Below are positions 1 to 64,000 of a stretch of DNA of 64,000 bases, in pieces. Source of the stretch: Candidatus Woesearchaeota archaeon (GTDB taxonomy: Archaea; Nanobdellota; Nanobdellia; Woesearchaeales; JAFGLG01); assembly GCA_016928155.1 (NCBI GenBank), contig JAFGLG010000005.1, forward strand, positions 128,451-192,450. The letters are read 5' to 3'. The translations under genes were made by a program, and so were the position numbers. How positions within the stretch are numbered: the first letter of the stretch is position 1; every line of letters starts with the position of its first letter. The notes beneath the pieces were generated by a model. That model was not told the DNA's origin. It saw only the letters and a list, made by a program, of their open reading frames with translations, and did not search any database.

Positions 1-17
1 TTCAGAAGAAGACATAC

Positions 18-2390
18 ATGAGAGAATGGAAGAGCGTGTATTCCGTTCCTGTCTACAGGCTTGACCAATATGAAAGAATAGTGAGGTGGATAGAATACAA
101 GACAAGGCACCGACTTCCGATGTACAATGCAGACATAGCGCCAGAACAGCACTATCTCTATGAGAATGACCTTCGTCCATGCAGTGCAGTGGAGATCAGC
201 GGGTCAAGGATAACCCCATTGAAGACAGATGAGACAGCAGTGATGAAGGTCATGAGAGTGAAAGTCATCTCTTCAGGCGATGTCAGGCAGAGCACAGAGA
301 TGCAGGTCAAAGAGATAATAGCAGACAGGAACAGATACCAGGGGAAGGAAGAAGTGATACTGCATGAGTTCGCAGAATATTTCAAGAGAGAGGACCCGGA
401 TGTTGTTGTCATGCAATATGGATTCTCAAGGCTCCCCTATCTTGTGAAAAGGATGGAAGGGCATGGTATTGGATGCCCGTTCCACCGCTGGGACCCTAAA
501 GAGATAAAATACAAAGGAGGGAAATCATTCTACAGCTACGGCAATGTCAGATACAGGGATTTTGCAGTCCGTCTTAATGGACGTTTCCTCATCGATACAT
601 CCTCCATGCTGGCAAGCGAATGCTCAGTGGACGGCATAGCAGAGCTGAGCTATCTCTCAGGAGTCCGCTTCCAGCAGATAGCATCGAGGAGCTTCGGAGC
701 AGTTTTCCAGGGATCACTGGTGCGGCATATGATACAGCAAGGCATCCTGGTCCCATTCAAGGAGAAGCCAGTAGAGAAGCCGATGAGCATGTTCCAATTA
801 TTGAAGTCAGACAGGAGCGCACACACATATGACCCCAAGGTCGGGATGCACCATGATGTTGCAGAGATAGATTTCTCGTCGATGTTCCCATGGCTCATCT
901 TCAACCATAATATAAGTGCAGAGACGATACTGTCAGACAAAGGGCCGTTCGACAAGGTGCCTGGCATACCAGTGAGAGTATCATTGCAGCACAAAGGATT
1001 TGTGCCACTTGCGATAAAACCACTGCTCGATCGCCGTATGGAATACAAGAAGAATCCGACACGGGTCAACAAGGAGAGAGCAGTAGGCCTGAAATGGGTG
1101 CTTGTGACAAGCTATGGCTACCTGCGCTTCAGGGAATTCAAGCTCGGAGTGGCAAGCTCCCACATGGCCATATGCGCGTATGCAAGAGAAGTGCTGCTCA
1201 AGGCAGCGAAGCTTGCAGAAGACAGGGGCTTTGAGATAGTGCATGGCATAATCGACTCGCTCTACATAAAGAAGAAAGGAGTGCAAGCTGATGAGGTCAA
1301 GGAGTTCTGCGAAGAGCTGCACCAGATAACAGGGATACCGATAAGCTTTGAGGGGATATTCAAGTGGATATGCTTCCTGCCGAGCGTGAATGACAATTAT
1401 AGGCCAGTGCCCACAAGATTCTATGGAATATTCGACAATGGTGATGTGAAAGCAAGAGGGATCGAGGTGAGGCAGAGGAGCTGTCCGCTGATTGTGAAAT
1501 ATTTCCAGCAGAAGGTCCTGGAGAATATGGCAGGATGCGGGAATGAAGAGGAGATAAAGCAGATGATACCAGCATTCTACAGGATGCTCAGGAATACAGT
1601 GGACAGATTAGAAGAGCTTGATGCAGACTGGCTTGCAAGCTCAGTGTGTGCCGCGACATCTGACTACAAGCATGAGATAAGCCAGAAGAAAGCAGTCAGA
1701 GAGCTCAAGAAGAAAGGCATAAGAGTCATGCCAGGGCAGAAGATAAGCTACATCTATGGAAAACATGGGATAGTGCTTCCAGAAGATTATGACATGAATC
1801 CTGATGTCATGCAGTACAGGAGACTCCTGATCAGGGCACTATATTCAGTGCTGCAGGTGTTCGGCATAACAAAAGAAGAGATCCGAGAAGGTATCATGGA
1901 TGAGATGCAGACAAGGATAATGTGCATCCCGATGAGAAAGGATTTCAAGAACAGGCGAGGATTATCAGAAAAAGAGCTGAGAAGGAGGCTTGAAAGGCAT
2001 GGATGGCTTGTCTGGAGAGGGGACATGCTCGCTGCGATACGCACAAGAGAGCTGTATCCGAATGTCGAGAGAAAATATAAGATGCTGACTGATCTGCTTG
2101 AAAGGCATCACCCAGGCAGACTCGAAGAGCTACAGTACATATGCGCTGTGCATCATGGGATGCCAGATTTCCTCTGCTACAGGGATTGCAGGTTCAAATT
2201 CGTGGAATGCAAGCTCGAATATGAACCGCTGAGCGATGCGCAGAAGAGATGCATCCGGCGGCTGGAAGGGATGGGGTTCGGTGTCGAGATACATAAGCTT
2301 GTGCAGAAGACCAGAATGAATGAAGCGGTTTATGTTGGAGATGAGAAGGTCATTATCGAAAAACAATTACCACTTAGGACGTTTGCATGA
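18..2390 (+). CDS. Family B DNA polymerase-like protein fused to a C-terminal VRR-NUC nuclease domain
   Basis: The polymerase core is recognisable. Motif A is IDFSSMFPWL with Asp285, motif B is KWVLVTSYGYL with Lys359, and motif C is HGIIDSLYI with Asp413. Motif C has lost the first aspartate of the usual DTD, but the two aspartates that bind the catalytic metals in family B enzymes (motif A and second motif C position) remain. The N-terminal part resembles the 3'-5' exonuclease fold, but the ExoII-like segment (MQYGFSRLPYL) lacks its acidic residue, so proofreading is probably lost. Residues 712-760 carry a VRR-NUC signature: GMPDF with Asp717, then FVECK with Glu730 and Lys732, then an SDAQ motif. 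A role in repair or mobile-element replication is inferred. The frame is open back to base 1, so the true start may lie upstream. Confidence 0.75.
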   Translation: MREWKSVYSVPVYRLDQYERIVRWIEYKTRHRLPMYNADIAPEQHYLYENDLRPCSAVEISGSRITPLKTDETAVMKVMRVKVISSGDVRQSTEMQVKEIIADRNRYQGKEEVILHEFAEYFKREDPDVVVMQYGFSRLPYLVKRMEGHGIGCPFHRWDPKEIKYKGGKSFYSYGNVRYRDFAVRLNGRFLIDTSSMLASECSVDGIAELSYLSGVRFQQIASRSFGAVFQGSLVRHMIQQGILVPFKEKPVEKPMSMFQLLKSDRSAHTYDPKVGMHHDVAEIDFSSMFPWLIFNHNISAETILSDKGPFDKVPGIPVRVSLQHKGFVPLAIKPLLDRRMEYKKNPTRVNKERAVGLKWVLVTSYGYLRFREFKLGVASSHMAICAYAREVLLKAAKLAEDRGFEIVHGIIDSLYIKKKGVQADEVKEFCEELHQITGIPISFEGIFKWICFLPSVNDNYRPVPTRFYGIFDNGDVKARGIEVRQRSCPLIVKYFQQKVLENMAGCGNEEEIKQMIPAFYRMLRNTVDRLEELDADWLASSVCAATSDYKHEISQKKAVRELKKKGIRVMPGQKISYIYGKHGIVLPEDYDMNPDVMQYRRLLIRALYSVLQVFGITKEEIREGIMDEMQTRIMCIPMRKDFKNRRGLSEKELRRRLERHGWLVWRGDMLAAIRTRELYPNVERKYKMLTDLLERHHPGRLEELQYICAVHHGMPDFLCYRDCRFKFVECKLEYEPLSDAQKRCIRRLEGMGFGVEIHKLVQKTRMNEAVYVGDEKVIIEKQLPLRTFA

Positions 2391-2519
2391 GAACCTCACT
2401 TGGTGTAGCAACATTATTTTCATATATCAGACTACCATAAATTATTTAAGAAAGTATTAATTCCTAATGGATAGTAAAAAAAGAGTTCTGTGATAAAAAA
2501 CTGCTATGGGGGTATTGAA

Positions 2520-2954
2520 ATGAAAAAGTATCTAGTTTTTGCACTTGTGTTTTTGCTAAGCACTTTCGCTGTTTATGCCTTAAATTCAGCACAAAAATCA
2601 GATTCTGCACTGATACCTGGGACAGAGCATGTGACTGTACCAGCGCGATTCGACCTGTACCTGAATCAGGCAGCAATTCTTCATAACAATTGGATAAGCT
2701 TTGCCTATGTTGATGAGATTGCACAAGTAAAGGTTATCAGACTGAACCAGGGAGAATCAAAATCAGTGAAACCTGTCTTGATAGAAGTCAAGTACACTGA
2801 TGGACCGACATTTAGCCCTGCGGACCCTATACACACCGAATATTTTTATATGGACATCGGCGACAGCGTGTATTTCAATGGAGTCGTACTGGACCTGACA
2901 GGGATAAGCAACACATGGAATGTTGAATTCTATGTGCACTATCCTGAATGGTAA
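2520..2954 (+). CDS. Small secreted protein of unknown function
   Basis: This 144-residue protein begins with a signal peptide (MKKYLVFALVFLLSTFAVYA). The exported part is predicted beta-rich, with one short hydrophilic domain and no cysteines. An ATG 30 bases upstream is also in frame, but it would put polar residues before the signal peptide, so the ATG at 2520 after a G-rich stretch is preferred. A TATA-like element (ATTATTTAAG) lies at about 2442-2451. I do not recognise the family. The gene stands alone between the polymerase and the SRAP gene. Confidence 0.65.
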   Translation: MKKYLVFALVFLLSTFAVYALNSAQKSDSALIPGTEHVTVPARFDLYLNQAAILHNNWISFAYVDEIAQVKVIRLNQGESKSVKPVLIEVKYTDGPTFSPADPIHTEYFYMDIGDSVYFNGVVLDLTGISNTWNVEFYVHYPEW

Positions 2955-3037
2955 ACCCTATCTTTTCTCTTTTTTATTTTCTTTCTCTATTCCCGTGATA
3001 CAAAATCTATTTAAGCCTCAGAGTCAAAGCTAAGGTC

Positions 3038-3637
3038 ATGTGCGGCAGATTCATCTTGACAGTGGATATCGGAGAGATATTGAAGAGATTCAAGGTAGAG
3101 ACAGATATCAGAACGAATCCCAGACATAATATTGCACCGACACAGAACATCCTCATAATCACTTCTCACGAGCCAAGCAAACTGAACATTGCCAGATGGG
3201 GGCTGATGCCATCATGGGCAAAGCACCCAATAATCAACACAAGAGAAGACAGCATCACAAAACCCCTGTACAAATCGCTCAATAGATGCCTGATCCCTGC
3301 AGACGGTTTCTTTGAATGGAAGAAGGTAGGAAGCAAGAAGATCCCCTATTTCATATCGCTCAAAGGGAAGAAGATCTTTGCTTTCGCAGGTCTATGCAAT
3401 CAGGAAGCCTGTTCAATCATCACAACAGCAGCAAATCAATTGGTGAAACCTATCCATGACAGGATGCCGGCAATACTTGAACAGAAAGAAGAGAGAAGAT
3501 GGCTTAAAGGGATGGACAAGGATCTGCTGAGACCCTATCCTTCTGACGAGATGCAATGCATACAGATAAGCGATCTTGTGAACTCACCGAAGAATGATAA
3601 TCCTGAGGTCATCGCAGCCCAGAACCTGCTTAAATAG
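3038..3637 (+). CDS. SRAP-domain protein (YedK/HMCES family), abasic-site DNA-protein crosslinker
   Basis: The protein starts MCGRF, so Cys2 becomes the catalytic N-terminal residue once the Met is removed. Further family hallmarks follow in order: PRHNIAPTQ, ARWGLMPSWAK, the INTREDS segment, CLIPADGFFEWKK, and the histidine-containing IHDRMPAIL near residue 145. Family members crosslink covalently to abasic sites in single-stranded DNA and shield them. The length (199 residues) is normal for a single-domain member. A TATA element at 3007-3015 sits about 27 bases before the ATG, suggesting a leaderless transcript. Confidence 0.93.
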   Translation: MCGRFILTVDIGEILKRFKVETDIRTNPRHNIAPTQNILIITSHEPSKLNIARWGLMPSWAKHPIINTREDSITKPLYKSLNRCLIPADGFFEWKKVGSKKIPYFISLKGKKIFAFAGLCNQEACSIITTAANQLVKPIHDRMPAILEQKEERRWLKGMDKDLLRPYPSDEMQCIQISDLVNSPKNDNPEVIAAQNLLK

Positions 3638-3698
3638 GGCCTCACAAACTTTATATACCTTAAAGACCACCATATCATCAGCCAATGAGGTGGGAACG

Positions 3699-3995
3699 AT
3701 GATAACTCTGGGCAGTAATATCGAATTAGTTGGTTTCAAGGAAGTAGACCCTGGTTCTATGGTGATTGTTCGCAAGATGGTGGGCAATTATTTCAGGAGA
3801 TTCACTGACACCAAAGGCGGGATTGAGAAACTTACACTGACGCTGAAGCCTGTCCATGCGCAGGATGAGAACAGCAAATTCGAGCTCAAAGGCAGGGTCG
3901 CCATGAGCGGCGCTGTCAAGGCCAGCGAAGCCACTGAGAAGAACCTTTTCTTTGCACTCGACAAGGTGCTCAGCAGGATAGAAGCACAACTATAA
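3699..3995 (+). CDS. HPF/RaiA-like small protein, possible ribosome-hibernation factor
   Basis: The 98-residue protein has the beta-alpha-beta-beta-beta-alpha pattern of the HPF/RaiA (sigma-54 modulation) domain: a short first strand, an amphipathic helix (MVIVRKMVGNYFRRF), the strand EKLTLTLKPV, a strand ending GRVAMSG, and a C-terminal helix (KNLFFALDKVLSRIEAQL) resembling the AID-DKLE-QL helix of the family. In bacteria such proteins bind the small subunit and stall ribosomes. Here the function is inferred from the pattern. The start at 3699 is chosen because GAGGTGGGA lies just before it; the longer in-frame extension has no support. A TATA box (ACTTTATATACC) lies at 3648-3659. Confidence 0.55.
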   Translation: MITLGSNIELVGFKEVDPGSMVIVRKMVGNYFRRFTDTKGGIEKLTLTLKPVHAQDENSKFELKGRVAMSGAVKASEATEKNLFFALDKVLSRIEAQL

Positions 3996-4006
3996 CCCCG
4001 ATCTAT

Positions 4007-4648
4007 ATGCCTGAAACCACAAAGAAGGAAGCTGTAGAGGGAATGAAAAGCGCAATCGAGGGCCTCATCAGCAGATACAATGAATGCGGCAGAGCTGACA
4101 TAGACCTTCTCGACGAGGTAATAAACCGCCGCGTGCTTCTGAACAGCTGGGATGAACTGAGAGGCCCTGAGAGAGACGGGCATGAGCTAGGAAGGCAGAT
4201 GATCATGCTGGCAGAATCAGTCGACAGGATACTCCAGGAAAACTATCCAGTCTTCTTCGGACCGCGTGCCGAGGAGGCAGAGCAATGCATACCCACAATA
4301 ATCGACCTGACCAAAAGGTACTATGCAAGCGAGCGTACACTCACTGATTTCATCAGCAATGCAGAGACGGCATTCAATGGAGCCATAATGCAATATAGGA
4401 AAAGACTGGAATTCCTGACAGGATATCCTGACACTCTTGTGGAAAATGAGAGGGATATCATCATCACAGGCCTACATCAGCTGCTTGTCCTGGCGACAGA
4501 GATGAATAGTTTCTGGATTGAAAAATCCAATGGACAAGGGGTATCTGGAAAAAAACCATTTGACACCCAGCTCTATGAGATCATCGGATGCTTGAGAGAA
4601 TATTCAAATGAGACTGAGAGCCAGGAACGCCATGGCCCAGATGCCTGA
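4007..4648 (+). CDS. Hypothetical alpha-helical protein
   Basis: The 213-residue product is almost entirely charged amphipathic helix, with no signal peptide, membrane segment or recognised motif. It begins 11 bases after the stop of the HPF-like gene, so the two are probably cotranscribed and may work together. Two cysteines (in YNECG and AEQCIP) do not form a metal motif. Family unknown. Confidence 0.6.
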   Translation: MPETTKKEAVEGMKSAIEGLISRYNECGRADIDLLDEVINRRVLLNSWDELRGPERDGHELGRQMIMLAESVDRILQENYPVFFGPRAEEAEQCIPTIIDLTKRYYASERTLTDFISNAETAFNGAIMQYRKRLEFLTGYPDTLVENERDIIITGLHQLLVLATEMNSFWIEKSNGQGVSGKKPFDTQLYEIIGCLREYSNETESQERHGPDA

Positions 4649-4836
4649 ATTCAAGCTCCCAAGAGGCTATAAAGCCATTCTAGAAAGAAAAGATTTATAT
4701 ATGAGAAAGTGATTTTTCAGATTGAAAGAGAGGCGCTATATCCCCTAAATTCTGGGCTTATAGACCGTCTGGACAAAACCAGAACTAAAGTGAAAAAGGC
4801 GTATTGATTTCATTATAGAAAATAAATATAAGATAG

Positions 4837-8022
<3,186 letters not shown>

Positions 8023-8134
8023 TTATAACAAATTCTATTTTTTATGTTAATATAATAACAATAAGTTAAAGTATTGTATAAGATTTCTATATTCAGCCAA
8101 CGCAATTCCCAAAAAACTAAAGGAGTGATAATAA

Positions 8135-8362
8135 ATGACATATGGACCAAACCAACAGCAACCTGCATATGCAATGCTTTCAATAGATCCAAACCTGGCA
8201 TATGGATCTGATCCTGAAAGGCGCCAAACAAATACCCTCTGTGCAGCAGATTTCCTCCCTTATGAAGTCCTTGCACAGATAAACAGGAACAGAGCTGCAG
8301 TGCAGCCGAGCGAATTTGATGCTGCTGTTGAAGCAGAGCATGCACTGGCTGTGAACTATTAG
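8135..8362 (+). CDS. Small hypothetical protein
   Basis: A 75-residue, Gln/Asn/Ala-rich soluble protein preceded by a good ribosome binding site (AAAGGAGTGA, 8 bases before the ATG). It lies 110 bases after gyrB behind its own A/T-rich promoter-like region. It has two cysteine-poor halves and no recognised motif. The strong binding site argues that it is translated. Confidence 0.55.
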   Translation: MTYGPNQQQPAYAMLSIDPNLAYGSDPERRQTNTLCAADFLPYEVLAQINRNRAAVQPSEFDAAVEAEHALAVNY

Positions 8363-8438
8363 CCATCAACAGCTCGCAACCTTTTCTATGTTTTTCTTTT
8401 CACATATTCTTAAATAATATCTGGCATTACACTGCTCC

Positions 8439-9059
8439 ATGGATGATCTTCCAGCACCGCCGAAAGGGTATATGCTGTTTGCACAGAGCAGCATAGCCGG
8501 CACACTGGACATTGATTATCAAGCCCAGACCATGGGAAGGCAGAACCGGGATGCAGGAGTGCTGCGCTTCACAGAAGACTACACTTTTGTCAATATCGCT
8601 GATGTCTGCAGATATAAACAGACCCTTGATGACTATGTGGCTGAATCAACTTTCCTGTCAGATCTCAGCAAACTCGGATTCACAAGAGAAGACCTGCCGG
8701 ATCTCGAGAAAGAGATAGGATTCGACAAGACAAGGTTCTTGGGGAAGACAAGGTACAAAGCAGACTCGATCGACAGAGTCCTGGAATATTTTCCAGAACC
8801 AGAAAATGAGAAAAAACCAGAAAAAGAAGAGGAGAGAATTGACTTCTCCCAATCGAAGATGATCACAGTGCAGGAAGCAGCTGCAATGATCAGGCAATAC
8901 AGCCTGCCGCTGAACACAATTGTGGAGTTCAGAAAAAAATACCAGGACAATCCGGAAGCGGCAGTCATTGAAGGAAGCTCTGTGAAGAGATTCAATGAAC
9001 TGGCACTCGAGATGTTCATCCTCAGGATACTTGAAGAGAAAGACGCACAAAATATATAA
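8439..9059 (+). CDS. Hypothetical protein with charged linker
   Basis: This 206-residue soluble protein has an N-terminal part (about 1-120), a lysine/glutamate linker at about 122-136 (EPENEKKPEKEEE), and a C-terminal helical part with EAAAMIRQYS and KRFNELALEMF. A TATA-like element (TTCTTAAATAATAT) about 25 bases before the ATG suggests leaderless initiation. No family is recognised. The next gene (AsnB-Dph6 fusion) starts 24 bases after its stop. Confidence 0.6.
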   Translation: MDDLPAPPKGYMLFAQSSIAGTLDIDYQAQTMGRQNRDAGVLRFTEDYTFVNIADVCRYKQTLDDYVAESTFLSDLSKLGFTREDLPDLEKEIGFDKTRFLGKTRYKADSIDRVLEYFPEPENEKKPEKEEERIDFSQSKMITVQEAAAMIRQYSLPLNTIVEFRKKYQDNPEAAVIEGSSVKRFNELALEMFILRILEEKDAQNI

Positions 9060-9082
9060 AGCGACAAAATTGCTGAATTCTC

Positions 9083-11191
9083 ATGTGCGGCATCATAGGA
9101 TATTTCGGGCCAGAGCTGGATAAAGAGAAGATAAGAGCAGCTTTTGCCCTGATAGAATCACGAGGGAAAGATGCATATGGATACAGCAATGGCTCTACAG
9201 TCGAGATCAAGAAGCATATAGACAGACTTTCGCTGAAGGATACAACAAATTTCTTCTTACACAAACTCCATTCCATTGTCGGAAGCAGACCACAGCCATT
9301 CAAAGGCAAAGGGATCTTCATCGCGAACTGCGAGATATACAACTGGGAAGAACTGGACCAGAAATATGATCTCGGTGCAGGGAATGATGCAGAGCTGATG
9401 TTCAGGCTTATTGAGGAAAAAGGGACAGATGCACTTGATGAGTTTGATGGTGTCTATGCTTTCGCCTACTGGCGCGACGGAAAAGTGATCCTCGCCCGGG
9501 ACATAATAGGAGAAAGACCAATATGGGTGTCAAGGACAACATTTGCCTTCAGCTCAGAGAAGAAAGTGCTGGAGGCAATGGGATTAGATGATGCAGAGGA
9601 GCTGAATCCTCGCAAGATACTGACCTATAAAATCAAGACCAAGGAGAAGGGATATGTCGAGAGAGAATTCTTCAAGACAGAACCACAGGTCAAGGATAAT
9701 CTACAGGGAATAAAGAAGAGATTGAATGGGCTGCTCACAAATGCAATATCAAAAAGGGTGCCTGACACAAGGATCGGGGTGCTGTTCTCAGGGGGGATTG
9801 ATTCAACACTCATTGCATTCATCCTAAAGGAATTAAGGGTAGATTTCACATGTTATGCAGCGGGGCTTGTGCAGGAAGGGCTGAAAGAGGCAGAAGACCT
9901 TGTACATGCAGAGAAGATAGCAAAAGAATTAGGATTCCCGCTGAAGTTGATAACAATAGGCCTGGATGAGGTTGAAGCATACCTGACAAAGATCGTGCCG
10001 CTCATCGAAGACAGCAATGTGGTCAAGGTAGGAGTTGCACTGCCATTCTATCTGGCATGCGAAGAAGCGCAGAAAGACGGAGTCAGAGTGATATTCTCTG
10101 GCCTGGGAAGCGAGGAGATATTTGCAGGATACCAAAGACATGAGCAGAGCCAGGATATAAACAAGGAATGCCTGCACGGACTGCTGAAGATGTATGAGAG
10201 AGACCTATACAGGGATGATGTCATCACAATGCACCACAATATTGAACTGAGACTTCCATTCCTCGACAAGAAATTGGTTGGGTATGCACTGCAGATACCT
10301 GCAAAGTACAAAATAAAGGATGATGTGAAGAAATGGATAATACGCGAAGTGGCTAAGGATCTTGGAATGAAAGCTGAGTTTGCCATGCGGAAGAAGAAAG
10401 CAGCACAGTACGGCAGCAATTTTGACAAGGCAATACAGAAATTAGCAGCAAAGCAGAAGAAAAGCAAATCAGGATATCTGAGGGATTTCTATCCGACGCA
10501 TAATCTCAAAATAGGTGTGCTTTTCAGCTCAGGCAAGGACAGCACTTATGCAATGCACATCATGATGAAGCAGAACTATGAGATAAGCTGCCTGATCTCC
10601 CTCAAGAGCAAGAATCCTGATTCCTATATGTTCCATACACCGAATATCGACATGGTCAAACTCCAGTCAGAAGCACTCGGGATACCATTGATACTTGAAG
10701 AAACACAAGGAGAGAAGGAGACAGAGCTCGAGGACCTTGAAAAAGCGATCATAAGAGCAAAAACAGAATATAGTATAGATGCAATATGCACAGGGGCCCT
10801 GTTTTCCAATTACCAAAGAGACAGGATTGAGAAGATATGCGACAGGCTCGGGCTAAAGATGTTCTCGCCGCTCTGGCACAAGGACCAGGAGCTTGAGATG
10901 AGGGAGATAATCAATGAGGGATTCAAGTTCATGATGAGCAGCGTCGCGGCAGAAGGGCTGGATGCAAGCTGGCTCGGTCGGGAGATAACCTTGACTGACG
11001 TCGACAAACTAGTTCAGCTGCACAGAAGGATCGGCCTGAATGTCTGCGGCGAAGGCGGGGAGTTCGAATCGCTCGTTGTCGACGGGCCGATATTCAGGAA
11101 AAGGATCATCGTCAAGGAATCTGAAGTCCTGACTGACGGATCAAACGCAAAGATCATAATAAAACAGGCCGGACTCATGGAAAAGACCTAA
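9083..11191 (+). CDS. Fusion: class II glutamine amidotransferase + asparagine synthetase + diphthine-ammonia ligase (Dph6)
   Basis: Residues 1-200 form an Ntn-type glutamine amidotransferase: MCGIIGYFG with nucleophile Cys2, NCEIYN (the usual oxyanion glycine is Cys here) and GNDAELMF. Residues 220-465 form the asparagine-synthetase domain with the PP-loop SGGIDS at 236-241 and SGLGSEEIFAGY. Residues 476-702 are a second, different PP-loop enzyme: SSGKDS at 482-487, GALFSNYQRDRIE, SPLWHKDQ, and GEGGEFESLVVDGP, the Dph6 signature. Dph6 amidates diphthine on elongation factor 2 using ATP and ammonia. The fusion suggests that glutamine-derived ammonia is delivered to diphthamide synthesis, which is inference. 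The reading frame is continuous across both enzymes, with no stop. Confidence 0.93.
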   Translation: MCGIIGYFGPELDKEKIRAAFALIESRGKDAYGYSNGSTVEIKKHIDRLSLKDTTNFFLHKLHSIVGSRPQPFKGKGIFIANCEIYNWEELDQKYDLGAGNDAELMFRLIEEKGTDALDEFDGVYAFAYWRDGKVILARDIIGERPIWVSRTTFAFSSEKKVLEAMGLDDAEELNPRKILTYKIKTKEKGYVEREFFKTEPQVKDNLQGIKKRLNGLLTNAISKRVPDTRIGVLFSGGIDSTLIAFILKELRVDFTCYAAGLVQEGLKEAEDLVHAEKIAKELGFPLKLITIGLDEVEAYLTKIVPLIEDSNVVKVGVALPFYLACEEAQKDGVRVIFSGLGSEEIFAGYQRHEQSQDINKECLHGLLKMYERDLYRDDVITMHHNIELRLPFLDKKLVGYALQIPAKYKIKDDVKKWIIREVAKDLGMKAEFAMRKKKAAQYGSNFDKAIQKLAAKQKKSKSGYLRDFYPTHNLKIGVLFSSGKDSTYAMHIMMKQNYEISCLISLKSKNPDSYMFHTPNIDMVKLQSEALGIPLILEETQGEKETELEDLEKAIIRAKTEYSIDAICTGALFSNYQRDRIEKICDRLGLKMFSPLWHKDQELEMREIINEGFKFMMSSVAAEGLDASWLGREITLTDVDKLVQLHRRIGLNVCGEGGEFESLVVDGPIFRKRIIVKESEVLTDGSNAKIIIKQAGLMEKT

Positions 11192-11415
11192 ATAATCTGC
11201 CTGGAGAACGGACATCATTCTTGACAATGAGGTGAAAAGTGACAAGGAACAGTGGATGCACCTTTCTTACCACCTGCAGACCTGCTCGGCGTACCCATAT
11301 GCTCCCGCCTGTGCCTTGATCCAAGGTCTGAAAATACAATATTACCAATAATACCCCCAAGGGGATCAGGCCTGCAGAAGCTTTCTCTGCAGCCCAGCAG
11401 GCGATAACTGAAACC

Positions 11416-11865
11416 TCAGTTCAGGCTGAGAAAACTGACCAGGGTGATTCTCTTCAGATTACCATCCTGAAAAATGTCATATGAATTGGATATGTAGAAC
11501 CTTTCGGACGGATGATAACAGAGAGACCTGCGGCAGAACTCCCTCACAGGCCCTACAGGCGGATTCGCTGTCCTGAAAGAGAGATAAAGGGCATCCAAAT
11601 CTTCTCCAGAGACCTCCCCACCATCGGTAGTATCAGCCAAAGCAGCCAAAAACTCGATGTAAGACAGGGAATATGTCCTGGCAATATGCTGATCAGCCCC
11701 AAAATTCCTGGATTCCCATGCAACAAAGGCATCACTCAGGGTTTTCAGGGCAGAATCATCCTTCCTTGAGAAGTATCCAATAATCTCCCTTGACAGCTCT
11801 GAGTGGCTGACCATTATCTCAGGACCTGAATTCCTTATCCTGTCAGCAAGCGAGTCTTGAGCCAT
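11416..11865 (-). CDS. Hypothetical soluble protein
   Basis: A 149-residue helical protein starting MAQDSLADRIRN. The start at 11865 is preferred over one 84 bases upstream because a TATA element (reverse strand, about 11888-11898) lies about 25 bases before it. No signal peptide or known motif is seen. The 224-base gap between its 3' end and the AsnB-Dph6 stop contains only a 7-bp hairpin (11372-11392, CTGCAGA/TCTGCAG), possibly a terminator. Confidence 0.6.
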   Translation of the reverse strand: MAQDSLADRIRNSGPEIMVSHSELSREIIGYFSRKDDSALKTLSDAFVAWESRNFGADQHIARTYSLSYIEFLAALADTTDGGEVSGEDLDALYLSFRTANPPVGPVREFCRRSLCYHPSERFYISNSYDIFQDGNLKRITLVSFLSLN

Positions 11866-11982
11866 CCCGAGCGGGGAAAGATGGAGGATTATAAACTTTT
11901 CTGGGAAAGGTAATACCACAACCGAAAATCCTCCATTATTCTCCAGCAAAAGTATAATAATCCATGATCAATCTTATCCCTT

Positions 11983-12246
11983 ATGGATAATATTGAGATA
12001 TGGATACTCAACAAAATGTGCAGAAGAGGGTATTGGGGCAATAGGCTGATTAACTTCGATGATTTGCACAACAATAAGATCTCCAGAAGAGACCTTGAAC
12101 ACCATCTCAGGAATCTTGAGAATCTTGGTTATATCCAAAAGAAAAAAGGAGACAAGTCTTCGCTTTACAGATACTCTCTTGTTCCTTGTCAAAAACATAT
12201 TATTTTGCATATCCTAGAGGAGGTAAGTCTAAAAAATGGACATTGA
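11983..12246 (+). CDS. Winged-helix DNA-binding protein
   Basis: The 87 residues fit a winged helix: RDLEHHLRNLENLGYIQ is the recognition-helix region, followed by a wing ending SLYRYSL. It probably regulates a local promoter. Its stop overlaps the next gene, also a winged-helix protein, by 11 bases, so the two form an operon and may make a heteromer. Target unknown. Confidence 0.6.
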   Translation: MDNIEIWILNKMCRRGYWGNRLINFDDLHNNKISRRDLEHHLRNLENLGYIQKKKGDKSSLYRYSLVPCQKHIILHILEEVSLKNGH

Positions 12247-12580
12247 AATACTAAGAAACAATACATTTATATATGAAGACCGGTTACAAGATGAGATGAG
12301 ACTTTCAAATTTCACTGATCTGCTCGGCGATGATCCCAGGATCAAAGTACTTGATTATATGCTGGAGAACTGTATATTTGATTACACAAAAAAAGAGATA
12401 GCTGAAAACGCAGGCATATCCAGGACAACCCTTGATACCTTCTGGATCAAACTGTTGGAATATGGAGTCCTGAAAAAAACGAGGAGCATAGGGAATGGAA
12501 CTCTTTACAGGCTGAATCACAATAGTCCTATCGTGAAAAAGATGAAAGAGCTGGATCTTGAGATAACAAAAGCAAAATGA
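12236..12580 (+). CDS. Winged-helix transcriptional regulator
   Basis: This 114-residue protein has the core GDDPRIKVLDYMLENCIFDY, a helix-turn-helix (KKEIAENAGISRTTLDTFWIKL) and a wing (GVLKKTRSIGNGTLYRLN). The same architecture and several identical positions occur in the protein encoded at 32520-32843, so the two are paralogues. It is translationally coupled to the preceding winged-helix gene and, by an ATGA overlap, to the DUF1653 gene after it. Confidence 0.7.
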   Translation: MDIEILRNNTFIYEDRLQDEMRLSNFTDLLGDDPRIKVLDYMLENCIFDYTKKEIAENAGISRTTLDTFWIKLLEYGVLKKTRSIGNGTLYRLNHNSPIVKKMKELDLEITKAK

Positions 12581-12789
12581 AAGGCAGATACAGGCATTAC
12601 AAAGGGAAAGAGTATGAAGTGATCGGAATCGGCAGGGATTCTGAGACATTAGAAGATGTTGTTGTCTATAGAGCACTGTATGATGATGCGAGATTCGGGA
12701 ACAATGCATTATGGGTCAGGCCAAAAGAAGAATTCTTCGGAGATGTTGAGGTGAATGGAAAGAAAAAGAAAAGGTTTGAGATGGTTTAA
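12577..12789 (+). CDS. DUF1653 family protein
   Basis: The 70 residues match the DUF1653 pattern well: GRYRHYKGKEYEVIGIGRDS, then VVYRALYDD, then LWVRPKEEFF, and a final strand rich in lysine. Members are small beta-barrel-like proteins of unknown function, widespread in bacteria. It starts inside the stop of the winged-helix gene (ATGA overlap), making it the last gene of a three-gene operon. Confidence 0.85.
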   Translation: MKGRYRHYKGKEYEVIGIGRDSETLEDVVVYRALYDDARFGNNALWVRPKEEFFGDVEVNGKKKKRFEMV

Positions 12790-12807
12790 TAATTAAAATA
12801 GCTATAA

Positions 12808-13782
12808 TCACTGCAACATATCATCCTCATCATCCCAAGGTGGGTCTATATACACCGGAGTGTCCAGTTTCATAATCAAAGGAGATTGTCCTCCTCCACC
12901 ACCCCCACCACCAATTTTGCTTGTATCACAGCAGACCCTTGTCTCTCCCCACGCATACCAGTATTGATCTCTTGGCACTTCAGCAGCATCTGGGCAATTT
13001 GACGGATCCCTCAATTCTGTGATACCTGGATTTACATTCCAGCACTTCGGCCTGCAACCTGGAGGATACGCTGCTGCAAAACCACAAGCATCTGAATCTT
13101 CTTCAATATCAACACATTCATAAGGGTCACAGGCATAGCAGTTGCTTTGACTGCAGCCTGAACTTCCGCCTGGTTTCAGGCAACAGACTGGATTGGGGTT
13201 ACCACCTGACCAGAAGATATTGACCTCATCAGTTATATCTGTCTCGCCAGAAAGGCAGACATTATTCCTGACAACCTCGGAATCTGCGCTCTCACCAGGT
13301 ATGTAATGATAGCAGTCAGGCTTGCATTGCCCATTATCCCAACCGCAATAAGGATACAGTTGATTATTTTCACATGCATCTTCGCTGCATGATCCGCAGT
13401 TGTTAATATCACAACCTGCATCATAGCAACCACCTATACAGCAGACAAATCCCTCAGGGGCATCGTAGGAACTAACTTGTCTCCCCGAACATGTGCCCTC
13501 CCCACAGAATGTTGTACCTCCTGCTGCACCGCAGGAAGGAAGACATTGATTATCTTTCCACCCGCAGTGCCCTCCTGGAATATTGGAACATTGATTTTGG
13601 TTACAATCTCCGCAATTATTGGCTGAGCATTGTGGAGCAGAGACCTTAATATTCAGAAAAGGACGGGAACCATAACCAAGCATATCCTCACCAAGTTGGC
13701 TTCTGTCTGCAAAAACCATGATAAACAATGCAACAACAGCAACAACACCTACAACAATAAGATACGAATATTCCTGCTTCAT
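12808..13782 (-). CDS. Membrane-anchored cysteine-rich surface protein
   Basis: After a single N-terminal membrane segment (YLIVVGVVAVVALFIMVFA) the protein of about 324 residues contains roughly thirty cysteines in CxxNNC and CSxxxCxxNxxYPYCGW-like repeats, suggesting disulfide-stabilised knots outside the cell. It ends in a glycine run (eight Gly) and an acidic tail. The start MKQEYSYL at 13782 is chosen because AGGTGAT precedes it; the longer frame is not supported. Similar cysteine-rich envelope proteins recur in this window (27068, 59485, 61743). Confidence 0.75.
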   Translation of the reverse strand: MKQEYSYLIVVGVVAVVALFIMVFADRSQLGEDMLGYGSRPFLNIKVSAPQCSANNCGDCNQNQCSNIPGGHCGWKDNQCLPSCGAAGGTTFCGEGTCSGRQVSSYDAPEGFVCCIGGCYDAGCDINNCGSCSEDACENNQLYPYCGWDNGQCKPDCYHYIPGESADSEVVRNNVCLSGETDITDEVNIFWSGGNPNPVCCLKPGGSSGCSQSNCYACDPYECVDIEEDSDACGFAAAYPPGCRPKCWNVNPGITELRDPSNCPDAAEVPRDQYWYAWGETRVCCDTSKIGGGGGGGGQSPLIMKLDTPVYIDPPWDDEDDMLQ

Positions 13783-14026
13783 ATTATCACCTATTTTTAA
13801 AATAACAATAGGAAAAAATAGTCTGTTATATATAAATTTGCCCATCGGCCCATAATGATAGGGGGTTTTAGGAGATATATTTTCTATAATGAAAATATAC
13901 CGGAGAATAATCAGCGGACATCAAAAAAACCCTAAGAAATAAATCCAAGATTCTAATATATAAAAATATACAATCCAATTCCATTACATTTATAAAGGGC
14001 TCCCAGTTTCTCGGGCAAGGGTATTG

Positions 14027-14887
14027 ATGGCACAACAAAAGAAACAAGCACAGTCAACAGTAATGAGATGGAAAAAGAAGAGATGGTTCCATATAAAAGC
14101 GCCAAAGCTCTTCAATGAACAGGAAGTCGGTGAGACACCAGGAGAGACTGCTGAAGAGCTGGTCGGCAGAAGGATAAAAGTCAACCTGATGCACCTGACC
14201 AGGGATATAAAGAAACAGAACTACAGGATCACATTCGAGATAACAAAAGGCTCTGGAGACTCATTGTTCACAAATTTCTACGGCTTCGAGATAATACCTG
14301 CCGCGGTCAGGAAGCTCATAAGGAGGAGCAGGACAAGGATAGATGATTCTGTTGTTGTGAAGACAAATGACAATGTCAAGGTAGCGGTCAAGCCTTTGCT
14401 CGTCACAAGACAGCTTGTCAACAACTCGCTCAAGTCAGAGCTGATAAAGTCATGCAGGAAACTGCTCAGCGAATACGCGAGCCAGGTATCATACCACCAA
14501 TTCGCGCACGATGTCGCATTCTTCAAGGTCCAGAAGACCATGAGAGACAGCTTAAGCAAGCTCTACCCGCTGAGGAACGCAGAGATCAGGCTGATGCATT
14601 TCTACAGAGAGAAGAAACAGCCAGAGACACCGGAAGAGACAGAGATAAGCAAAGACCTGAAAATAGAAGTAAAGGTCATTGAGAAACCCGAGGAAGAGCC
14701 GATAGAGGAAGAGACGGCAGAGGAATCAGAGAGCGGACCTGAAGACAAGGAAGATGGATCCGGCGAAGAACAGGAGAGCGAAGATGACATAGAAGATGAT
14801 TCTGATGCAGATGAAACAGAATCTGATGAAAGCGATGAAGCAGAGACAGATGAAGAAACAGAAGATGACGAAGAGCCCAAAGAATAA
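14027..14887 (+). CDS. rps3ae: 30S ribosomal protein S3Ae (eS1)
   Basis: Residues 1-205 match archaeal/eukaryotic eS1: KKKRWFHIKAPKLF, then GRRIKVNLMHLTRD, KGSGDSLFTNFYGFEI, the RRSRTRIDDSV segment, and AEIRLMHFYREK. The protein sits on the small subunit platform. The last 80 or so residues form a strongly acidic, low-complexity tail (Glu/Asp/Ser) that is longer than I expect for this family. ATG at 14027 is preferred to TTG at 14024. A TATA box (ACATTTATAAAG, about 13986-13997) precedes it. Confidence 0.95.
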   Translation: MAQQKKQAQSTVMRWKKKRWFHIKAPKLFNEQEVGETPGETAEELVGRRIKVNLMHLTRDIKKQNYRITFEITKGSGDSLFTNFYGFEIIPAAVRKLIRRSRTRIDDSVVVKTNDNVKVAVKPLLVTRQLVNNSLKSELIKSCRKLLSEYASQVSYHQFAHDVAFFKVQKTMRDSLSKLYPLRNAEIRLMHFYREKKQPETPEETEISKDLKIEVKVIEKPEEEPIEEETAEESESGPEDKEDGSGEEQESEDDIEDDSDADETESDESDEAETDEETEDDEEPKE

Positions 14888-14920
14888 AATTTATAATTTC
14901 TATCACAATATAGTGCACTC

Positions 14921-15523
14921 ATGAGAAAAATCCTCAGTTCTGGAGCAGAAGCAGTCATCTATAAGAATGACATTTCAGTGATCAAGGACAGGGTCAGAAA
15001 AAGCTACAGGATAAAGGAGATAGATGAAACGTTGCGCAGAACAAGGACGCGAAGAGAAGCAAAAGTCCTCCAGAAACTGGCTGAGATAAATTTCCCGGCA
15101 CCAAGGCTCATCAGCACAGATGACAGGAAGATGCATATCCACATGGAGTATATCAAAGGGGATGTGCTCAAAGAGACATTTGACCAGGATCACAAGAGAT
15201 TCTCAGAAGAGATCGGCAAGAAGGTTGCGATACTGCACAACAATGGCATAATCCATGGAGACCTGACAACAAGCAACATGATATCCCGGGACGGGATAGT
15301 CTTCATCGATTTCGGCCTGAGCTTCTTCTCAAAGAAATACGAGGACAAGGCAGTTGACCTGCATCTCCTCAAGCAGGCGCTCGAGTCAAAGCACTGGAGA
15401 GTGTTCGATGAGGCATTCGATATCGTCAAAAGATCATATTCCGCGAATGCCGATGACGCAGGACAGATAATGCAGAGGTTCGAGGAAGTCGAGGCCAGAG
15501 GGAGGTATAAGGGGAAGCATTGA
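14921..15523 (+). CDS. bud32: KEOPS complex kinase/ATPase Bud32
   Basis: A 200-residue atypical small kinase: SSGAEAVIYK replaces the P-loop, KSYR and RTRREAKVL contain the Lys/Glu pair, HGDLTTSNM is the catalytic loop, and FIDFGLSF holds the DFG. The C-terminus is basic (RGRYKGKH). With Kae1 (at 53616), Bud32 takes part in tRNA t6A37 synthesis. Here the two are separate genes about 38 kb apart, whereas many archaea fuse them. A TATA box (AATTTATAATTT) lies at 14888-14899, so the transcript is probably leaderless. Confidence 0.94.
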   Translation: MRKILSSGAEAVIYKNDISVIKDRVRKSYRIKEIDETLRRTRTRREAKVLQKLAEINFPAPRLISTDDRKMHIHMEYIKGDVLKETFDQDHKRFSEEIGKKVAILHNNGIIHGDLTTSNMISRDGIVFIDFGLSFFSKKYEDKAVDLHLLKQALESKHWRVFDEAFDIVKRSYSANADDAGQIMQRFEEVEARGRYKGKH

Positions 15524-15528
15524 ACGAA

Positions 15529-15728
15529 AATTATTTATACTTCTTCAGCCTACATAATTACATCATGGCAAGAGTTGATTTTATTCATTGAAAGCAAATT
15601 CCTTTTTCTTGTTAGTTTGAAATCCAAAATCTCCTGCGGGTACCATGCTAGCTTGCGCTAGCCCAACAAACAGACAAATTCTGAAAATGCACGATGATTG
15701 CAGAGAAATTGCATAACCCACAGATACT
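15529..15728 (+). other. Intergenic region between bud32 and tRNA-His
   Basis: No convincing gene is seen. The region contains a TATA-like ATTATTTATACTTC (about 15529-15542), an 8-codon ORF (MARVDFIH) starting near 15564, which may be a leader or a gene remnant, and a perfect 6-bp hairpin GCTAGC-TTGC-GCTAGC at 15647-15662 followed by A-rich sequence. Confidence 0.4.
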
Positions 15729-15800
15729 GGCAAGTGTGGTGTAATGGCAGCATAGCAGACTGTGGATCTGCAGGCCCGGGTCCGAATCCCGGCACCTGCC
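15729..15800 (+). tRNA. tRNA-His (GTG anticodon)
   Basis: Cloverleaf: G-1 at 15729 pairs with C73 at 15800. Acceptor GCAAGTG/CACCTGC has one A-C mismatch at 4:69. The D arm is GTGT/GCAT. The anticodon stem GCAGA/TCTGC closes loop CTGTGGA. The T stem CCGGG/CCCGG closes loop TCCGAAT. CCA is not encoded. The extra G-1 paired to C73 is the hallmark of histidine identity. The acceptor mismatch and the C at T-loop position 55 are unusual. The gene sits 346 bases before hisS. Confidence 0.85.
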
Positions 15801-15816
15801 CTTCGGAGGTTCGACA

Positions 15817-16089
15817 ATGGATAATGAAGTAAGCCTGGAGAACAAGATAATCATATCACTCAAGACAGCAACGCTACCTGATATGCTGACTGAAAGGCAG
15901 ATTACCAAGCTGATGTCAGCAGGAGACCCGACCATCGAATACCAGAGGTCACAATTTGAAGAGATAAGAAAAGCGAGCGATGCCATAATGATCATAACAA
16001 AAATCTACGGCGCTGATTCAAGAGAAGCAGACATCAGCCTGATGCACTTACGACAGATAGAATCAATGTACCACGGGTGGATGGAATAG
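15817..16089 (+). CDS. Small hypothetical protein between tRNA-His and hisS
   Basis: A 90-residue helical soluble protein (SLENKIIISLKTATLPDML near the start, YGADSREADISLMHLRQIE near the end). It starts 16 bases after tRNA-His with GGAGGTTCG just before the ATG as a plausible ribosome binding site. No family is recognised. Confidence 0.5.
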   Translation: MDNEVSLENKIIISLKTATLPDMLTERQITKLMSAGDPTIEYQRSQFEEIRKASDAIMIITKIYGADSREADISLMHLRQIESMYHGWME

Positions 16090-16145
16090 CATCTTTATAA
16101 ACACCCCAAAACATTTTTAAACAATACCGGCAGAAGGTGGGAGAA

Positions 16146-17444
16146 ATGACTAAAATAAAGACCGAGACACCCAAAGGGATGCGCGACTTCCTGCCAGAAG
16201 AGATGATCAAGCGGGAATATGTCATGGAACGCATCAAGAAGATATTCGAGAAATACGGATTTGACCCCCTTGAGACACCTGCTGTAGAATATGCAGAAGT
16301 CCTTACAGGGAAGTACGGGGAGGATGAGAAGCTCATCTACAAATTCTTTGATAAGGGCAACAGGGAGCTGGCGCTGCGCTATGACCTTACAGTACCGCTC
16401 GCAAGAGTCATGGCAGCAAATCCGAACCTCCCAAAGCCGTTCAAGAGATACCATATCAGCAGGGTATGGAGATATGACAGGCCGCAGAAAGGGCGCTACA
16501 AGGAATTCTGGCAGTGCGACATCGACACCATAGGCAGCAAGTCCATGAAGGCAGATGCCGAGCTCATCGCAGTCATGACAGAAGTGATGAAGGAACTGGG
16601 ATTCAAGAAATTCACAATCCAGATCAACAACAGGAAACTGCTCAATGGGATAATGCTCTATTCGGGTCTCAAGACAGACAAGATAAAGGAAGCGCTCATC
16701 TCCCTCGACAAGATCAACAAGGTCGGAAAGCTGGGAGTCATCGAAGAGATGAAGAACAGGGAGATAAAAGAAGAGAGCATCAACAAGATAATGGAGCTCA
16801 TGGTAAAAGAAGGGAGCGATGAAGGCATACTGGCTGAGCTCAAGGACAAGGTCACAGATGCAGAGGGCATGGAAGGGCTCAAAGAGATGGAAGAGCTGCT
16901 TTCCATACTCAAGGAGATGGGCATAGACAAGATGTACAAGCTTGTGCTCTCGCTCGCAAGAGGACTTGATTACTACACTGGAACAATATTCGAGACAGTC
17001 GTGGAGGAACCAAGCATAGGATCCCTCACAGGAGGGGGCAGGTATGACACGCTCATCGGAAGATTCTCAAACAATGACCTTCCAGCAGTCGGAACCAGCT
17101 TCGGGATCGAAAGGATAATAGATGTCATGAAAGAGCTCAGGATGGGGCTTCCTGAACAGAAGACCAAGTCAAAGGTGTTCGCAGTGAATGTGACACCTGA
17201 TACAGAAAAGGATGTCAACAGGATAGTGAGCGACCTAAGGGCAGAAGGCATCAGCGCCCAGAGCGACCTCATGGGAAGGCCGATAAGCAAGCAGATAAAA
17301 TTCGCAGACAGCCTGGGCATACCATTTGTCGTCATAGTCGGGCCGGATGAGCTCAAGGAAGGCATGGTGAAGCTCAAGGACATGAAGACAGGAACAGAAG
17401 AGAACATCAAAGTCAGAGAGCTTGCAAAAAAACTTGGAATATAA
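16146..17444 (+). CDS. hisS: Histidyl-tRNA synthetase
   Basis: A class II synthetase of 432 residues. It contains the KGMRDFLPEE start, motif 2 with the histidyl loop (RVWRYDRPQKGRYKEFWQCD), the HisA peptide GLDYYTGTIFE, motif 3 (GGGRYDTLIGRF), and a C-terminal anticodon-binding domain (VFAVNVTPD onward). The start at 16146 is chosen because AAGGTGGGAG precedes it by a normal spacing; an in-frame ATG lies 9 bases earlier. It charges the tRNA encoded just upstream. Confidence 0.97.
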   Translation: MTKIKTETPKGMRDFLPEEMIKREYVMERIKKIFEKYGFDPLETPAVEYAEVLTGKYGEDEKLIYKFFDKGNRELALRYDLTVPLARVMAANPNLPKPFKRYHISRVWRYDRPQKGRYKEFWQCDIDTIGSKSMKADAELIAVMTEVMKELGFKKFTIQINNRKLLNGIMLYSGLKTDKIKEALISLDKINKVGKLGVIEEMKNREIKEESINKIMELMVKEGSDEGILAELKDKVTDAEGMEGLKEMEELLSILKEMGIDKMYKLVLSLARGLDYYTGTIFETVVEEPSIGSLTGGGRYDTLIGRFSNNDLPAVGTSFGIERIIDVMKELRMGLPEQKTKSKVFAVNVTPDTEKDVNRIVSDLRAEGISAQSDLMGRPISKQIKFADSLGIPFVVIVGPDELKEGMVKLKDMKTGTEENIKVRELAKKLGI

Positions 17445-17457
17445 GAAGAAAGAATTC

Positions 17458-18348
17458 TCACTTTGTCAATACTTCGCATCCACCCCCTGTGACAAGCACA
17501 GTGTGCTCTGCCTGGCTGACCAGGCCCTTTGCCTTGTCATTGAGAGGAGGATAAAGCCTGAGAATGCCTTTCTCAGTCAGTTCTTTCAGGGCAAAATTCA
17601 CCTTGAAGTAAGGCATCTTCCTTGTGAGCCACCTTGTGGTGAAAGGGAGCCCATTGAACTTCTCAATCTCCCTGAGGACCAGCCGGGTTATTGGGCTGCG
17701 CACAGGTTTCTTATCTTCAATCATAAAAATCTCAGCAGAGTCCCCCTCCACAACCATGCCCTGCCCGTCTGTTGCAAAAGGCTCGATGGCAAAGACCATC
17801 CCCTCCTCCACACAGGTATCATCTCCATTGTCATAATTAGGGATCTGCGGAGCGGTGTGCACTGAGAACCTCCCGACACCATGGCCGGAAAGGTTCTTGA
17901 TAGGCACATAGCCATACCCCACTATCGAATCCTGAATAACCTTTCCTATGGCGCCGAGAGTCACGCCCGGCTTTATTATCCTGATGGCATTTTTCAGGGC
18001 TTCCTCAGAAGCAGCGACGAGCTTAGAATGAGAACCGAGGTCAATGGTCACAGCAGTGTCTGCCACATAACCATCGACATGCGCGCCAAGGTCAAGCTTC
18101 AGAACATCCCCTGTGCTGAACAATGTCCCATCATTCGGACCAGGGCAGTTATGGGCGGCAGTATGATTGAAAGATATCTGGACAGGAAAGGCCATATCTC
18201 CCCCAAGCCCGACAATCTTTTCTTCAATAAGGTCAGTGACTTCCCTCAGGGAAGCGCCGACCCTTATCAGGCCCTTACCATATTCCCTTGCCCCGGCAGT
18301 GATCCTGCCTGCTTCCCTGAATCTCTCCAGCTCTTCATCAGAATACAT
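17458..18348 (-). CDS. map: Type II methionine aminopeptidase
   Basis: The 296-residue protein has the five metal ligands of the pita-bread fold: Asp in KLDLGAHVDG and in VADTAV, His in LSGHGVGRFSVH, Glu in FAIEPFA, and Glu in VSQAEHTVLV. A roughly 60-residue helical insertion before the last motif makes it the archaeal type II form. It removes the initiator Met from nascent proteins. It abuts the glycogen-debranching-like gene with no spacing, so it is probably the last gene of the sugar operon. It converges on hisS (13-base gap). Confidence 0.96.
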   Translation of the reverse strand: MYSDEELERFREAGRITAGAREYGKGLIRVGASLREVTDLIEEKIVGLGGDMAFPVQISFNHTAAHNCPGPNDGTLFSTGDVLKLDLGAHVDGYVADTAVTIDLGSHSKLVAASEEALKNAIRIIKPGVTLGAIGKVIQDSIVGYGYVPIKNLSGHGVGRFSVHTAPQIPNYDNGDDTCVEEGMVFAIEPFATDGQGMVVEGDSAEIFMIEDKKPVRSPITRLVLREIEKFNGLPFTTRWLTRKMPYFKVNFALKELTEKGILRLYPPLNDKAKGLVSQAEHTVLVTGGGCEVLTK

Positions 18349-20256
18349 TCACACCACGACCAAATCCGCTTCCTTATTTCTCCCGTTATCTCTCTCTTCT
18401 TTTCTCTCTTTATTTCTCTCCATATTCCTCTTTTTATTTTTCCTGATGACATGAATAAGCTCAATCAACATGGCACTGCTCCATGCCTGCGAGAAGCACC
18501 CCCTGCTCTCAAGCCTTGAAGCAGAGCTTATCTCGGCATGGTGGCCGATCGCACCTGAATACAATATCTCATTAGTTGATGCACTGACAATCCTGTCAAT
18601 CTTTTCCTGATAATACTTACTATCTACCTGATGCATGCAAAGGGCTGCAAGGTTGTTTATCCAGAACCAGGAATCACCGCGATGATAGCTCATGTTGTCA
18701 GTGCCTGTATGGGTGTCCCTGAAGAGCGGATGGTCCTTCTCTATCGTGGATATGCCGCCCCATCCCAACCAGAGCTTGTCCAGAGCACTGTCAAAGATCC
18801 TTTTCCATTCTGCTTTCGAGAAAAGCTTCGGATATATGTAGTATGTAAGGAAAACATTCGGCCTCTGGGTCATGTCATCAATGCCATCAGCAAGCCTGCC
18901 ATCCTTGAAGAACTCCTGCCTGATCTTCTTCTTCAAAGAATCCCTCTGGCTCTTCGCAACATTCGGCATCTTGAGGATCTCAGAGAGCTTGATCCAAAAA
19001 TCAAACATGCAGAGTGTCAGGGCCTGTATCTCAATCCTCACACCAGATCTCGCATCCTGGCCGCCGATATGCGTATCCATCCAGGTCTCAAGCTCCTTGT
19101 TCCATATCAGGCCATCGACAGCATATGTGTTGAAGAGCTGTGAGATGCTCTTCTCGAGCTTTTCCTTGATAACATAGAGCTCAGGGAGGCTCAGGTATAT
19201 CTTCATGTCATCGCGCATATCAAGATGTCTAAGGAAATCAGACAGTCTCCTGAAAAGCCACCCTACACCATCGGCATTGCCCAGCTTGGCATCTGGTTTC
19301 CTGTTCGGGAGCCTTCCATCAGGAAGCAACGCCCTCAGATGATCAAACAGGACTCGCTTCACAAGACTAAGCTTGTTCGACAATATCATTGAACCTAAAG
19401 AAATGGTCTCATCCCTTGTCCAGAACTGGAAAAACCAGGGAAGACCTGCATATATCCCTGTCCTGCCATCAACTGTGCAGAGCAGGGAATCAAGAGAGTA
19501 CTGCGCGCATGCAAGAGCAAAATCCTGTTCAGAAGACGGAGAGCCGAGCATCACATCATAATACTGCTCTTCTCTTGCCTTCAAGCCATTGATGTTGGCG
19601 AATACAAAATCCGCCTCCTTGAGAGCCTTCTCCCTGTCCAATGAGAAAGAAAAGACAAAGTTCTTCCCGATGATGGAGAGCGCCCTGTACACATACCATT
19701 CATGATGAGAATCTTTCCTCTGCCGCTCATACTCATAGCCCTCCTTGATCCACTCGTTGATCATGTCAAATTGCCCTGAATCAGACCTTATCGCAAGATA
19801 AGCCTCATACTTCTTCTGGTCACCGACATGTTTTGTGAACCTCACGAGGATGGTGTCCCTCACCTTCTCAATATCATATGCTCTCCCCCATTCATCATAA
19901 TCATATATCTGCCTCATATCAAGGTCTATGATTACCTCCTGCTCCCTGTCAAGCTGATAGACAAATGAATCATGATTCCGGGGCATGAAAAAAGACTCGG
20001 TGAGATTCTTCCTCTTCCTTCTCACCTGGCAGAACTGGTTTATGACCTCCTCAACAGGCTCTTCAGACGGTATCAGATTAGACACCACCTTGTACATACT
20101 CCACCTGTCATTGCAGAAAAATCCATTATATTTGGTGTAAGGCAGCTCAGAGAAAAGCATGAATGCACCTGTGCGGTTAGTCATGATGAATGAGCTGTCA
20201 CTCCCTTCCACCTGCTTCGATATCTTCTTCCCCTTCAGCGAATGTGATATCCTCAT
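18349..20256 (-). CDS. Glycogen-debranching-like amylo-alpha-1,6-glucosidase (GDE C-terminal type)
   Basis: The (alpha/alpha)6-barrel glucosidase domain is recognisable: AGLPWFFQFWTRDETISLG, PDGRLPNRK, TWMDTHIGGQDARSGVRIEI with catalytic acidic residues, and the C-terminal YHRGDSWFWIN. The N-terminal 230 residues resemble the beta-sandwich that precedes this domain in bacterial/archaeal debranching enzymes. It should trim alpha-1,6-linked or other alpha-glucans. The last 25 residues are a Lys/Arg/Glu/Asn low-complexity tail encoded by a pyrimidine-rich tract on the plus strand. The ATG overlaps the HAD gene stop by 4 bases. Confidence 0.88.
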   Translation of the reverse strand: MRISHSLKGKKISKQVEGSDSSFIMTNRTGAFMLFSELPYTKYNGFFCNDRWSMYKVVSNLIPSEEPVEEVINQFCQVRRKRKNLTESFFMPRNHDSFVYQLDREQEVIIDLDMRQIYDYDEWGRAYDIEKVRDTILVRFTKHVGDQKKYEAYLAIRSDSGQFDMINEWIKEGYEYERQRKDSHHEWYVYRALSIIGKNFVFSFSLDREKALKEADFVFANINGLKAREEQYYDVMLGSPSSEQDFALACAQYSLDSLLCTVDGRTGIYAGLPWFFQFWTRDETISLGSMILSNKLSLVKRVLFDHLRALLPDGRLPNRKPDAKLGNADGVGWLFRRLSDFLRHLDMRDDMKIYLSLPELYVIKEKLEKSISQLFNTYAVDGLIWNKELETWMDTHIGGQDARSGVRIEIQALTLCMFDFWIKLSEILKMPNVAKSQRDSLKKKIRQEFFKDGRLADGIDDMTQRPNVFLTYYIYPKLFSKAEWKRIFDSALDKLWLGWGGISTIEKDHPLFRDTHTGTDNMSYHRGDSWFWINNLAALCMHQVDSKYYQEKIDRIVSASTNEILYSGAIGHHAEISSASRLESRGCFSQAWSSAMLIELIHVIRKNKKRNMERNKERKEERDNGRNKEADLVVV

Positions 20257-20918
20257 ATGCTCATCACGCTCACAAGAGCCAAAAGGCTCTTCATGTCCCT
20301 TATCTCATCGAAATTCTCAATTATGATATCAGCCCTGCCCAGCTTCCTGGCGCTGACTGAAGTAGGCACACCTATGCAGAACATCCCGGCAGATTTCGCA
20401 GCCTCAACACCAGAGGGAGAGTCCTCTATGACAACACAATCATCAGGATGGACACCGAGCCTCTTGGCTGCCTTCAGATAGATCTCCGGATCAGGCTTTG
20501 ACCTCTTGATGTCCTCTGCTGTAAGGACAGCGTCAAATAATCCCTTGATCCCTAGCTTGCTTATCATCAGTGTTGCCTCTTTCAATTCAGAACCAGTAGC
20601 AAGAGCCAGCTTGAACTTTCCATGCAATGACCTCAAGAACCCCACAGAGCCAGGGACAGGGAAAAGATCATCCTTTGCCAGCGCAAGAAATAACCTGTGC
20701 TTCTTCGCAATAAGCTTCCTGACATCAGCCTTCAAGCTGAAATGACCCAATAAGTTTGCCATTCCGACCTTATCTGAAAGGCCCAGGACAAGCCTGTCAT
20801 AAACAGCCTGATCCAACACTTTCCCATGATCCGCAAAGACAGCGCTGAATGCCCTGAAATGCAGCTTCTCGCTGTCTGCCAATACATTGTCCAGATCAAA
20901 AATCACAGCCCTTATCAT
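20253..20918 (-). CDS. HAD-superfamily hydrolase, beta-phosphoglucomutase-like
   Basis: A 221-residue HAD protein. Motif I is IFDLDNVLADSE (the usual second Asp of DxD is Asp at DLD), motif II is ALATGS, motif III is KRSKPDPEIY, and motif IV is VIEDSPSGVEAA. A cap domain lies at about 15-80. This subfamily includes phosphoglycolate phosphatases and beta-phosphoglucomutase. The setting between phosphomannomutase and a debranching enzyme, with 4-base overlaps on both sides, points to a sugar-phosphate substrate. Confidence 0.88.
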   Translation of the reverse strand: MIRAVIFDLDNVLADSEKLHFRAFSAVFADHGKVLDQAVYDRLVLGLSDKVGMANLLGHFSLKADVRKLIAKKHRLFLALAKDDLFPVPGSVGFLRSLHGKFKLALATGSELKEATLMISKLGIKGLFDAVLTAEDIKRSKPDPEIYLKAAKRLGVHPDDCVVIEDSPSGVEAAKSAGMFCIGVPTSVSARKLGRADIIIENFDEIRDMKSLLALVSVMSI

Positions 20919-22243
20919 TTTCCCTCAATGATACCGATTATCATTGACCTCTTCTCCTCCAGTATCACCTTGTTGTCAGCCTCAATCCTCAGCCTGACAA
21001 GAGGTTCTGTATTCGATTTCCTCAGGCTGAACCACCAATCATCATATTCGATGTACACACCGTCGATGTCAGAGCTCCTGCCGTCAGAGAAAGCAGACTT
21101 GACCCTGCTGAGAACCATGTCTGCATCATCAACCACCATGTTTATCTCTTCAGTATGCGCGTACCTGTCGATCGGAGCAATGAGCTCAGAAAGCCTGCGC
21201 CCGCTCTTTGCCAGTATCGCCAATGCCTTGACAGAGCAGAACAGACCGTCGTCAATGCAGAAATTATCCCTGAACATGACATGACCTGAGAATTCCCCTG
21301 CAAGGATGCCTCCCTCATTGACAAGCTTCTCCTTGTAGAAAGGGTTTCCCACCCTCATCTTTATCGGGATGCCACCATCCTTCCTGACATCTTCCTCCAC
21401 TGCTTTTGAAAACCTCAGGTCATAATACACCTTTTCGCCCTGATGATGCTTCAGCTCATCAGAAGCCAGCAGGGCAAGAAGCATGTCCGGGAAAACCAGT
21501 TCCCCTTTCTCGTCGACAAACTGGCACCTGTCAGCATCACCATCAAAGAAAATGCCGCAATCGGCCTTCTCCATTACAACCCTCTTCTGGAGATCCCTGA
21601 AATTCCCGATCTCATGAGGATTAGCCGGATGATTCGGGAAAGACATGTCCATCTCAGGATACATGTGGATCGCCTCCACAGGCAAGGAATCGAACAGGGG
21701 CCTGGCAGTCAGGGCACCCATGCCATTGCCGTAATCAAACACAATCTTAAGATCCCTGATGCCTTCTGCAAATCCTTTCACATGATCAAGATAATCCTTA
21801 AGCACATCCTTCTGATTGATACTGCCTTTTCTTGCATCATCAAAACTGCCCTTCTCGACCAGTCCCCTGATCTGATCAATGCTGTCTGAATGCATCTGGA
21901 CACCCTTAGGCCTTATGAGCTTGAATGCATTATACTGCGCCGGGTTGTGAGAGGCGCTTATCATGATGCCGCCTGAGTAATTGAAATTGGCAACAGAGAA
22001 GCTCAGCATAGGTGTGGTCACGAGCCCTATATCAACAACATCAGCACCCTGGTCAGTTATCCCATCAGTCAAGGCCTTGAACAATGAGGGTGATGATCCC
22101 CGCATATCCCTGCCAACAACAACTGAATCACACTTCAGAAATGCAACAAATGCCCTGCCTATCTTATATGCGAGCCTCTCATCAAGCTCAACAGGGTACA
22201 CGCCCCTTATATCATATGCTTTGAATACAGATATCCAAATCAC
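20915..22243 (-). CDS. Phosphomannomutase/phosphoglucomutase
   Basis: All four active-site signatures of the alpha-D-phosphohexomutase family are present: phosphoserine loop MISASHNPAQYN, metal loop DGDADRCQF, sugar loop GEFSGHVMF and phosphate loop RKSNTEPLVRL. Length is 442 residues. It interconverts hexose 6- and 1-phosphates to supply sugar nucleotides or glucan synthesis. The first gene of the operon. The annotated start is GTG at 22243, but this GTG lies inside the GAGGTGAT binding site, so the real start could be a non-ATG codon (ATA, 22234) just before the conserved VFKAYDIRG. Confidence 0.95.
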   Translation of the reverse strand: MIWISVFKAYDIRGVYPVELDERLAYKIGRAFVAFLKCDSVVVGRDMRGSSPSLFKALTDGITDQGADVVDIGLVTTPMLSFSVANFNYSGGIMISASHNPAQYNAFKLIRPKGVQMHSDSIDQIRGLVEKGSFDDARKGSINQKDVLKDYLDHVKGFAEGIRDLKIVFDYGNGMGALTARPLFDSLPVEAIHMYPEMDMSFPNHPANPHEIGNFRDLQKRVVMEKADCGIFFDGDADRCQFVDEKGELVFPDMLLALLASDELKHHQGEKVYYDLRFSKAVEEDVRKDGGIPIKMRVGNPFYKEKLVNEGGILAGEFSGHVMFRDNFCIDDGLFCSVKALAILAKSGRRLSELIAPIDRYAHTEEINMVVDDADMVLSRVKSAFSDGRSSDIDGVYIEYDDWWFSLRKSNTEPLVRLRIEADNKVILEEKRSMIIGIIEGK

Positions 22244-22438
22244 CTCACTGCATGGTCAGATAATACAAATGATACAAATAATGCATATGATGCAGATATT
22301 TGATATTATAAAACTTTCTATTTAAATAGAGTGTGTGTCACTACTGAAGAAAAATAAATCAATCAGAAATCATTTCGGTATCAGATATTATTCTGTAATA
22401 TCATTTCACAATATCATTTCACAATACTATTTTGCAAT

Positions 22439-23026
22439 TCATTTCGTGAGATTCAAGGAGAATTCCTGATGATCTATGGCCTGCTCTTCACCATCAATCC
22501 TCGCAGAAACATCATATTTGCACGACATCTCATTAACAGCAGAGAAGTCAGCTAACTTGAACTCGAAGTTGAAAGCAGCGAACCCGCCTGGGAACATCCT
22601 GGAGACATACACCCTCTGCTTCGGGAAGGTAATATCCTTGTAATCCACCAGAAGCCAAAGGCCGCCATAGGTCTTGATATAAACCCCGTTATTTGCACAA
22701 AAAAGAGCTGGAGTGACCAACTGCATCTCCTGGTCCCCTGCATTATCAATCCTGAACTGGACATAAAGATTCTTATCAATATCACATGTGTAATCAGCCT
22801 GATTTGAACATGAACAGGCTTTGTCAGAACACAGCTTGCCATCACCCATGTAATAAATAGTATCAGTGGGACAGAGATCACAGGCTTCTGCAGGAGGAGG
22901 AGTCTCATTCTTTGGCTCTTGCTTTGCTGGAGCAGGAGGGACATATGGCTGAGCATCATCTGTAGAAAAATAATCAACAACCTTTGTGCATCCTCCGACA
23001 AGCATAGCAGCAACTAGGACAAACAA
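22439..23026 (-). CDS. Cysteine-rich lipoprotein
   Basis: A lipobox (LVGGC) follows a short hydrophobic stretch. Next come a proline-rich linker (PYVPPAPAK), a cysteine cluster (CDLCPTD, CSDKACSCSNQ) and a beta-rich domain. The start is uncertain: TTG at 23026 follows AGGTAT, and the frame is open to 23071 without an ATG, so the signal peptide may be longer. The promoter region is shared with the divergent ksgA. The 3' flank (22380-22438) has 13-base near-repeats around ATATCATTTCACA. Confidence 0.65.
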   Translation of the reverse strand: MFVLVAAMLVGGCTKVVDYFSTDDAQPYVPPAPAKQEPKNETPPPAEACDLCPTDTIYYMGDGKLCSDKACSCSNQADYTCDIDKNLYVQFRIDNAGDQEMQLVTPALFCANNGVYIKTYGGLWLLVDYKDITFPKQRVYVSRMFPGGFAAFNFEFKLADFSAVNEMSCKYDVSARIDGEEQAIDHQEFSLNLTK

Positions 23027-23122
23027 AACATACCTGAAAAAATATCTATGGTGATCGATTGTATCCCTCTTTTAACACTCTGATGGATTAATTATTTAAA
23101 TAGTTATTGATACTGGGCATCC

Positions 23123-23887
23123 ATGGACAAGAAGATCGGACAGAATTTCCTCAAGAACACTGATATCGCAGGAAAAATAGTGAAGGCTCTTGAGCTCAAA
23201 AAGGGAGAGAATGTGCTGGAGATAGGCCCAGGAAAAGGAATCCTGACAAGGATAGTCTCAAGAACAAACAAGATCACAGGGGTAGAGCTGGACAAAAGCC
23301 TGGAGCTGCATATCCCAAACACAGATATCATCTATGGCAACTTCCTCGAGACAGAGCTTGATGGGTTCGACAAGATAATCTCAAACCTGCCCTATGACAT
23401 AACAGAGCCCTTCTTTGTCAGGCTGAAGAGCATGAGATTCAAGAAAGGTGTGTTCATGATCGGAGAGAACTTCTATGGGATCATCAAAGACAGGATCGGC
23501 AGGATGGGAAACATGATATGGGCTTATTTCGATGTCGAGCATATCATGGAAGTAAGCAAGAAGGAATTCTACCCACAGCCCAAGACCAGATCCGATGTGA
23601 TATCTGTCATCCCGATCCCAAAGCAGGACATCAAGGAAAGCAAAAGGAGATTCTACAGAGAGATATTTGACCAGGATGACAAAAAGCTCAAGAATGCACT
23701 GCGGGAAGCCCTGACAAGGATAGGCATGACAAAAAGAGAAGCAAAAGAGGATATCGGAAAACACTTCCTGCCAACACTTGATTTCTCTGAAAAAAAAGTG
23801 GATATGCTGAGCAACAGCGAGATGCAGAGATTAGATGGATGCATAACAAAAGCGATAAAAAACAAAAAAATCAATATCTCCTCCTGA
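23123..23887 (+). CDS. ksgA: 16S rRNA (adenine-N6)-dimethyltransferase
   Basis: A 254-residue Dim1/KsgA methyltransferase. The N-terminal GQNFLKNTDIAGKIV, SAM-binding VLEIGPGKGILT, acidic GVELDKSLE, and catalytic SNLPYDITEPFF are in order. It dimethylates two adenines near the 3' end of 16S rRNA. A TATA element (ATTATTTAAATAG) at 23091-23103 lies about 25 bases before the ATG (leaderless). The last 17 bases overlap the convergent lamin-tail gene. Confidence 0.95.
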   Translation: MDKKIGQNFLKNTDIAGKIVKALELKKGENVLEIGPGKGILTRIVSRTNKITGVELDKSLELHIPNTDIIYGNFLETELDGFDKIISNLPYDITEPFFVRLKSMRFKKGVFMIGENFYGIIKDRIGRMGNMIWAYFDVEHIMEVSKKEFYPQPKTRSDVISVIPIPKQDIKESKRRFYREIFDQDDKKLKNALREALTRIGMTKREAKEDIGKHFLPTLDFSEKKVDMLSNSEMQRLDGCITKAIKNKKINISS

Positions 23888-24494
23888 CTGCAAAAAATAC
23901 GAGAATACAGCAAGTGAAAGTGAACAAGGCAGTCAGCAATGAGAACTCCGGAGCCTGGCTCGATACAGAATTCAAGTAACCCGGGGTTCCGCCATTCTCA
24001 GTTGATTCAAGCCACGACGTGCTGGCATTATTGTCCAGAGAAGCATCAATGAGCTCCAATGTATAATTGCTGGCACCGCCCCATGAGCTGTTGTAGAACA
24101 CAGAGTCCATGACCAAATCTGATGCATCCCTCATCTCCAGGAGCTCTCCTGTGTTTGACAGGGAGCTCCATGTGGAATCAAAAAGTGTTCCTGAGAATGA
24201 AGGGAAATCCAGCAGGAACTGGTCAGCATCATCAGTGATTATAGCGTATGAACCGGCAGGAAGAGTGCCTGAGCCCTGGATTAGTGTAAGGGAATGAGCT
24301 GATCCACCCTCGTAGAACCTGAACCCTGTCATGTCGACAGAGGTCTGCTCATTGAAGAGCTCCACCCATTCATGACCTGAATCAGTGCCTGCCGGATCAT
24401 ACATAATCTCGTTTATCACGAGAGCATGAACAAAACCTGCAAATAATATCATTGAAAACACAAAAATCAGCATCTTCAGTCTTGGTTTTATCAT
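23871..24494 (-). CDS. Exported lamin-tail domain (LTD) protein with a PEF-CTERM-like tail
   Basis: After a signal peptide (residues 1-24) comes a lamin-tail domain: INEIMYDPAGTDSGHEWVEL, then GFRFYEGGS, GTLPAGSYAIIT and NGGTPGYLN. The C-terminus is APEFSLL, a hydrophobic segment, and a basic end (RRRY). That arrangement matches the PEF-CTERM sorting signal recognised by archaeosortases, although no archaeosortase is encoded in this window. The start at 24494 follows GGGTGAT. The protein is likely displayed on the cell surface. Confidence 0.82.
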   Translation of the reverse strand: MIKPRLKMLIFVFSMILFAGFVHALVINEIMYDPAGTDSGHEWVELFNEQTSVDMTGFRFYEGGSAHSLTLIQGSGTLPAGSYAIITDDADQFLLDFPSFSGTLFDSTWSSLSNTGELLEMRDASDLVMDSVFYNSSWGGASNYTLELIDASLDNNASTSWLESTENGGTPGYLNSVSSQAPEFSLLTALFTFTCCILVFFAVRRRY

Positions 24495-24649
24495 AAAATC
24501 ACCCTTGAAAATCAAAAGGCATGGGATTTAATATCCTTTTCTGGCCAGAATCCAGAAAGGTTTTCCTGATATGGGAAACCCTCTGTCTGCTGTGAAATTA
24601 TTCTGGAAAAAATCCCGAAAATCAGAAGTTCTCCGGAAAACGTGCCGTC

Positions 24650-25075
24650 TCAACGCATCATCCTCGCCAAAAAGACAGAAAGGACAGAGATGAAAAAAAC
24701 TGATGATAACGCCGACAAGAACAATGAAATGATCCTGAGGAAATCCTGCGTAAAACTCACAAAAAGGCCATGCGGCAGAAAGGCAGGAGATATCAGTAGC
24801 ATGAGCAGGATCGAGATGACATACGGATTCATGCCGAATCTGGCAATCGGGATTGACCGGGTGCATATCAATGCAGATGATATTATCAGGATACTCGCAG
24901 ACAATATCAGCATATGGAACCTGACAGGGAAGATGCCTTTGATGAACAACCACAGCAGCCAGCAGAAAATTCCGGAGTGCGATACAACAAGGAAATCCTT
25001 CACCTTCTCCTTCATGAGCAGCCTGCCGAGGACAAGCAGAGAGACCAGGAAGAGAGCTGAGACAATGTATATCAA
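24650..25075 (-). CDS. Multi-pass membrane protein of unknown function
   Basis: The 141-residue product has about four hydrophobic helices (IYIVSALFLVSLLVLG; IFCWLLWLFIKGIF; LILSASILIISSALIC; YVISILLMLLISPAFL; a fifth near the C-terminus). It overlaps the preceding small membrane gene by 4 bases (ATGA). Overlapping reading frames on either strand lack this coherent membrane pattern. No family is recognised. Confidence 0.65.
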   Translation of the reverse strand: MIYIVSALFLVSLLVLGRLLMKEKVKDFLVVSHSGIFCWLLWLFIKGIFPVRFHMLILSASILIISSALICTRSIPIARFGMNPYVISILLMLLISPAFLPHGLFVSFTQDFLRIISLFLSALSSVFFISVLSVFLARMMR

Positions 25076-25248
25076 GCGAACCCACCGACAAAACCCTTGA
25101 TGAGAATCAGCAGAACAATGAAGCCTGATGACAAGACTATATGGAGGAAGAGCCTTGAGGAATCCTCACCACCCCTGCGGACCTGCAGGAGCTCGACTGC
25201 CACGGATACCAGCACCAGATAGACAAGACAATATGCTTCAGGAGACAT
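25072..25248 (-). CDS. Small two-helix membrane protein
   Basis: About 58 residues with two hydrophobic helices (CLVYLVLVSVAVELLQ and FLHIVLSSGFIVLLILI). An upstream GTG at 25263 overlaps the AGGTGAT motif, so ATG at 25248 is preferred. Its stop overlaps the following membrane gene by 4 bases, so the two are probably one operon and may form a complex. Function unknown. Confidence 0.55.
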   Translation of the reverse strand: MSPEAYCLVYLVLVSVAVELLQVRRGGEDSSRLFLHIVLSSGFIVLLILIKGFVGGFA

Positions 25249-25332
25249 GGATATATCAATCACCTATGGATTCATTAATCTTAGGCATGAAAAACCGGAA
25301 ATTTTTTATATCTGGGATGCCAGGATCATGAC

Positions 25333-26028
25333 ATGCTGAAAACACCAATAATCATGATCAATTTCAAGGCATATGAACAGGCGATCGGGGACAAGGGTGT
25401 GCAGCTGGCGCAGATCTGCGAGATGGTGTCAGTCAAGAGGAACATACCCATCGCGGTCGCTGTGCAGACAGCAGACATCTACAAGATGAGCCACACAGTC
25501 AACATACCTGTGCTTGCGCAGCATGTCGACGCTGACGAATTCGGAAGCCACACAGGAAGCGATATTGCCGAGGACATAGAGCAGAACGGGGCTGTGGGCA
25601 CACTCCTCAACCATTCAGAGCACAGGATGAGGATCGATGTGCTTGAGCAGAGCATTGACCGGGCAAAAAAAGCAGGGCTTGCTACAATTGTGTGCGCCAA
25701 CACACCAGAGATTGCAGAGGCAGTTGCTGTATTCTCTCCTGATTTCATCGCAGTCGAGCCGCCAGAGCTGATCGGTGGGACCATTTCTGTGTCTTCGGCA
25801 AAGCCTGAAGTGATCACAGAGACAGTGAAGCTCGTAAGGAAGGTGGATAAGAGAATCAAGATATTGTGCGGAGCAGGAGTCCACACAGCAGAAGATGTGA
25901 GGATTGCGCTGAAACTTGGGACTGACGGAGTGCTTCTTGCATCAGGGATCACAAAGGCATCTGATCCTGCAAGTGTCCTGAATGAGCTGTGCGACGGCAT
26001 AAGGAAACCCCTTCTCAAACAGGTATAG
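25333..26028 (+). CDS. tpiA: Triosephosphate isomerase, archaeal short form
   Basis: A 231-residue TIM barrel: substrate Lys in INFKAY, catalytic His in LLNHSEHRM, catalytic Glu in VEPPELIG and the phosphate-binding CGAGV and DGVLLASG loops. It interconverts dihydroxyacetone phosphate and glyceraldehyde 3-phosphate in glycolysis. The length is that of the compact, tetrameric archaeal type. A TATA element (TTTTTTATATC, about 25306-25316) precedes the ATG (leaderless). Confidence 0.96.
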   Translation: MLKTPIIMINFKAYEQAIGDKGVQLAQICEMVSVKRNIPIAVAVQTADIYKMSHTVNIPVLAQHVDADEFGSHTGSDIAEDIEQNGAVGTLLNHSEHRMRIDVLEQSIDRAKKAGLATIVCANTPEIAEAVAVFSPDFIAVEPPELIGGTISVSSAKPEVITETVKLVRKVDKRIKILCGAGVHTAEDVRIALKLGTDGVLLASGITKASDPASVLNELCDGIRKPLLKQV

Positions 26029-26088
26029 ACAATTAGGACTACCCTAAAATAGTAAATTATATAAATATCTATTATTGCCTACTGACAC

Positions 26089-26526
26089 ATGGATCTTGTC
26101 AACATAATAAGGGAATCAGAACCGATCCTCGCAGAGCTTGGACAAGCTACGGCAGTAGGCCTGCCAGCATATATAGGAATGTGCGCATTGAGGGGCGCAC
26201 GCAGAGGGACTGATGTGATACAGCAGTTTGCAAGCCCGATAAACATAGGTGTTGGACTGGCTGCAGCAATAGTCTATGCATATTTTCATGAGTTAGATAT
26301 GACTGCACTGCATCACACCTCAGGCATGGTATGGCAGCTGACAGGAGCAGGGGCAGCAGGGGCTGCAATGGGCAGTGTGATAAGACCATTCTACAGGGCG
26401 ACATTAAACCAGGCACAAGGGTTCATCGCAGACTTTCCGCAGAACTCCCCGCGCGGTGCAGCAATCGGAGCAGCAATCGGACCTGTATTGTACGGGATAG
26501 CACATGGGCTCATGAAGTACCTGTGA
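26089..26526 (+). CDS. Hypothetical membrane protein
   Basis: 145 residues with three or four weakly hydrophobic, glycine/alanine-rich segments (ATAVGLPAYIGMCAL; NIGVGLAAAIVYAYF; GAGAAGAAMGSV; GAAIGAAIGPVLYGIA). TATA box ATTATATAAAT at 26056-26066, about 25 bases before the ATG. No family is recognised. Confidence 0.55.
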   Translation: MDLVNIIRESEPILAELGQATAVGLPAYIGMCALRGARRGTDVIQQFASPINIGVGLAAAIVYAYFHELDMTALHHTSGMVWQLTGAGAAGAAMGSVIRPFYRATLNQAQGFIADFPQNSPRGAAIGAAIGPVLYGIAHGLMKYL

Positions 26527-26547
26527 GAACATCACAGAACCAAGACA

Positions 26548-27081
26548 CTACTTGACTTCCACATAGATCTTCTTCACAGGAGCATACTCATTGCCCCCAT
26601 CATATGTGACAAAGGCATCAATGACATAAGTGCAGGCCATAGTCTCCTTCTTCGCCCTTACAGCGACGAGAAATATGAACTGGTCATTGTTCCTTATCGG
26701 CTGGGAGATGACAAGGCTCTGGGATGCTGTGGTGATCTCCAAGGAAGTGGCATCGCACCCCGCAATGGATTTTGGGACTAAAGTCAGGGTGAATGTGTTC
26801 TCTGGGGCCGTGTTCAGCACATTGAGCACGCCGACACCATAGGTCGCGACCTCTGCCTTGCTTATCTCCTTCCTGTTGACAGGAACAGCAACCTTGCTCC
26901 CGTCATAGAGCAGGGACTTTATCTCTCTCTCAGTGGCGGTGTCAAGCTGGAGCTTCAGGGATTCGGCTTTCGTGAAGAACTTGGCCATCAGATAGAAGCT
27001 GCCGCTCAATATGACAATAGAAAGTATCATTATCGTCAGGAAGTTTATCGATAGTTCAAAACCCTTCTTAGATGTCAGCAT
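26548..27081 (-). CDS. Pilin-like protein with class III-type signal
   Basis: 178 residues. SKKGFELSINFLTIMILSIVILSGS is a charged N-terminus followed by a hydrophobic helix typical of archaeal type IV pilin precursors; the globular part is beta-rich with two cysteines (AGCDAT, MACTY). ATG at 27081 is preferred to TTG at 27087. It overlaps the lipoprotein gene by 14 bases and ends a four-gene operon. A structural envelope or pseudopilus role is inferred. Confidence 0.65.
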   Translation of the reverse strand: MLTSKKGFELSINFLTIMILSIVILSGSFYLMAKFFTKAESLKLQLDTATEREIKSLLYDGSKVAVPVNRKEISKAEVATYGVGVLNVLNTAPENTFTLTLVPKSIAGCDATSLEITTASQSLVISQPIRNNDQFIFLVAVRAKKETMACTYVIDAFVTYDGGNEYAPVKKIYVEVK

Positions 27082-28498
27082 TGGCAAAGTTCACCTTTGA
27101 TCTGAACTGGTATTCCTTTATCTCATCAAACACATTCTCCATCTGGCCGCCGAATTTCGAATACTGATATGCACAGTGCACCCTGACCTTGACCTGCTTC
27201 TGGGACTCCTCATCCTCACCCAGAGGAAAATTCACAGGGATGCTGAAGGACTTCATGTCCCTTATCGACTGCAGGGTATTTTCAGAGAACAGATCAATCT
27301 TGCCCAAGAGCAGCTCCCCTTCGACAAGCTCTATCTTATTTATCGTGACAACAGTGGCAAGATCAGGTGAAACAGACACAAGCTCAAGCTTTATGTCAAA
27401 AGAGTCCTTGTTGACATTGAACGGATCATTGAAATTTGACTCCATGTTTATCTTGAACTTCGTGTACGAAAGCTCTGCCGAAAGCGTGCTGAGGCTCTGC
27501 TGGGCAAGCTTCGACTGACAGTCATTCTGGTAGCAGACAGCTGTCATATGGTCTGAGATCTGCCCATCGCACGGCCCGCAGTCGCCCGGACAGGAACACT
27601 TGTTCTCATTCGATTCGCAGATGAAGTTGCCGCACCTGTTGGGTATAGGATCATGGGTGCAGAGCAGAGTTCCCTCGATGCACTCATCCTTTGTAGCCGG
27701 ATTATTGTCATTGCAGTCCACATCATCACAGACATATACCCTGGTCGGGACCAGGAAATTATATTGTGCAGATGCTTTCTCAGTGAAGGAATCCCTCACA
27801 GTCTTCTCTGAACCGAAAGATGTCTTCCTGTATTCATAGAAAACCTTTACGGCGAGTGTCTGGAGACTTTCAGGCTGAGGGAAATCACAGGTTGCTATTA
27901 TCTCTGTTTTCATAGATGCGCCAGGACCCCACATCGGCCTGTTCAGCTCCTTCTCACCAATGACAAACTCCTTGGCTGCAAAACCTGTGCCTGAAGAGCC
28001 CAGTACCTGGATCTTCGATATCATGAAATCCTCTATGCCATCTGACATATCGGTTATCTCGAGCTCCACATCAAAGACAGAGGACTTGACATCAAAAGGC
28101 TGGTCAAGAGTCATCTTGATGTCTGTCTTGAAATCAAAAGTCGACTTGGCGAAGGTGACAGGAGTCCTTGTCTTGCTTCCCTTGACATCAAGCGCGCATT
28201 GGTCATTATCCGGACCGCAGCTGTATTCAAGGCCGGTAAAAGCAGTCGCATTACCTTTAGGACCGCACTTGCCGCAGTCGACCATGCATGTGCATTCGTT
28301 CTCAGAATCCTCGCATACCTTGTTCCCACAGCAGTTCTGCTGAGGACTATACACACATTTTCCGTCAACACATGAGGAATCAAAGCATGTCTTTGCCTGG
28401 CAATCGCTTTTCTTCTCGCACTCCTTGCCGCCGCAGCCAGATAGGATTACAGAGAAAACTAGGATTACAAGAAAAAAAATGAAAATCTTACGGTTCAT
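27068..28498 (-). CDS. Large cysteine-rich lipoprotein
   Basis: 476 residues with a lipobox (VILSGCGGKEC). Two cysteine-knot blocks occur, at about 28-85 and 265-315. Each has the pattern CGNxxCExxEN-C-CxxDCGxC and is followed by a beta-sandwich region that starts with a conserved C-x6-10-C (YSCGPDNDQC; AVCYQNDC), so the protein is an internal duplication. It starts within the stop of the 78-residue membrane gene (4-base overlap). A surface scaffold role together with the flanking pilin-like proteins is inferred. Confidence 0.75.
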   Translation of the reverse strand: MNRKIFIFFLVILVFSVILSGCGGKECEKKSDCQAKTCFDSSCVDGKCVYSPQQNCCGNKVCEDSENECTCMVDCGKCGPKGNATAFTGLEYSCGPDNDQCALDVKGSKTRTPVTFAKSTFDFKTDIKMTLDQPFDVKSSVFDVELEITDMSDGIEDFMISKIQVLGSSGTGFAAKEFVIGEKELNRPMWGPGASMKTEIIATCDFPQPESLQTLAVKVFYEYRKTSFGSEKTVRDSFTEKASAQYNFLVPTRVYVCDDVDCNDNNPATKDECIEGTLLCTHDPIPNRCGNFICESNENKCSCPGDCGPCDGQISDHMTAVCYQNDCQSKLAQQSLSTLSAELSYTKFKINMESNFNDPFNVNKDSFDIKLELVSVSPDLATVVTINKIELVEGELLLGKIDLFSENTLQSIRDMKSFSIPVNFPLGEDEESQKQVKVRVHCAYQYSKFGGQMENVFDEIKEYQFRSKVNFANADI

Positions 28499-28731
28499 TT
28501 TAGGAATTCATATTCCTTAATGATCAGGACCATGAAAAGCACAAGCACAATCGCTCCTGCAACCATATAAGTCAATCCAGACATGATCTGATCAGTGTTG
28601 CCGGTCCTCATGATCCAGACACCTGCAGCCATGATACCAAAACCAAGCCAAAGGAACTTGTCAAGGACAAGCTTCATGATCTCAAATTCCTGGGCAGCTG
28701 AAAGCCTTTTCTTCATCTTCATGGATATCAC
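28495..28731 (-). CDS. Small two-helix membrane protein of the pilin-like operon
   Basis: 78 residues with two transmembrane helices (FLWLGFGIMAAGVWIM and LTYMVAGAIVLVLFMVLII) and a basic N-terminus. It overlaps both neighbours by 4 bases. It could be a membrane platform element for the pilin-like proteins. No family is recognised. Confidence 0.6.
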   Translation of the reverse strand: MISMKMKKRLSAAQEFEIMKLVLDKFLWLGFGIMAAGVWIMRTGNTDQIMSGLTYMVAGAIVLVLFMVLIIKEYEFLK

Positions 28732-29207
28732 CTTACATCAAATGTTATCTGAGTCGAGGCAATGGGCCCCTGAACCGCGTGCACAGACTGGATAGTACAT
28801 ACAACCAGACCCTCAGGCAGTGAGTTCTGGGATATGATAATCCTGAAAGTCTTGTCTGTCCCGGAATCAACGTTCTGAGGCTCACCCTGGACCTGATATG
28901 TGCCGCATGTCAGGAACGGAACAATAGGAGCTGTCTCGAATGAGTTGTATATCTGTATTGTCAGGGCAGTCGCCTTGGCCCTCTGGACACTTATCTGGTC
29001 ACCAGAAGGAGTGACAATCGGCTCTTCAGCGCTTGCCGGCAAATCAGGTTCCGGGACATAAAGCGTCTGGCCGAACTTGGTGAACATCCTCTTAGTGAAT
29101 GCGATACCAAGCCCCAACATTGTAATCGCGAGAACAAGAATAACAATAGCATTGATAGAGAGCTCCATAGAACCTGCTCTTCTTAGCTTACCGCTAAAGA
29201 TTTTCAT
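28728..29207 (-). CDS. Pilin-like protein with class III-type signal
   Basis: 159 residues. The prepeptide is KLRRAGSMELS followed by the hydrophobic helix INAIVILVLAITMLGLG, as in archaeal type IV pilins. The globular domain is beta-rich with two cysteines (TCGTYQ, VVCTIQ). First gene of the operon 29207-26548; GAGGTGAA lies before the ATG. A second pilin-like gene closes the operon, so both may be subunits of the same assembly. Confidence 0.65.
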   Translation of the reverse strand: MKIFSGKLRRAGSMELSINAIVILVLAITMLGLGIAFTKRMFTKFGQTLYVPEPDLPASAEEPIVTPSGDQISVQRAKATALTIQIYNSFETAPIVPFLTCGTYQVQGEPQNVDSGTDKTFRIIISQNSLPEGLVVCTIQSVHAVQGPIASTQITFDVR

Positions 29208-29309
29208 TCAACTTCACCTCTTTTGCCTGACAAAATAATCATAATCAACCAGTTACAAATGGGGTTGGTGCTTTATAAAGGTTTTGATAATTGCAGTATA
29301 TTTTATACA

Positions 29310-29471
29310 GGCTCTGTCCGGAATCTCGCTAACGCTAGGGTTAGTGGCTTCAAAGTCCCTGTTAAAACCAATCCAAAGCTGACATTTCCCGTAGGGAGCT
29401 CCTTTGTCAGCCAGAAAATCACTCATTAGGACTTTGACCCGATGCCACTAACCTACATTCCGGACAGAGCC
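29310..29471. mobile_element. MITE (162 bp) with inverted terminal repeats and 9-bp target duplication
   Basis: Both ends carry GGCTCTGTCCGGAAT in inverted orientation, and the similarity extends inward through GGTTAGTGGC and CAAAGTCC. The 9-base sequence TTTTATACA occurs directly at 29301-29309 and 29472-29480, a target-site duplication. It has no coding capacity and an inner GCTGACA/TGTCAGC inverted pair. A near-identical copy begins at 63914. End sequence and 9-base duplication resemble the IS903-like part of the IS5 family, but no transposase is in the window to prove it. Confidence 0.9.
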
Positions 29472-29596
29472 TTTTATACAGAAACATTTAAATGCAGAGA
29501 ATCTCTTGATTTTCTTATTTAAAGGATGGGGGATCACAGGAATTTCCAATACCTTTAAAAACAAGCCCTTTTCATCAGAAAAACCAGGTAACAAAT

Positions 29597-30118
29597 ATGG
29601 CACGAATAAGGAAATTTTGCGCATACAGACGCCTTGAAAGGCCTTACACCCGAAAAAGCAAGTACAGGGAGAAGAGCTATGTAAGAGCATCTCCGGTATG
29701 CAAGGTGGTGAGATTCCACATGGGCAACCTGCAAAAGAAATTCCCTTTCTCACTCAGACTTATCTCAAAGAGCAGCCTTCAGATCAGGGACAATGCAATT
29801 GAATCTGCAAGGCAGATCAGCAACAAGGCCCTTGAAAAGAAGCTCGGCAAGACAGGATTCCAGATGATCATCAAAGTCTATCCTCATCACATACTGAGGG
29901 AGAATCCCCTGGCAGCAGGTGCAGGAGCAGACAGGATGAGCACGGGGATGGCCCACAGCTTCGGAAAGGCGATAGGCATCGCAGCCAGGGTGAAGAAAGG
30001 GCAGACACTCATCCATGTTTTTGTCGAGAAAGATCATGTGCCTGTCGCCAAACAGGCCCTGAAGCTCGCAGGATCAAAGCTCCCGTGCTCGACATCCATA
30101 GTGATCGACAAAGCTTGA
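29597..30118 (+). CDS. rpl10e: 50S ribosomal protein L10e (uL16)
   Basis: 173 residues: MARIRKFCAYRRLERPYTR, the KVVRFHMGN block, RDNAIESARQISNKALEK, and HHILRENPLAAGAGADRMSTGM, which reaches the peptidyl-transferase region. The length and motifs are typical of archaeal uL16. A TATA-like CCTTTAAAAAC lies at 29552-29562 and CAGGTAA before the ATG. The MITE lies about 125 bases upstream. Confidence 0.97.
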   Translation: MARIRKFCAYRRLERPYTRKSKYREKSYVRASPVCKVVRFHMGNLQKKFPFSLRLISKSSLQIRDNAIESARQISNKALEKKLGKTGFQMIIKVYPHHILRENPLAAGAGADRMSTGMAHSFGKAIGIAARVKKGQTLIHVFVEKDHVPVAKQALKLAGSKLPCSTSIVIDKA

Positions 30119-30138
30119 GCTTTTAAGAGGTGGAGCAA

Positions 30139-31239
30139 ATGCTTAACAACACATTATTCACTAATATCACACAAGGTTCTCTGGTCAGATATGAATCATA
30201 CCTTTCAAACCCTATTGTGCAGGCAAAATATCTCATGGCACTGTGCATATTTGTCGGCTTCTGGATAATATCTGAAGCAATACTCTTCATCACCAGAAAA
30301 TATGTAGAGGCACTGTTCGCCAAGACAGAGACAGATGTCGATGACAGGCTCATAGCAAAGACAAAGAGGCCCATAGCATGGTGGCTGAGGATAGTGGGCC
30401 TGAGACTCGGCATTTCTTACCTTGCGTATGAAGGGACGTTAGAAGTCATACTTGAAAGATTGCTTGATACATTGCACATAATACTTTTCATGTATATCCT
30501 TATCGCATTATTCAATGCATTCATAGAGTTCTTCGGACACAAATGGGCAAAGAAATCAAAGACCTCACTTGATGATCAGCTTCTGCCATTAGTGCACAGG
30601 ATAATGTCAATAATCATGGCAGTCATCGGAGTCATATGGATAATCAAGACATGGGGAGTCGAGATAACACCCTTCCTTGCATCACTAGGTATTGCCGGCT
30701 TGGCCATATCATTCGCATTTCAGGATGCGCTCAAGAACATCATCGGCGGCGTTGCGCTGATACTTGACAAGAACTTCAACCTGAACGACAGCGTCAGGTT
30801 AAGTTCTGGAGAGACAGGCAGGGTGAGGGAGATAGGCCTCCGCAGCACAAAGATACAATCATGGGATGGCGAACTGATAATAATCCCTAACGGTGTGCTC
30901 TCAAATGCGACCATCTGGAATGTCGATCTCCCCCACAAGAAGCTCAGGGTAGTTGTGAATGCCGGTGTGGCTTATGGCAGCGATATCGACAAGGTCAAGA
31001 AGATCATAATGAAAGAGATCAAGACAGTGAAGGACATTGTCGATGATCCAGCACCTTATATAGAATTTACCGGCATGGGGGACTTTGCATTGAACATTGC
31101 AGTCAAGGTCTGGATACCCAACTCATCGGTCAAGATAGAAGTAAAGGATGAGCTGACAACAAAGATATACAATGCATTCAAGAAGAACAGGATAGAGATA
31201 CCCTTCCCGACAAGGACCATCTATACCAAGAAGGGTTAA
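30139..31239 (+). CDS. Mechanosensitive ion channel, MscS family
   Basis: 366 residues with transmembrane helices at about 25-50, 80-100, 110-135 and 155-180, the pore helix TM3 and hinge (FLASLGIAGLAISFAFQDALKN), the Sm-like beta domain (GETGRVREIGLRSTKI, IIPNGVLSNATIWN), and a C-terminal alpha/beta domain. It releases solutes on hypo-osmotic shock. ATG at 30139 is chosen because GAGGTGGA ends 5 bases upstream; GTG at 30130 is inside that site. It follows L10e by 20 bases. Confidence 0.93.
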   Translation: MLNNTLFTNITQGSLVRYESYLSNPIVQAKYLMALCIFVGFWIISEAILFITRKYVEALFAKTETDVDDRLIAKTKRPIAWWLRIVGLRLGISYLAYEGTLEVILERLLDTLHIILFMYILIALFNAFIEFFGHKWAKKSKTSLDDQLLPLVHRIMSIIMAVIGVIWIIKTWGVEITPFLASLGIAGLAISFAFQDALKNIIGGVALILDKNFNLNDSVRLSSGETGRVREIGLRSTKIQSWDGELIIIPNGVLSNATIWNVDLPHKKLRVVVNAGVAYGSDIDKVKKIIMKEIKTVKDIVDDPAPYIEFTGMGDFALNIAVKVWIPNSSVKIEVKDELTTKIYNAFKKNRIEIPFPTRTIYTKKG

Positions 31240-31270
31240 TTTTTTATATTTAGACATATTCTGATAGGGC

Positions 31271-31441
31271 ATGGACGAGCTAAAAACCAACTTCAAGGTC
31301 CCTGAAGGCCATGTATGCCAGGGCTGTCTTAAGTATGAGCAGTTCGGCCCAAAATGCTGGGTCTACTGGGAGAAGAAGAAGATCTGCACGCACAGGGTCG
31401 TGAATGTGGATGAGCTTTCTATGGAAAAGATGATGAAGTAA
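31271..31441 (+). CDS. Small four-cysteine zinc-binding-like protein
   Basis: 56 residues from ATG 31271 to TAA 31441. The cysteines are arranged C-x2-C (VCQGC), then C (PKCWVYW) and C (KICTHR), which could bind one zinc. A TATA-like TTTTTTATATTTAG lies about 25-30 bases upstream. The 3' end overlaps the convergent HEPN gene by 23 bases. No family is recognised. Confidence 0.65.
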   Translation: MDELKTNFKVPEGHVCQGCLKYEQFGPKCWVYWEKKKICTHRVVNVDELSMEKMMK

Positions 31442-31853
31442 GTCTTGAGTCAATAATCTTCATTAGCTTACTTATAATCTCCTTTAGTTTCTCTTCGTTC
31501 CTCCTAAGATATTCTTTTGGGACAAACCTGCCCTCATAAACCACCTGATTCCTCTTTATGCGCATTTGATCAATCAGGGCTATCTCAGATTCAATGAAGT
31601 CATTATAAAACTTACCAAGATACAGGACCAGTGCCTCATGACTTACTGTCTTGAATCCATCTATGGCCATCAGCGCAACAATCAACTCCTTAATAATCTT
31701 ATAATATTTCTCAACAACTAAAGAAGGATATCTATCATGATCAATATTATTGGCTTCGATCCTGGCATTAGCCATCTTTAAAATGGATCTGGACTTTGCT
31801 ATGTCAGGAGAGACCTTATAAACCATATGCTCAATATCATTCCATGTTTTCAT
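31419..31853 (-). CDS. HEPN-domain toxin of an MNT-HEPN pair
   Basis: 144 residues, all helical. The C-terminal RNQVVYEG is an Rx4-6H-type HEPN motif with Tyr in the His position, a variant common in MNT-associated HEPN proteins. A hydrophobic core helix (KYYKIIKELIVALMAI) contacts the partner in this family. It is encoded 66 bases after the HTH-MNT gene and on the same strand. HEPN toxins act as RNases and the MNT partner neutralises them by AMPylation or binding. Confidence 0.75.
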   Translation of the reverse strand: MKTWNDIEHMVYKVSPDIAKSRSILKMANARIEANNIDHDRYPSLVVEKYYKIIKELIVALMAIDGFKTVSHEALVLYLGKFYNDFIESEIALIDQMRIKRNQVVYEGRFVPKEYLRRNEEKLKEIISKLMKIIDSRLTSSSFP

Positions 31854-31918
31854 GATTGATAAAGATAATCAGAATTATTATGCCTTTTGCAGATTTATCG
31901 AGCAGAAATCTTCAAAAA

Positions 31919-32440
31919 TCACAGCATATCCAGGTATCCTGAAAGAACAATTCCATTTGCCAAAGAATTTCGGAATTCTTCTGAAAGTTCTTTAGGATTT
32001 TCGGCGAAGAAAAGATTTATATCTCTATTTAGTGTTTTTTCGTACTGGGACAAATCCATGTCCTGTTCTTTTGCCTGAAGGAAAATATCAATATCGCTCC
32101 CTTCATGATCCTGACCCTTTGATGCAGAGCCGAACAAGAGAATCACATTTGGATGAAGACTATCATTCAGATGCTCTATCAATCCGGTCTCATGCAGCCT
32201 TAGGATCATGTCATTTCTCTTGTATAACTGGAATCTTTCTTCAGGATTTGCTTTATAGCTCGGGTATGTCGTGACCTTTTGTTTTCTTATGAAGCCATCC
32301 TTCTCCAATGCCTTCAGATGATTCCTGACTGTGGGCAGTGTGAGGTTTGTCTTTCTGCAGACCTCTCTTATCTGGAATAATCCGGTGGGATAATCAAAGA
32401 ATAAACGCAGGATCCTGTATCTGGTATAATTTTGTATCAT
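31919..32440 (-). CDS. HTH-MNT antitoxin: winged helix fused to a minimal nucleotidyltransferase
   Basis: Residues 1-70 are a winged helix (FQIREVCRKTNLTLPTVRNHLKALEKDGFI). Residues 95-120 carry the nucleotidyltransferase signature LLFGSASKGQDHEGSDIDIF (GS...DxD). This is the antitoxin of a type VII-like MNT-HEPN system, and its HTH suggests autoregulation. A TATA box (CCTTTATAAACAAC, reverse strand, about 32460-32473) lies about 25 bases before the ATG. Confidence 0.85.
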   Translation of the reverse strand: MIQNYTRYRILRLFFDYPTGLFQIREVCRKTNLTLPTVRNHLKALEKDGFIRKQKVTTYPSYKANPEERFQLYKRNDMILRLHETGLIEHLNDSLHPNVILLFGSASKGQDHEGSDIDIFLQAKEQDMDLSQYEKTLNRDINLFFAENPKELSEEFRNSLANGIVLSGYLDML

Positions 32441-32519
32441 GTGATATAGAAATGTAGCAGTTGTTTATAAAGGTTTTGATTTTCCCTGAAAATATTTTTG
32501 AAAAACAGGTGCTGAAGAA

Positions 32520-32843
32520 CTATTGATTCATCTCTGCCTTTGCTCTGTTTTTCTCATGCACATCCTGTCTTGTTGTTTGCCAATAAAGATCCTTGAATTT
32601 TCTTGCTGATGGATTTGACATGTCAAGCCTGAACATCTTTGCCTTGCCGACTCTTCTTGTCATTTTGACAATGCCTGCTGATTCCAGCTTGCTCCAGAAC
32701 AATTTCAGAGTAGAATAACCGACACCTGAAAGGCTTGAAATGTCTGTCATGCTGTAGTCAAATTCCTCATTGACAACCAAGAAATCCATGACTCTAAGAA
32801 TCGGGGAATCTCCAAAAATCTCTAGGAATATTGATTTATGCAT
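32520..32843 (-). CDS. Winged-helix regulator, paralogue of the 12236 protein
   Basis: 107 residues: FGDSPILRVMDFLVVNEEFD, a helix-turn-helix (TDISSLSGVGYSTLKLFWSKL) and a wing with RRVGKAKMFRLD. The same layout is seen at 12236-12580. It lies between two MNT-HEPN pairs on the same strand. Its role in regulating them is inferred from position only. Confidence 0.7.
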   Translation of the reverse strand: MHKSIFLEIFGDSPILRVMDFLVVNEEFDYSMTDISSLSGVGYSTLKLFWSKLESAGIVKMTRRVGKAKMFRLDMSNPSARKFKDLYWQTTRQDVHEKNRAKAEMNQ

Positions 32844-32912
32844 AACATTTGGAGGATGAGTTCGGTATATAAATATTACTATCTTTGGCTTTTAATGGCT
32901 ATTTCTAAAAAT

Positions 32913-33434
32913 TTAATTTTGGCTTTCTAATATCTGTTTAGCTTTGTTGACAAACATGATTGACTTAATCCTTAATTGCTCAACCAAAGATTTGTCAAAC
33001 ACGTATCTTGTTGAGTATGTTGCCTCTTCTCGCTTTAATTTTGACTGCACATAAAATAAAAGATCATGATAATCAAAGAATAGACTGTTTATCAGAGCTA
33101 TGTCCTCTGCATCAATTCCCTGGTTATGATATTCCTTAATCAACACACAGAGAGTGGCATCATGACTCTTGGTCCTGTAACCTTTCTTGCTCAGGAGCGC
33201 CATGGCTGCCTGATATGCTGCATAATAGCAACCTACAACACACCAGTCATGATAACCTAACTTCAGGTTGTCTTTAATGAATCTCAGATTATGCTCTGCC
33301 TTGGCTTGATGACCTTTGATGAGAGCTTTATCTTCTGGCTGCATGACCAAGATATTCTTCCTTTGGTAAGTCCTAATTTTATTTTCCAACAGTTTAGGAT
33401 CATCTATCATCTTATTGAAGTCAAACAGCTTCAT
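32913..33434 (-). CDS. HEPN-domain toxin of the second MNT-HEPN pair
   Basis: 173 residues from MKLFDFNKM. The helical bundle has YHDWCVVGCYYAAYQAAMALL, the classic HEPN helix, and the C-terminal LKREEATYS, an R-x4-Y variant of the active-site motif. ATG at 33434 is chosen; a longer frame to 33461 would lengthen the overlap with the antitoxin. It overlaps the upstream HTH-MNT gene by 14 bases, so translation is coupled. Confidence 0.8.
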   Translation of the reverse strand: MKLFDFNKMIDDPKLLENKIRTYQRKNILVMQPEDKALIKGHQAKAEHNLRFIKDNLKLGYHDWCVVGCYYAAYQAAMALLSKKGYRTKSHDATLCVLIKEYHNQGIDAEDIALINSLFFDYHDLLFYVQSKLKREEATYSTRYVFDKSLVEQLRIKSIMFVNKAKQILESQN

Positions 33435-34014
33435 TATAATAAACCTCATAGAAGAACACATGATTCGTTATCGGGTAACCTGTGTTAAGGGCAGACTGCA
33501 CAACATAATCCTGCTTCATCCTCAGTTCTGTCTTGAAATCAAGAAAAGTCATCTGGAAAACATTGATCCTTATGGCAGTCTGCGACTCGGCATATCTTTC
33601 TGCATTGCCTGTGTCCATTTTTTTATTAGTAATCAACAATAAATCAATATCAGAATCTTCGGTGTAGGTCCCTTTTGCAGTGGAACCGAACAGGAATGCT
33701 ATGACCGGCTTCTCAGTGAGCTTGTCAAGAAAACATGCTATTGCATTCTTCCTTATGCTTGGTAGCATGCTTAACCTCTCGACATCAAACAGGGTGAATA
33801 ATGCAAAGGTCTTGAGATTTTTCTTTGATGAATATTTCTTGAGATTTGCATCCTTTCTTGATGTGAGAAATCCCTCTTTCTCCAACTGGTTGAGGAATCT
33901 TGATGCGCTGTTCTCATTCAATCCTGTCCTTCTAGCAATCTCTCTCAGATGAAAGCTCTTATCCGTATTCCTGTAAAAGAGATACATAATCTTTGAGGTC
34001 CCTATTGTTTTCAT
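33421..34014 (-). CDS. HTH-MNT antitoxin of the second pair
   Basis: 197 residues. The winged helix (SFHLREIARRTGLNENSASRFLNQL) occupies 20-60, and the nucleotidyltransferase has FLFGSTAKGTYTEDSDIDLL near 110-130. The ATG lies beside the palindrome TTTAAAC-GATT-GTTTAAA (34017-34034), a likely autoregulatory operator. The pair differs in sequence from the 31919 pair, so it is not a recent duplication. Confidence 0.85.
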   Translation of the reverse strand: MKTIGTSKIMYLFYRNTDKSFHLREIARRTGLNENSASRFLNQLEKEGFLTSRKDANLKKYSSKKNLKTFALFTLFDVERLSMLPSIRKNAIACFLDKLTEKPVIAFLFGSTAKGTYTEDSDIDLLLITNKKMDTGNAERYAESQTAIRINVFQMTFLDFKTELRMKQDYVVQSALNTGYPITNHVFFYEVYYNEAV

Positions 34015-34016
34015 TT

Positions 34017-34034
34017 TTTAAACGATTGTTTAAA
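34017..34034. promoter_or_regulatory. Palindromic operator upstream of the second HTH-MNT gene
   Basis: TTTAAAC-GATT-GTTTAAA is a perfect 7-bp inverted repeat beginning 3 bases before the ATG at 34014 (reverse strand). It fits autoregulation by the winged helix of the adjacent antitoxin. The 232-base gap up to 34247 is otherwise extremely A/T-rich, with TATA-like runs for both directions, and I see no gene in it. Confidence 0.6.
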
Positions 34035-34246
34035 TATTTTAAACATTTATATATTTTATTGTTTCTATCTGGGATACGAAGCTTAATAAGATTATATGAG
34101 AAAAATCCGAAAATTATCCGAAATGTTGATATTAATTAAATTAGTATATTATTGTGGATTTCTTATACCCCTATTTATAAATGTTTTAGTTACTTGTTAG
34201 TGATTAACAGCGAAAACTATAAATACCTGAGAGTCTTAAAAGCAGT

Positions 34247-34822
34247 ATGCTTGAATCATATCTGAACCAAGAATGCAACAGGAGAGGTTTTCTGACTGGA
34301 CTAGCTAAACTTGCAGGCGGAGCAGCAATTGCAGCAACAGGACTGGATCTGCTAGCATCAGAAGCAGAGGCTGGAGAAAATTATTTTGGAACAAAAAGAC
34401 CAGATCAAGAGTTATATGATATAATCAGTAACCTCAATCCAGAAAGGATGGAACAATTGAATGAACAGCAGAAATATAATCAAGTAGTTACCGAGCTCAA
34501 AGCTCCTCTTGAAAAGGCATTGAGATATGATTTGCAAAGCCTAGGAACATCAGAGAAGAAGAAACTTGCATATGCATTCAATAGTTATGGTATTGGAAAG
34601 AATGCAAGTTTGAATACAACAAAATTCAAATATGGAAATGAATTTATAATTGCCACTATCCTAAGTCCGGAGGTAAGCACTTTTTGGTACAGCCTCGCAG
34701 GGTATTACATGGCATCTGGAGACAATAAATCTGCAGTACCTTGCCTTAAGAAATTTGTTTCTCTTGAACCAAATGATAAAAGAACGCCAAGAATTCTAGA
34801 TTGGATAGAAAAAAATTCATAA
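34247..34822 (+). CDS. Tat-exported protein with a C-terminal TPR-like segment
   Basis: 191 residues. NRRGFLTGLAKLAGG is a twin-arginine signal followed by a hydrophobic stretch and an AEAG-type cleavage site around residue 43. The mature part is helical and ends in a TPR-like helix pair (SLAGYYMASGDNKSAVPCLKKF). A TATA-like AACTATAAATACC lies about 25 bases upstream. Export in folded form is implied by the signal. Function unknown. Confidence 0.7.
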   Translation: MLESYLNQECNRRGFLTGLAKLAGGAAIAATGLDLLASEAEAGENYFGTKRPDQELYDIISNLNPERMEQLNEQQKYNQVVTELKAPLEKALRYDLQSLGTSEKKKLAYAFNSYGIGKNASLNTTKFKYGNEFIIATILSPEVSTFWYSLAGYYMASGDNKSAVPCLKKFVSLEPNDKRTPRILDWIEKNS

Positions 34823-34874
34823 AAATCAGGTTTTCTTAATAATATTTTTAAATAAAAGCTGTCCAATAGCACAT

Positions 34875-36938
34875 ATGATCTGTAAAAAAGGGGTAATAGT
34901 ACTAATTATTGTTCTATTACTATGTATAATAATCCATGCACAGGAACCTTGTAATCCAGCATTTGAGGATTGTCCAGATGAAGATGTCGATTACGAATCT
35001 GAAGACACATGGCAGGATCCGAATAATTATGGAGCAGCTACTTCTTCTCAAGTAGGGTATGCACTTCAGAATGGATGGATAAGTGCAGGCAATATCCAGC
35101 ACCTGACAGTTGATCAACTCAGAGCTAATCTTAATAATCTTGATGCACCACATATTAATGGACTCACACAGACTCAGATAATGGGTTTCACAGGACCAGA
35201 AGTCTCAAACATCTACTATAGCATGCAAACAAACAGATACCAAGAGCTAACATCACCACAACTCACCCACCTCATGGACAATGGAATGATATTCAACAAC
35301 CCATCCGGCTTCAACCCACAGGATTACAATGCAAATGCCTTGAATTCAGCATGGCAGCAGCACTACAATAATCCTGGACTCTATGTGAATGTAGGCACAG
35401 CAGGGAACGTGGGAATGACAAGGACAGCAACCCAGACAGGGAATCATGATGTGATGAATATCGATGGCAACACAATATACCTGGACACATTCAATCTCTA
35501 TGATCACAGCATCAGCTCAGCAGGCAGCCAATGGATCATAATAGATGATGTCATGTTCAAGAATGTAAAGAACCTGATGAGAAGCGACAGGAACTGCAAC
35601 AATGACAACTGCCTGAATGCAGACAGCGCAGAAGAGATAAGGATACCGAATGCGAGAGGCAGGGCAGAGGCACAGGTCTCCAAGGATATCACAATAGACT
35701 CAGACCATGAATACTATCTCAGCGAAGTGCAGCTCTTGGATGACAATGGCATCGTGCTGAAAGATGGGAAAGAGATCACATCCGCAAACACGCTGTTCTT
35801 TGCAGGAGAGAGCTCAAGCTTTGATGTGCTCTCAATATCCAGCGTGAGGAACTTTAATACAACCTACCTATATGATACCGCATTCCTCACAGACCTGGGG
35901 GGCCTCATAACAACAGACCAGGACATCCTCCCGAGTGTCAGGGATTTTGAGTATTATTTCGGAGAAGACATAGATGGCGAAAGATATGACATGGTATGCA
36001 ACAAAGACAACAACCAAATCCTGCTGCATAACCATCTTCCAGGAAGCGGTAGAGAGATCCTCATCGACTGCGATAAGGATGGGGTGATCAATGCATCCCT
36101 AAGCGAACAGGAAACAAACCTGATGATAGATGAAAAATCCACCATCACGATAAAGACAGACAATACAAGAAAGATAGAGTTCAATCCGAACAAGACAATA
36201 CCCAATCTAAGCAGTGTGATGAGAATAATAGCAGCGCCCACACCTAATTACTATTTCCTGAATGGGATCATGAAATATCAGAACAACAACATCAAGGAAG
36301 AGATAAATGTGGGAGATGCCCTGAATTCAGTAGAGATTGACCTCAACTTTGGATTCAAGTGCATGCAGCTGAGCAGGAATGCAATTTACTATTATTATGG
36401 GGATGATTACAGCACATTTTCCATAAGGAATCCATCTTACAATCCAGAAGAGCATTACTCAATCTGCCTCAAGAAAGCAGATGGAGACCTGCTTGGAGGA
36501 GAATCACAGGTCGATTTCCTGCAGAAACAGATGTTCTTCAAGGGCTATGCCGAGGCAAACAAGTTCGTGTTCGCGCCCAGCAAAGAGATAATCTCGCATC
36601 TTCTGCTCCCCATCTACCAGGGGTATTCAGATAACAGGATAGGCATGCAGTTCGACAATGAGCTCCACTTCGTGGAGAACAGCTATGCGACAGGAGAGAG
36701 GACATCCAATTCCAGCATGATAAACTCAGGTTATTTCACAATATTCGAGAGAGACCATAGGTATGTGAGAGTGAATCAGGCGCCTTACTCATCAGCTATA
36801 AAGAGCTACAGCGCAAGCTATGATGACTCACAGATAATCATTGGATATGACCTGATCCAATACAAGGACAATTATGTCAGGGTCATAAGAGAAGATAACA
36901 ACAAACAACAATATGAGAGATGGCTGGCAGATGGATAG
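34875..36938 (+). CDS. Large secreted protein of unknown function
   Basis: 687 residues with a signal peptide (VIVLIIVLLLCIIIHA). Residues 50-150 contain degenerate leucine-based repeats around LTVDQLRANLNNL, LTQTQIMGF and LTSPQLTHLM. The remainder is beta-rich and Asn/Asp-rich, with a calcium-loop-like CDKDGVINAS near 405. Its final 8 bases overlap the next gene. No enzymatic motif is recognised; an adhesin or envelope role is inferred. Confidence 0.65.
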   Translation: MICKKGVIVLIIVLLLCIIIHAQEPCNPAFEDCPDEDVDYESEDTWQDPNNYGAATSSQVGYALQNGWISAGNIQHLTVDQLRANLNNLDAPHINGLTQTQIMGFTGPEVSNIYYSMQTNRYQELTSPQLTHLMDNGMIFNNPSGFNPQDYNANALNSAWQQHYNNPGLYVNVGTAGNVGMTRTATQTGNHDVMNIDGNTIYLDTFNLYDHSISSAGSQWIIIDDVMFKNVKNLMRSDRNCNNDNCLNADSAEEIRIPNARGRAEAQVSKDITIDSDHEYYLSEVQLLDDNGIVLKDGKEITSANTLFFAGESSSFDVLSISSVRNFNTTYLYDTAFLTDLGGLITTDQDILPSVRDFEYYFGEDIDGERYDMVCNKDNNQILLHNHLPGSGREILIDCDKDGVINASLSEQETNLMIDEKSTITIKTDNTRKIEFNPNKTIPNLSSVMRIIAAPTPNYYFLNGIMKYQNNNIKEEINVGDALNSVEIDLNFGFKCMQLSRNAIYYYYGDDYSTFSIRNPSYNPEEHYSICLKKADGDLLGGESQVDFLQKQMFFKGYAEANKFVFAPSKEIISHLLLPIYQGYSDNRIGMQFDNELHFVENSYATGERTSNSSMINSGYFTIFERDHRYVRVNQAPYSSAIKSYSASYDDSQIIIGYDLIQYKDNYVRVIREDNNKQQYERWLADG

Positions 36939-37650
36939 GAAGGGACAGATAACAATATGGATGATATTCGGAATTGTCATTATAGCAGTGCTCGCAATAA
37001 CCATCTTCCTATGGGGCATGAGAGAATTCGGGGACAAACCAGAGCTGAACAGGTATGAGATACAATTGTTCACAGAGAGATGCCTCAAGGATACAGGAGA
37101 AAGCGCCCTCAAGAAGATCGGACTGCAAGGGACATATCTCCACCCGACAGATCATGTGGAGACAGAGTTCGGAAAAGTCGGGTACCTGTCAAGAAACGGA
37201 GAGAATGTCAACAGGACCTTGATCAATATCGAGCGTGACATCGCAGAGCATGTCATTGAGAACTTCGATATCTGCACTGGAAATTATTCTGTGTTCAAGC
37301 AGAAAGGACTGAAGATAAAGCAAGGAGATAAATATCTATCAGTCGGATTCGGCGAATATGCGACAATATTCACACTCAACTATCCAGTATCATTCATCCT
37401 CGCAAATTCTACTTTCAGCTTTGAGAGATTCGAGACAGAAGTGCCGATAAGGTTCAAAACACTGTTCAGCTATGCCCTTGGAGTCAAGGATCCAGACCTT
37501 ATAGACATGACATATCTCGGCGACCTTGATGTCAACACCACAGTCCTTGATTACAACACATCAAAAGTGTATGTCTTTGATGATTCCTTATCAGAGATAA
37601 GATCAGAAGAGAGGCTGAAGAGCTATAAGCTGGCGTTTGCTGTGAAGTAA
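36931..37650 (+). CDS. Pilin-like or signal-anchored protein
   Basis: 239 residues from MDRKGQIT at 36931. The DRKGQ motif followed by the hydrophobic helix IWMIFGIVIIAVLAITIFL resembles an archaeal class III signal. The exterior part has two cysteines (ERCLKD, DICTGN) and is mostly beta. It overlaps the preceding secreted-protein gene, so both are probably cotranscribed and assembled at the cell surface. Confidence 0.6.
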   Translation: MDRKGQITIWMIFGIVIIAVLAITIFLWGMREFGDKPELNRYEIQLFTERCLKDTGESALKKIGLQGTYLHPTDHVETEFGKVGYLSRNGENVNRTLINIERDIAEHVIENFDICTGNYSVFKQKGLKIKQGDKYLSVGFGEYATIFTLNYPVSFILANSTFSFERFETEVPIRFKTLFSYALGVKDPDLIDMTYLGDLDVNTTVLDYNTSKVYVFDDSLSEIRSEERLKSYKLAFAVK

Positions 37651-37820
37651 GAAGATTTGAATATTTCATATTTGTCATCGAAAAATATCTGATTCTATTG
37701 AAAATAAACTTGTTTTTTTCTGGAAAGAGATATTAAACTATATCTTCTTATAAAATAAAGAAAAAACCATGGTGGCTTGCACCTTGGTGAAATCCTCCGA
37801 TTGAAAAAGAAAAGCAAAGA

Positions 37821-37830
37821 TATTATTTAA
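37821..37830 (+). promoter_or_regulatory. TATA element of the tRNA-Phe-like gene
   Basis: TATTATTTAA lies 20-29 bases before the first acceptor base at 37850, so transcription should begin at or just before the tRNA 5' end. This supports the odd tRNA being expressed. Confidence 0.6.
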
Positions 37831-37849
37831 TGCTTTCGGTTTAGGCAAT

Positions 37850-37963
37850 GGCGTGGTGGCTCAACCTGGTACAGCGCCAGGCTGAAGCCCTGGTGAGATC
37901 CTCCGATCTCATGCGGGTTCAAATACTCTTGACCCCTTGAGTTTGGAAATCCCGCCCGCGCCG
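37850..37963 (+). tRNA. tRNA-Phe-like gene (GAA) with enlarged variable arm and T-loop insertion
   Basis: Acceptor GGCGTGG/CCGCGCC pairs over 7 bp. The D arm is GCT/AGC, the anticodon stem CCAGG/CCTGG closes loop CTGAAGC (anticodon GAA, 37884-37886), and the T stem is GCGGG/CCCGC. Two oddities: a 19-base variable region folding as TGAGATC-CTCC-GATCTCA, and about 26 extra bases in the T loop (37921-37950) that form a hairpin around ACTC/GAGT and look like a non-canonical intron. The discriminator is G, not the A usual for phenylalanine. A TATA element (TATTATTTAA, 37821-37830) sits 20-29 bases upstream. Identity is therefore provisional. Confidence 0.6.
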
Positions 37964-37971
37964 CCTAAAAC

Positions 37972-38715
37972 CTAATCCTCAGATATGCTCCACATCTGGT
38001 CAAAATATCTCTTGAAGTTGACAGCAATCTCTTTTGACTGGATAACAACACCTATCATGCCAGTGAAAGAGATGATAGCGACCTTATCAGCATAGACATA
38101 GGTTGTTGTGGGGAAGAAGCCGAACTGCTTGGGAAGAAAACGTCTTTCCTGGAGAGGAAAGATCTCCTTGCCCCGCGCATTCTGATAATATATTGACTTG
38201 ACCTTGACACCCTTCCCATCCCTTCTCCTGGTCCAGTCAGTGATCCAGTGCTTCAGTATCTCTCTCATGATGCCTGTTGTTCCAAGACCATACATGTATT
38301 CTCCAGGCTTCAGGGTCTCGATCATATCTTCATAGATAGAGATTATGCCGCGCTTTCCCTTGAAGTGATGCACCTCCTGCTTCTCAGTGCCCATCTGATA
38401 CTTCAGCTCAAGCTGAGGAAAAATCTCATCGAACTGCTCAATCTCTTTTCTCTTTCTTTCTGCGATTCGCTTGAGATTCTCAGGTGAGGCCACTTCAAAA
38501 TATTTCTTCTCAGCTTTGGAGGAGGTGCTCACAAGGCCCTTTTCCATCAATCTCTCAAGAGTATCATAGACATTGACCCTGTGAACGCCTGATTTCTGTG
38601 CAACTAAACCGGCAGAAGCGCTCCGCATCTCCAGAAGTGCAATATAGACCTTTGCCTCATTCTGGCTGAGACCAAGGGTCTCTATGTTCCTAAGTAATCC
38701 AGGCTCAAACGGCAT
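37972..38715 (-). CDS. TrmB-family transcriptional regulator
   Basis: 247 residues. The N-terminal winged helix (LGLSQNEAKVYIALLEM, SGVHRVNVYDTLERLMEKGLV) is followed by a coiled linker and a phospholipase-D-like effector domain (GLGTTGIMREILKHW, KSIYYQNARG), the standard TrmB layout. TrmB proteins sense sugars and control sugar transport or central metabolism in archaea. It faces the micro-ORF/PEP operon across a palindrome at 38757-38776, a probable operator. Confidence 0.88.
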   Translation of the reverse strand: MPFEPGLLRNIETLGLSQNEAKVYIALLEMRSASAGLVAQKSGVHRVNVYDTLERLMEKGLVSTSSKAEKKYFEVASPENLKRIAERKRKEIEQFDEIFPQLELKYQMGTEKQEVHHFKGKRGIISIYEDMIETLKPGEYMYGLGTTGIMREILKHWITDWTRRRDGKGVKVKSIYYQNARGKEIFPLQERRFLPKQFGFFPTTTYVYADKVAIISFTGMIGVVIQSKEIAVNFKRYFDQMWSISED

Positions 38716-38756
38716 AATATAGGGTATATAAAGCTTTTATTTAAATATTTCTAATT

Positions 38757-38776
38757 GTAGTATTGATATATACTAC
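38757..38776. promoter_or_regulatory. Palindrome in the divergent promoter region of the TrmB gene
   Basis: GTAGTA and TACTAC flank 8 bases (TTGATATA), giving a 20-bp inverted repeat. TATA-like runs lie on both sides (ATTTAAATA at 38739-38747 for trmB; TTTATATATTTGG near 38778-38791 for the other side). The position between divergent promoters fits a TrmB operator, and the half-sites resemble the TACT/AGTA of known TrmB boxes, from memory. Confidence 0.55.
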
Positions 38777-38837
38777 ATTTATTTATATATTTGGACCGGT
38801 ATAATTATCACTGTAAAGTCATTAAGAGGTGACAAAA

Positions 38838-38978
38838 GTGAAACAGAATGAGATCCAAATGGCAATCAAGATCGCAGTGCTCGGAAAGAAGTCAAAGACA
38901 TACACTGTGGAGACTGAAAAAGGAAAATGCCAGGAGAGCGGCGGGATGAGCAGCTGGGGCGTAATGATGATGAGGTAA
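38838..38978 (+). CDS. 46-residue micro-ORF, first gene of the TrmB-facing operon
   Basis: A GTG start follows AAGAGGTGACAAAA, a good ribosome binding site. The peptide has a basic, beta-like first half (IKIAVLGKKSKTYTVE) and a distinctive end (CQESGGMSSWGVMMMR) with one cysteine. The next ORF starts 4 bases later. No similarity is recognised. It could be a structural peptide or a precursor peptide; neither is shown. Confidence 0.45.
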   Translation: MKQNEIQMAIKIAVLGKKSKTYTVETEKGKCQESGGMSSWGVMMMR

Positions 38979-38982
38979 AAAT

Positions 38983-39099
38983 ATGATAATCCTAAATGAA
39001 GATGACATAAGGACATTGAGGGAGCAAGGTTTCCTCAGCATAGAGCGACCAGAGGGAAAGCTTGTGCTCTATCATGAGACATCGATGGAGATAATGTGA
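38983..39099 (+). CDS. 38-residue micro-ORF
   Basis: The ORF runs from ATG 38983 to TGA 39099. Its peptide, MIILNEDDIRTLREQGFLS then IERPEGKLVLYHE, reads as a helix followed by a beta hairpin. The stop overlaps the ribosome binding site (GAGGTGATAAG) of the next gene, supporting a tight operon. Confidence 0.45.
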   Translation: MIILNEDDIRTLREQGFLSIERPEGKLVLYHETSMEIM

Positions 39100-39108
39100 G
39101 GTGATAAG

Positions 39109-39459
39109 ATGAAACCTACACTTATGGAACTGGAAGCGGATCTTGATAAAATCATGGGAGGCAAAGAGCCAGATGGGATTCCTATTGGGTTGGGCTCCTG
39201 TCAAGGAACCTTAGAAATGCAATTGCTGATAAGACCTTACTTGAGACTCTTAAAGGATGAGAAGGGCATCACAATACCTGAAGCAATCACCATGGCACTC
39301 GAAAGATACAAAGGGAGCCTGCCATTGGTTGATGGGATATACTTTGCATGGGGCACCTACAGGAACCCAGAAGAGGAAAATCAAGCGATGGCTGGTGTTG
39401 AATCACAGATCTTGACAACGTATAAAGAGTTAGGCATAGAATTCAATTCAATAAAATAG
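39109..39459 (+). CDS. Hypothetical soluble protein of the PEP operon
   Basis: 116 residues with GAGGTGATAAG immediately before the ATG. Mostly helical, with one glycine-rich loop (GGKEPDGIPIGLGSCQG). It lies between the micro-ORFs and the PEP-enzyme-like gene and is probably cotranscribed with both. No family is recognised. Confidence 0.55.
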   Translation: MKPTLMELEADLDKIMGGKEPDGIPIGLGSCQGTLEMQLLIRPYLRLLKDEKGITIPEAITMALERYKGSLPLVDGIYFAWGTYRNPEEENQAMAGVESQILTTYKELGIEFNSIK

Positions 39460-39505
39460 ACATGCTACCACAAACTAAATAAACAAATCATGGGGTTGAT
39501 TAAAT

Positions 39506-41023
39506 ATGGAAGACGAATGGATGCTTGCAGAAGAAATTCCTGATATAGATTTCTTTTTCTCGCAGATATGGCTGAGCGCTTTTGTGAATGATATGGAAAA
39601 AAGCGTTGGAACAAATTATGAGAAGATACTCTGTGTGTACAGGGGATTCAACCTGACATTCTATTACGGCAAAGATGATTCAAAGAGATTTGCACAGCAT
39701 GTCATAGATCTCATCAAGAAAGACAGGAAGTTTGGGCACAGGATAAATGACCAGATCTATAAGTTATCTGATAAACTTGCCACCTTCAGCAAGATGATTT
39801 ATGATGCAGACCTTGGGAAGATGGACAACAATGAGCTGCTCAGACTGTTCAAGACACATGATGAGATGCATACTGAGCTGTATCAATGGGGATGGCTGCC
39901 AAATTCAATAGACATGTTCCATCCATTGTACACGGAGCTGCTGCTTTCCTATCTTGAGAAGAAGACAGGATCAAAAGAGGGAGCTAACAAGGCGTTGATA
40001 GCACTTACGCAGCCGCAGAAGAATTCCATACTTGCTGATATCGACGATGAGCTGCTGGAGATCGGTGCTGAGATAGAGAAGGACCAGAGCCAGACAGAGG
40101 TCTTCAAGAATAATAGCGCTAAGGCGATAAAGCAGAAGCTCAAGAAAGAGTTCCTGCAGAAGCTTGAGGATTATTGGCAGAAATACATGTATCTAGGTTA
40201 TATGTGGTTAGGAATAGGGAAACAACTAGATGTGGAGGATTATATACAGACGCTGAAGGATTTTGTGGGCAAGGGTGTGAAGCTGACTGAGCAGGCAAAA
40301 GAGAACAAGAGGAGAGTTCTTGAAGATAACAAGAGAAGGAAAGAGGTGCTGAATGAATTGAAGATAGATGATGATCATAAAAACTTATTCGACCTCTGGG
40401 GAGATTTCATGCTGACGAAGATATACAGGAGGAATGCCCAGATCAAATCATTCTTCTATTTTGACAAACTTCAGAAGGAGATAGCAAAAAGGATAGGCGT
40501 GATACAAGAGCACCTGAGATTCATGCAGCCGGATGAGGTTGAGAATGCCTTGCATGGCGGTGAAGTGTATGTTGAGCTGCTCAACAAGAGGATGGAGTTC
40601 AGCGTCTACTATGCAGAGAAAGGATATGATGAATTTGTGACAGGAGAGGCTGCAAGAGAGCTGGCAAAAGCAGCAGAATCAGAAGTTGATAAGGATGTGA
40701 CTGAAGTGACAGGCCAGGTCGCTTGCTTGGGGAAAGCAAAAGGCAGAGTGAAGATCATAATCAGGGCAAGCGATATGCATAAATTCGAGCAGGGTGACAT
40801 CCTGGTGAGCATTGCGACAGATCCTGATGTTGTTCCAGCGATGAAGAAGGCAGCAGCAATAGTCACAGAGCAGGGAGGAGTCACTTCGCATGCAGCAATC
40901 GTGTCGCGTGAGTTAGGCACACCTTGCGTGATTGGCACAAAGATCGCAACCAAGGTCTTCAAGGATGGGGATCTTGTTGAAGTAGATGCAGAGAAAGGGA
41001 TTGTGAGGAAAATCAGTAAATAA
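39506..41023 (+). CDS. PEP-utilising enzyme swivelling-domain protein without a nucleotide-binding domain
   Basis: 505 residues. The last 85 form the mobile phosphohistidine domain of PEP synthase/pyruvate phosphate dikinase: ILVSIATDPDVVPAMKKAAA, then GGVTSHAAIVSRELGTPCVIG with His462. The first 400 residues are helical, without an ATP-grasp or PEP-barrel signature. Such truncated relatives are known in archaea but have no settled function; phosphoryl transfer to or from a partner is inferred. It is downstream of the TrmB-facing micro-ORFs. Confidence 0.75.
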   Translation: MEDEWMLAEEIPDIDFFFSQIWLSAFVNDMEKSVGTNYEKILCVYRGFNLTFYYGKDDSKRFAQHVIDLIKKDRKFGHRINDQIYKLSDKLATFSKMIYDADLGKMDNNELLRLFKTHDEMHTELYQWGWLPNSIDMFHPLYTELLLSYLEKKTGSKEGANKALIALTQPQKNSILADIDDELLEIGAEIEKDQSQTEVFKNNSAKAIKQKLKKEFLQKLEDYWQKYMYLGYMWLGIGKQLDVEDYIQTLKDFVGKGVKLTEQAKENKRRVLEDNKRRKEVLNELKIDDDHKNLFDLWGDFMLTKIYRRNAQIKSFFYFDKLQKEIAKRIGVIQEHLRFMQPDEVENALHGGEVYVELLNKRMEFSVYYAEKGYDEFVTGEAARELAKAAESEVDKDVTEVTGQVACLGKAKGRVKIIIRASDMHKFEQGDILVSIATDPDVVPAMKKAAAIVTEQGGVTSHAAIVSRELGTPCVIGTKIATKVFKDGDLVEVDAEKGIVRKISK

Positions 41024-41168
41024 GATATTATTTTTCTGAAAATTCTTTATTATTGGTCTGCATTCTCGGAAATTTCACGATTTATTCTCTTTTTTTCCGG
41101 TTTCTTCGGAAGGAACACTGGACAAGTTGACGATGGGCATATTAAGATATTCAGATATAGATATAATG

Positions 41169-41281
41169 CCGTCGGTCCGGAGCCGACGGTTGCCCACACT
41201 GCAATGAACTAAGAGTGGAACTGATGGTTGCTGGGAAGGCCATTAAGTGATGAGACTCTGTTATGATGAGCAGTGTGGGCA
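41169..41281 (+). ncRNA. Structured RNA with a kink-turn
   Basis: A compact nested structure lies in the gap between the PEP-type gene and the next, convergent gene. Hairpin CCGTCGG/CCGACGG (41169-41189) is followed by a perfect 12-bp stem TGCCCACACTGC (41191-41202) with GCAGTGTGGGCA (41270-41281). Inside are AGAGT/ACTCT (41212-41216, 41255-41259), then a kink-turn made by CTGA (41221-41224) opposite TGATGA (41248-41253), capped by ATGG/CCAT. That C/D-type kink-turn is the L7Ae binding motif. A TATA-like run (GATATAGATATAATG) lies directly upstream. It has no coding potential. Confidence 0.6.
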
Positions 41282-41299
41282 CTTCCTAGTTTAAATATT

Positions 41300-41836
41300 T
41301 TACTGCAAAACCCTTACAGTCTTCTCATAAGCAAATGAGGCAATGCCCCCAAGGAAGCCTGTTATCACCTGGAGAATGCCCATTGCAGTCAAGAATATTA
41401 TTGGGATTATATCTAGGCTGTAGAGGATGTAGGCTGATAAGAACAAGAATGCTGATTTAAGAAGCACTCCGACGAATAGACTGATCCAATAAGATTTCCT
41501 GAGCTTCCTGAATGCCATGACAAGTAGGGTGTTGCCTATCCAGATGAAAGGAATCATGTAGAGCAGGAAGGGTGTGAAAGGCCCGAACAAGATGCCTCTT
41601 GACAAAACACCAAGAGAAGGCAGTAAGATTATCGGAAGAATCTTCCAGCCTTTGAGCTTCAGAGCATTGCTGATCAGGAAAGCATTGACCAACAAACCGA
41701 CAACAATCTGAGGATGGCCGATGAAAAGCGGGATGCAGAAGCCAAGCACTGAAAAAATAACAAGCTCTGCAATCTGATAAGTGTTTGAGAAATCAACCTC
41801 TTCAAGAGTCACCCATTTTTTTATGTAAGCATACAT
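41300..41836 (-). CDS. Multi-pass membrane protein resembling an ECF-type substrate-binding (S) component
   Basis: 178 residues with five or six transmembrane helices (LVIFSVLGFCIPLFIG; GLLVNAFLISNALKL; ILPIILLPSLGVLSRG; PFLLYMIPFIWIGNTLLVMAF). HPQIVVGLLVNAFL and the MIPFIWIGN segment look like S-component-like membrane proteins often annotated beside iron hydrogenases; this is from memory. It is divergent from the hydrogenase operon (233 bases apart) and might import a cofactor precursor or metal for it. A TATA-like ATTTAAATATTTTC lies about 25-35 bases upstream. Confidence 0.55.
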   Translation of the reverse strand: MYAYIKKWVTLEEVDFSNTYQIAELVIFSVLGFCIPLFIGHPQIVVGLLVNAFLISNALKLKGWKILPIILLPSLGVLSRGILFGPFTPFLLYMIPFIWIGNTLLVMAFRKLRKSYWISLFVGVLLKSAFLFLSAYILYSLDIIPIIFLTAMGILQVITGFLGGIASFAYEKTVRVLQ

Positions 41837-41884
41837 GCCTGTTCACAATACTTATTCATTTAAATATTTTCTGGAGCGTCCAAT

Positions 41885-42005
41885 CTTTCGCCTTGCTCAA
41901 GATATCTCAAGAAAATATTAGGGAAATAACAAATTCGCCTGCGAATTTGGATAAGCAGGATATTAACCCCAATATTTTCCAGAATAAGCAGTCTTAAGGC
42001 AAAGA
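41885..42005. repeat. Long imperfect palindrome (about 120 bp)
   Basis: Left arm CTTTCGCCTTG... continues to GAAAATATTAGGG (41911-41923). The right arm mirrors it as CCCCAATATTTTC (41967-41979) and ...AAGGCAAAG (41997-42005). The centre AAATTCGCCTGCGAATTT (41931-41948) is itself palindromic. It lies upstream of the hydrogenase promoter (CCTTTATAAATAAAA, 42024-42038), so it is not part of the mRNA leader. A second MITE-type element or a protein-binding site are both possible. Confidence 0.6.
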
Positions 42006-42068
42006 ATCAAAAGAACCACAACAACCTTTATAAATAAAATACCCAATAGCAGAGCAAAGAGGTGGGTA

Positions 42069-42476
42069 ATGGACATCATCCTGGATGAATTCTGGAAGAT
42101 ACAGGACAAAGAGGGCTATGTCTCAGAAGAGGCCATGAAAAAGCTCTCGAAAAAGACAGGGATCCCGATAGTGAAGCTATATGCTGCAGCCTCATTCTAT
42201 TCATTCATCTACACAAAGCCCCAGGGAAAATATGTGATAAGGCTGTGCAACAGCCCATCATGCTATCTCAATGGAAGCCTTAACATAGCAGAATGGATTG
42301 AGAAAGAGCTTGGCATAAGATCAGGCGAGACCACAAAAGACAGACTCTTCTCATTCCACATAGGATCATGCATCGGATGCTGCAATGAAGCCCCAGCCAT
42401 GATGATAAACGACAAGGTCTATGGAAATCTGACAGAGCAGAAAGTGAAGGGGATATTTGAAAAATGCAGAAAGTGA
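42069..42476 (+). CDS. hydC: NuoE/HydC-like [2Fe-2S] subunit of [FeFe] hydrogenase
   Basis: 135 residues with a helical N-terminus and a thioredoxin-like [2Fe-2S] domain: ligands in CNSPSCYLNG and in CIGCCNEAP. This is a short form of the NADH-dehydrogenase 24 kDa/HydC subunit. GAGGTGGGTA precedes the ATG, and a TATA box lies at 42024-42038. The stop overlaps the NuoF-like gene by 13 bases. It passes electrons between the FMN subunit and HydA in trimeric hydrogenases. Confidence 0.88.
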   Translation: MDIILDEFWKIQDKEGYVSEEAMKKLSKKTGIPIVKLYAAASFYSFIYTKPQGKYVIRLCNSPSCYLNGSLNIAEWIEKELGIRSGETTKDRLFSFHIGSCIGCCNEAPAMMINDKVYGNLTEQKVKGIFEKCRK

Positions 42477-43579
42477 AAGTGATGCAGATACTGAAGAAAG
42501 CCGACGGCGCGCTCGAGAAAGCAAAACAGCTCGGACCTGAGAGAGTGATAGAGCTACTCAACAAGAAGGACCTCAGGGGAAGAGGAGGAGCAGGATTCCA
42601 TACAGGCAAGAAATGGGAGATGGCAAGGAATGCGCCTGGCGAGAAAAAATATGCGGTCTGCAATTCTGATGAAGGAGAGCCAGGCTCATTCAAGGACAAG
42701 TTCATATGGAACAATAATCCAGAAGCGGCCATCATAGGGCTCCAGACAGCTGCGTTCTGCATAGGGGCCCAAGAAGCGCTGATCTATCTGAGAGGAGAGT
42801 ACAGATATCTCAAGAAGAATATTGAGAAGGCCATAACGAAGATAGGCGGAGTGCCAGTGAAGATCGTTGTCGGAGGAGGGGCATATGTGTGCGGAGAAGA
42901 GACAGCAATCCTTGAATCAATAGAAGGAAAAAGGGGCCAAGTCAGGAATAAGCCGCCATATCCAGTGACATATGGATTATTCGGGATGCCGACAGCAGTC
43001 AATAATGTAGAGACACTTGCAAATGTGCCACTTGCAGTGCTCTATGATGACTGGGATCCCAACCTGCGGCTTTTCTCATTATCAGGCAATGTGACAAAGC
43101 CAGGAGTTTATGAACTGCATATGGGCAGCAAATTCTCAGATCTTTTGGATCAGGGAAAACCAAAAAACAGGATAAAGGCTGCATTCTTAGGATGCTCAGG
43201 AGGAGTCATACCCTATGATCCTGACATGAGACTGACACCAGAACAGGTATGTGATATGCGATGCAGGCTCGGATCAAGAAGCTTCATAGCAGCAGATGAG
43301 AAGCACTCAATAGTGGAGCTGGCTGCAAACATCGCAAAATTCTATGAATATGAGAGCTGCGGCAAATGCACTCCGTGCAGGGAAGGCAACCACAGGATAG
43401 TCATGATACTTGAAAGTATGCTGGCGGGAAAAGGGAAGAGAGAGGACCTTGATACCCTGCAGGAGCTTGCAGAGGTCATAGAAGAGACATCAAGCTGCGG
43501 GCTCGGGCAGACATCAACACAGCACCTGAAGACAGGGCTCCAGCATTTCAGGAAAGAATTCGAGGCATTGATAAAATGA
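42464..43579 (+). CDS. hydB: NuoF/HydB-like FMN- and NAD(H)-binding subunit
   Basis: 371 residues: FMN/NADH site LRGRGGAGFHTGKKW, CNSDEGEPGSFKD, the GAYVCGEETAILESIEG loop, and a [4Fe-4S] site SCGKCTPCREGNH with a last Cys in SSCGLGQ. The N-terminal thioredoxin-like and C-terminal ferredoxin domains of full-size HydB are absent, so it is a minimal version. The start may be 42464 (13-base overlap) or 42482. It probably couples NAD(P)H to hydrogen evolution. Confidence 0.9.
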   Translation: MQKVKVMQILKKADGALEKAKQLGPERVIELLNKKDLRGRGGAGFHTGKKWEMARNAPGEKKYAVCNSDEGEPGSFKDKFIWNNNPEAAIIGLQTAAFCIGAQEALIYLRGEYRYLKKNIEKAITKIGGVPVKIVVGGGAYVCGEETAILESIEGKRGQVRNKPPYPVTYGLFGMPTAVNNVETLANVPLAVLYDDWDPNLRLFSLSGNVTKPGVYELHMGSKFSDLLDQGKPKNRIKAAFLGCSGGVIPYDPDMRLTPEQVCDMRCRLGSRSFIAADEKHSIVELAANIAKFYEYESCGKCTPCREGNHRIVMILESMLAGKGKREDLDTLQELAEVIEETSSCGLGQTSTQHLKTGLQHFRKEFEALIK

Positions 43580-45246
43580 GAGTGAAAGTGGACGGCAAGG
43601 AGATGGAATTCGATGCACAAAAGAGCCTCCTGATAAATCTTAGAGCAAAAGGATTCTCAATACCATCGATGTGCTACCAGGAAGGGCTTGAAGCAGAAGC
43701 AAGATGCAGGCTCTGTGTCGTCGAGATAAAGGGAAAGCTGAAGACAAGCTGCTCGACATACCCGGAAGAGGGCATGGAGATCCTGACCAGTTCAGACAAA
43801 GTCAAGAGGGCGAGAAGGGTCAATGCAGAGCTGCTCTTTGCAGAGCACAGGAAATGCACCAATGTAGCCGGCCATGATAATGTATGCCAGATGATCGACG
43901 GCATAGAAAATATCGGCTCCAGATTCGAACCGAGAAAATCATATGAATCAGAGCTGGGGAATGCTGTGATAAGGGACAACAACCTCTGCATAAACTGCGG
44001 GAGATGCGTGCAGGTATGCGCAAAAGTCCAGGCGACATATGCCATAGATTTTGCAAAACGCGGCCATCATGAGCATGTCACGCCCTATTTCGAGCATAAT
44101 CTCGCTGATGTGGCATGCACAAAATGCGGGCAGTGCATAGCAGCATGCCCTGTCGGAGCCATATCAGAAAGGGAGCACATCCCTGAAGTCCTCAGGGCGC
44201 TCAAGGACAAGAAAAAGACAGTGATCGCACAGACCGCACCTTCAATCAGGGCATCGCTTGGCGAGGAATTCGGCATGGAGCCAGGAACACTTGTGAAAGG
44301 GAAGATGGTGGCTGCATTACACAGATGCGGATTCGACAAGGTATTTGACACAGACCTCGGGGCAGACATCACAATAATGGAAGAGGCATCTGAGTTCCTT
44401 GAAAGAGCGAAGAAAGGAGGGCCATTCCCGATGATAACGACGTGCTGCCCTGCATGGATAAAATGCATGGAGCATTTCTATCATGAGCTCATACCCAACA
44501 TGAGCACATGCAAGAGCCCGCACACAATGCTTGGGATACTGATAAAGAAATACTATGCAAAGAAAGAGGAGATACCTGAGAAGGACATTGTTGTGGTGAG
44601 CATAATGCCATGCACAGCAAAGAAATTCGAGTCAACAAGGCCTGAGCTCTCAGGGGATGTGGATTATGTGCTCACAACACGCGAGACTGCAAAGCTCATC
44701 AGGCTTCACAATATCGACTTCAGGAACCTGCCGGATGAAGAATTTGATCCTGCGCTCGGGATATCCACAGGGGCAGGAGTGATATTCGGGGCTACAGGGG
44801 GAGTCATGGAGGCTGCGCTCAGGACAGCATATGAATTAGGGACAGGAAAAAGCCTGACAAAGACAGAATTCGAACAGATAAGAGGCATGGAAGGCATCAA
44901 AGACGGAAGCATAATCATAAACGGTAATGAATACAGGTTTGCAGTGGCCAACGGACTGGCACATGCGCGTGAGCTCATCAAGAAAAAGGATGATTATCAT
45001 TTCATAGAGATAATGGCATGCCCCGGAGGATGCATAGGGGGAGGAGGACAGCCTCTGCCTGTGGATCAAGAGATACTGAAGAAAAGGATGAATGCATTAT
45101 ACCAAGAGGATGCCCTGCTCCCATTGAGGAAATCCCACGAAAATCCTATTGTCAAACAGATATATGCAGAATTCCTGGATCATCCTCTCAGCAAGAAGGC
45201 AGAGAAGCTATTGCACACAAGATACACAAAAAGAAGCCAGTTCTGA
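43576..45246 (+). CDS. hydA: [FeFe] hydrogenase catalytic subunit, group A-type
   Basis: 556 residues. The N-terminal [2Fe-2S] domain has MCYQEG, CRLC and SCSTYPEE. Two ferredoxin [4Fe-4S] motifs follow (CINCGRCVQVC and CTKCGQCIAACPVG). H-cluster motif L1 is TTCCPAW at 288-294 (first Ser replaced by Thr), L2 is MPCTAKKFE at 344-352, and L3 is MACPGGCIGGGGQP at 480-493. The proton-transfer and cluster cysteines are all present, so the enzyme should be active if matured. The His/Cys cluster region before the ferredoxins has only two cysteines (HRKC...NVC). It begins in the stop of the NuoF-like gene (4-base overlap). Confidence 0.95.
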   Translation: MRVKVDGKEMEFDAQKSLLINLRAKGFSIPSMCYQEGLEAEARCRLCVVEIKGKLKTSCSTYPEEGMEILTSSDKVKRARRVNAELLFAEHRKCTNVAGHDNVCQMIDGIENIGSRFEPRKSYESELGNAVIRDNNLCINCGRCVQVCAKVQATYAIDFAKRGHHEHVTPYFEHNLADVACTKCGQCIAACPVGAISEREHIPEVLRALKDKKKTVIAQTAPSIRASLGEEFGMEPGTLVKGKMVAALHRCGFDKVFDTDLGADITIMEEASEFLERAKKGGPFPMITTCCPAWIKCMEHFYHELIPNMSTCKSPHTMLGILIKKYYAKKEEIPEKDIVVVSIMPCTAKKFESTRPELSGDVDYVLTTRETAKLIRLHNIDFRNLPDEEFDPALGISTGAGVIFGATGGVMEAALRTAYELGTGKSLTKTEFEQIRGMEGIKDGSIIINGNEYRFAVANGLAHARELIKKKDDYHFIEIMACPGGCIGGGGQPLPVDQEILKKRMNALYQEDALLPLRKSHENPIVKQIYAEFLDHPLSKKAEKLLHTRYTKRSQF

Positions 45247-45413
45247 TCATTTCTGATTTCCGAAAAAAAATTGAGAAAATAGGTTATTTAGAACAGATTT
45301 CCGTCGCTGATCAGATATTATCCGATTTCTCTGCAATATTATCATGAATCCTTGAAAAATCTTTTTTTAGCCTCAGATCAAATAGATTAACATAACCAAC
45401 CCGAGGTGGGAAA

Positions 45414-45818
45414 ATGAGCTACAAAAAAAGAGGATTCACAAGCTTTCTTGGAAAAGCTGTGCTTGGTGCAGCGATATTCTATATAGGGCACTTTTCAGGA
45501 AGCAGTGAGATGAGGCAGTTCAAAAATGATATCCAGCAGGATGTCAGTGCAGTAAGCAGGTATATGCCGCCTGCACAGCAGAGAAATTATGTCGACGACT
45601 ATGTATCTGGATTGACACCTAATGAGAGAGTGAAAACAATCTCAGGATACATACAGGAGATGCCTGACAGGGAACAGGAGATGCTGGCATTCAGGATGTA
45701 CAATTCCCTGTCTGATCCTGCAAAGAGCCAGCTAAACCATATCATCGAAGGGGCTAACCCCCCAGACAGGTATGACAAGGCAGCAGGATTCATCAGGGAA
45801 CTTGTGGGACAGTTCTGA
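45414..45818 (+). CDS. Signal-anchored small protein, first gene of the AAA+ operon
   Basis: 134 residues with one N-terminal transmembrane segment (FLGKAVLGAAIFYIGHFSG) and a helical soluble part (YVDDYVSGLTPNERVKTISGY). GAGGTGGGAAA precedes the ATG. The next gene starts 10 bases after the stop. No family is recognised; its role as a membrane anchor for the downstream ATPase is inferred. Confidence 0.6.
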   Translation: MSYKKRGFTSFLGKAVLGAAIFYIGHFSGSSEMRQFKNDIQQDVSAVSRYMPPAQQRNYVDDYVSGLTPNERVKTISGYIQEMPDREQEMLAFRMYNSLSDPAKSQLNHIIEGANPPDRYDKAAGFIRELVGQF

Positions 45819-45827
45819 GGTGACAAG

Positions 45828-46820
45828 ATGGAATACCAATCATCATTTGTCAGGCAGAAGATGGAATCAAAAGATAATGGATACGACATCCTCCATGCAG
45901 AGAACCAGGCACCGATGACATCGGCAACCTCATTCCTGGAGAAGAACCACCCGATATTCGAGGAATCCATGAGGGTGCTTCAGGAATGCCAGAGAGAATA
46001 TGACCGTGTGGCAAATGAGTACGGAGGAATCGCCGGCAAGGTGATGATAGCACTGAACCTCACAACACCGAAAAAGAGGCTTGAGAAGAGGGTTGCGAAC
46101 CTAGAGTTCAACATCAGTGTCCTCGAGGAGATAGTGACGCATTCAGAGCAGTCCATAAAAGATCTGCATGGGCACTACATGTCAAGCTCAAGGGCCAAGA
46201 TCGTGGCAGGCAGGAGCATGCAGGGCTATGAAAAGGTCGGCAAGGACATCGAAGAGCAGGCCGCACTCCTCATTGAGGATTACAACAGGTGCGATGATGA
46301 GGCCCTGAAGCTAGAGATAGAGAATGAGCTGTTCAGCCTTGAGCAGGACAGGCAAAGGGTGAAAGGGGAGCAGGAAGAATGCGCTGCGGAGATAATATTC
46401 CTCGACAATGCACTTGGCTCGCTCAACAAGTACAAGTCAGCAATGGGAAGCCTGACAAAGACAGCGAGGGCAGCGCTCAACTCAGGCAGGCTAATCAAGC
46501 GTGAGGTGGAATCATCACTGCCGTATGTTGTCAAGGGGCAGGAGACACTCAGCGCAATACAGGACATCTACCAGAACATACAGGCGCTCAAGACTGACCT
46601 GAGCAGGATATATGAAGTGAACCTCCGGAGCGTCGCTGAAGTGACAAAATATCACCTTGACCCATCGACAGCAAGGCTCGTGGATCCGGGGAAGACAAAA
46701 GCAGACGACTACAGCTCAAAAATAAAGGACAATATGGCAAAAGGGAGGGACACGCTGATCGATCAGGCAATGAAGATCATCGATAGGGACAGGAACAAGA
46801 AGAAGGGAAAAGATGCTTGA
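45828..46820 (+). CDS. Long coiled-coil protein of the AAA+ operon
   Basis: 330 residues, nearly all coiled coil. GAGGTGACAAG precedes the ATG. Long heptads run from about 45 to 215 (KKRLEKRVANLEFNISVLEE; EIENELFSLEQDRQRVKGEQ) and again in the last third. The overall look recalls PspA/ESCRT-III- or TelA-like rods, but no signature motif confirms any of them. It overlaps the AAA+ gene by 8 bases. A scaffold or substrate for the ATPase is inferred. Confidence 0.6.
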   Translation: MEYQSSFVRQKMESKDNGYDILHAENQAPMTSATSFLEKNHPIFEESMRVLQECQREYDRVANEYGGIAGKVMIALNLTTPKKRLEKRVANLEFNISVLEEIVTHSEQSIKDLHGHYMSSSRAKIVAGRSMQGYEKVGKDIEEQAALLIEDYNRCDDEALKLEIENELFSLEQDRQRVKGEQEECAAEIIFLDNALGSLNKYKSAMGSLTKTARAALNSGRLIKREVESSLPYVVKGQETLSAIQDIYQNIQALKTDLSRIYEVNLRSVAEVTKYHLDPSTARLVDPGKTKADDYSSKIKDNMAKGRDTLIDQAMKIIDRDRNKKKGKDA

Positions 46821-48216
46821 GCTAAGGATAAGTGAAGAGGAGATATCACAGGCCACAGAGAAGGCATGCGAGAGGCTGAACAATACAATATACAGCTTCA
46901 GGAGCTTCTTCAATAACCTCTACAGCAACAGGATGAGACAGGATGGGCTTGAGTCAATAATAAGGTTTGAGCGATTCCTGGGCATGCAGGGATGCATAAA
47001 AGAAAGATGCAGAAGGGCCCTCAGGATAGACCTTAACAGGGAGCTCACGATAGAGGAAGACCATCATCTGAACCTGTATTCCCTCATGAGATCAGCAGAA
47101 AGGTCCCTTAAAGAGCGCCATGACGCAGACCCAGAGACATGCGAGCTCTCATTCGATTATCAGGCAGGGGAATACAGCCTCATAGATTCAATAATCAGGG
47201 GCTACATGAACGGAGCCAGAAGAAGACCAGACAGCATGCCGCAATACACAGATGATTTCCTGACAAGGATACTGGATGAGACATCGATGCTGACAAAAAA
47301 GACCGGCAGAGAGAAGATCAGGATCTCATTCAATGGCGACAAGAAAAAGGCATCAAACATCAGGCACAAGGACTATTCTGAGATCATAGGCGCGGAAGAG
47401 GCAGTGCACACACTGAGATATACAATAAGCAGGCTGTGCTGCTATGACCCTGAGCAGCAGAAGAACATCTATTCAGGCTCACTGCCAAAGTCAATCCTCC
47501 TGTACGGACCTCCCGGCTCAGGGAAGACAAGCCTGATAGATGCATCAATAGGGTATGCGCAGATGCTCTGCGACATGAAAGGCATGCCCTTCAATCCCGG
47601 TGTCATAGACAACTCCCTGAAATCCATGTGGATGGGGAAATCAGTGGAGAACATCAGGAGGATGATCGAGGATGCCAGATCACCTGACGGGGCAGGCCTC
47701 ATAATCATCGATGACTTCGACATGGTGCTGAACAGCAGGCAGAGCAAGGAACAGAATTTCGGCGAGGTCCAGGTGCTGCATGAGCTTCTCAACCAGATAT
47801 CAGGATACGGGCACAATAATGATGGGAATCATATCTATCTGCTGACGAGCAACATGCCTGGCGCTGCAGATACAGCCCTGTTCGACAGGATAGAAGAGAA
47901 GATCCCGGTTAGAGGATGCTGCACCCAGGAAGATTTCAAAGAGCTCCTGAATAAAGAGCTGGGCACATACAGGGATCATGCTGATGATGGAGTGATCGAG
48001 AAGCTATCATCAGACCTCGGGAGGATGGGTGCATCAGGAAGGACAGCAACAAGGATGGCCAGATCAATGATAAGATACATCGACCACAGGATACCTGGAC
48101 CAGAGTTCATCTGCGCGCCATATCATATCCAGGCCGGACAGAACAACGGATACAGGAGATTCAGCATGAAAGAATTGGGGATCCTGGACCAGCCTGAGGT
48201 CAGATCATATGTATAA
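46813..48216 (+). CDS. AAA+ ATPase of the unnamed four-gene operon
   Basis: 467 residues. The first 190 are a helical, probably substrate- or partner-binding region. The AAA+ module follows: Walker A LLYGPPGSGKTSLID, Walker B LIIIDDFDMVL (Asp-Asp in place of Asp-Glu), sensor-1-like IYLLTSNMPGAAD, and an arginine-containing ALFDRIEEKIPVRG. It resembles Vps4/FtsH/Pex-type single-AAA unfoldases in outline. It overlaps the coiled-coil gene and the TPR gene by 8 bases each. A remodelling function is inferred. Confidence 0.82.
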   Translation: MLELRISEEEISQATEKACERLNNTIYSFRSFFNNLYSNRMRQDGLESIIRFERFLGMQGCIKERCRRALRIDLNRELTIEEDHHLNLYSLMRSAERSLKERHDADPETCELSFDYQAGEYSLIDSIIRGYMNGARRRPDSMPQYTDDFLTRILDETSMLTKKTGREKIRISFNGDKKKASNIRHKDYSEIIGAEEAVHTLRYTISRLCCYDPEQQKNIYSGSLPKSILLYGPPGSGKTSLIDASIGYAQMLCDMKGMPFNPGVIDNSLKSMWMGKSVENIRRMIEDARSPDGAGLIIIDDFDMVLNSRQSKEQNFGEVQVLHELLNQISGYGHNNDGNHIYLLTSNMPGAADTALFDRIEEKIPVRGCCTQEDFKELLNKELGTYRDHADDGVIEKLSSDLGRMGASGRTATRMARSMIRYIDHRIPGPEFICAPYHIQAGQNNGYRRFSMKELGILDQPEVRSYV

Positions 48217-49621
48217 ATCAGGCTTTGTGAAGAGGTGGGAGCAGAGGAGAGAAGAGTTCAGGAAAGAGCTTGAGAATCTTGTTCTCGAAGATTATGAGAC
48301 CAAGCTGAGCAGGTTCTCCGGGGAGATGGACCTGGAGAAGGCTAGAGAGGCACTCGGGAAGCAGGCAGGATTCGATGAGATAAGAAGATATGACCAAGAG
48401 GCATATGTATTCCAGGAAAGCCTTGACGCAGGACTTTATCCCAAGGCGCAGAGGCTCCATTCGATGAACGCCCATACCCTCAGAGTGCAATCATCAGCAA
48501 GGGAATATATTTCAGCAATATTCAGCCAGACCACCTCTGAATTCAGGAAAACAAAGAAAGAGCCCCTGAATATCCACAAACTTGAATCATGCTACAACCA
48601 GATGCAGGAGATTGCAGGCATACTGGGCAATGAAGGAAGATTCTCTGGTGAGCTTGACACTGCAGAGGCCGGATTGAAGAGAGTCTACAGGAGAATAGCT
48701 GCCAATGATCCAAAAAAAAGGAAGGTGAGAAAAATGAGAAGAGCTGCTGCAACACTGGCATTGATCGCATGCCTTGCCGGCGCCGGCTATGCGAAAAAGG
48801 AGCATATCCAGTCGTGGATAAACCCAAAGATAAGCTCATATTATCTGAAACAGAGCAAGGAAAGCGCCGGCCTTGAGAGGAAGCTTGAGCTCAGCTACAA
48901 AGCACTCGAGAGGGACGAAAGCCCTGAAGCTCTTGCTTTCCATAATGAGGCATATGAACGCTACATGATGAAGCACGGCCAGAAAGAGGGGAAACCTGGG
49001 ATGGAAAGCATGCTTAATACACTGAGAGCCCACAAAAGAGCAGCTGAAAAACCCCAGCCTTTCTCTGCGATCGAGCATATCATACAGGGCATATACGCAC
49101 AGGACACGCAGGCCGGCATGCACCATTACAGTGAGGCCATAAAGCATGACAGGCATCTGCTCGTGCCATATTTCAGGATGGCAAAAATCTATTCAGACAT
49201 GGATGAGAAGGAGAACATGCTCAGGATGATGGAATCTGCACACAGGATAGCCCCTGACAACATGAGGATCTGTCAGGAATACGGGTGGAGCCTCTTTGTC
49301 AACAGGCAGTACTTTGATGCCGCAGATGCACTGTCAGGGGCTGTAGATGACAAGAGCGGGGCAGACTTCCACGGGGCGCTGGGGACCTCCCTGGCATACA
49401 CAGGCAGGGCTGAGCAGGGCATGAAGCATCTGCAGATTGCCGTCGACAAAGACCAAAAAAATGCTGCCTGGCAGACCCAACTCGGAGCACTCCACTACAG
49501 GCAGGGAGATCTTGCCAGGGCGAGGACCCACCTATACATTGCATACAGGAACGGCGGCGACCAGGAACTTATCAGGATCATAGAAAAGATTGATTCTCGT
49601 CTACAAGAACACAAAAAATGA
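48209..49621 (+). CDS. Membrane-anchored TPR protein of the AAA+ operon
   Basis: 470 residues. A helical N-terminal domain (1-170) leads to a basic stretch (KKRKVRKMRR) and one transmembrane helix (AAATLALIACLAGAGYA, about 182-198). The C-terminal part holds TPR-like repeats (YFRMAKIYSDMDEKENMLRM; YGWSLFVNRQYFDAADAL; LGTSLAYTGRAEQGMKHL; LGALHYRQGDLARARTHL). The N-terminus is likely cytosolic and the TPR domain outside, or the reverse. It is the last gene of the operon and is translationally coupled to the ATPase. Confidence 0.75.
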   Translation: MYKSGFVKRWEQRREEFRKELENLVLEDYETKLSRFSGEMDLEKAREALGKQAGFDEIRRYDQEAYVFQESLDAGLYPKAQRLHSMNAHTLRVQSSAREYISAIFSQTTSEFRKTKKEPLNIHKLESCYNQMQEIAGILGNEGRFSGELDTAEAGLKRVYRRIAANDPKKRKVRKMRRAAATLALIACLAGAGYAKKEHIQSWINPKISSYYLKQSKESAGLERKLELSYKALERDESPEALAFHNEAYERYMMKHGQKEGKPGMESMLNTLRAHKRAAEKPQPFSAIEHIIQGIYAQDTQAGMHHYSEAIKHDRHLLVPYFRMAKIYSDMDEKENMLRMMESAHRIAPDNMRICQEYGWSLFVNRQYFDAADALSGAVDDKSGADFHGALGTSLAYTGRAEQGMKHLQIAVDKDQKNAAWQTQLGALHYRQGDLARARTHLYIAYRNGGDQELIRIIEKIDSRLQEHKK

Positions 49622-49726
49622 CGGATTCTCGAGGGAGAAACCGGAAAAAAGCAAAAAATATTTAAATACCGACGGTTTTGTGACCTTCATCCGGCGAGAG
49701 CCGGAAATAAAAAGAGGTGAGCCTAA

Positions 49727-49897
49727 ATGGCAGTTAAAGTTGCAAAAGTCGGTATTAAGAGGAAACCGGGCTACCTGTATTTCATCGACAAGCAGGGAGA
49801 TGTCTCCATGGCTAAGATGAACAGGGGCGGCAAGAAAAAGAAGAAAGCCGTGAAGAAGAAAGCAACCAAGAAGAAGGCAAAGAAAAAGAAGAAGTAA
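49727..49897 (+). CDS. Small lysine-rich basic protein, probable nucleic-acid binder
   Basis: 56 residues from ATG 49727 to TAA 49897. The first half is a compact beta-like unit (MAVKVAKVGIKRKPGYLYF, IDKQGDVSMAKMNRGG) and the rest is almost pure lysine with alanine/valine. AAAGAGGTGAGCC precedes the ATG. TATA-like sequence (AATATTTAAATACC) lies at about 49657-49670 and a CCGGCGAGAGCCGG hairpin at 49691-49704. The tail recalls the lysine-rich tails of chromatin proteins; DNA or rRNA binding is inferred. Confidence 0.75.
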   Translation: MAVKVAKVGIKRKPGYLYFIDKQGDVSMAKMNRGGKKKKKAVKKKATKKKAKKKKK

Positions 49898-49907
49898 TTG
49901 CCTTTTT

Positions 49908-50627
49908 TTATTTTTTTTCTAAATTCTGCTTAAGAATCTCAAGCGCCCTGACAGCAGTCTCTTCAGGCCTTATCGACGTAGTGTCTATATAAAACACCTT
50001 GGTGCCGGCCTTCTCAAACAGGTCCTTAATCCAGAGAGACTGATACCTCTTCTTTATCATCGCCTGGAAATCCAGATTCTCGAATATGGCCTTGTCCTGC
50101 TTCTTCCTCACACCGATCCTCCCAACCACAACATCAGGCTCGGCAACCAGGATAATGAGTATATCAGGCGGATTCTTCAAGGCCAGCTTGTTCCCCGGGA
50201 GCTTGAGGATATCCTGCATATCCATGCCATCACCCTGGACCGGCTGGTACACAAGGCTGGACGGCAGGCCCCGCTCCTGTATTATCATCTTGCCGGCCTG
50301 CAAAGCAGGGATCACCATGCAATTATACAGCATCTCCCTGTCCAGAGAGAAAGCCATGGCAGTCGATAATGCACCATAATCCCTGGAGTTCCTGCGTACG
50401 ATCTCATCGCGGATCGCCTTGCCCACCATAGCAAAGGTCGGCTCAGCTGAAACAATGACATCATAAGTGATGAAATCATCCTTCAGGGGGATGCGTGAAT
50501 TCCTCGACTCAAATTCCCTGGCATCAAAGACAGCATTGCCACGCTCTTTGAAGAAATCCTTGATAGAATCCAGAATCAATCCCTTGCCTGCAAGATCCAT
50601 GCCTTCAATCATCACAAAAATAGCCAT
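49908..50627 (-). CDS. tmk: Thymidylate kinase
   Basis: 239 residues of the TMK fold: P-loop-like IEGMDLAGKGLILDSI, the acidic EPTFAMVGKAIRDE loop, MAFSLDREMLY, and QERGLPSSLVYQ. The residue after the P-loop Lys is Gly where Ser/Thr is usual. ATG at 50627 is chosen because GTG at 50630 is part of the GAGAGGTG site. It phosphorylates dTMP to dTDP. It converges on the basic-protein gene with a 10-base gap. Confidence 0.85.
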   Translation of the reverse strand: MAIFVMIEGMDLAGKGLILDSIKDFFKERGNAVFDAREFESRNSRIPLKDDFITYDVIVSAEPTFAMVGKAIRDEIVRRNSRDYGALSTAMAFSLDREMLYNCMVIPALQAGKMIIQERGLPSSLVYQPVQGDGMDMQDILKLPGNKLALKNPPDILIILVAEPDVVVGRIGVRKKQDKAIFENLDFQAMIKKRYQSLWIKDLFEKAGTKVFYIDTTSIRPEETAVRALEILKQNLEKK

Positions 50628-50720
50628 CACCTCTCATACTGATTCCTAAGCTGAATTTTATAAATCTTTTCAAAAGAAGGCAAGAAAACATTTAAATACA
50701 TAATACACCAAGATAGTCTC

Positions 50721-50870
50721 ATGAAATACAGATGCATGGCCTGCAATTACAGATTTGAATGGAAAAGGGAGAAAAAGCCTGAAAGGTGCCCTTACTGCGC
50801 AAAAAGAGCTGAGCTCAAGATAGAGATGTCCTCAGCAGACATGGTCAGAGATGTGGATGACATCGCATAA
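50721..50870 (+). CDS. Small zinc-ribbon protein
   Basis: 49 residues: C-x2-C (RCMACNY), then 15 residues, then C-x2-C (RCPYCAKR), a rubredoxin/FmdB-type zinc ribbon. A TATA element (ACATTTAAATAC, about 50689-50700) lies about 25 bases before the ATG, so it is probably leaderless. It could assist transcription or translation factors; unknown. Confidence 0.8.
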   Translation: MKYRCMACNYRFEWKREKKPERCPYCAKRAELKIEMSSADMVRDVDDIA

Positions 50871-50902
50871 ATGAGTATCCGGCTTCATTCTTTCAGCCTA
50901 AT

Positions 50903-50942
50903 ATTCATTTATTGATCCAAGCATTCATTTATTAATCCAAGC
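50903..50942. repeat. Two-unit 20-base tandem repeat
   Basis: ATTCATTTATTGATCCAAGC is followed directly by ATTCATTTATTAATCCAAGC (one mismatch). It lies in the 172-base gap before the RHH-nucleotidyltransferase gene. Regulatory meaning is unknown. Confidence 0.7.
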
Positions 50943-51042
50943 CAGCAATAAGATCAAGTGTACAATCCTGCAAATATTACCCCCTCATATCACATCATAT
51001 AAAAACAAAATCTTTATATACCCACATCGGGCTTTAGAAGAC

Positions 51043-51873
51043 ATGAAAGAACGCATCACAGTGACTCTTGAATCTGACATCCTAAGACAGGTGGATCTCT
51101 CTGTCGATGGATATACCATCAAGAACAGGTCTCATGCCATAGAAGTGCTCCTCTGCAAAGCCCTCGGCAAAGACAAGGCAGGAACAGCCCTCATCCTCGC
51201 AGGAGGACGGCTGAACAGGCTGAAAGGAACGCTGACAAACATCTCGCCGGTCATGGCACTGGTCAAGAACAAGCCGATCCTGGAGCACAATATAGACCTC
51301 CTGAAAAGGTACGGGGTGAAGGAGATGATAATATGGATAAACCCCAGATCCCAGGACGTCAAGGATTATTTCGGCGACGGAAGCAGATTCGGGGTGAGCA
51401 TCACTTATCTGGATGAAGGGGAGCCACTCGGCACAGGAGCGCCGCTGAAGAAAGCAAGGCCTTTCCTCAAGGAGACATTCATCGTGTGCAACGGCGATGA
51501 GCTCAAGGATGTCAACATAGACGACCTCATGAGATTCCACAGGGACAAGAAAGCAAATGTCACCTTAGCCCTGACCACTGTACAGGACCCCAGCAAATAC
51601 GGGGCCGCAAACCTCCATGGGGACAGGGTGATCGACTTCACAGAGAAGCCGAAAAAGGGCACGCATAGCTCAAACCTGATCAATGCCGGCATCTACATAT
51701 GCGAACCAAAGGTGATAGACCTCATACCTGATGGTCATGTCGGCATGGAAAAGGACATATTCCCCCTGATCGCCAAAGACAAAAAGCTTTTCGGGTTCAG
51801 CTTCTGCGGCCAATGGTATGACTGCGGAAACCAGGAAGGATATGAAAAGGCACTCAAAGAATGGAAAGGATGA
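51043..51873 (+). CDS. Ribbon-helix-helix DNA-binding domain fused to a sugar-nucleotidyltransferase
   Basis: Residues 1-42 are a ribbon-helix-helix domain (ERITVTLESDILRQVDLSV then IKNRSHAIEVLL). Residues 48-276 are a nucleotidyltransferase of the NDP-sugar pyrophosphorylase type: ALILAGGRLNRLKG, LVKNKPILEHNI, EPLGTGAPLKKA, CNGDELKDVN and a FTEKPKKG block. The canonical GGxGTRL and PKPM lysine are altered, so catalysis may be weakened. The combination suggests a sugar-nucleotide enzyme or sensor that also regulates transcription. A TATA box (CTTTATATACC, 51012-51022) lies about 25 bases before the ATG. Confidence 0.85.
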   Translation: MKERITVTLESDILRQVDLSVDGYTIKNRSHAIEVLLCKALGKDKAGTALILAGGRLNRLKGTLTNISPVMALVKNKPILEHNIDLLKRYGVKEMIIWINPRSQDVKDYFGDGSRFGVSITYLDEGEPLGTGAPLKKARPFLKETFIVCNGDELKDVNIDDLMRFHRDKKANVTLALTTVQDPSKYGAANLHGDRVIDFTEKPKKGTHSSNLINAGIYICEPKVIDLIPDGHVGMEKDIFPLIAKDKKLFGFSFCGQWYDCGNQEGYEKALKEWKG

Positions 51874-51881
51874 ATGCTTCC

Positions 51882-52820
51882 CTACCTGAAATGATCATAG
51901 CCGCGGCCAAACTCCATAATCTTATTATTGTATGAAAGGACACATCCCCCGGATGTTATGACCCCTACAATGAAATATCTGCATCTTATCTTACCAAGAT
52001 TTTTCCGAGGGATAGTGAAGAGCAGCTCATAATCCTCACCGCCGTAAAGAGCCAGCTTATACGGGTCCAGTCCCATCTTCCCAGATACCCTGATCAGCTC
52101 TCCGCTGACAGGAACAAAGGAATGGTATATCCTGCATCCTTTCTTCGAAAGGCGGCAGATATGCCTGAGATCAGTCGCGAGCCCGTCACTAAGGTCTATC
52201 ATTGAGGTGGCAAAAGGAGCGATCTTCCTTGACAAATCCAGCCTGGCCCTTGGTTCAAGATGACGCCTGACAAGCGATGACTTTATCTTCCTATTTATGC
52301 AAAGCCTGCCAGCCTCTGACTCCCCGAGATGGCCTGTCACACAGATAAGGTCTCCGGACCTTGCAGTGCTCCGAAGCGAAATATCCTTCTTCTTCACAGA
52401 CCCGGTCATGGCGACATTTATTATCAGTTTCTCAGACTTTGAGGTGTCACCGCCGATGATATCGATCCCGTGCCTCCTGCATGCCAGGCCCATCCCCTTG
52501 TAGATGCTCTTGACATAATCAAGGCCCACTTCAGGAAGCCCTATCGAGACAAGGCAATATTCAGGGGTGCCCCCTATTGCGGCAATATCAGAAACATTGA
52601 CTTCGATAGCTTTCATGCCTATCTGCTCAGGAGTGAAATACTTCCTGGAGAAGTGAACATCCTCAATTAGGATATCGGTCGTATACACATGGAACTCGCT
52701 TTTCCTTGATGACCTCACAACAGCAACATCATCATCAATGCCGACGACAACATCCCTGTTCCTGGGCCTCCTCTTAATGCTCTCCAAAAGATGGACCTCA
52801 TCCCTTATCTTGCCGCTCAT
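51882..52820 (-). CDS. thiL: Thiamine-monophosphate kinase
   Basis: 312 residues of the PurM/ThiL fold: GIDDDVAVV (metal-binding aspartates), YTTDILIEDVHFSRKYFTP, VNVSDIAAIGGTPEYCLVSIGLP, IGGDTSKS and IDLSDGLATDLRHI, with GGEDYELLFT near the end. It phosphorylates thiamine monophosphate to the active pyrophosphate. It lies 21 bases downstream of thiE, forming an operon. It ends 8 bases from the RHH-nucleotidyltransferase gene. Confidence 0.95.
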   Translation of the reverse strand: MSGKIRDEVHLLESIKRRPRNRDVVVGIDDDVAVVRSSRKSEFHVYTTDILIEDVHFSRKYFTPEQIGMKAIEVNVSDIAAIGGTPEYCLVSIGLPEVGLDYVKSIYKGMGLACRRHGIDIIGGDTSKSEKLIINVAMTGSVKKKDISLRSTARSGDLICVTGHLGESEAGRLCINRKIKSSLVRRHLEPRARLDLSRKIAPFATSMIDLSDGLATDLRHICRLSKKGCRIYHSFVPVSGELIRVSGKMGLDPYKLALYGGEDYELLFTIPRKNLGKIRCRYFIVGVITSGGCVLSYNNKIMEFGRGYDHFR

Positions 52821-52841
52821 CCCAGCAACCCCATTTCCTGT

Positions 52842-53471
52842 TCACCCAATCAGCTCCAGATACTTCCTGATCTGGAAACTTATGTCAGGCGCATTCAATA
52901 TCGCAGATATCATGGCCACACTGCTGGCGCCTGCTTCCAGGACACAGGACATGTTCGAATAATCAATGCCGCCAATAGCGACAATCGGCAGACCAACAGC
53001 TGAATGGATCTCCCTTACCAGCCCTATGCCGACAGGAGGACCAGCATCACCTTTGGTTACTGTACCATAGATCGGACCCACCCCAAGATAATCAGCGCCA
53101 CCCTCCTTAGCCGCAAGAGCATGCTTCATCTCGCTGCAGGAAACCCCTAAAATCCTGCCACCGATTATCTCCCTTATCTCATGAAAAGTCCTGCTGCACA
53201 GGTCATTCTGACCAAGATGGACCCCGTCTGCATCAACCTTCTCGCACAACTCAGGATAATCATTGATGATGAAAGTTGCATGATGATCCCTTGTGAGATG
53301 ACGCAGCCTAAGAGCTTCAGACTCGAGGTCTTCAGGACTGATATTCTTCGCCCTCAGCTGAATAATCCTGGCGCCGCCCTCAAGCATCCTCTGGACCTGA
53401 TCATAGAGGGGCAATGCACAAAATTCAGTGTCAGTTATGCAATAAAGCCTTGCCGGGAAATCAAATTCCAT
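52842..53471 (-). CDS. thiE: Thiamine-phosphate synthase
   Basis: 209 residues forming a TIM barrel: YCITDTEF, IIQLRAKNIS (pyrimidine site), FIINDYPELCEKVDADGVHLGQNDL, GVSCS, YLGVGPIYGTVTK, and AIGGIDYSNM at the end. It condenses the pyrimidine and thiazole phosphates to thiamine phosphate, the step before ThiL. No TPP riboswitch is visible upstream. Confidence 0.94.
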   Translation of the reverse strand: MEFDFPARLYCITDTEFCALPLYDQVQRMLEGGARIIQLRAKNISPEDLESEALRLRHLTRDHHATFIINDYPELCEKVDADGVHLGQNDLCSRTFHEIREIIGGRILGVSCSEMKHALAAKEGGADYLGVGPIYGTVTKGDAGPPVGIGLVREIHSAVGLPIVAIGGIDYSNMSCVLEAGASSVAMISAILNAPDISFQIRKYLELIG

Positions 53472-53582
53472 TAGACAACAGAATAGGTGATGATTAATAA
53501 AAATTATGTATTTTCAATGAATTCTCAATTCTGTAGATACATGGAAATAACGATTTCATGAATAATCTATAATGATTTCATA

Positions 53583-53594
53583 AATAATATAAAG
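53583..53594 (+). promoter_or_regulatory. TATA element of kae1 (leaderless type)
   Basis: AATAATATAAAG is centred about 27 bases before the kae1 ATG with no ribosome binding site in between, the pattern expected of leaderless archaeal mRNAs. The same spacing appears before SRAP, ksgA, bud32, aIF1A, tpiA and the RHH-nucleotidyltransferase gene. Confidence 0.7.
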
Positions 53595-53615
53595 GGCCCT
53601 TAGCTCTTTCAATGC

Positions 53616-54599
53616 ATGATATGCCTAGGGATAGAGAGTACAGCACACACATTCGGAGCAGGGATCGTCAAAGGGAAGAAAGTCCTTGCAAATGCCATGG
53701 ATTCCTTCACAACAGAGAAAGGCGGCATGATACCCTCAGATGTGGCAGAACACCACATCCAGGCATGTGATGAAGTCATCAATAAAGCACTCTCCCAAGC
53801 AGGAATCACGCTTGCGGATATTGACCTGATCGCTTATTCAAGAAGCCCGGGAATAGGACATACGCTCAGGATCGGGGCAGTGGCTGCAAAATCACTGGCA
53901 ATCCGGCTTGGAGTGCCGATTGTCGGGGTGAACCATTGTGTCGCACATCTAGAGATAGGGAGACTTCTGACAAAGGCTAAGGATCCAGTGCTGCTGTATG
54001 CATCAGGGGCAAATACCCAGGTCATAGCATATGAAGCAGGGAAATACAGGGTATTCGGAGAGACGCTTGACATCGGGATAGGCAATTTGCTTGATGCATT
54101 CGCCAGATCGATGGGGCTCGGATTCCCAGGAGGCAAAAAAATATATGATCTCGGCCTGAAAGGCAAGAACTACATCGAACTGCCCTATAGAGTCAAGGGC
54201 ATGGATGTGAGCTTCGGCGGGCTTCTCACAAATGTCAAGCAAAAAGCAAAATCAGGAGAGCACAAGATAGAAGACATCTGCTACAGCCTGCAGGAGACAG
54301 TGTATGCAATGCTTGTCGAGGTGAGCGAGAGGGCTATGGCCCATACAGGCAAACAAGAACTGCTCCTCGGCGGAGGAGTGGCGTGCAACAAACGTCTCCA
54401 GGATATGGCGCAGAAGATGTGCAAGGAAAGGGGAGCCATATGCTTTGTGCTCGATAACCAATTCAATGTAGATAATGGGGCGATGATAGCCTGGCTAGGC
54501 ATGCTCGAGCATGAAGCAGGGAATTCCAATATGGATCATGGCTCATGGGGGATAGACCCTTATGAAAGGACTGATGACATCAAAGTCAACTGGCGATAG
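53616..54599 (+). CDS. kae1: KEOPS complex tRNA threonylcarbamoyltransferase Kae1
   Basis: 327 residues: CLGIESTAHTFGAG, VNHCVAHLEIG with the metal-binding His pair, YASGANTQVIAY, and LLLGGGVACNKRLQDM. It transfers threonylcarbamoyl to A37 of tRNAs with Bud32 (14921). A TATA box (AATAATATAAAG, 53583-53594) lies about 25 bases before the ATG (leaderless). It ends inside the convergent permease gene by 14 bases. Confidence 0.97.
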   Translation: MICLGIESTAHTFGAGIVKGKKVLANAMDSFTTEKGGMIPSDVAEHHIQACDEVINKALSQAGITLADIDLIAYSRSPGIGHTLRIGAVAAKSLAIRLGVPIVGVNHCVAHLEIGRLLTKAKDPVLLYASGANTQVIAYEAGKYRVFGETLDIGIGNLLDAFARSMGLGFPGGKKIYDLGLKGKNYIELPYRVKGMDVSFGGLLTNVKQKAKSGEHKIEDICYSLQETVYAMLVEVSERAMAHTGKQELLLGGGVACNKRLQDMAQKMCKERGAICFVLDNQFNVDNGAMIAWLGMLEHEAGNSNMDHGSWGIDPYERTDDIKVNWR

Positions 54600-55107
54600 A
54601 ATCCAGGAACTTCGTCTTCTCGATTATCAATGCAATAGCGATGACAAAAGGCACAGAGACAATGAGCCTTAACAGGAGGAACCTGAATCCGAGGAATGAG
54701 AGCTCGAATATCTCCTCCACAAACTTGAAAGTGGACCAGGCACCGATGAACAATGCGACATTCAGGAGCCTGGCACCTTTCTTCCTCATGGCAGCTGCCA
54801 AGGGAAAAGCCAGGTAAAGAGGTCCGAGCATGACAGTGCCAAGCATGAAGCTCAGGACAGCCCCTTTCACTCCAGAAGCCTTCCCCAGGCGCTTGACAAC
54901 AGCTTCCTTAGGGACCCATACCTCAAAAAGGCCCATCAGGATGAAAAATCCTGGGAGAAAATACAATATCATTAGAAGATGGCTGAAATCCGCCTCCAGA
55001 ATCATGCTCCTGTAAAAATCAGGCCACTTCAGCATTGTCACAAGCATGACTGCAATTATCATGGTCAGAATTGCCTTGTGATGGTGGTTCTTCATCCTAT
55101 GGATCAA
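54586..55107 (-). CDS. DUF318/ArsP-like permease, second half
   Basis: 173 residues with about five transmembrane helices. The core SGVKGAVLSFMLGTVMLGPLYLAFPLAAAMRKKGA parallels the segment PGLKGYVLAALLGAIVHIPEF of the neighbouring gene. Permeases of this family are normally one protein of about 320 residues with two such halves. Here the halves are separate genes with a 4-base overlap. A small-molecule export function is likely, substrate unknown. Confidence 0.75.
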   Translation of the reverse strand: MIHRMKNHHHKAILTMIIAVMLVTMLKWPDFYRSMILEADFSHLLMILYFLPGFFILMGLFEVWVPKEAVVKRLGKASGVKGAVLSFMLGTVMLGPLYLAFPLAAAMRKKGARLLNVALFIGAWSTFKFVEEIFELSFLGFRFLLLRLIVSVPFVIAIALIIEKTKFLDSIAS

Positions 55108-55583
55108 TATACCACCCCGATAATCGCACCTACTAATATAGCAGCCACGAGGCCAAGGCTGTTCCTCACAAGAGCGAAACGCCAGCCCATCTCCTTGATC
55201 TCTATAGGGAGACTGAAAGAGTGCACCATTATCAGGCTTGTTATCAGAACACCGATAAAACCAGGGTTGACACCGCTTGAAAGGAGCTGGCCTGCAATCG
55301 GGAATGTGATGAATTCTGGGATATGCACAATGGCACCCAGCAAAGCAGCGAGGACATAGCCCTTCAGGCCGGGATTGGCAGAAATTTCAGTAATAATGCC
55401 TTCATAAGAAAACAGCTTCTGGATGAACAATAGGACAAGTATCACTATTATCAGCAGAGGGAATATCTTCTGGAAAGATCTCCAGGCCAGGCGCAGTGAC
55501 TCATTTGTCTTATTATTATCACGCCTGAAGAAGCAAACAAGCACTGTAAAGACAACAATATTAAAAATTATCGGCACAATCAT
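55104..55583 (-). CDS. DUF318/ArsP-like permease, first half
   Basis: 159 residues with about four transmembrane helices (PIIFNIVVFTVLVCFF; IFPLLIIVILVLLFIQ; YVLAALLGAIVHIPEFITFP; GFIGVLITSLIMVHSF). ATG at 55583 is chosen over TTG at 55589. Split from its partner at 54586 by an ATGA overlap; the two probably make one transporter. Confidence 0.75.
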   Translation of the reverse strand: MIVPIIFNIVVFTVLVCFFRRDNNKTNESLRLAWRSFQKIFPLLIIVILVLLFIQKLFSYEGIITEISANPGLKGYVLAALLGAIVHIPEFITFPIAGQLLSSGVNPGFIGVLITSLIMVHSFSLPIEIKEMGWRFALVRNSLGLVAAILVGAIIGVVY

Positions 55584-55735
55584 CGTCAACTAAAACAAAT
55601 ATGTGTTTAAAAAGTTTATCTAATGCTCTGAGGAAGAGAAAGAGAGAAAAATAAAGCGAAAGAGAGAAAGAAATGAAGAGAAAGAGATAGAGAGAATAAT
55701 CCACATCTCCAAAACCAGATAAGCCAAAAACCGGA

Positions 55736-56446
55736 TCAGGACTTAAGCAGATAAGAAATGGTGTATCTCCTGTCAATGCTCAATACATCCTGCGGAACCC
55801 TGAATGAGGCCTTCATCTTATCCAAGACCACATTGAACACAACATAAGAACCTGTGATGCCCAAAGTGAATGCGAGGCGCTCAATGACAACAACAGGGAT
55901 AAGCATCAGCCACTGCTCAGGTGCCATAGGCACAGCATACATCCAGGCAGCGCTCCCGACTGCGTGGGCAGTGAAAGTCGATCCCAGGCTCTTCAGCAGA
56001 AGGTTGTCAGAATACCTCTTTGGGAGGATCTTGACAATGACTGGGATCCACCAGAACATCGCATAAAGCCATGCAGCCCTCCCTGTCGGGTTAGCGATGA
56101 ACAGAGCCATGCAGACAAGAGGGACAGCAATGCCGATGTATCTTCTCTTTGAACCAAAATATATCGCTGCAAATACCATGGGGGTCAGCCTAATCATGTT
56201 TATCAGGGTGAATGCCTTGCCGAATATCAGGTAATCGGCAATCTGCGCCCCAAGAACAGATATCGCACCAAAAACAGGGCCTAGAAAAGCTCCTGCAATA
56301 GGACCGAAAAACTGGAAAAGAGTGAAGTACTGGGCTTCTGATCCTATCACGCTTGAGAAATTGAGCCTGTTCGCAACAAACACCACTGCAATGAACAGCC
56401 CGAGGAATGCAATCCTTTTGACACTGAAGATCTCCTGAATTTTCAT
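55736..56446 (-). CDS. Multi-pass membrane protein, ECF S-component-like
   Basis: 236 residues with about six helices (IAFLGLFIAVVFVANRL; FFGPIAGAFLGPVFGAISVLG; IGIAVPLVCMALFIAN and others). Motifs such as RLTPMVFAAIYFG recall substrate-binding subunits of ECF transporters, but the match is weak. ATG at 56446 is preferred because a TATA box (TTTTTATATGATG, reverse strand) lies about 25 bases upstream; an earlier ATG exists at 56491. The final 155 bases toward the permease hold a purine-rich tract at 55629-55697. Confidence 0.55.
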   Translation of the reverse strand: MKIQEIFSVKRIAFLGLFIAVVFVANRLNFSSVIGSEAQYFTLFQFFGPIAGAFLGPVFGAISVLGAQIADYLIFGKAFTLINMIRLTPMVFAAIYFGSKRRYIGIAVPLVCMALFIANPTGRAAWLYAMFWWIPVIVKILPKRYSDNLLLKSLGSTFTAHAVGSAAWMYAVPMAPEQWLMLIPVVVIERLAFTLGITGSYVVFNVVLDKMKASFRVPQDVLSIDRRYTISYLLKS

Positions 56447-56547
56447 GATACAAGTGAATCTTAAGGCATCATATAAAAAGTTTTCTGGCATTAAACAGCA
56501 TGATCATGAGTAGAATTTGTATTCCTGCAGTGATGAATCTTATCAAT

Positions 56548-56706
56548 TCACTTTGTGTGCGACTTCCTGAACTTCTTCTCTAATTCAGGAGGGAACTCAT
56601 TCAGGATAAGACCGCACTCCCTGCATACCAGCTCATCATCCTTCTTGCTGTAAGCCACATCAGGGCTGCCGCAATCAGGGCATTCCTTAAGATCTGAAAG
56701 CTTCAT
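56548..56706 (-). CDS. Small TFIIB-type zinc-ribbon protein
   Basis: 52 residues: ECPDCGSPDVAYSKKDDELVCRECGLILNEF, the N-terminal zinc ribbon of transcription factor B (C-x2-C ... C-x2-C) with no cyclin repeats. The tail is basic (ELEKKFRKSHTK). A TATA element (AATATTTATATTG, reverse strand, about 56726-56738) lies 20-30 bases upstream. It could modulate transcription initiation; unproven. Confidence 0.78.
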   Translation of the reverse strand: MKLSDLKECPDCGSPDVAYSKKDDELVCRECGLILNEFPPELEKKFRKSHTK

Positions 56707-56810
56707 ATCAGGCCAGAAATCGGATTGTCAATATAAATATTTTGCTGTGAGAGCCCTGAACAATTAAGGATGTGCTAGAAATGTGAGAATGAGCTATTCC
56801 AGACAGGAAG

Positions 56811-58934
56811 TTATTTTGCTGTTTTTCTTGCTTCGATTATCTGATCAAGGATCTTCTGCCTGCCTCTCCACTCAAGGGCCTGCTCGAGGACTTCGCTCAG
56901 TGTGTCAACAGGTATGATCGTTATTTTCTTCAGCGTCTCTGCTTCAAGCACAATATCCTTCATATTGGACCTTGGCACAATCACATTCCTGATGCCTGCC
57001 TCAGCAACTGCCTCAACCTTGGATGAGACACCCCCGACAGGAAGGACTTCCCCCCTCACAGAAAGGGAGCCTGTCATCGCAAAATTCTGCTTCACAGGGA
57101 TCCCCTTAAGGGCGCTGATCACTGCTGTGGCGACAGCTATAGATGCAGAATCCCCTTCAACACCCTCATAGGTCTGGAGGAACTGGACATATATATCATA
57201 CTTGCCCTTGATGTCCTCGCCGAAATACCTCTTCACGATAGCAGAGACATTCTTCACAGCCTCCTTTGCAATTGTCCCCAGCTTGCCGGTCGCAATGAAC
57301 TGGTTCTCCTTGCCGCCGAAAGTCACCTGGGCCTCGATAGGGAGTATTATCCCAGACAGGGCGCTTCCGCTTCCCATGACAGCCAGTCCGTTAACCCTCC
57401 CGACTGTCCTGCCTCTTATCTTGATGACCTCATAATCCTTCTTGCGCTCTATGTACTTGTCAGCTATCTGCTGTTCGAGCGTCCTGGCAATCTTCAAAGC
57501 TTCCAGGATATGCTTCCTCTCGACAATCTGGGCATTCTTCTCAACAGCCAGGTCACCTGCAGCCCTGACCAACCCACCGAGCTCTCTCAGCCTCAATGTG
57601 AGATGCCCTTTCCTGTTAGCCATCTTCCTCGCCTCATTGAGTATCTGCGAGACAGCCTCTCTCGAGAAATGAGGTATCTTCTTGTCCTTGTCGACCTCCT
57701 GGGCAACAAAGACTGCAATCTTCCTCCTGTTCTCAGGCGTATCAGGAAGCGTCTCATTCATGTAGACCTCATAGCCATAGCCCCTTATCCTTGACCTGAG
57801 CGCAGGGTGCATATGCTTGACTGTCTCAAGATTTCCTGCTGCGACAAGGATGAACCTGCACGGCACAGGCTCTGTCCTGACCATGGCGCCTGCACTGCGC
57901 TCGCTCTGCCCGGTTATCGAATATTTCCCCTCCTGCAGGGAGGTCAGCAGCTCCTGCTGGGTATGAGGCTGGAGAGTCGCTATCTCATCTATGAAAAGGA
58001 CACCCATGTGGGCCTTATGTATCATCCCGGCGACAACCCTCTCATGCGCAGGAGTCCCGAGACCGCCGCTCTGGAAAGGATCGTGGAGAACATCTCCGAG
58101 CAGGGCTCCGGCATGAGCGCCAGTGGCATCCATGAAAGGGGCCTGCTCCTTATTGAAATTATCCACAATGACTTTAGGGACAAGAGTCTTGGTGTTCATC
58201 TTCTTGCCGATGTTCATTATCATTATTATGCCGATGAGGAACATCATGGAGGCGATGAGAGAAGCGGCATAGACGACATCAGGGAGATATCCTGTACGCC
58301 ATGCCCACCAGGGAAGCAGTGAGAACACAACCAAGAGAACAAAAAGGATCACGTTCTGGTTGCGCATGAGCCCCATCGATGAATACCTTGCCTGATTGAC
58401 AATCTCCCTGCCCTGGCCAGCAGCGACAGTCCTTATCAAAGGCTGGTTCTCATCATTGGGATTCGGGAAGGAGACTATGTCCATGAGCTTCTCCTTGGGA
58501 AGCAGCTCTGCGAGGGCCAAACCAAGCATGCTCTTCCCTGTCCCAGGCTCGCCTATAAGAAGGACATGCCTCCTCTGGTTTGCGACCTTCTTTATGACCC
58601 TGACAGCCTCATCCTGGCCGATCACCTGGCCTATCATGGTCTTGGAAAGCTCAATATCCTTGGTTGTCTGGAACTCAATGCCTAGGTCAGACTCATCCAC
58701 AATCTCATACACCTTGCCATCCTGCGGCAGTGCCTTGTCAGATGCAGCACCCTTGGAAACAACATTCTTGGATTTGGGATCCTTGAACTTACCACCCTTG
58801 GACTTTCCATCCTTGGGCTTACTATCCTTGGTTTTGACATTCCTGGATCCCTGCTTTGCCTTACGGACTGAAGATTTTACAGGCTTCCTTGAGACATTCT
58901 TAGAATCCTTTCCCTTGACAATTTTGCCTGCCAT
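56811..58934 (-). CDS. lonB: Archaeal membrane-bound Lon protease (LonB)
   Basis: 707 residues. An unusual 70-residue lysine/serine-rich N-terminal extension (VKGKDSKNVSRKP and KDSK-type repeats) precedes the AAA+ domain (Walker A LLIGEPGTGKSMLG, Walker B GVLFIDEIATL). Two transmembrane helices (ILFVLLVVFSLLPWWAW; YAASLIASMMFLIGIIMIMN) sit inside the ATPase domain as in other archaeal LonB. The protease has catalytic Ser in EGDSASIAVA and Lys in GGVSSKVEAV. It degrades membrane and soluble proteins. TATA-like ATTTTTAAATTTTA lies at 58956-58969. Confidence 0.95.
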   Translation of the reverse strand: MAGKIVKGKDSKNVSRKPVKSSVRKAKQGSRNVKTKDSKPKDGKSKGGKFKDPKSKNVVSKGAASDKALPQDGKVYEIVDESDLGIEFQTTKDIELSKTMIGQVIGQDEAVRVIKKVANQRRHVLLIGEPGTGKSMLGLALAELLPKEKLMDIVSFPNPNDENQPLIRTVAAGQGREIVNQARYSSMGLMRNQNVILFVLLVVFSLLPWWAWRTGYLPDVVYAASLIASMMFLIGIIMIMNIGKKMNTKTLVPKVIVDNFNKEQAPFMDATGAHAGALLGDVLHDPFQSGGLGTPAHERVVAGMIHKAHMGVLFIDEIATLQPHTQQELLTSLQEGKYSITGQSERSAGAMVRTEPVPCRFILVAAGNLETVKHMHPALRSRIRGYGYEVYMNETLPDTPENRRKIAVFVAQEVDKDKKIPHFSREAVSQILNEARKMANRKGHLTLRLRELGGLVRAAGDLAVEKNAQIVERKHILEALKIARTLEQQIADKYIERKKDYEVIKIRGRTVGRVNGLAVMGSGSALSGIILPIEAQVTFGGKENQFIATGKLGTIAKEAVKNVSAIVKRYFGEDIKGKYDIYVQFLQTYEGVEGDSASIAVATAVISALKGIPVKQNFAMTGSLSVRGEVLPVGGVSSKVEAVAEAGIRNVIVPRSNMKDIVLEAETLKKITIIPVDTLSEVLEQALEWRGRQKILDQIIEARKTAK

Positions 58935-59079
58935 CACCCTGCGAACGAGAGGTGCATTTTTAAATTTTATGCAGAATAAGTCAAGAGAACAGCGAAAAAA
59001 CAGAGCAAAAATGCAATATTTCCGGGTTTTCCTGAAAAACGTTTATATTGCAGGATAACCCCCATATTCCGGGATTGAT

Positions 59080-59430
59080 ATGGATGAGAAACTGCTGCTG
59101 AAAGGTGCATTGATCGGAAGCATCATAGGACTTATAGGGCTGCTTGTGACAGGAGCCACAAGCGAGAGCATAAAGGACTATGAAAACAAGGAAATGCTGG
59201 ATTATGGAAGCGAAATGAGAGCAGAAGGAGTCATAGATTCAATAAGCTCAAACGGCAACATGAGCTTCATAACACTCAAAAGAGAGACTGAACTCGGGAT
59301 AATACTGTTTGACAGCTATCCCCTGCCATTAGAAAAAGGGGACAGGATCGAGATAAGGGGCACATTGGATGAATACAATGGCGAAGATGAGCTGATAGCG
59401 AGCGAGATAAGGCTGATATCAAGGCAGTAA
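59080..59430 (+). CDS. Membrane-anchored OB-fold protein
   Basis: 116 residues: N-terminal transmembrane helix (LIGSIIGLIGLLVTGA), a short linker, then an OB fold (GVIDSISSNGNMSFITLKR, IILFDSYPLPLEKGDRIEIRG, DELIASEIRLIS). OB folds bind nucleic acid or oligosaccharide; the ligand is unknown. A TATA-like GTTTATATTG lies at 59041-59050 before the ATG, which faces away from lonB. Confidence 0.7.
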   Translation: MDEKLLLKGALIGSIIGLIGLLVTGATSESIKDYENKEMLDYGSEMRAEGVIDSISSNGNMSFITLKRETELGIILFDSYPLPLEKGDRIEIRGTLDEYNGEDELIASEIRLISRQ

Positions 59431-59484
59431 CATCAGCATAATCAGGCAACAAACTATATAAATAAACATATCTCAACATGAACC

Positions 59485-60666
59485 ATGAACCCGCAGCACA
59501 GAAAGACAGAGCATAAGTTATCAATGCCCATAATCTCTCTCTTGATATTCTTCTCACTGGCAATTCAGGCATCCGGCGGGATCTCAATACAGTATGAATG
59601 CTATGAAAACAGGTGCACAGCCAATGATTTCATAAAATGGGAAGTGAATTTCGTCAATGATGCTGAAGTCGGATTCACCATCAAGAGCATCCAGCTCGTG
59701 AACTCTAAGGATGCAGTTATTGCGCAGAAGATAGGAATAAACAGATTCCTGAATCCCGAGGAAAGCATATTATCATCATTCTCAGGCACAGTGCCTGCGC
59801 CAGACCAGGGCGACAAAGTGCTCTACAAGCCCTGCCTAGTCATAGAGATAGACGAGACAGAGAGCACCCTCTGCGCGCCAGAATACCTCAACCTCACTGT
59901 CGAGGAATTCGAAGGGGAATGCATGCTCGACACTGACTGCGAATATGGGTATGAATGCGTGGACAATACCTGCCAGGCAAGCGGGTGCGGATACTGCCAG
60001 TATTATCTCAATGGAAAATGCTTCGAATATGACTGCTGCAAGGATTCAGAATGCCTTTATGATGAGGTATGCGATGAGCACAGATGCCAGAAGCTGTCCT
60101 GCGGCACACTGGAACACCCGGAAGACCACGGATGCGTATCAGGATGCAGGACTGATGAATACCTGTCAAACGGCGAGTGCGTCAGGCTCGAATGCAGCTA
60201 TGACGAGAGGGCAGAGAACCATTTCTGCATGCCCCTGAACTGCGGCGATGATGAGTATGCGAGCAACCATGAGTGCATCAAGCTGCAATGCGCGCCGGAT
60301 GAGTATGCATCAGGGCACAGATGCATCAAGCTGCAATGCGCAGACGATGAGCTTGCGACAGAAGGAGGATGCGTCAAGCTCCAATGCGATGATGACGAGT
60401 ATGTGTTCAATCACGAGTGCAAGAAGCTCATATGCGCATATGATGAATTCATATCAAACCACAAATGCGTGAAGCTGAACTGCGCAGAGGATGAGAAAGC
60501 AGAGCATCACACATGCGTCAAGCTCAACTGCGGAGCCCTCCAGAAAACAGTGAACCACCAGTGCACAGGCGGCGGCCTGCTGGTCTTTGTGCTGCTCGGC
60601 CTGTTCATAGGGGCTGTCCTGATAATATTCGTGGCATTCCTTCTCTCAAACATGAGCAGGGTCTGA
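59485..60666 (+). CDS. Surface protein with a 16-residue cysteine repeat
   Basis: 393 residues with an N-terminal hydrophobic segment, a beta-rich exterior domain (about 35-140), a cysteine-knot region and then about eight tandem copies of a 16-residue unit with the pattern C-x2-D-E-x4-H-x-C-x-K-L (for example CAEDEKAEHHTCVKLN). One C-terminal transmembrane helix follows (LLVFVLLGLFIGAVLIIFVAFLL). It is a paralogue of the protein at 61743. TATA box ACTATATAAATA at 59453-59464. The regular Cys/His pattern may bind metal ions. Confidence 0.75.
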   Translation: MNPQHRKTEHKLSMPIISLLIFFSLAIQASGGISIQYECYENRCTANDFIKWEVNFVNDAEVGFTIKSIQLVNSKDAVIAQKIGINRFLNPEESILSSFSGTVPAPDQGDKVLYKPCLVIEIDETESTLCAPEYLNLTVEEFEGECMLDTDCEYGYECVDNTCQASGCGYCQYYLNGKCFEYDCCKDSECLYDEVCDEHRCQKLSCGTLEHPEDHGCVSGCRTDEYLSNGECVRLECSYDERAENHFCMPLNCGDDEYASNHECIKLQCAPDEYASGHRCIKLQCADDELATEGGCVKLQCDDDEYVFNHECKKLICAYDEFISNHKCVKLNCAEDEKAEHHTCVKLNCGALQKTVNHQCTGGGLLVFVLLGLFIGAVLIIFVAFLLSNMSRV

Positions 60667-60669
60667 TCC

Positions 60670-61746
60670 CTAAGTCCTTACGACCGCACTGCTGCCGGAA
60701 AGCCTGTCTGCGAAACCTGCCCCTGCATAATACCCCCTTCTTGAATATACATCGAACAATGTGTCGAATAAGGTGCGCCTGGTCTCAAACCTCCTGAACT
60801 CGACAGTCAGGTTCAGCTCTGCCCCCAAATAATCCGCCACATCCTCCTTATAGCCGAGCTGGTCGACAAGGCCAAGCTCAAGAGCCTGCTTGCCGATATA
60901 GAATTTTGCTGATGAAATCTCACTGATCTGATCATCGCTCAGCTGCCTCTTCTCTGCGACATCATCAAGGAACATAGCATGTATCATGTCAATCGCATCC
61001 TGGAGATAAAACCTCTCATTGTCCCCAAGCTTCCTGAAAGGCACTCCAGCATCCTTATATTCACCAGAGACAAGCCTCTCATAGCTCACATTATATCTCT
61101 CCATGAGCCCGGAGAACTCGAGATATGAAGAGATGACACCCACACTCCCTGTTATTGACATAGGGGAACAGATTATATGGTCAGCTGCAGAGGCGATCCA
61201 GTAAGCGCCTGAGGTCCCAGACTCCCTGATCCATGCCACAGTAGGCTTCCCTACAGACTCCACTGCCCTGACGATTTCTTCAGAGGCGACAGCGCCTCCT
61301 CCAGGAGAATTAATCTCAAACACAATTGCCTTGATCGTGTCATCCTCATCCGCGTCTTCGATATGCCTGATGACATCATCAGACAGGACAGTGCTCTCGT
61401 CAAGGAAACCCCCGTCGCTGGTCGCGATGACCCCCTTTATCGGGATGAGCGCGACATTACCCTCACGATCCGGCACAGAGAACATCTGGATGCAGCTTGA
61501 CAGCATGAAACTGAATGCTGAAAGCAGTATGATGACCAACAAAACAGTGCCCCACTTCCGGGAATTAGCCCCGGACCTGACATCCTTCACAGCAGGCGCA
61601 GGCCTGTATTCCTCGGGTATATCCTTATAAGGATCCTCTACAGATTTGACCTCTTGATTAGCGTCAGACTTTACCTGTGACTTAACAACAGATCCAACCT
61701 CAGACTTATCTGCAGGCTTTAGTTTCCGGACATTCTGTTTCTTCAT
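60670..61746 (-). CDS. sppA: Signal peptide peptidase SppA
   Basis: 358 residues. A cytosolic basic N-terminus and one transmembrane helix (WGTVLLVIILLSAFSFMLS) precede the peptidase. The catalytic serine is in SGTSGAYWIAS and the general-base lysine in VSGEYKDAGVPF. SppA cleaves leftover signal peptides in the membrane. Its ATG overlaps the stop of the cysteine-repeat gene by 4 bases. Confidence 0.92.
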   Translation of the reverse strand: MKKQNVRKLKPADKSEVGSVVKSQVKSDANQEVKSVEDPYKDIPEEYRPAPAVKDVRSGANSRKWGTVLLVIILLSAFSFMLSSCIQMFSVPDREGNVALIPIKGVIATSDGGFLDESTVLSDDVIRHIEDADEDDTIKAIVFEINSPGGGAVASEEIVRAVESVGKPTVAWIRESGTSGAYWIASAADHIICSPMSITGSVGVISSYLEFSGLMERYNVSYERLVSGEYKDAGVPFRKLGDNERFYLQDAIDMIHAMFLDDVAEKRQLSDDQISEISSAKFYIGKQALELGLVDQLGYKEDVADYLGAELNLTVEFRRFETRRTLFDTLFDVYSRRGYYAGAGFADRLSGSSAVVRT

Positions 61747-62816
61747 AATTTCTCACCTGATTTCAGATCATATCTGCATTTATAACAGAAAGAATCCCTC
61801 GGCCCGAGCACAGCGCCGCATTTCGGGCAGTGCCTCTGATGACGATAGAGATCATTCTTCCTCTTATGATTAATCAATATGAAAGGGGATATGACGACAA
61901 CCAATACAATTAGGGCCAAAAAGGCAATCCTGAAATAATCTGTCCTGCATGACCCGTCTTCAGCCTTCTGGAAAAAATGGCACAGCACATCTACACATTC
62001 ATGGTCCTTTATGACCTGTCTCTTTCCGCAGTACAGTTTTATGCACCTGTGGTCCACGGCCTTCTCATCGTCAGCGCAGTTGAGCTTTATGCAGAAGAAA
62101 CCTGACTTATATTCATCAGGGGTGCATTCCATATCGACACAATGATGGTCCATTATGACCTCATTATCTCTGCAGACAAGGGGGGTGCAGGTGTTGTTGA
62201 TGCATGTGGACGCATCATTGCACATCCCCGGGGTGCAGCACTCAAAGTCATGGCAGGAATGGTTCCTTGGAAACTGGCATTCGGAGCAGTTCAGCTTCGT
62301 GCAGCGGGTATTGATGCATACCTCATCATCCCCGCAATACAGGGTACCCGGACAATAATTGGCCGGCTTGACAGGCAGGGTGTAGTTGTCATCATAGCAG
62401 AACTCAAGATTCTTATCGATGAACTCTGACCTGTTGACCTCGTACCCGAGAGCCCACCAGTCATCATAATCGACTTTCCTGGTGAAGCAGATATTGTAAA
62501 CCACCTCATTGTCTGTATTAGGTGCAGGCAGGACTGAAGTGAAGTTGAGAGTCCTTGTCTCGCTGGGCGCAATCTCGAAGATATCCTCATAATGGGCTAT
62601 CGATGACCCAGAAGGTGTCTTAAGGTTTATCTTATACAGGGCCAGGACCTTCCCGCCGTGATTCTTGTAAGTGAATATCCAGGTTATCTGATGGCCCTGC
62701 CTGCAGTCATCATCTTCGCAGACATAATCCATCTGATAGTCATAAGCAGCCAGCGCAGAGACAGACATAAGCATGAACATAATAGCTGCCAAAGAAAAGA
62801 ACTTAAGCCCTCTCAT
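61743..62816 (-). CDS. Cysteine-repeat membrane protein with cytosolic zinc ribbon
   Basis: 357 residues: signal peptide, beta-rich exterior domain, then C-x2-D-E-type cysteine repeats like those at 59485 (CTPDEYKSGFFCIKLN, CADDEKAVDHRCIKLY), one transmembrane helix (IAFLALIVLVVVISPFILI) and a C-terminal zinc ribbon HCPKCGAVLGPRDSFCYKC. The topology, exterior repeats plus an interior zinc ribbon, suggests a sensor. It is the second gene of an RDD-cysteine repeat-SppA operon with 4-base overlaps. Confidence 0.78.
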   Translation of the reverse strand: MRGLKFFSLAAIMFMLMSVSALAAYDYQMDYVCEDDDCRQGHQITWIFTYKNHGGKVLALYKINLKTPSGSSIAHYEDIFEIAPSETRTLNFTSVLPAPNTDNEVVYNICFTRKVDYDDWWALGYEVNRSEFIDKNLEFCYDDNYTLPVKPANYCPGTLYCGDDEVCINTRCTKLNCSECQFPRNHSCHDFECCTPGMCNDASTCINNTCTPLVCRDNEVIMDHHCVDMECTPDEYKSGFFCIKLNCADDEKAVDHRCIKLYCGKRQVIKDHECVDVLCHFFQKAEDGSCRTDYFRIAFLALIVLVVVISPFILINHKRKNDLYRHQRHCPKCGAVLGPRDSFCYKCRYDLKSGEKL

Positions 62817-63292
62817 AATCTCCCTCCTAGCTCGACTGTCTGGGTCCTTGACATCATCTCGCAGAGTCTCGTCTTCTTCAAGATAAGATGGAGCGGGTCA
62901 AATATCCAGAGGAAAAATATCGGGAAAACCGGTATGAGGAAGATGTTCCTGATGAAAACCTGCCAGGCAGTAAGCGGGGCATTTTCCAGAGAAATGACCC
63001 TGAGCCCGAACAGCATCTGGCCGACAGTCTGACCAAGCTTAAACTGGAGGATGAATGCATAAATGAAAAAGAAAAGGAAGATGAGCATCCCTATCATCAG
63101 AAGGACAGGATCAAGGGTCATGCTCTTCACTGCAGCAAATGACCTGTCAGGAATCCTTTCTGTCAGCATTGATCTGAAGGGAGTTGTGAAGAATATGTCA
63201 ACAATGAAGATATCTGCCACAAAAGCCAGCAATCTCCTGAAAATGCCAGCCGACACTGGACCGGCTGAACCAACCTCTTTTTCAACTTCCAT
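62813..63292 (-). CDS. RDD-family membrane protein
   Basis: 159 residues with three or four transmembrane helices and the RDD signature: RRLLAFVADIFIVDIFFT near the N-terminus and KLGQTVGQMLFGLRVISL later. The RDD family is poorly characterised; some members are sodium/proton antiporters. ATG at 63292 is chosen over 63295. It heads the operon that continues with the cysteine-repeat protein and SppA. Confidence 0.82.
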   Translation of the reverse strand: MEVEKEVGSAGPVSAGIFRRLLAFVADIFIVDIFFTTPFRSMLTERIPDRSFAAVKSMTLDPVLLMIGMLIFLFFFIYAFILQFKLGQTVGQMLFGLRVISLENAPLTAWQVFIRNIFLIPVFPIFFLWIFDPLHLILKKTRLCEMMSRTQTVELGGRL

Positions 63293-63405
63293 CACCCAAA
63301 AAAAAGCTGATGTATATTTAAGTTTTATTGAAAAGAGCCTTAAACCGGCCCTAAAAGGCCTTATTTGGCAAAAATTTTTAAATAAACCGAATTTCTAGGC
63401 TATCC

Positions 63406-63750
63406 ATGAGCCGAAAAAAGGAAGAACAGGCAAGGCAGGAACAGATTGAGTCAGAAATCAGGAGAATAAAGCTTCCGAAAAGCCCTGAGACCTTCGGCAT
63501 TGTAGAGCAGAGGCTTGGAGGCAGCAGGATGAAGGTGCGCTGCCTGGATGGCAAGGACAGGGTCTGCAGGATACCAGGAAGGCTCAAGAGAAAGCTATGG
63601 GTGCGAGAAGGTGACCTCATAATAGTAGAACCCTGGGAATTCTCAGCAGATGACAAAGGGGATGTCATATTCAAGTACAGGAATACCCAGATAGATTTCC
63701 TGAAGAAGAAAGGATATCTGAACAAACTAGCAGAGTTTGAAGAGTTCTGA
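63406..63750 (+). CDS. Translation initiation factor aIF1A
   Basis: 114 residues: a short basic N-terminus, then the S1/OB fold FGIVEQRLGGSRMKVRCLDG, CRIPGRLKRKLWVREGDLI, and PWEFSADDKGDVIFKY, followed by a helical tail. It binds the small ribosomal subunit A site region during initiation. A TATA box (ATTTTTAAATAAA, 63374-63386) lies about 25 bases before the ATG (leaderless). Confidence 0.96.
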   Translation: MSRKKEEQARQEQIESEIRRIKLPKSPETFGIVEQRLGGSRMKVRCLDGKDRVCRIPGRLKRKLWVREGDLIIVEPWEFSADDKGDVIFKYRNTQIDFLKKKGYLNKLAEFEEF

Positions 63751-63913
63751 GATAGATAAACAGGCAATCAGTTCTGGCATGATAGAACATACAATTATCA
63801 AAAGAGAAACTCAGTCTGACCATAATCTGATCAGAAATCATAGGTATGCTGCCCGACATATCCTGAGAATATCCTGACAAGAAACCTGCATCCAAAGCCA
63901 GCTGACAACAGGC

Positions 63914-64000
63914 GGCTCTGTCCGGAATCTTGCTAACGCTCGGGTTAGTGGCTTCAAAGTCCCTGTTAAAACCAATCCAAAGCTGACATTCCCCGAGCAG
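63914..64000. mobile_element. Second MITE copy, left part, running off the window
   Basis: The first 87 bases match the element at 29310 closely, with the identical end GGCTCTGTCCGGAAT and only three mismatches over the first 80 or so bases. The right end is beyond the window. The 163 bases between aIF1A and this copy hold no gene that I can see. Confidence 0.88.

Follow-up and report, generated by a model that had tools for sequence, protein, structure and literature searches.

In the window analysed here (the whole 64,000-nucleotide stretch of archaeal DNA), one gene joins a glutaminase (class II GAT) domain, a PP-loop domain resembling that of asparagine synthetase B (AsnB) and the diphthine-ammonia ligase Dph6, which raises the question of what an asparagine synthetase-like module does in a diphthamide enzyme. 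The first-pass annotation had described a single frame with a glutaminase, an AsnB-type PP-loop and a complete Dph6, and the ORF, Pfam and NCBIfam analyses confirm this description (Table 1).

Table 1. Coordinates (window positions) and diagnostic residues of the fusion gene and its domains.
Feature	Position	Strand	Details
GAT / AsnB-like PP-loop / Dph6 fusion gene	9083..11191	+	702 aa; ORF, Pfam, NCBIfam, AlphaFold2 model
Class II GAT (Ntn) domain	9083..9682	+	residues 1-200; Cys2, R27, N82, C83, E84, D102; Leu62-His63 vs. Arg-Leu of AsnB
AsnB-like PP-loop domain	9683..10492	+	residues 201-470; SGGIDS, SGLGSEEIFAGY (Leu341 at ASNS Glu364 site), RKKKAAQYGS
Dph6 domain	10502..11188	+	residues 474-702; SSGKDS, GEGGEFES; TIGR03679 above cut-off

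Architecture of the fusion protein and its host genome

The ORF starts with ATG and contains zero internal stops. Pfam places GATase_7 at residues 71-164, Asn_synthase from residue 214 in two stretches, and Diphthami_syn_2 at residues 476-696 (246 bits). The archaeal Dph6 model (Dph6_archaeal, TIGR03679) scores 284.7 bits against a cut-off of 197.3, and the asparagine synthetase model (asn_synth_AEB, TIGR01536) falls just short of its cut-off (263.6 vs. 267.1 bits). Two PP-loops are complete, SGGIDS (236-241) and SSGKDS (482-487). This architecture is real, widespread and already published: de Crecy-Lagard et al. (2012; PMC3541065) described GAT-II / AsnB PP-loop / DUF71 proteins in Methanohalophilus, Methanosalsum and Nanosalinarum, and the 702-aa protein carries the same three domains, GAT-II, Asn_synthase and DUF71, in a single frame and in the same order. 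The 2012 paper suggested that the GAT domain feeds both ligase domains, and a reviewer there questioned the role of the AsnB-like PP-loop.

The AlphaFold2 model of the fusion (mean pLDDT 91.4, pTM 0.89) has three ordered domains. Residues 2-477 superpose on E. coli AsnB (1ct9; Z 39.9, 2.4 Å, 441 residues), so the GAT and AsnB-like domains are predicted to dock as they do in AsnB. Residues 474-702 match archaeal Dph6 in fold and motifs (Pyrococcus PF0828 and PH1257, Z 32.5 and 31.6; 1.3 Å over 221 residues for Z 32.5), although the solved proteins are stand-alone and have no N-terminal module. The model of a relative without GAT has the same two folds (pLDDT 85.9, pTM 0.81).

Free-standing AsnB and Dph6, which the first-pass annotation had named as evidence that would speak against its reading, were not found in a search of the whole host genome (99.7% complete); its sole Asn_synthase protein and its sole Dph6 are one and the same fusion gene. 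The pathway context of Dph6 is present, with Dph5, Dph2 (two ORFs) and an EF-2 whose modifiable histidine is His608 in a DAIHRGPAQ loop. The genome also encodes AsnA (TIGR00669, 416.5 bits vs. a cut-off of 292.8) directly adjoining AsnRS, and asparagine therefore need not come from the fusion.

Two observations concern other genes of this genome. Dph2 (contig C2, locus L152:472-1478, + strand) consists of two overlapping ORFs joined at AAGGAGGAATGGTGATG, one of 91 aa with SCYGGC and a 248-aa frame with the remaining two Cys. The arrangement resembles a true split gene with translational coupling; a sequencing error is a less likely cause of the frameshift because a Shine-Dalgarno-like AAGGAGG lies upstream of the second start. 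Dph2 ORFs with the C-terminal part alone also occur at two other loci (L086 and L069). Separately, a 342-aa AsnRS-like catalytic core without an anticodon-binding domain is encoded at C2:46027-47004 (- strand; L151:513-1538, - strand). The possibility that it is an archaeal asparagine synthetase A was rejected, as it scores far under the cut-off of that model and the true AsnA was found separately; it is also under the cut-off for AsnRS.

The AsnB-like subfamily

The first-pass annotation was right that the asparagine synthetase PP-loop is intact, and it missed that other active-site residues of that enzyme are altered. With E. coli AsnB and human ASNS, residues 2-477 have in common the fold, the docking, the SGGxDS PP-loop (SGGIDS) and the equivalent of Lys449 (K438). 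In contrast, the glutamate of the SGEGSDE loop (Glu348 in E. coli, Glu364 in human) aligns with Leu341 of the fusion. In human ASNS, exchanging this glutamate for Ala or Gln (E364A, E364Q) abolishes activity with ammonia, and D367A has the same effect (PMC6748925). None of the 113 members of the clade of the fusion has Glu at the site (Leu in 80, otherwise I, S, T, A, V, M, N, Q or F), whereas each of the 11 E-type AsnBs of the tree does.

The GAT domain shows a similar mixture. The nucleophile and the residues equivalent to Asn74, Glu76 and Asp98 are present (Cys2, N82, E84 and D102), and Leu62 and Cys83 replace Arg49 (R48 in human ASNS), which binds the glutamine carboxylate, and Gly75. Among the aligned fused GATs, Leu occupies the Arg site in 76 of 76, followed by His in 73 of 76, and the Cys83 position is Cys in 68 of 76; the E-type and surface-glycan AsnBs have Arg-Leu and Gly at the same positions (40 of 40). 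These replacements in the GAT are themselves conserved, which suggests a pocket that has been remodelled and has not simply degenerated. Judged by the alignments and the predicted structure, the glutamine-binding and acyl-substrate pockets are altered and both PP-loops are intact.

In a domain tree (built by a fast method from a single domain, its inner nodes weak), the E-type AsnBs (SGEG[SA]DE) form the outgroup, and the Dph6-linked AsnB-like proteins, mostly fused, form one clade with an archaeal Q-type group (SGQGADE) as its sister. By these sequence criteria the AsnB half of the fusion is a distinct subfamily, a separation that is new here; the front half, taken for AsnB in the 2012 paper, belongs to a subfamily that lacks the synthetase Glu and the GAT Arg. 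It is probably misnamed as an asparagine synthetase. The Q-type proteins of Methanocaldococcus, Thermococcus and Bathyarchaeota have the KKAAQYGS motif and the loss of Glu in common with the Dph6-linked clade, yet they are mostly stand-alone, only one (L219) adjoining Dph6; since this sister clade has lost the Glu without being linked to Dph6, loss of the Glu alone does not specify a new function. Beta-lactam and carbapenam synthetases have the AsnB fold (structure match) with a different substrate and have no Dph6 link; in them the same Glu is replaced, by a residue other than that of the fusion.

Q-type AsnB-like loci with Gln at the essential Glu site (L206, L208, L209, L204 and others) were seen in Methanocaldococcus, Thermococcus, Methanobrevibacter and Bathyarchaeota; as human E364Q is inactive, the asparagine synthetase annotation of these archaeal proteins may be wrong too. 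One further candidate, a 750-aa AsnB of a surveyed genome (G262), was set aside as E-type and without Dph6.

Distribution and linkage to Dph6

We surveyed 279 genomes of the phylum and found Dph6 in 262. The AsnB-like domain profile gave 207 matches at E ≤ 1 × 10−20; among the best 150 of these 207, the frames were at least 590 aa long in 82, 430-560 aa in 24 and at most 380 aa in 44. Four forms occur among the fetched loci: GAT + AsnB-like + Dph6, AsnB-like + Dph6 without GAT, GAT + AsnB-like alone, and AsnB-like alone. Beyond the phylum survey, a scan of genome contigs recovered fused forms in Methanolobus, Methanohalophilus, Diapherotrites, Altiarchaeota and Nanohaloarchaea, which include lineages of the 2012 proteins, and showed AsnB-like and Dph6 as overlapping separate genes in Methanococcoides. 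Gene fissions are nested within the fused Dph6 tree; from this topology the fusion looks ancestral in the clade, with GAT losses and gene splits several times each.

Where the genes are split and both coordinates are listed, they are adjacent in 6 of 23 genomes, four times co-directional (gaps of 6-41 bp) and twice divergent; a naive estimate that ignores phylogeny puts the chance of this at about 2 × 10−12. The AsnB-like protein and Dph6 are also associated in their presence (188/5 vs. 74/12, Fisher p = 6 × 10−4, phylogeny ignored). Recurrent neighbours of the fusions in relatives are Dph2, EF1A and a DRG-type GTPase, and Dph5 adjoins in one genome (G023). By fusion and adjacency in these genomes, the AsnB-like module follows Dph6 in a long-term linkage.

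Weighing against such a partnership, five genomes (G107, G128, G165, G244 and G277) carry an AsnB-like protein and Dph5 without a detected Dph6, and many surveyed genomes have Dph6 without an AsnB-like protein. At one locus (L175:16-3150, + strand), a single 1045-aa ORF combines a DRG-type GTPase (MMR_HSR1 + Xtn) with GAT-AsnB-like-Dph6.

Of the 75 fused GATs that could be aligned, 73 retain Cys2; the GAT region lacks the Cys in four relatives, namely two from Methanococcoides (L184, L215), one from Methanosarcinales (L181) and one from Methanohalophilus (L185), the last with a degenerate GAT N-terminus, unlike the fusion studied here. The alignments thus place the loss of GAT, or of its Cys, several times independently of the AsnB-like ATP site. 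Residue E388 corresponds to human Glu414 of the glutamine pocket. Glu stands at this position in 98% of the 81 proteins whose GAT is live, in 42% of the 24 that lack a GAT and in none of the 4 whose GAT is dead. In contrast, SGGxDS, R352, R377, D378, K410, K417, R421 and AQY are at least 95% conserved both with and without GAT (the sequences are related, and none of these counts is independent). These patterns are the strongest evidence here that the GAT, in proteins that have one, acts together with the AsnB-like domain, and that the ATP chemistry of the latter is required also in proteins that lack a GAT. A ligase activity of this domain, beyond its glutaminase, seems from the sequences to be under selection.

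Possible roles of the AsnB-like module

Taking the alignments and the model together, we give about even weight to the reading that the only Dph6 of this genome carries at its N-terminus a dedicated partner, a candidate AsnB-like ligase that is not an asparagine synthetase. The Dph6 domain would adenylate the diphthine carboxylate on His608 of EF-2 and then amidate it; a GAT that has its Cys would release ammonia into the AsnB-like domain; and the latter may adenylate a carboxylate other than aspartate, probably one tied to EF-2 or to diphthamide maturation.

We favour this ligase partner over a pure channel from glutamine to Dph6, which we regard as a serious but distinctly less probable alternative. 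Under that proposal, made in 2012 (PMC3541065) and re-derived independently by the first-pass annotation, hence not new, GAT ammonia reaches the Dph6 PP-loop by way of the AsnB-like domain or around it, making diphthamide synthesis glutamine-dependent, with the AsnB-like domain mainly a conduit or scaffold. The logic of the fusion, the retention of Cys2, the tight three-domain model and the E388 pattern, a hint that GATs with the Cys are functional, all agree with it, and glutamine-dependent Dph6 activity is possible; it is not the simplest reading, as the GAT faces the AsnB-like domain just as in AsnB, and solo Dph6 relatives occur in many genomes. Moreover, many fused and split proteins have no GAT, and the GAT of Methanococcoides, among others, is dead, yet the AsnB-like ATP site is kept; this argues against a conduit, since a conduit would not need ATP.

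It is unlikely that the AsnB-like domain is a catalytically silent scaffold for Dph6 that senses ATP or binds EF-2. The many residues found in place of the catalytic Glu and the persistence of the domain without GAT would fit such a role, but the near-invariance of the PP-loop and of the other ATP-site residues listed above goes beyond what a scaffold needs. Less probable still is a bifunctional chimera that makes both asparagine and diphthamide, as the first-pass annotation had also suggested: the near miss of TIGR01536, the AsnB fold and the status of the fusion as the only AsnB-type protein of its genome speak for it, and against it stand the Leu at the essential Glu site, never Glu among 113 relatives, the AsnA gene next to AsnRS and the E-type AsnB that coexists with the fusion in three genomes (G053, G199 and G038). 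We rejected asparagine supply as the main role of the fusion on the same grounds, the lost Glu and the presence of AsnA. The weakest account, a junction created by assembly or sequencing or else a neutral fusion whose parts are not functionally coupled, is highly improbable: fissions are common, so that covalent linkage is not essential, but adjacency recurs in split genomes. Dozens of independent assemblies of the phylum, and a cultured Methanolobus (L176) as well, share the architecture, which rules out the artefact that the first-pass annotation had named as a risk.

Beyond the ligase-partner reading lies a bolder version of it, which we hold only tentatively, in which the AsnB-like module would be a new amidoligase family, an ancestral archaeal partner of Dph6 performing a second ligase step in EF-2 maturation, with ASNSD1 as a possible eukaryotic counterpart. 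Eukaryotic ASNSD1 and yeast YML096W have similar motif changes, with an SGIGADE-like loop and Leu-His at the GAT Arg site. No link between ASNSD1 and diphthamide was found in the literature searched; if the bolder version holds, an orphan human protein would be linked to diphthamide.

What is new relative to the 2012 description is the AsnB-like subfamily, the AsnA of the host genome, the tracking of Dph6 by the module and an ATP site that outlasts the GAT; the module is a candidate extra factor in diphthamide synthesis. Such fusions should not be taken for AsnB when the metabolism of reduced archaea is reconstructed; a 2023 paper on nanohaloarchaea (PMC10266531), for example, lists an AsnB, possibly such a fusion, among the few amino-acid enzymes.

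Elsewhere in the window, GyrB (4852-8022, + strand) contains an intein (PF14890, about residues 433-853).
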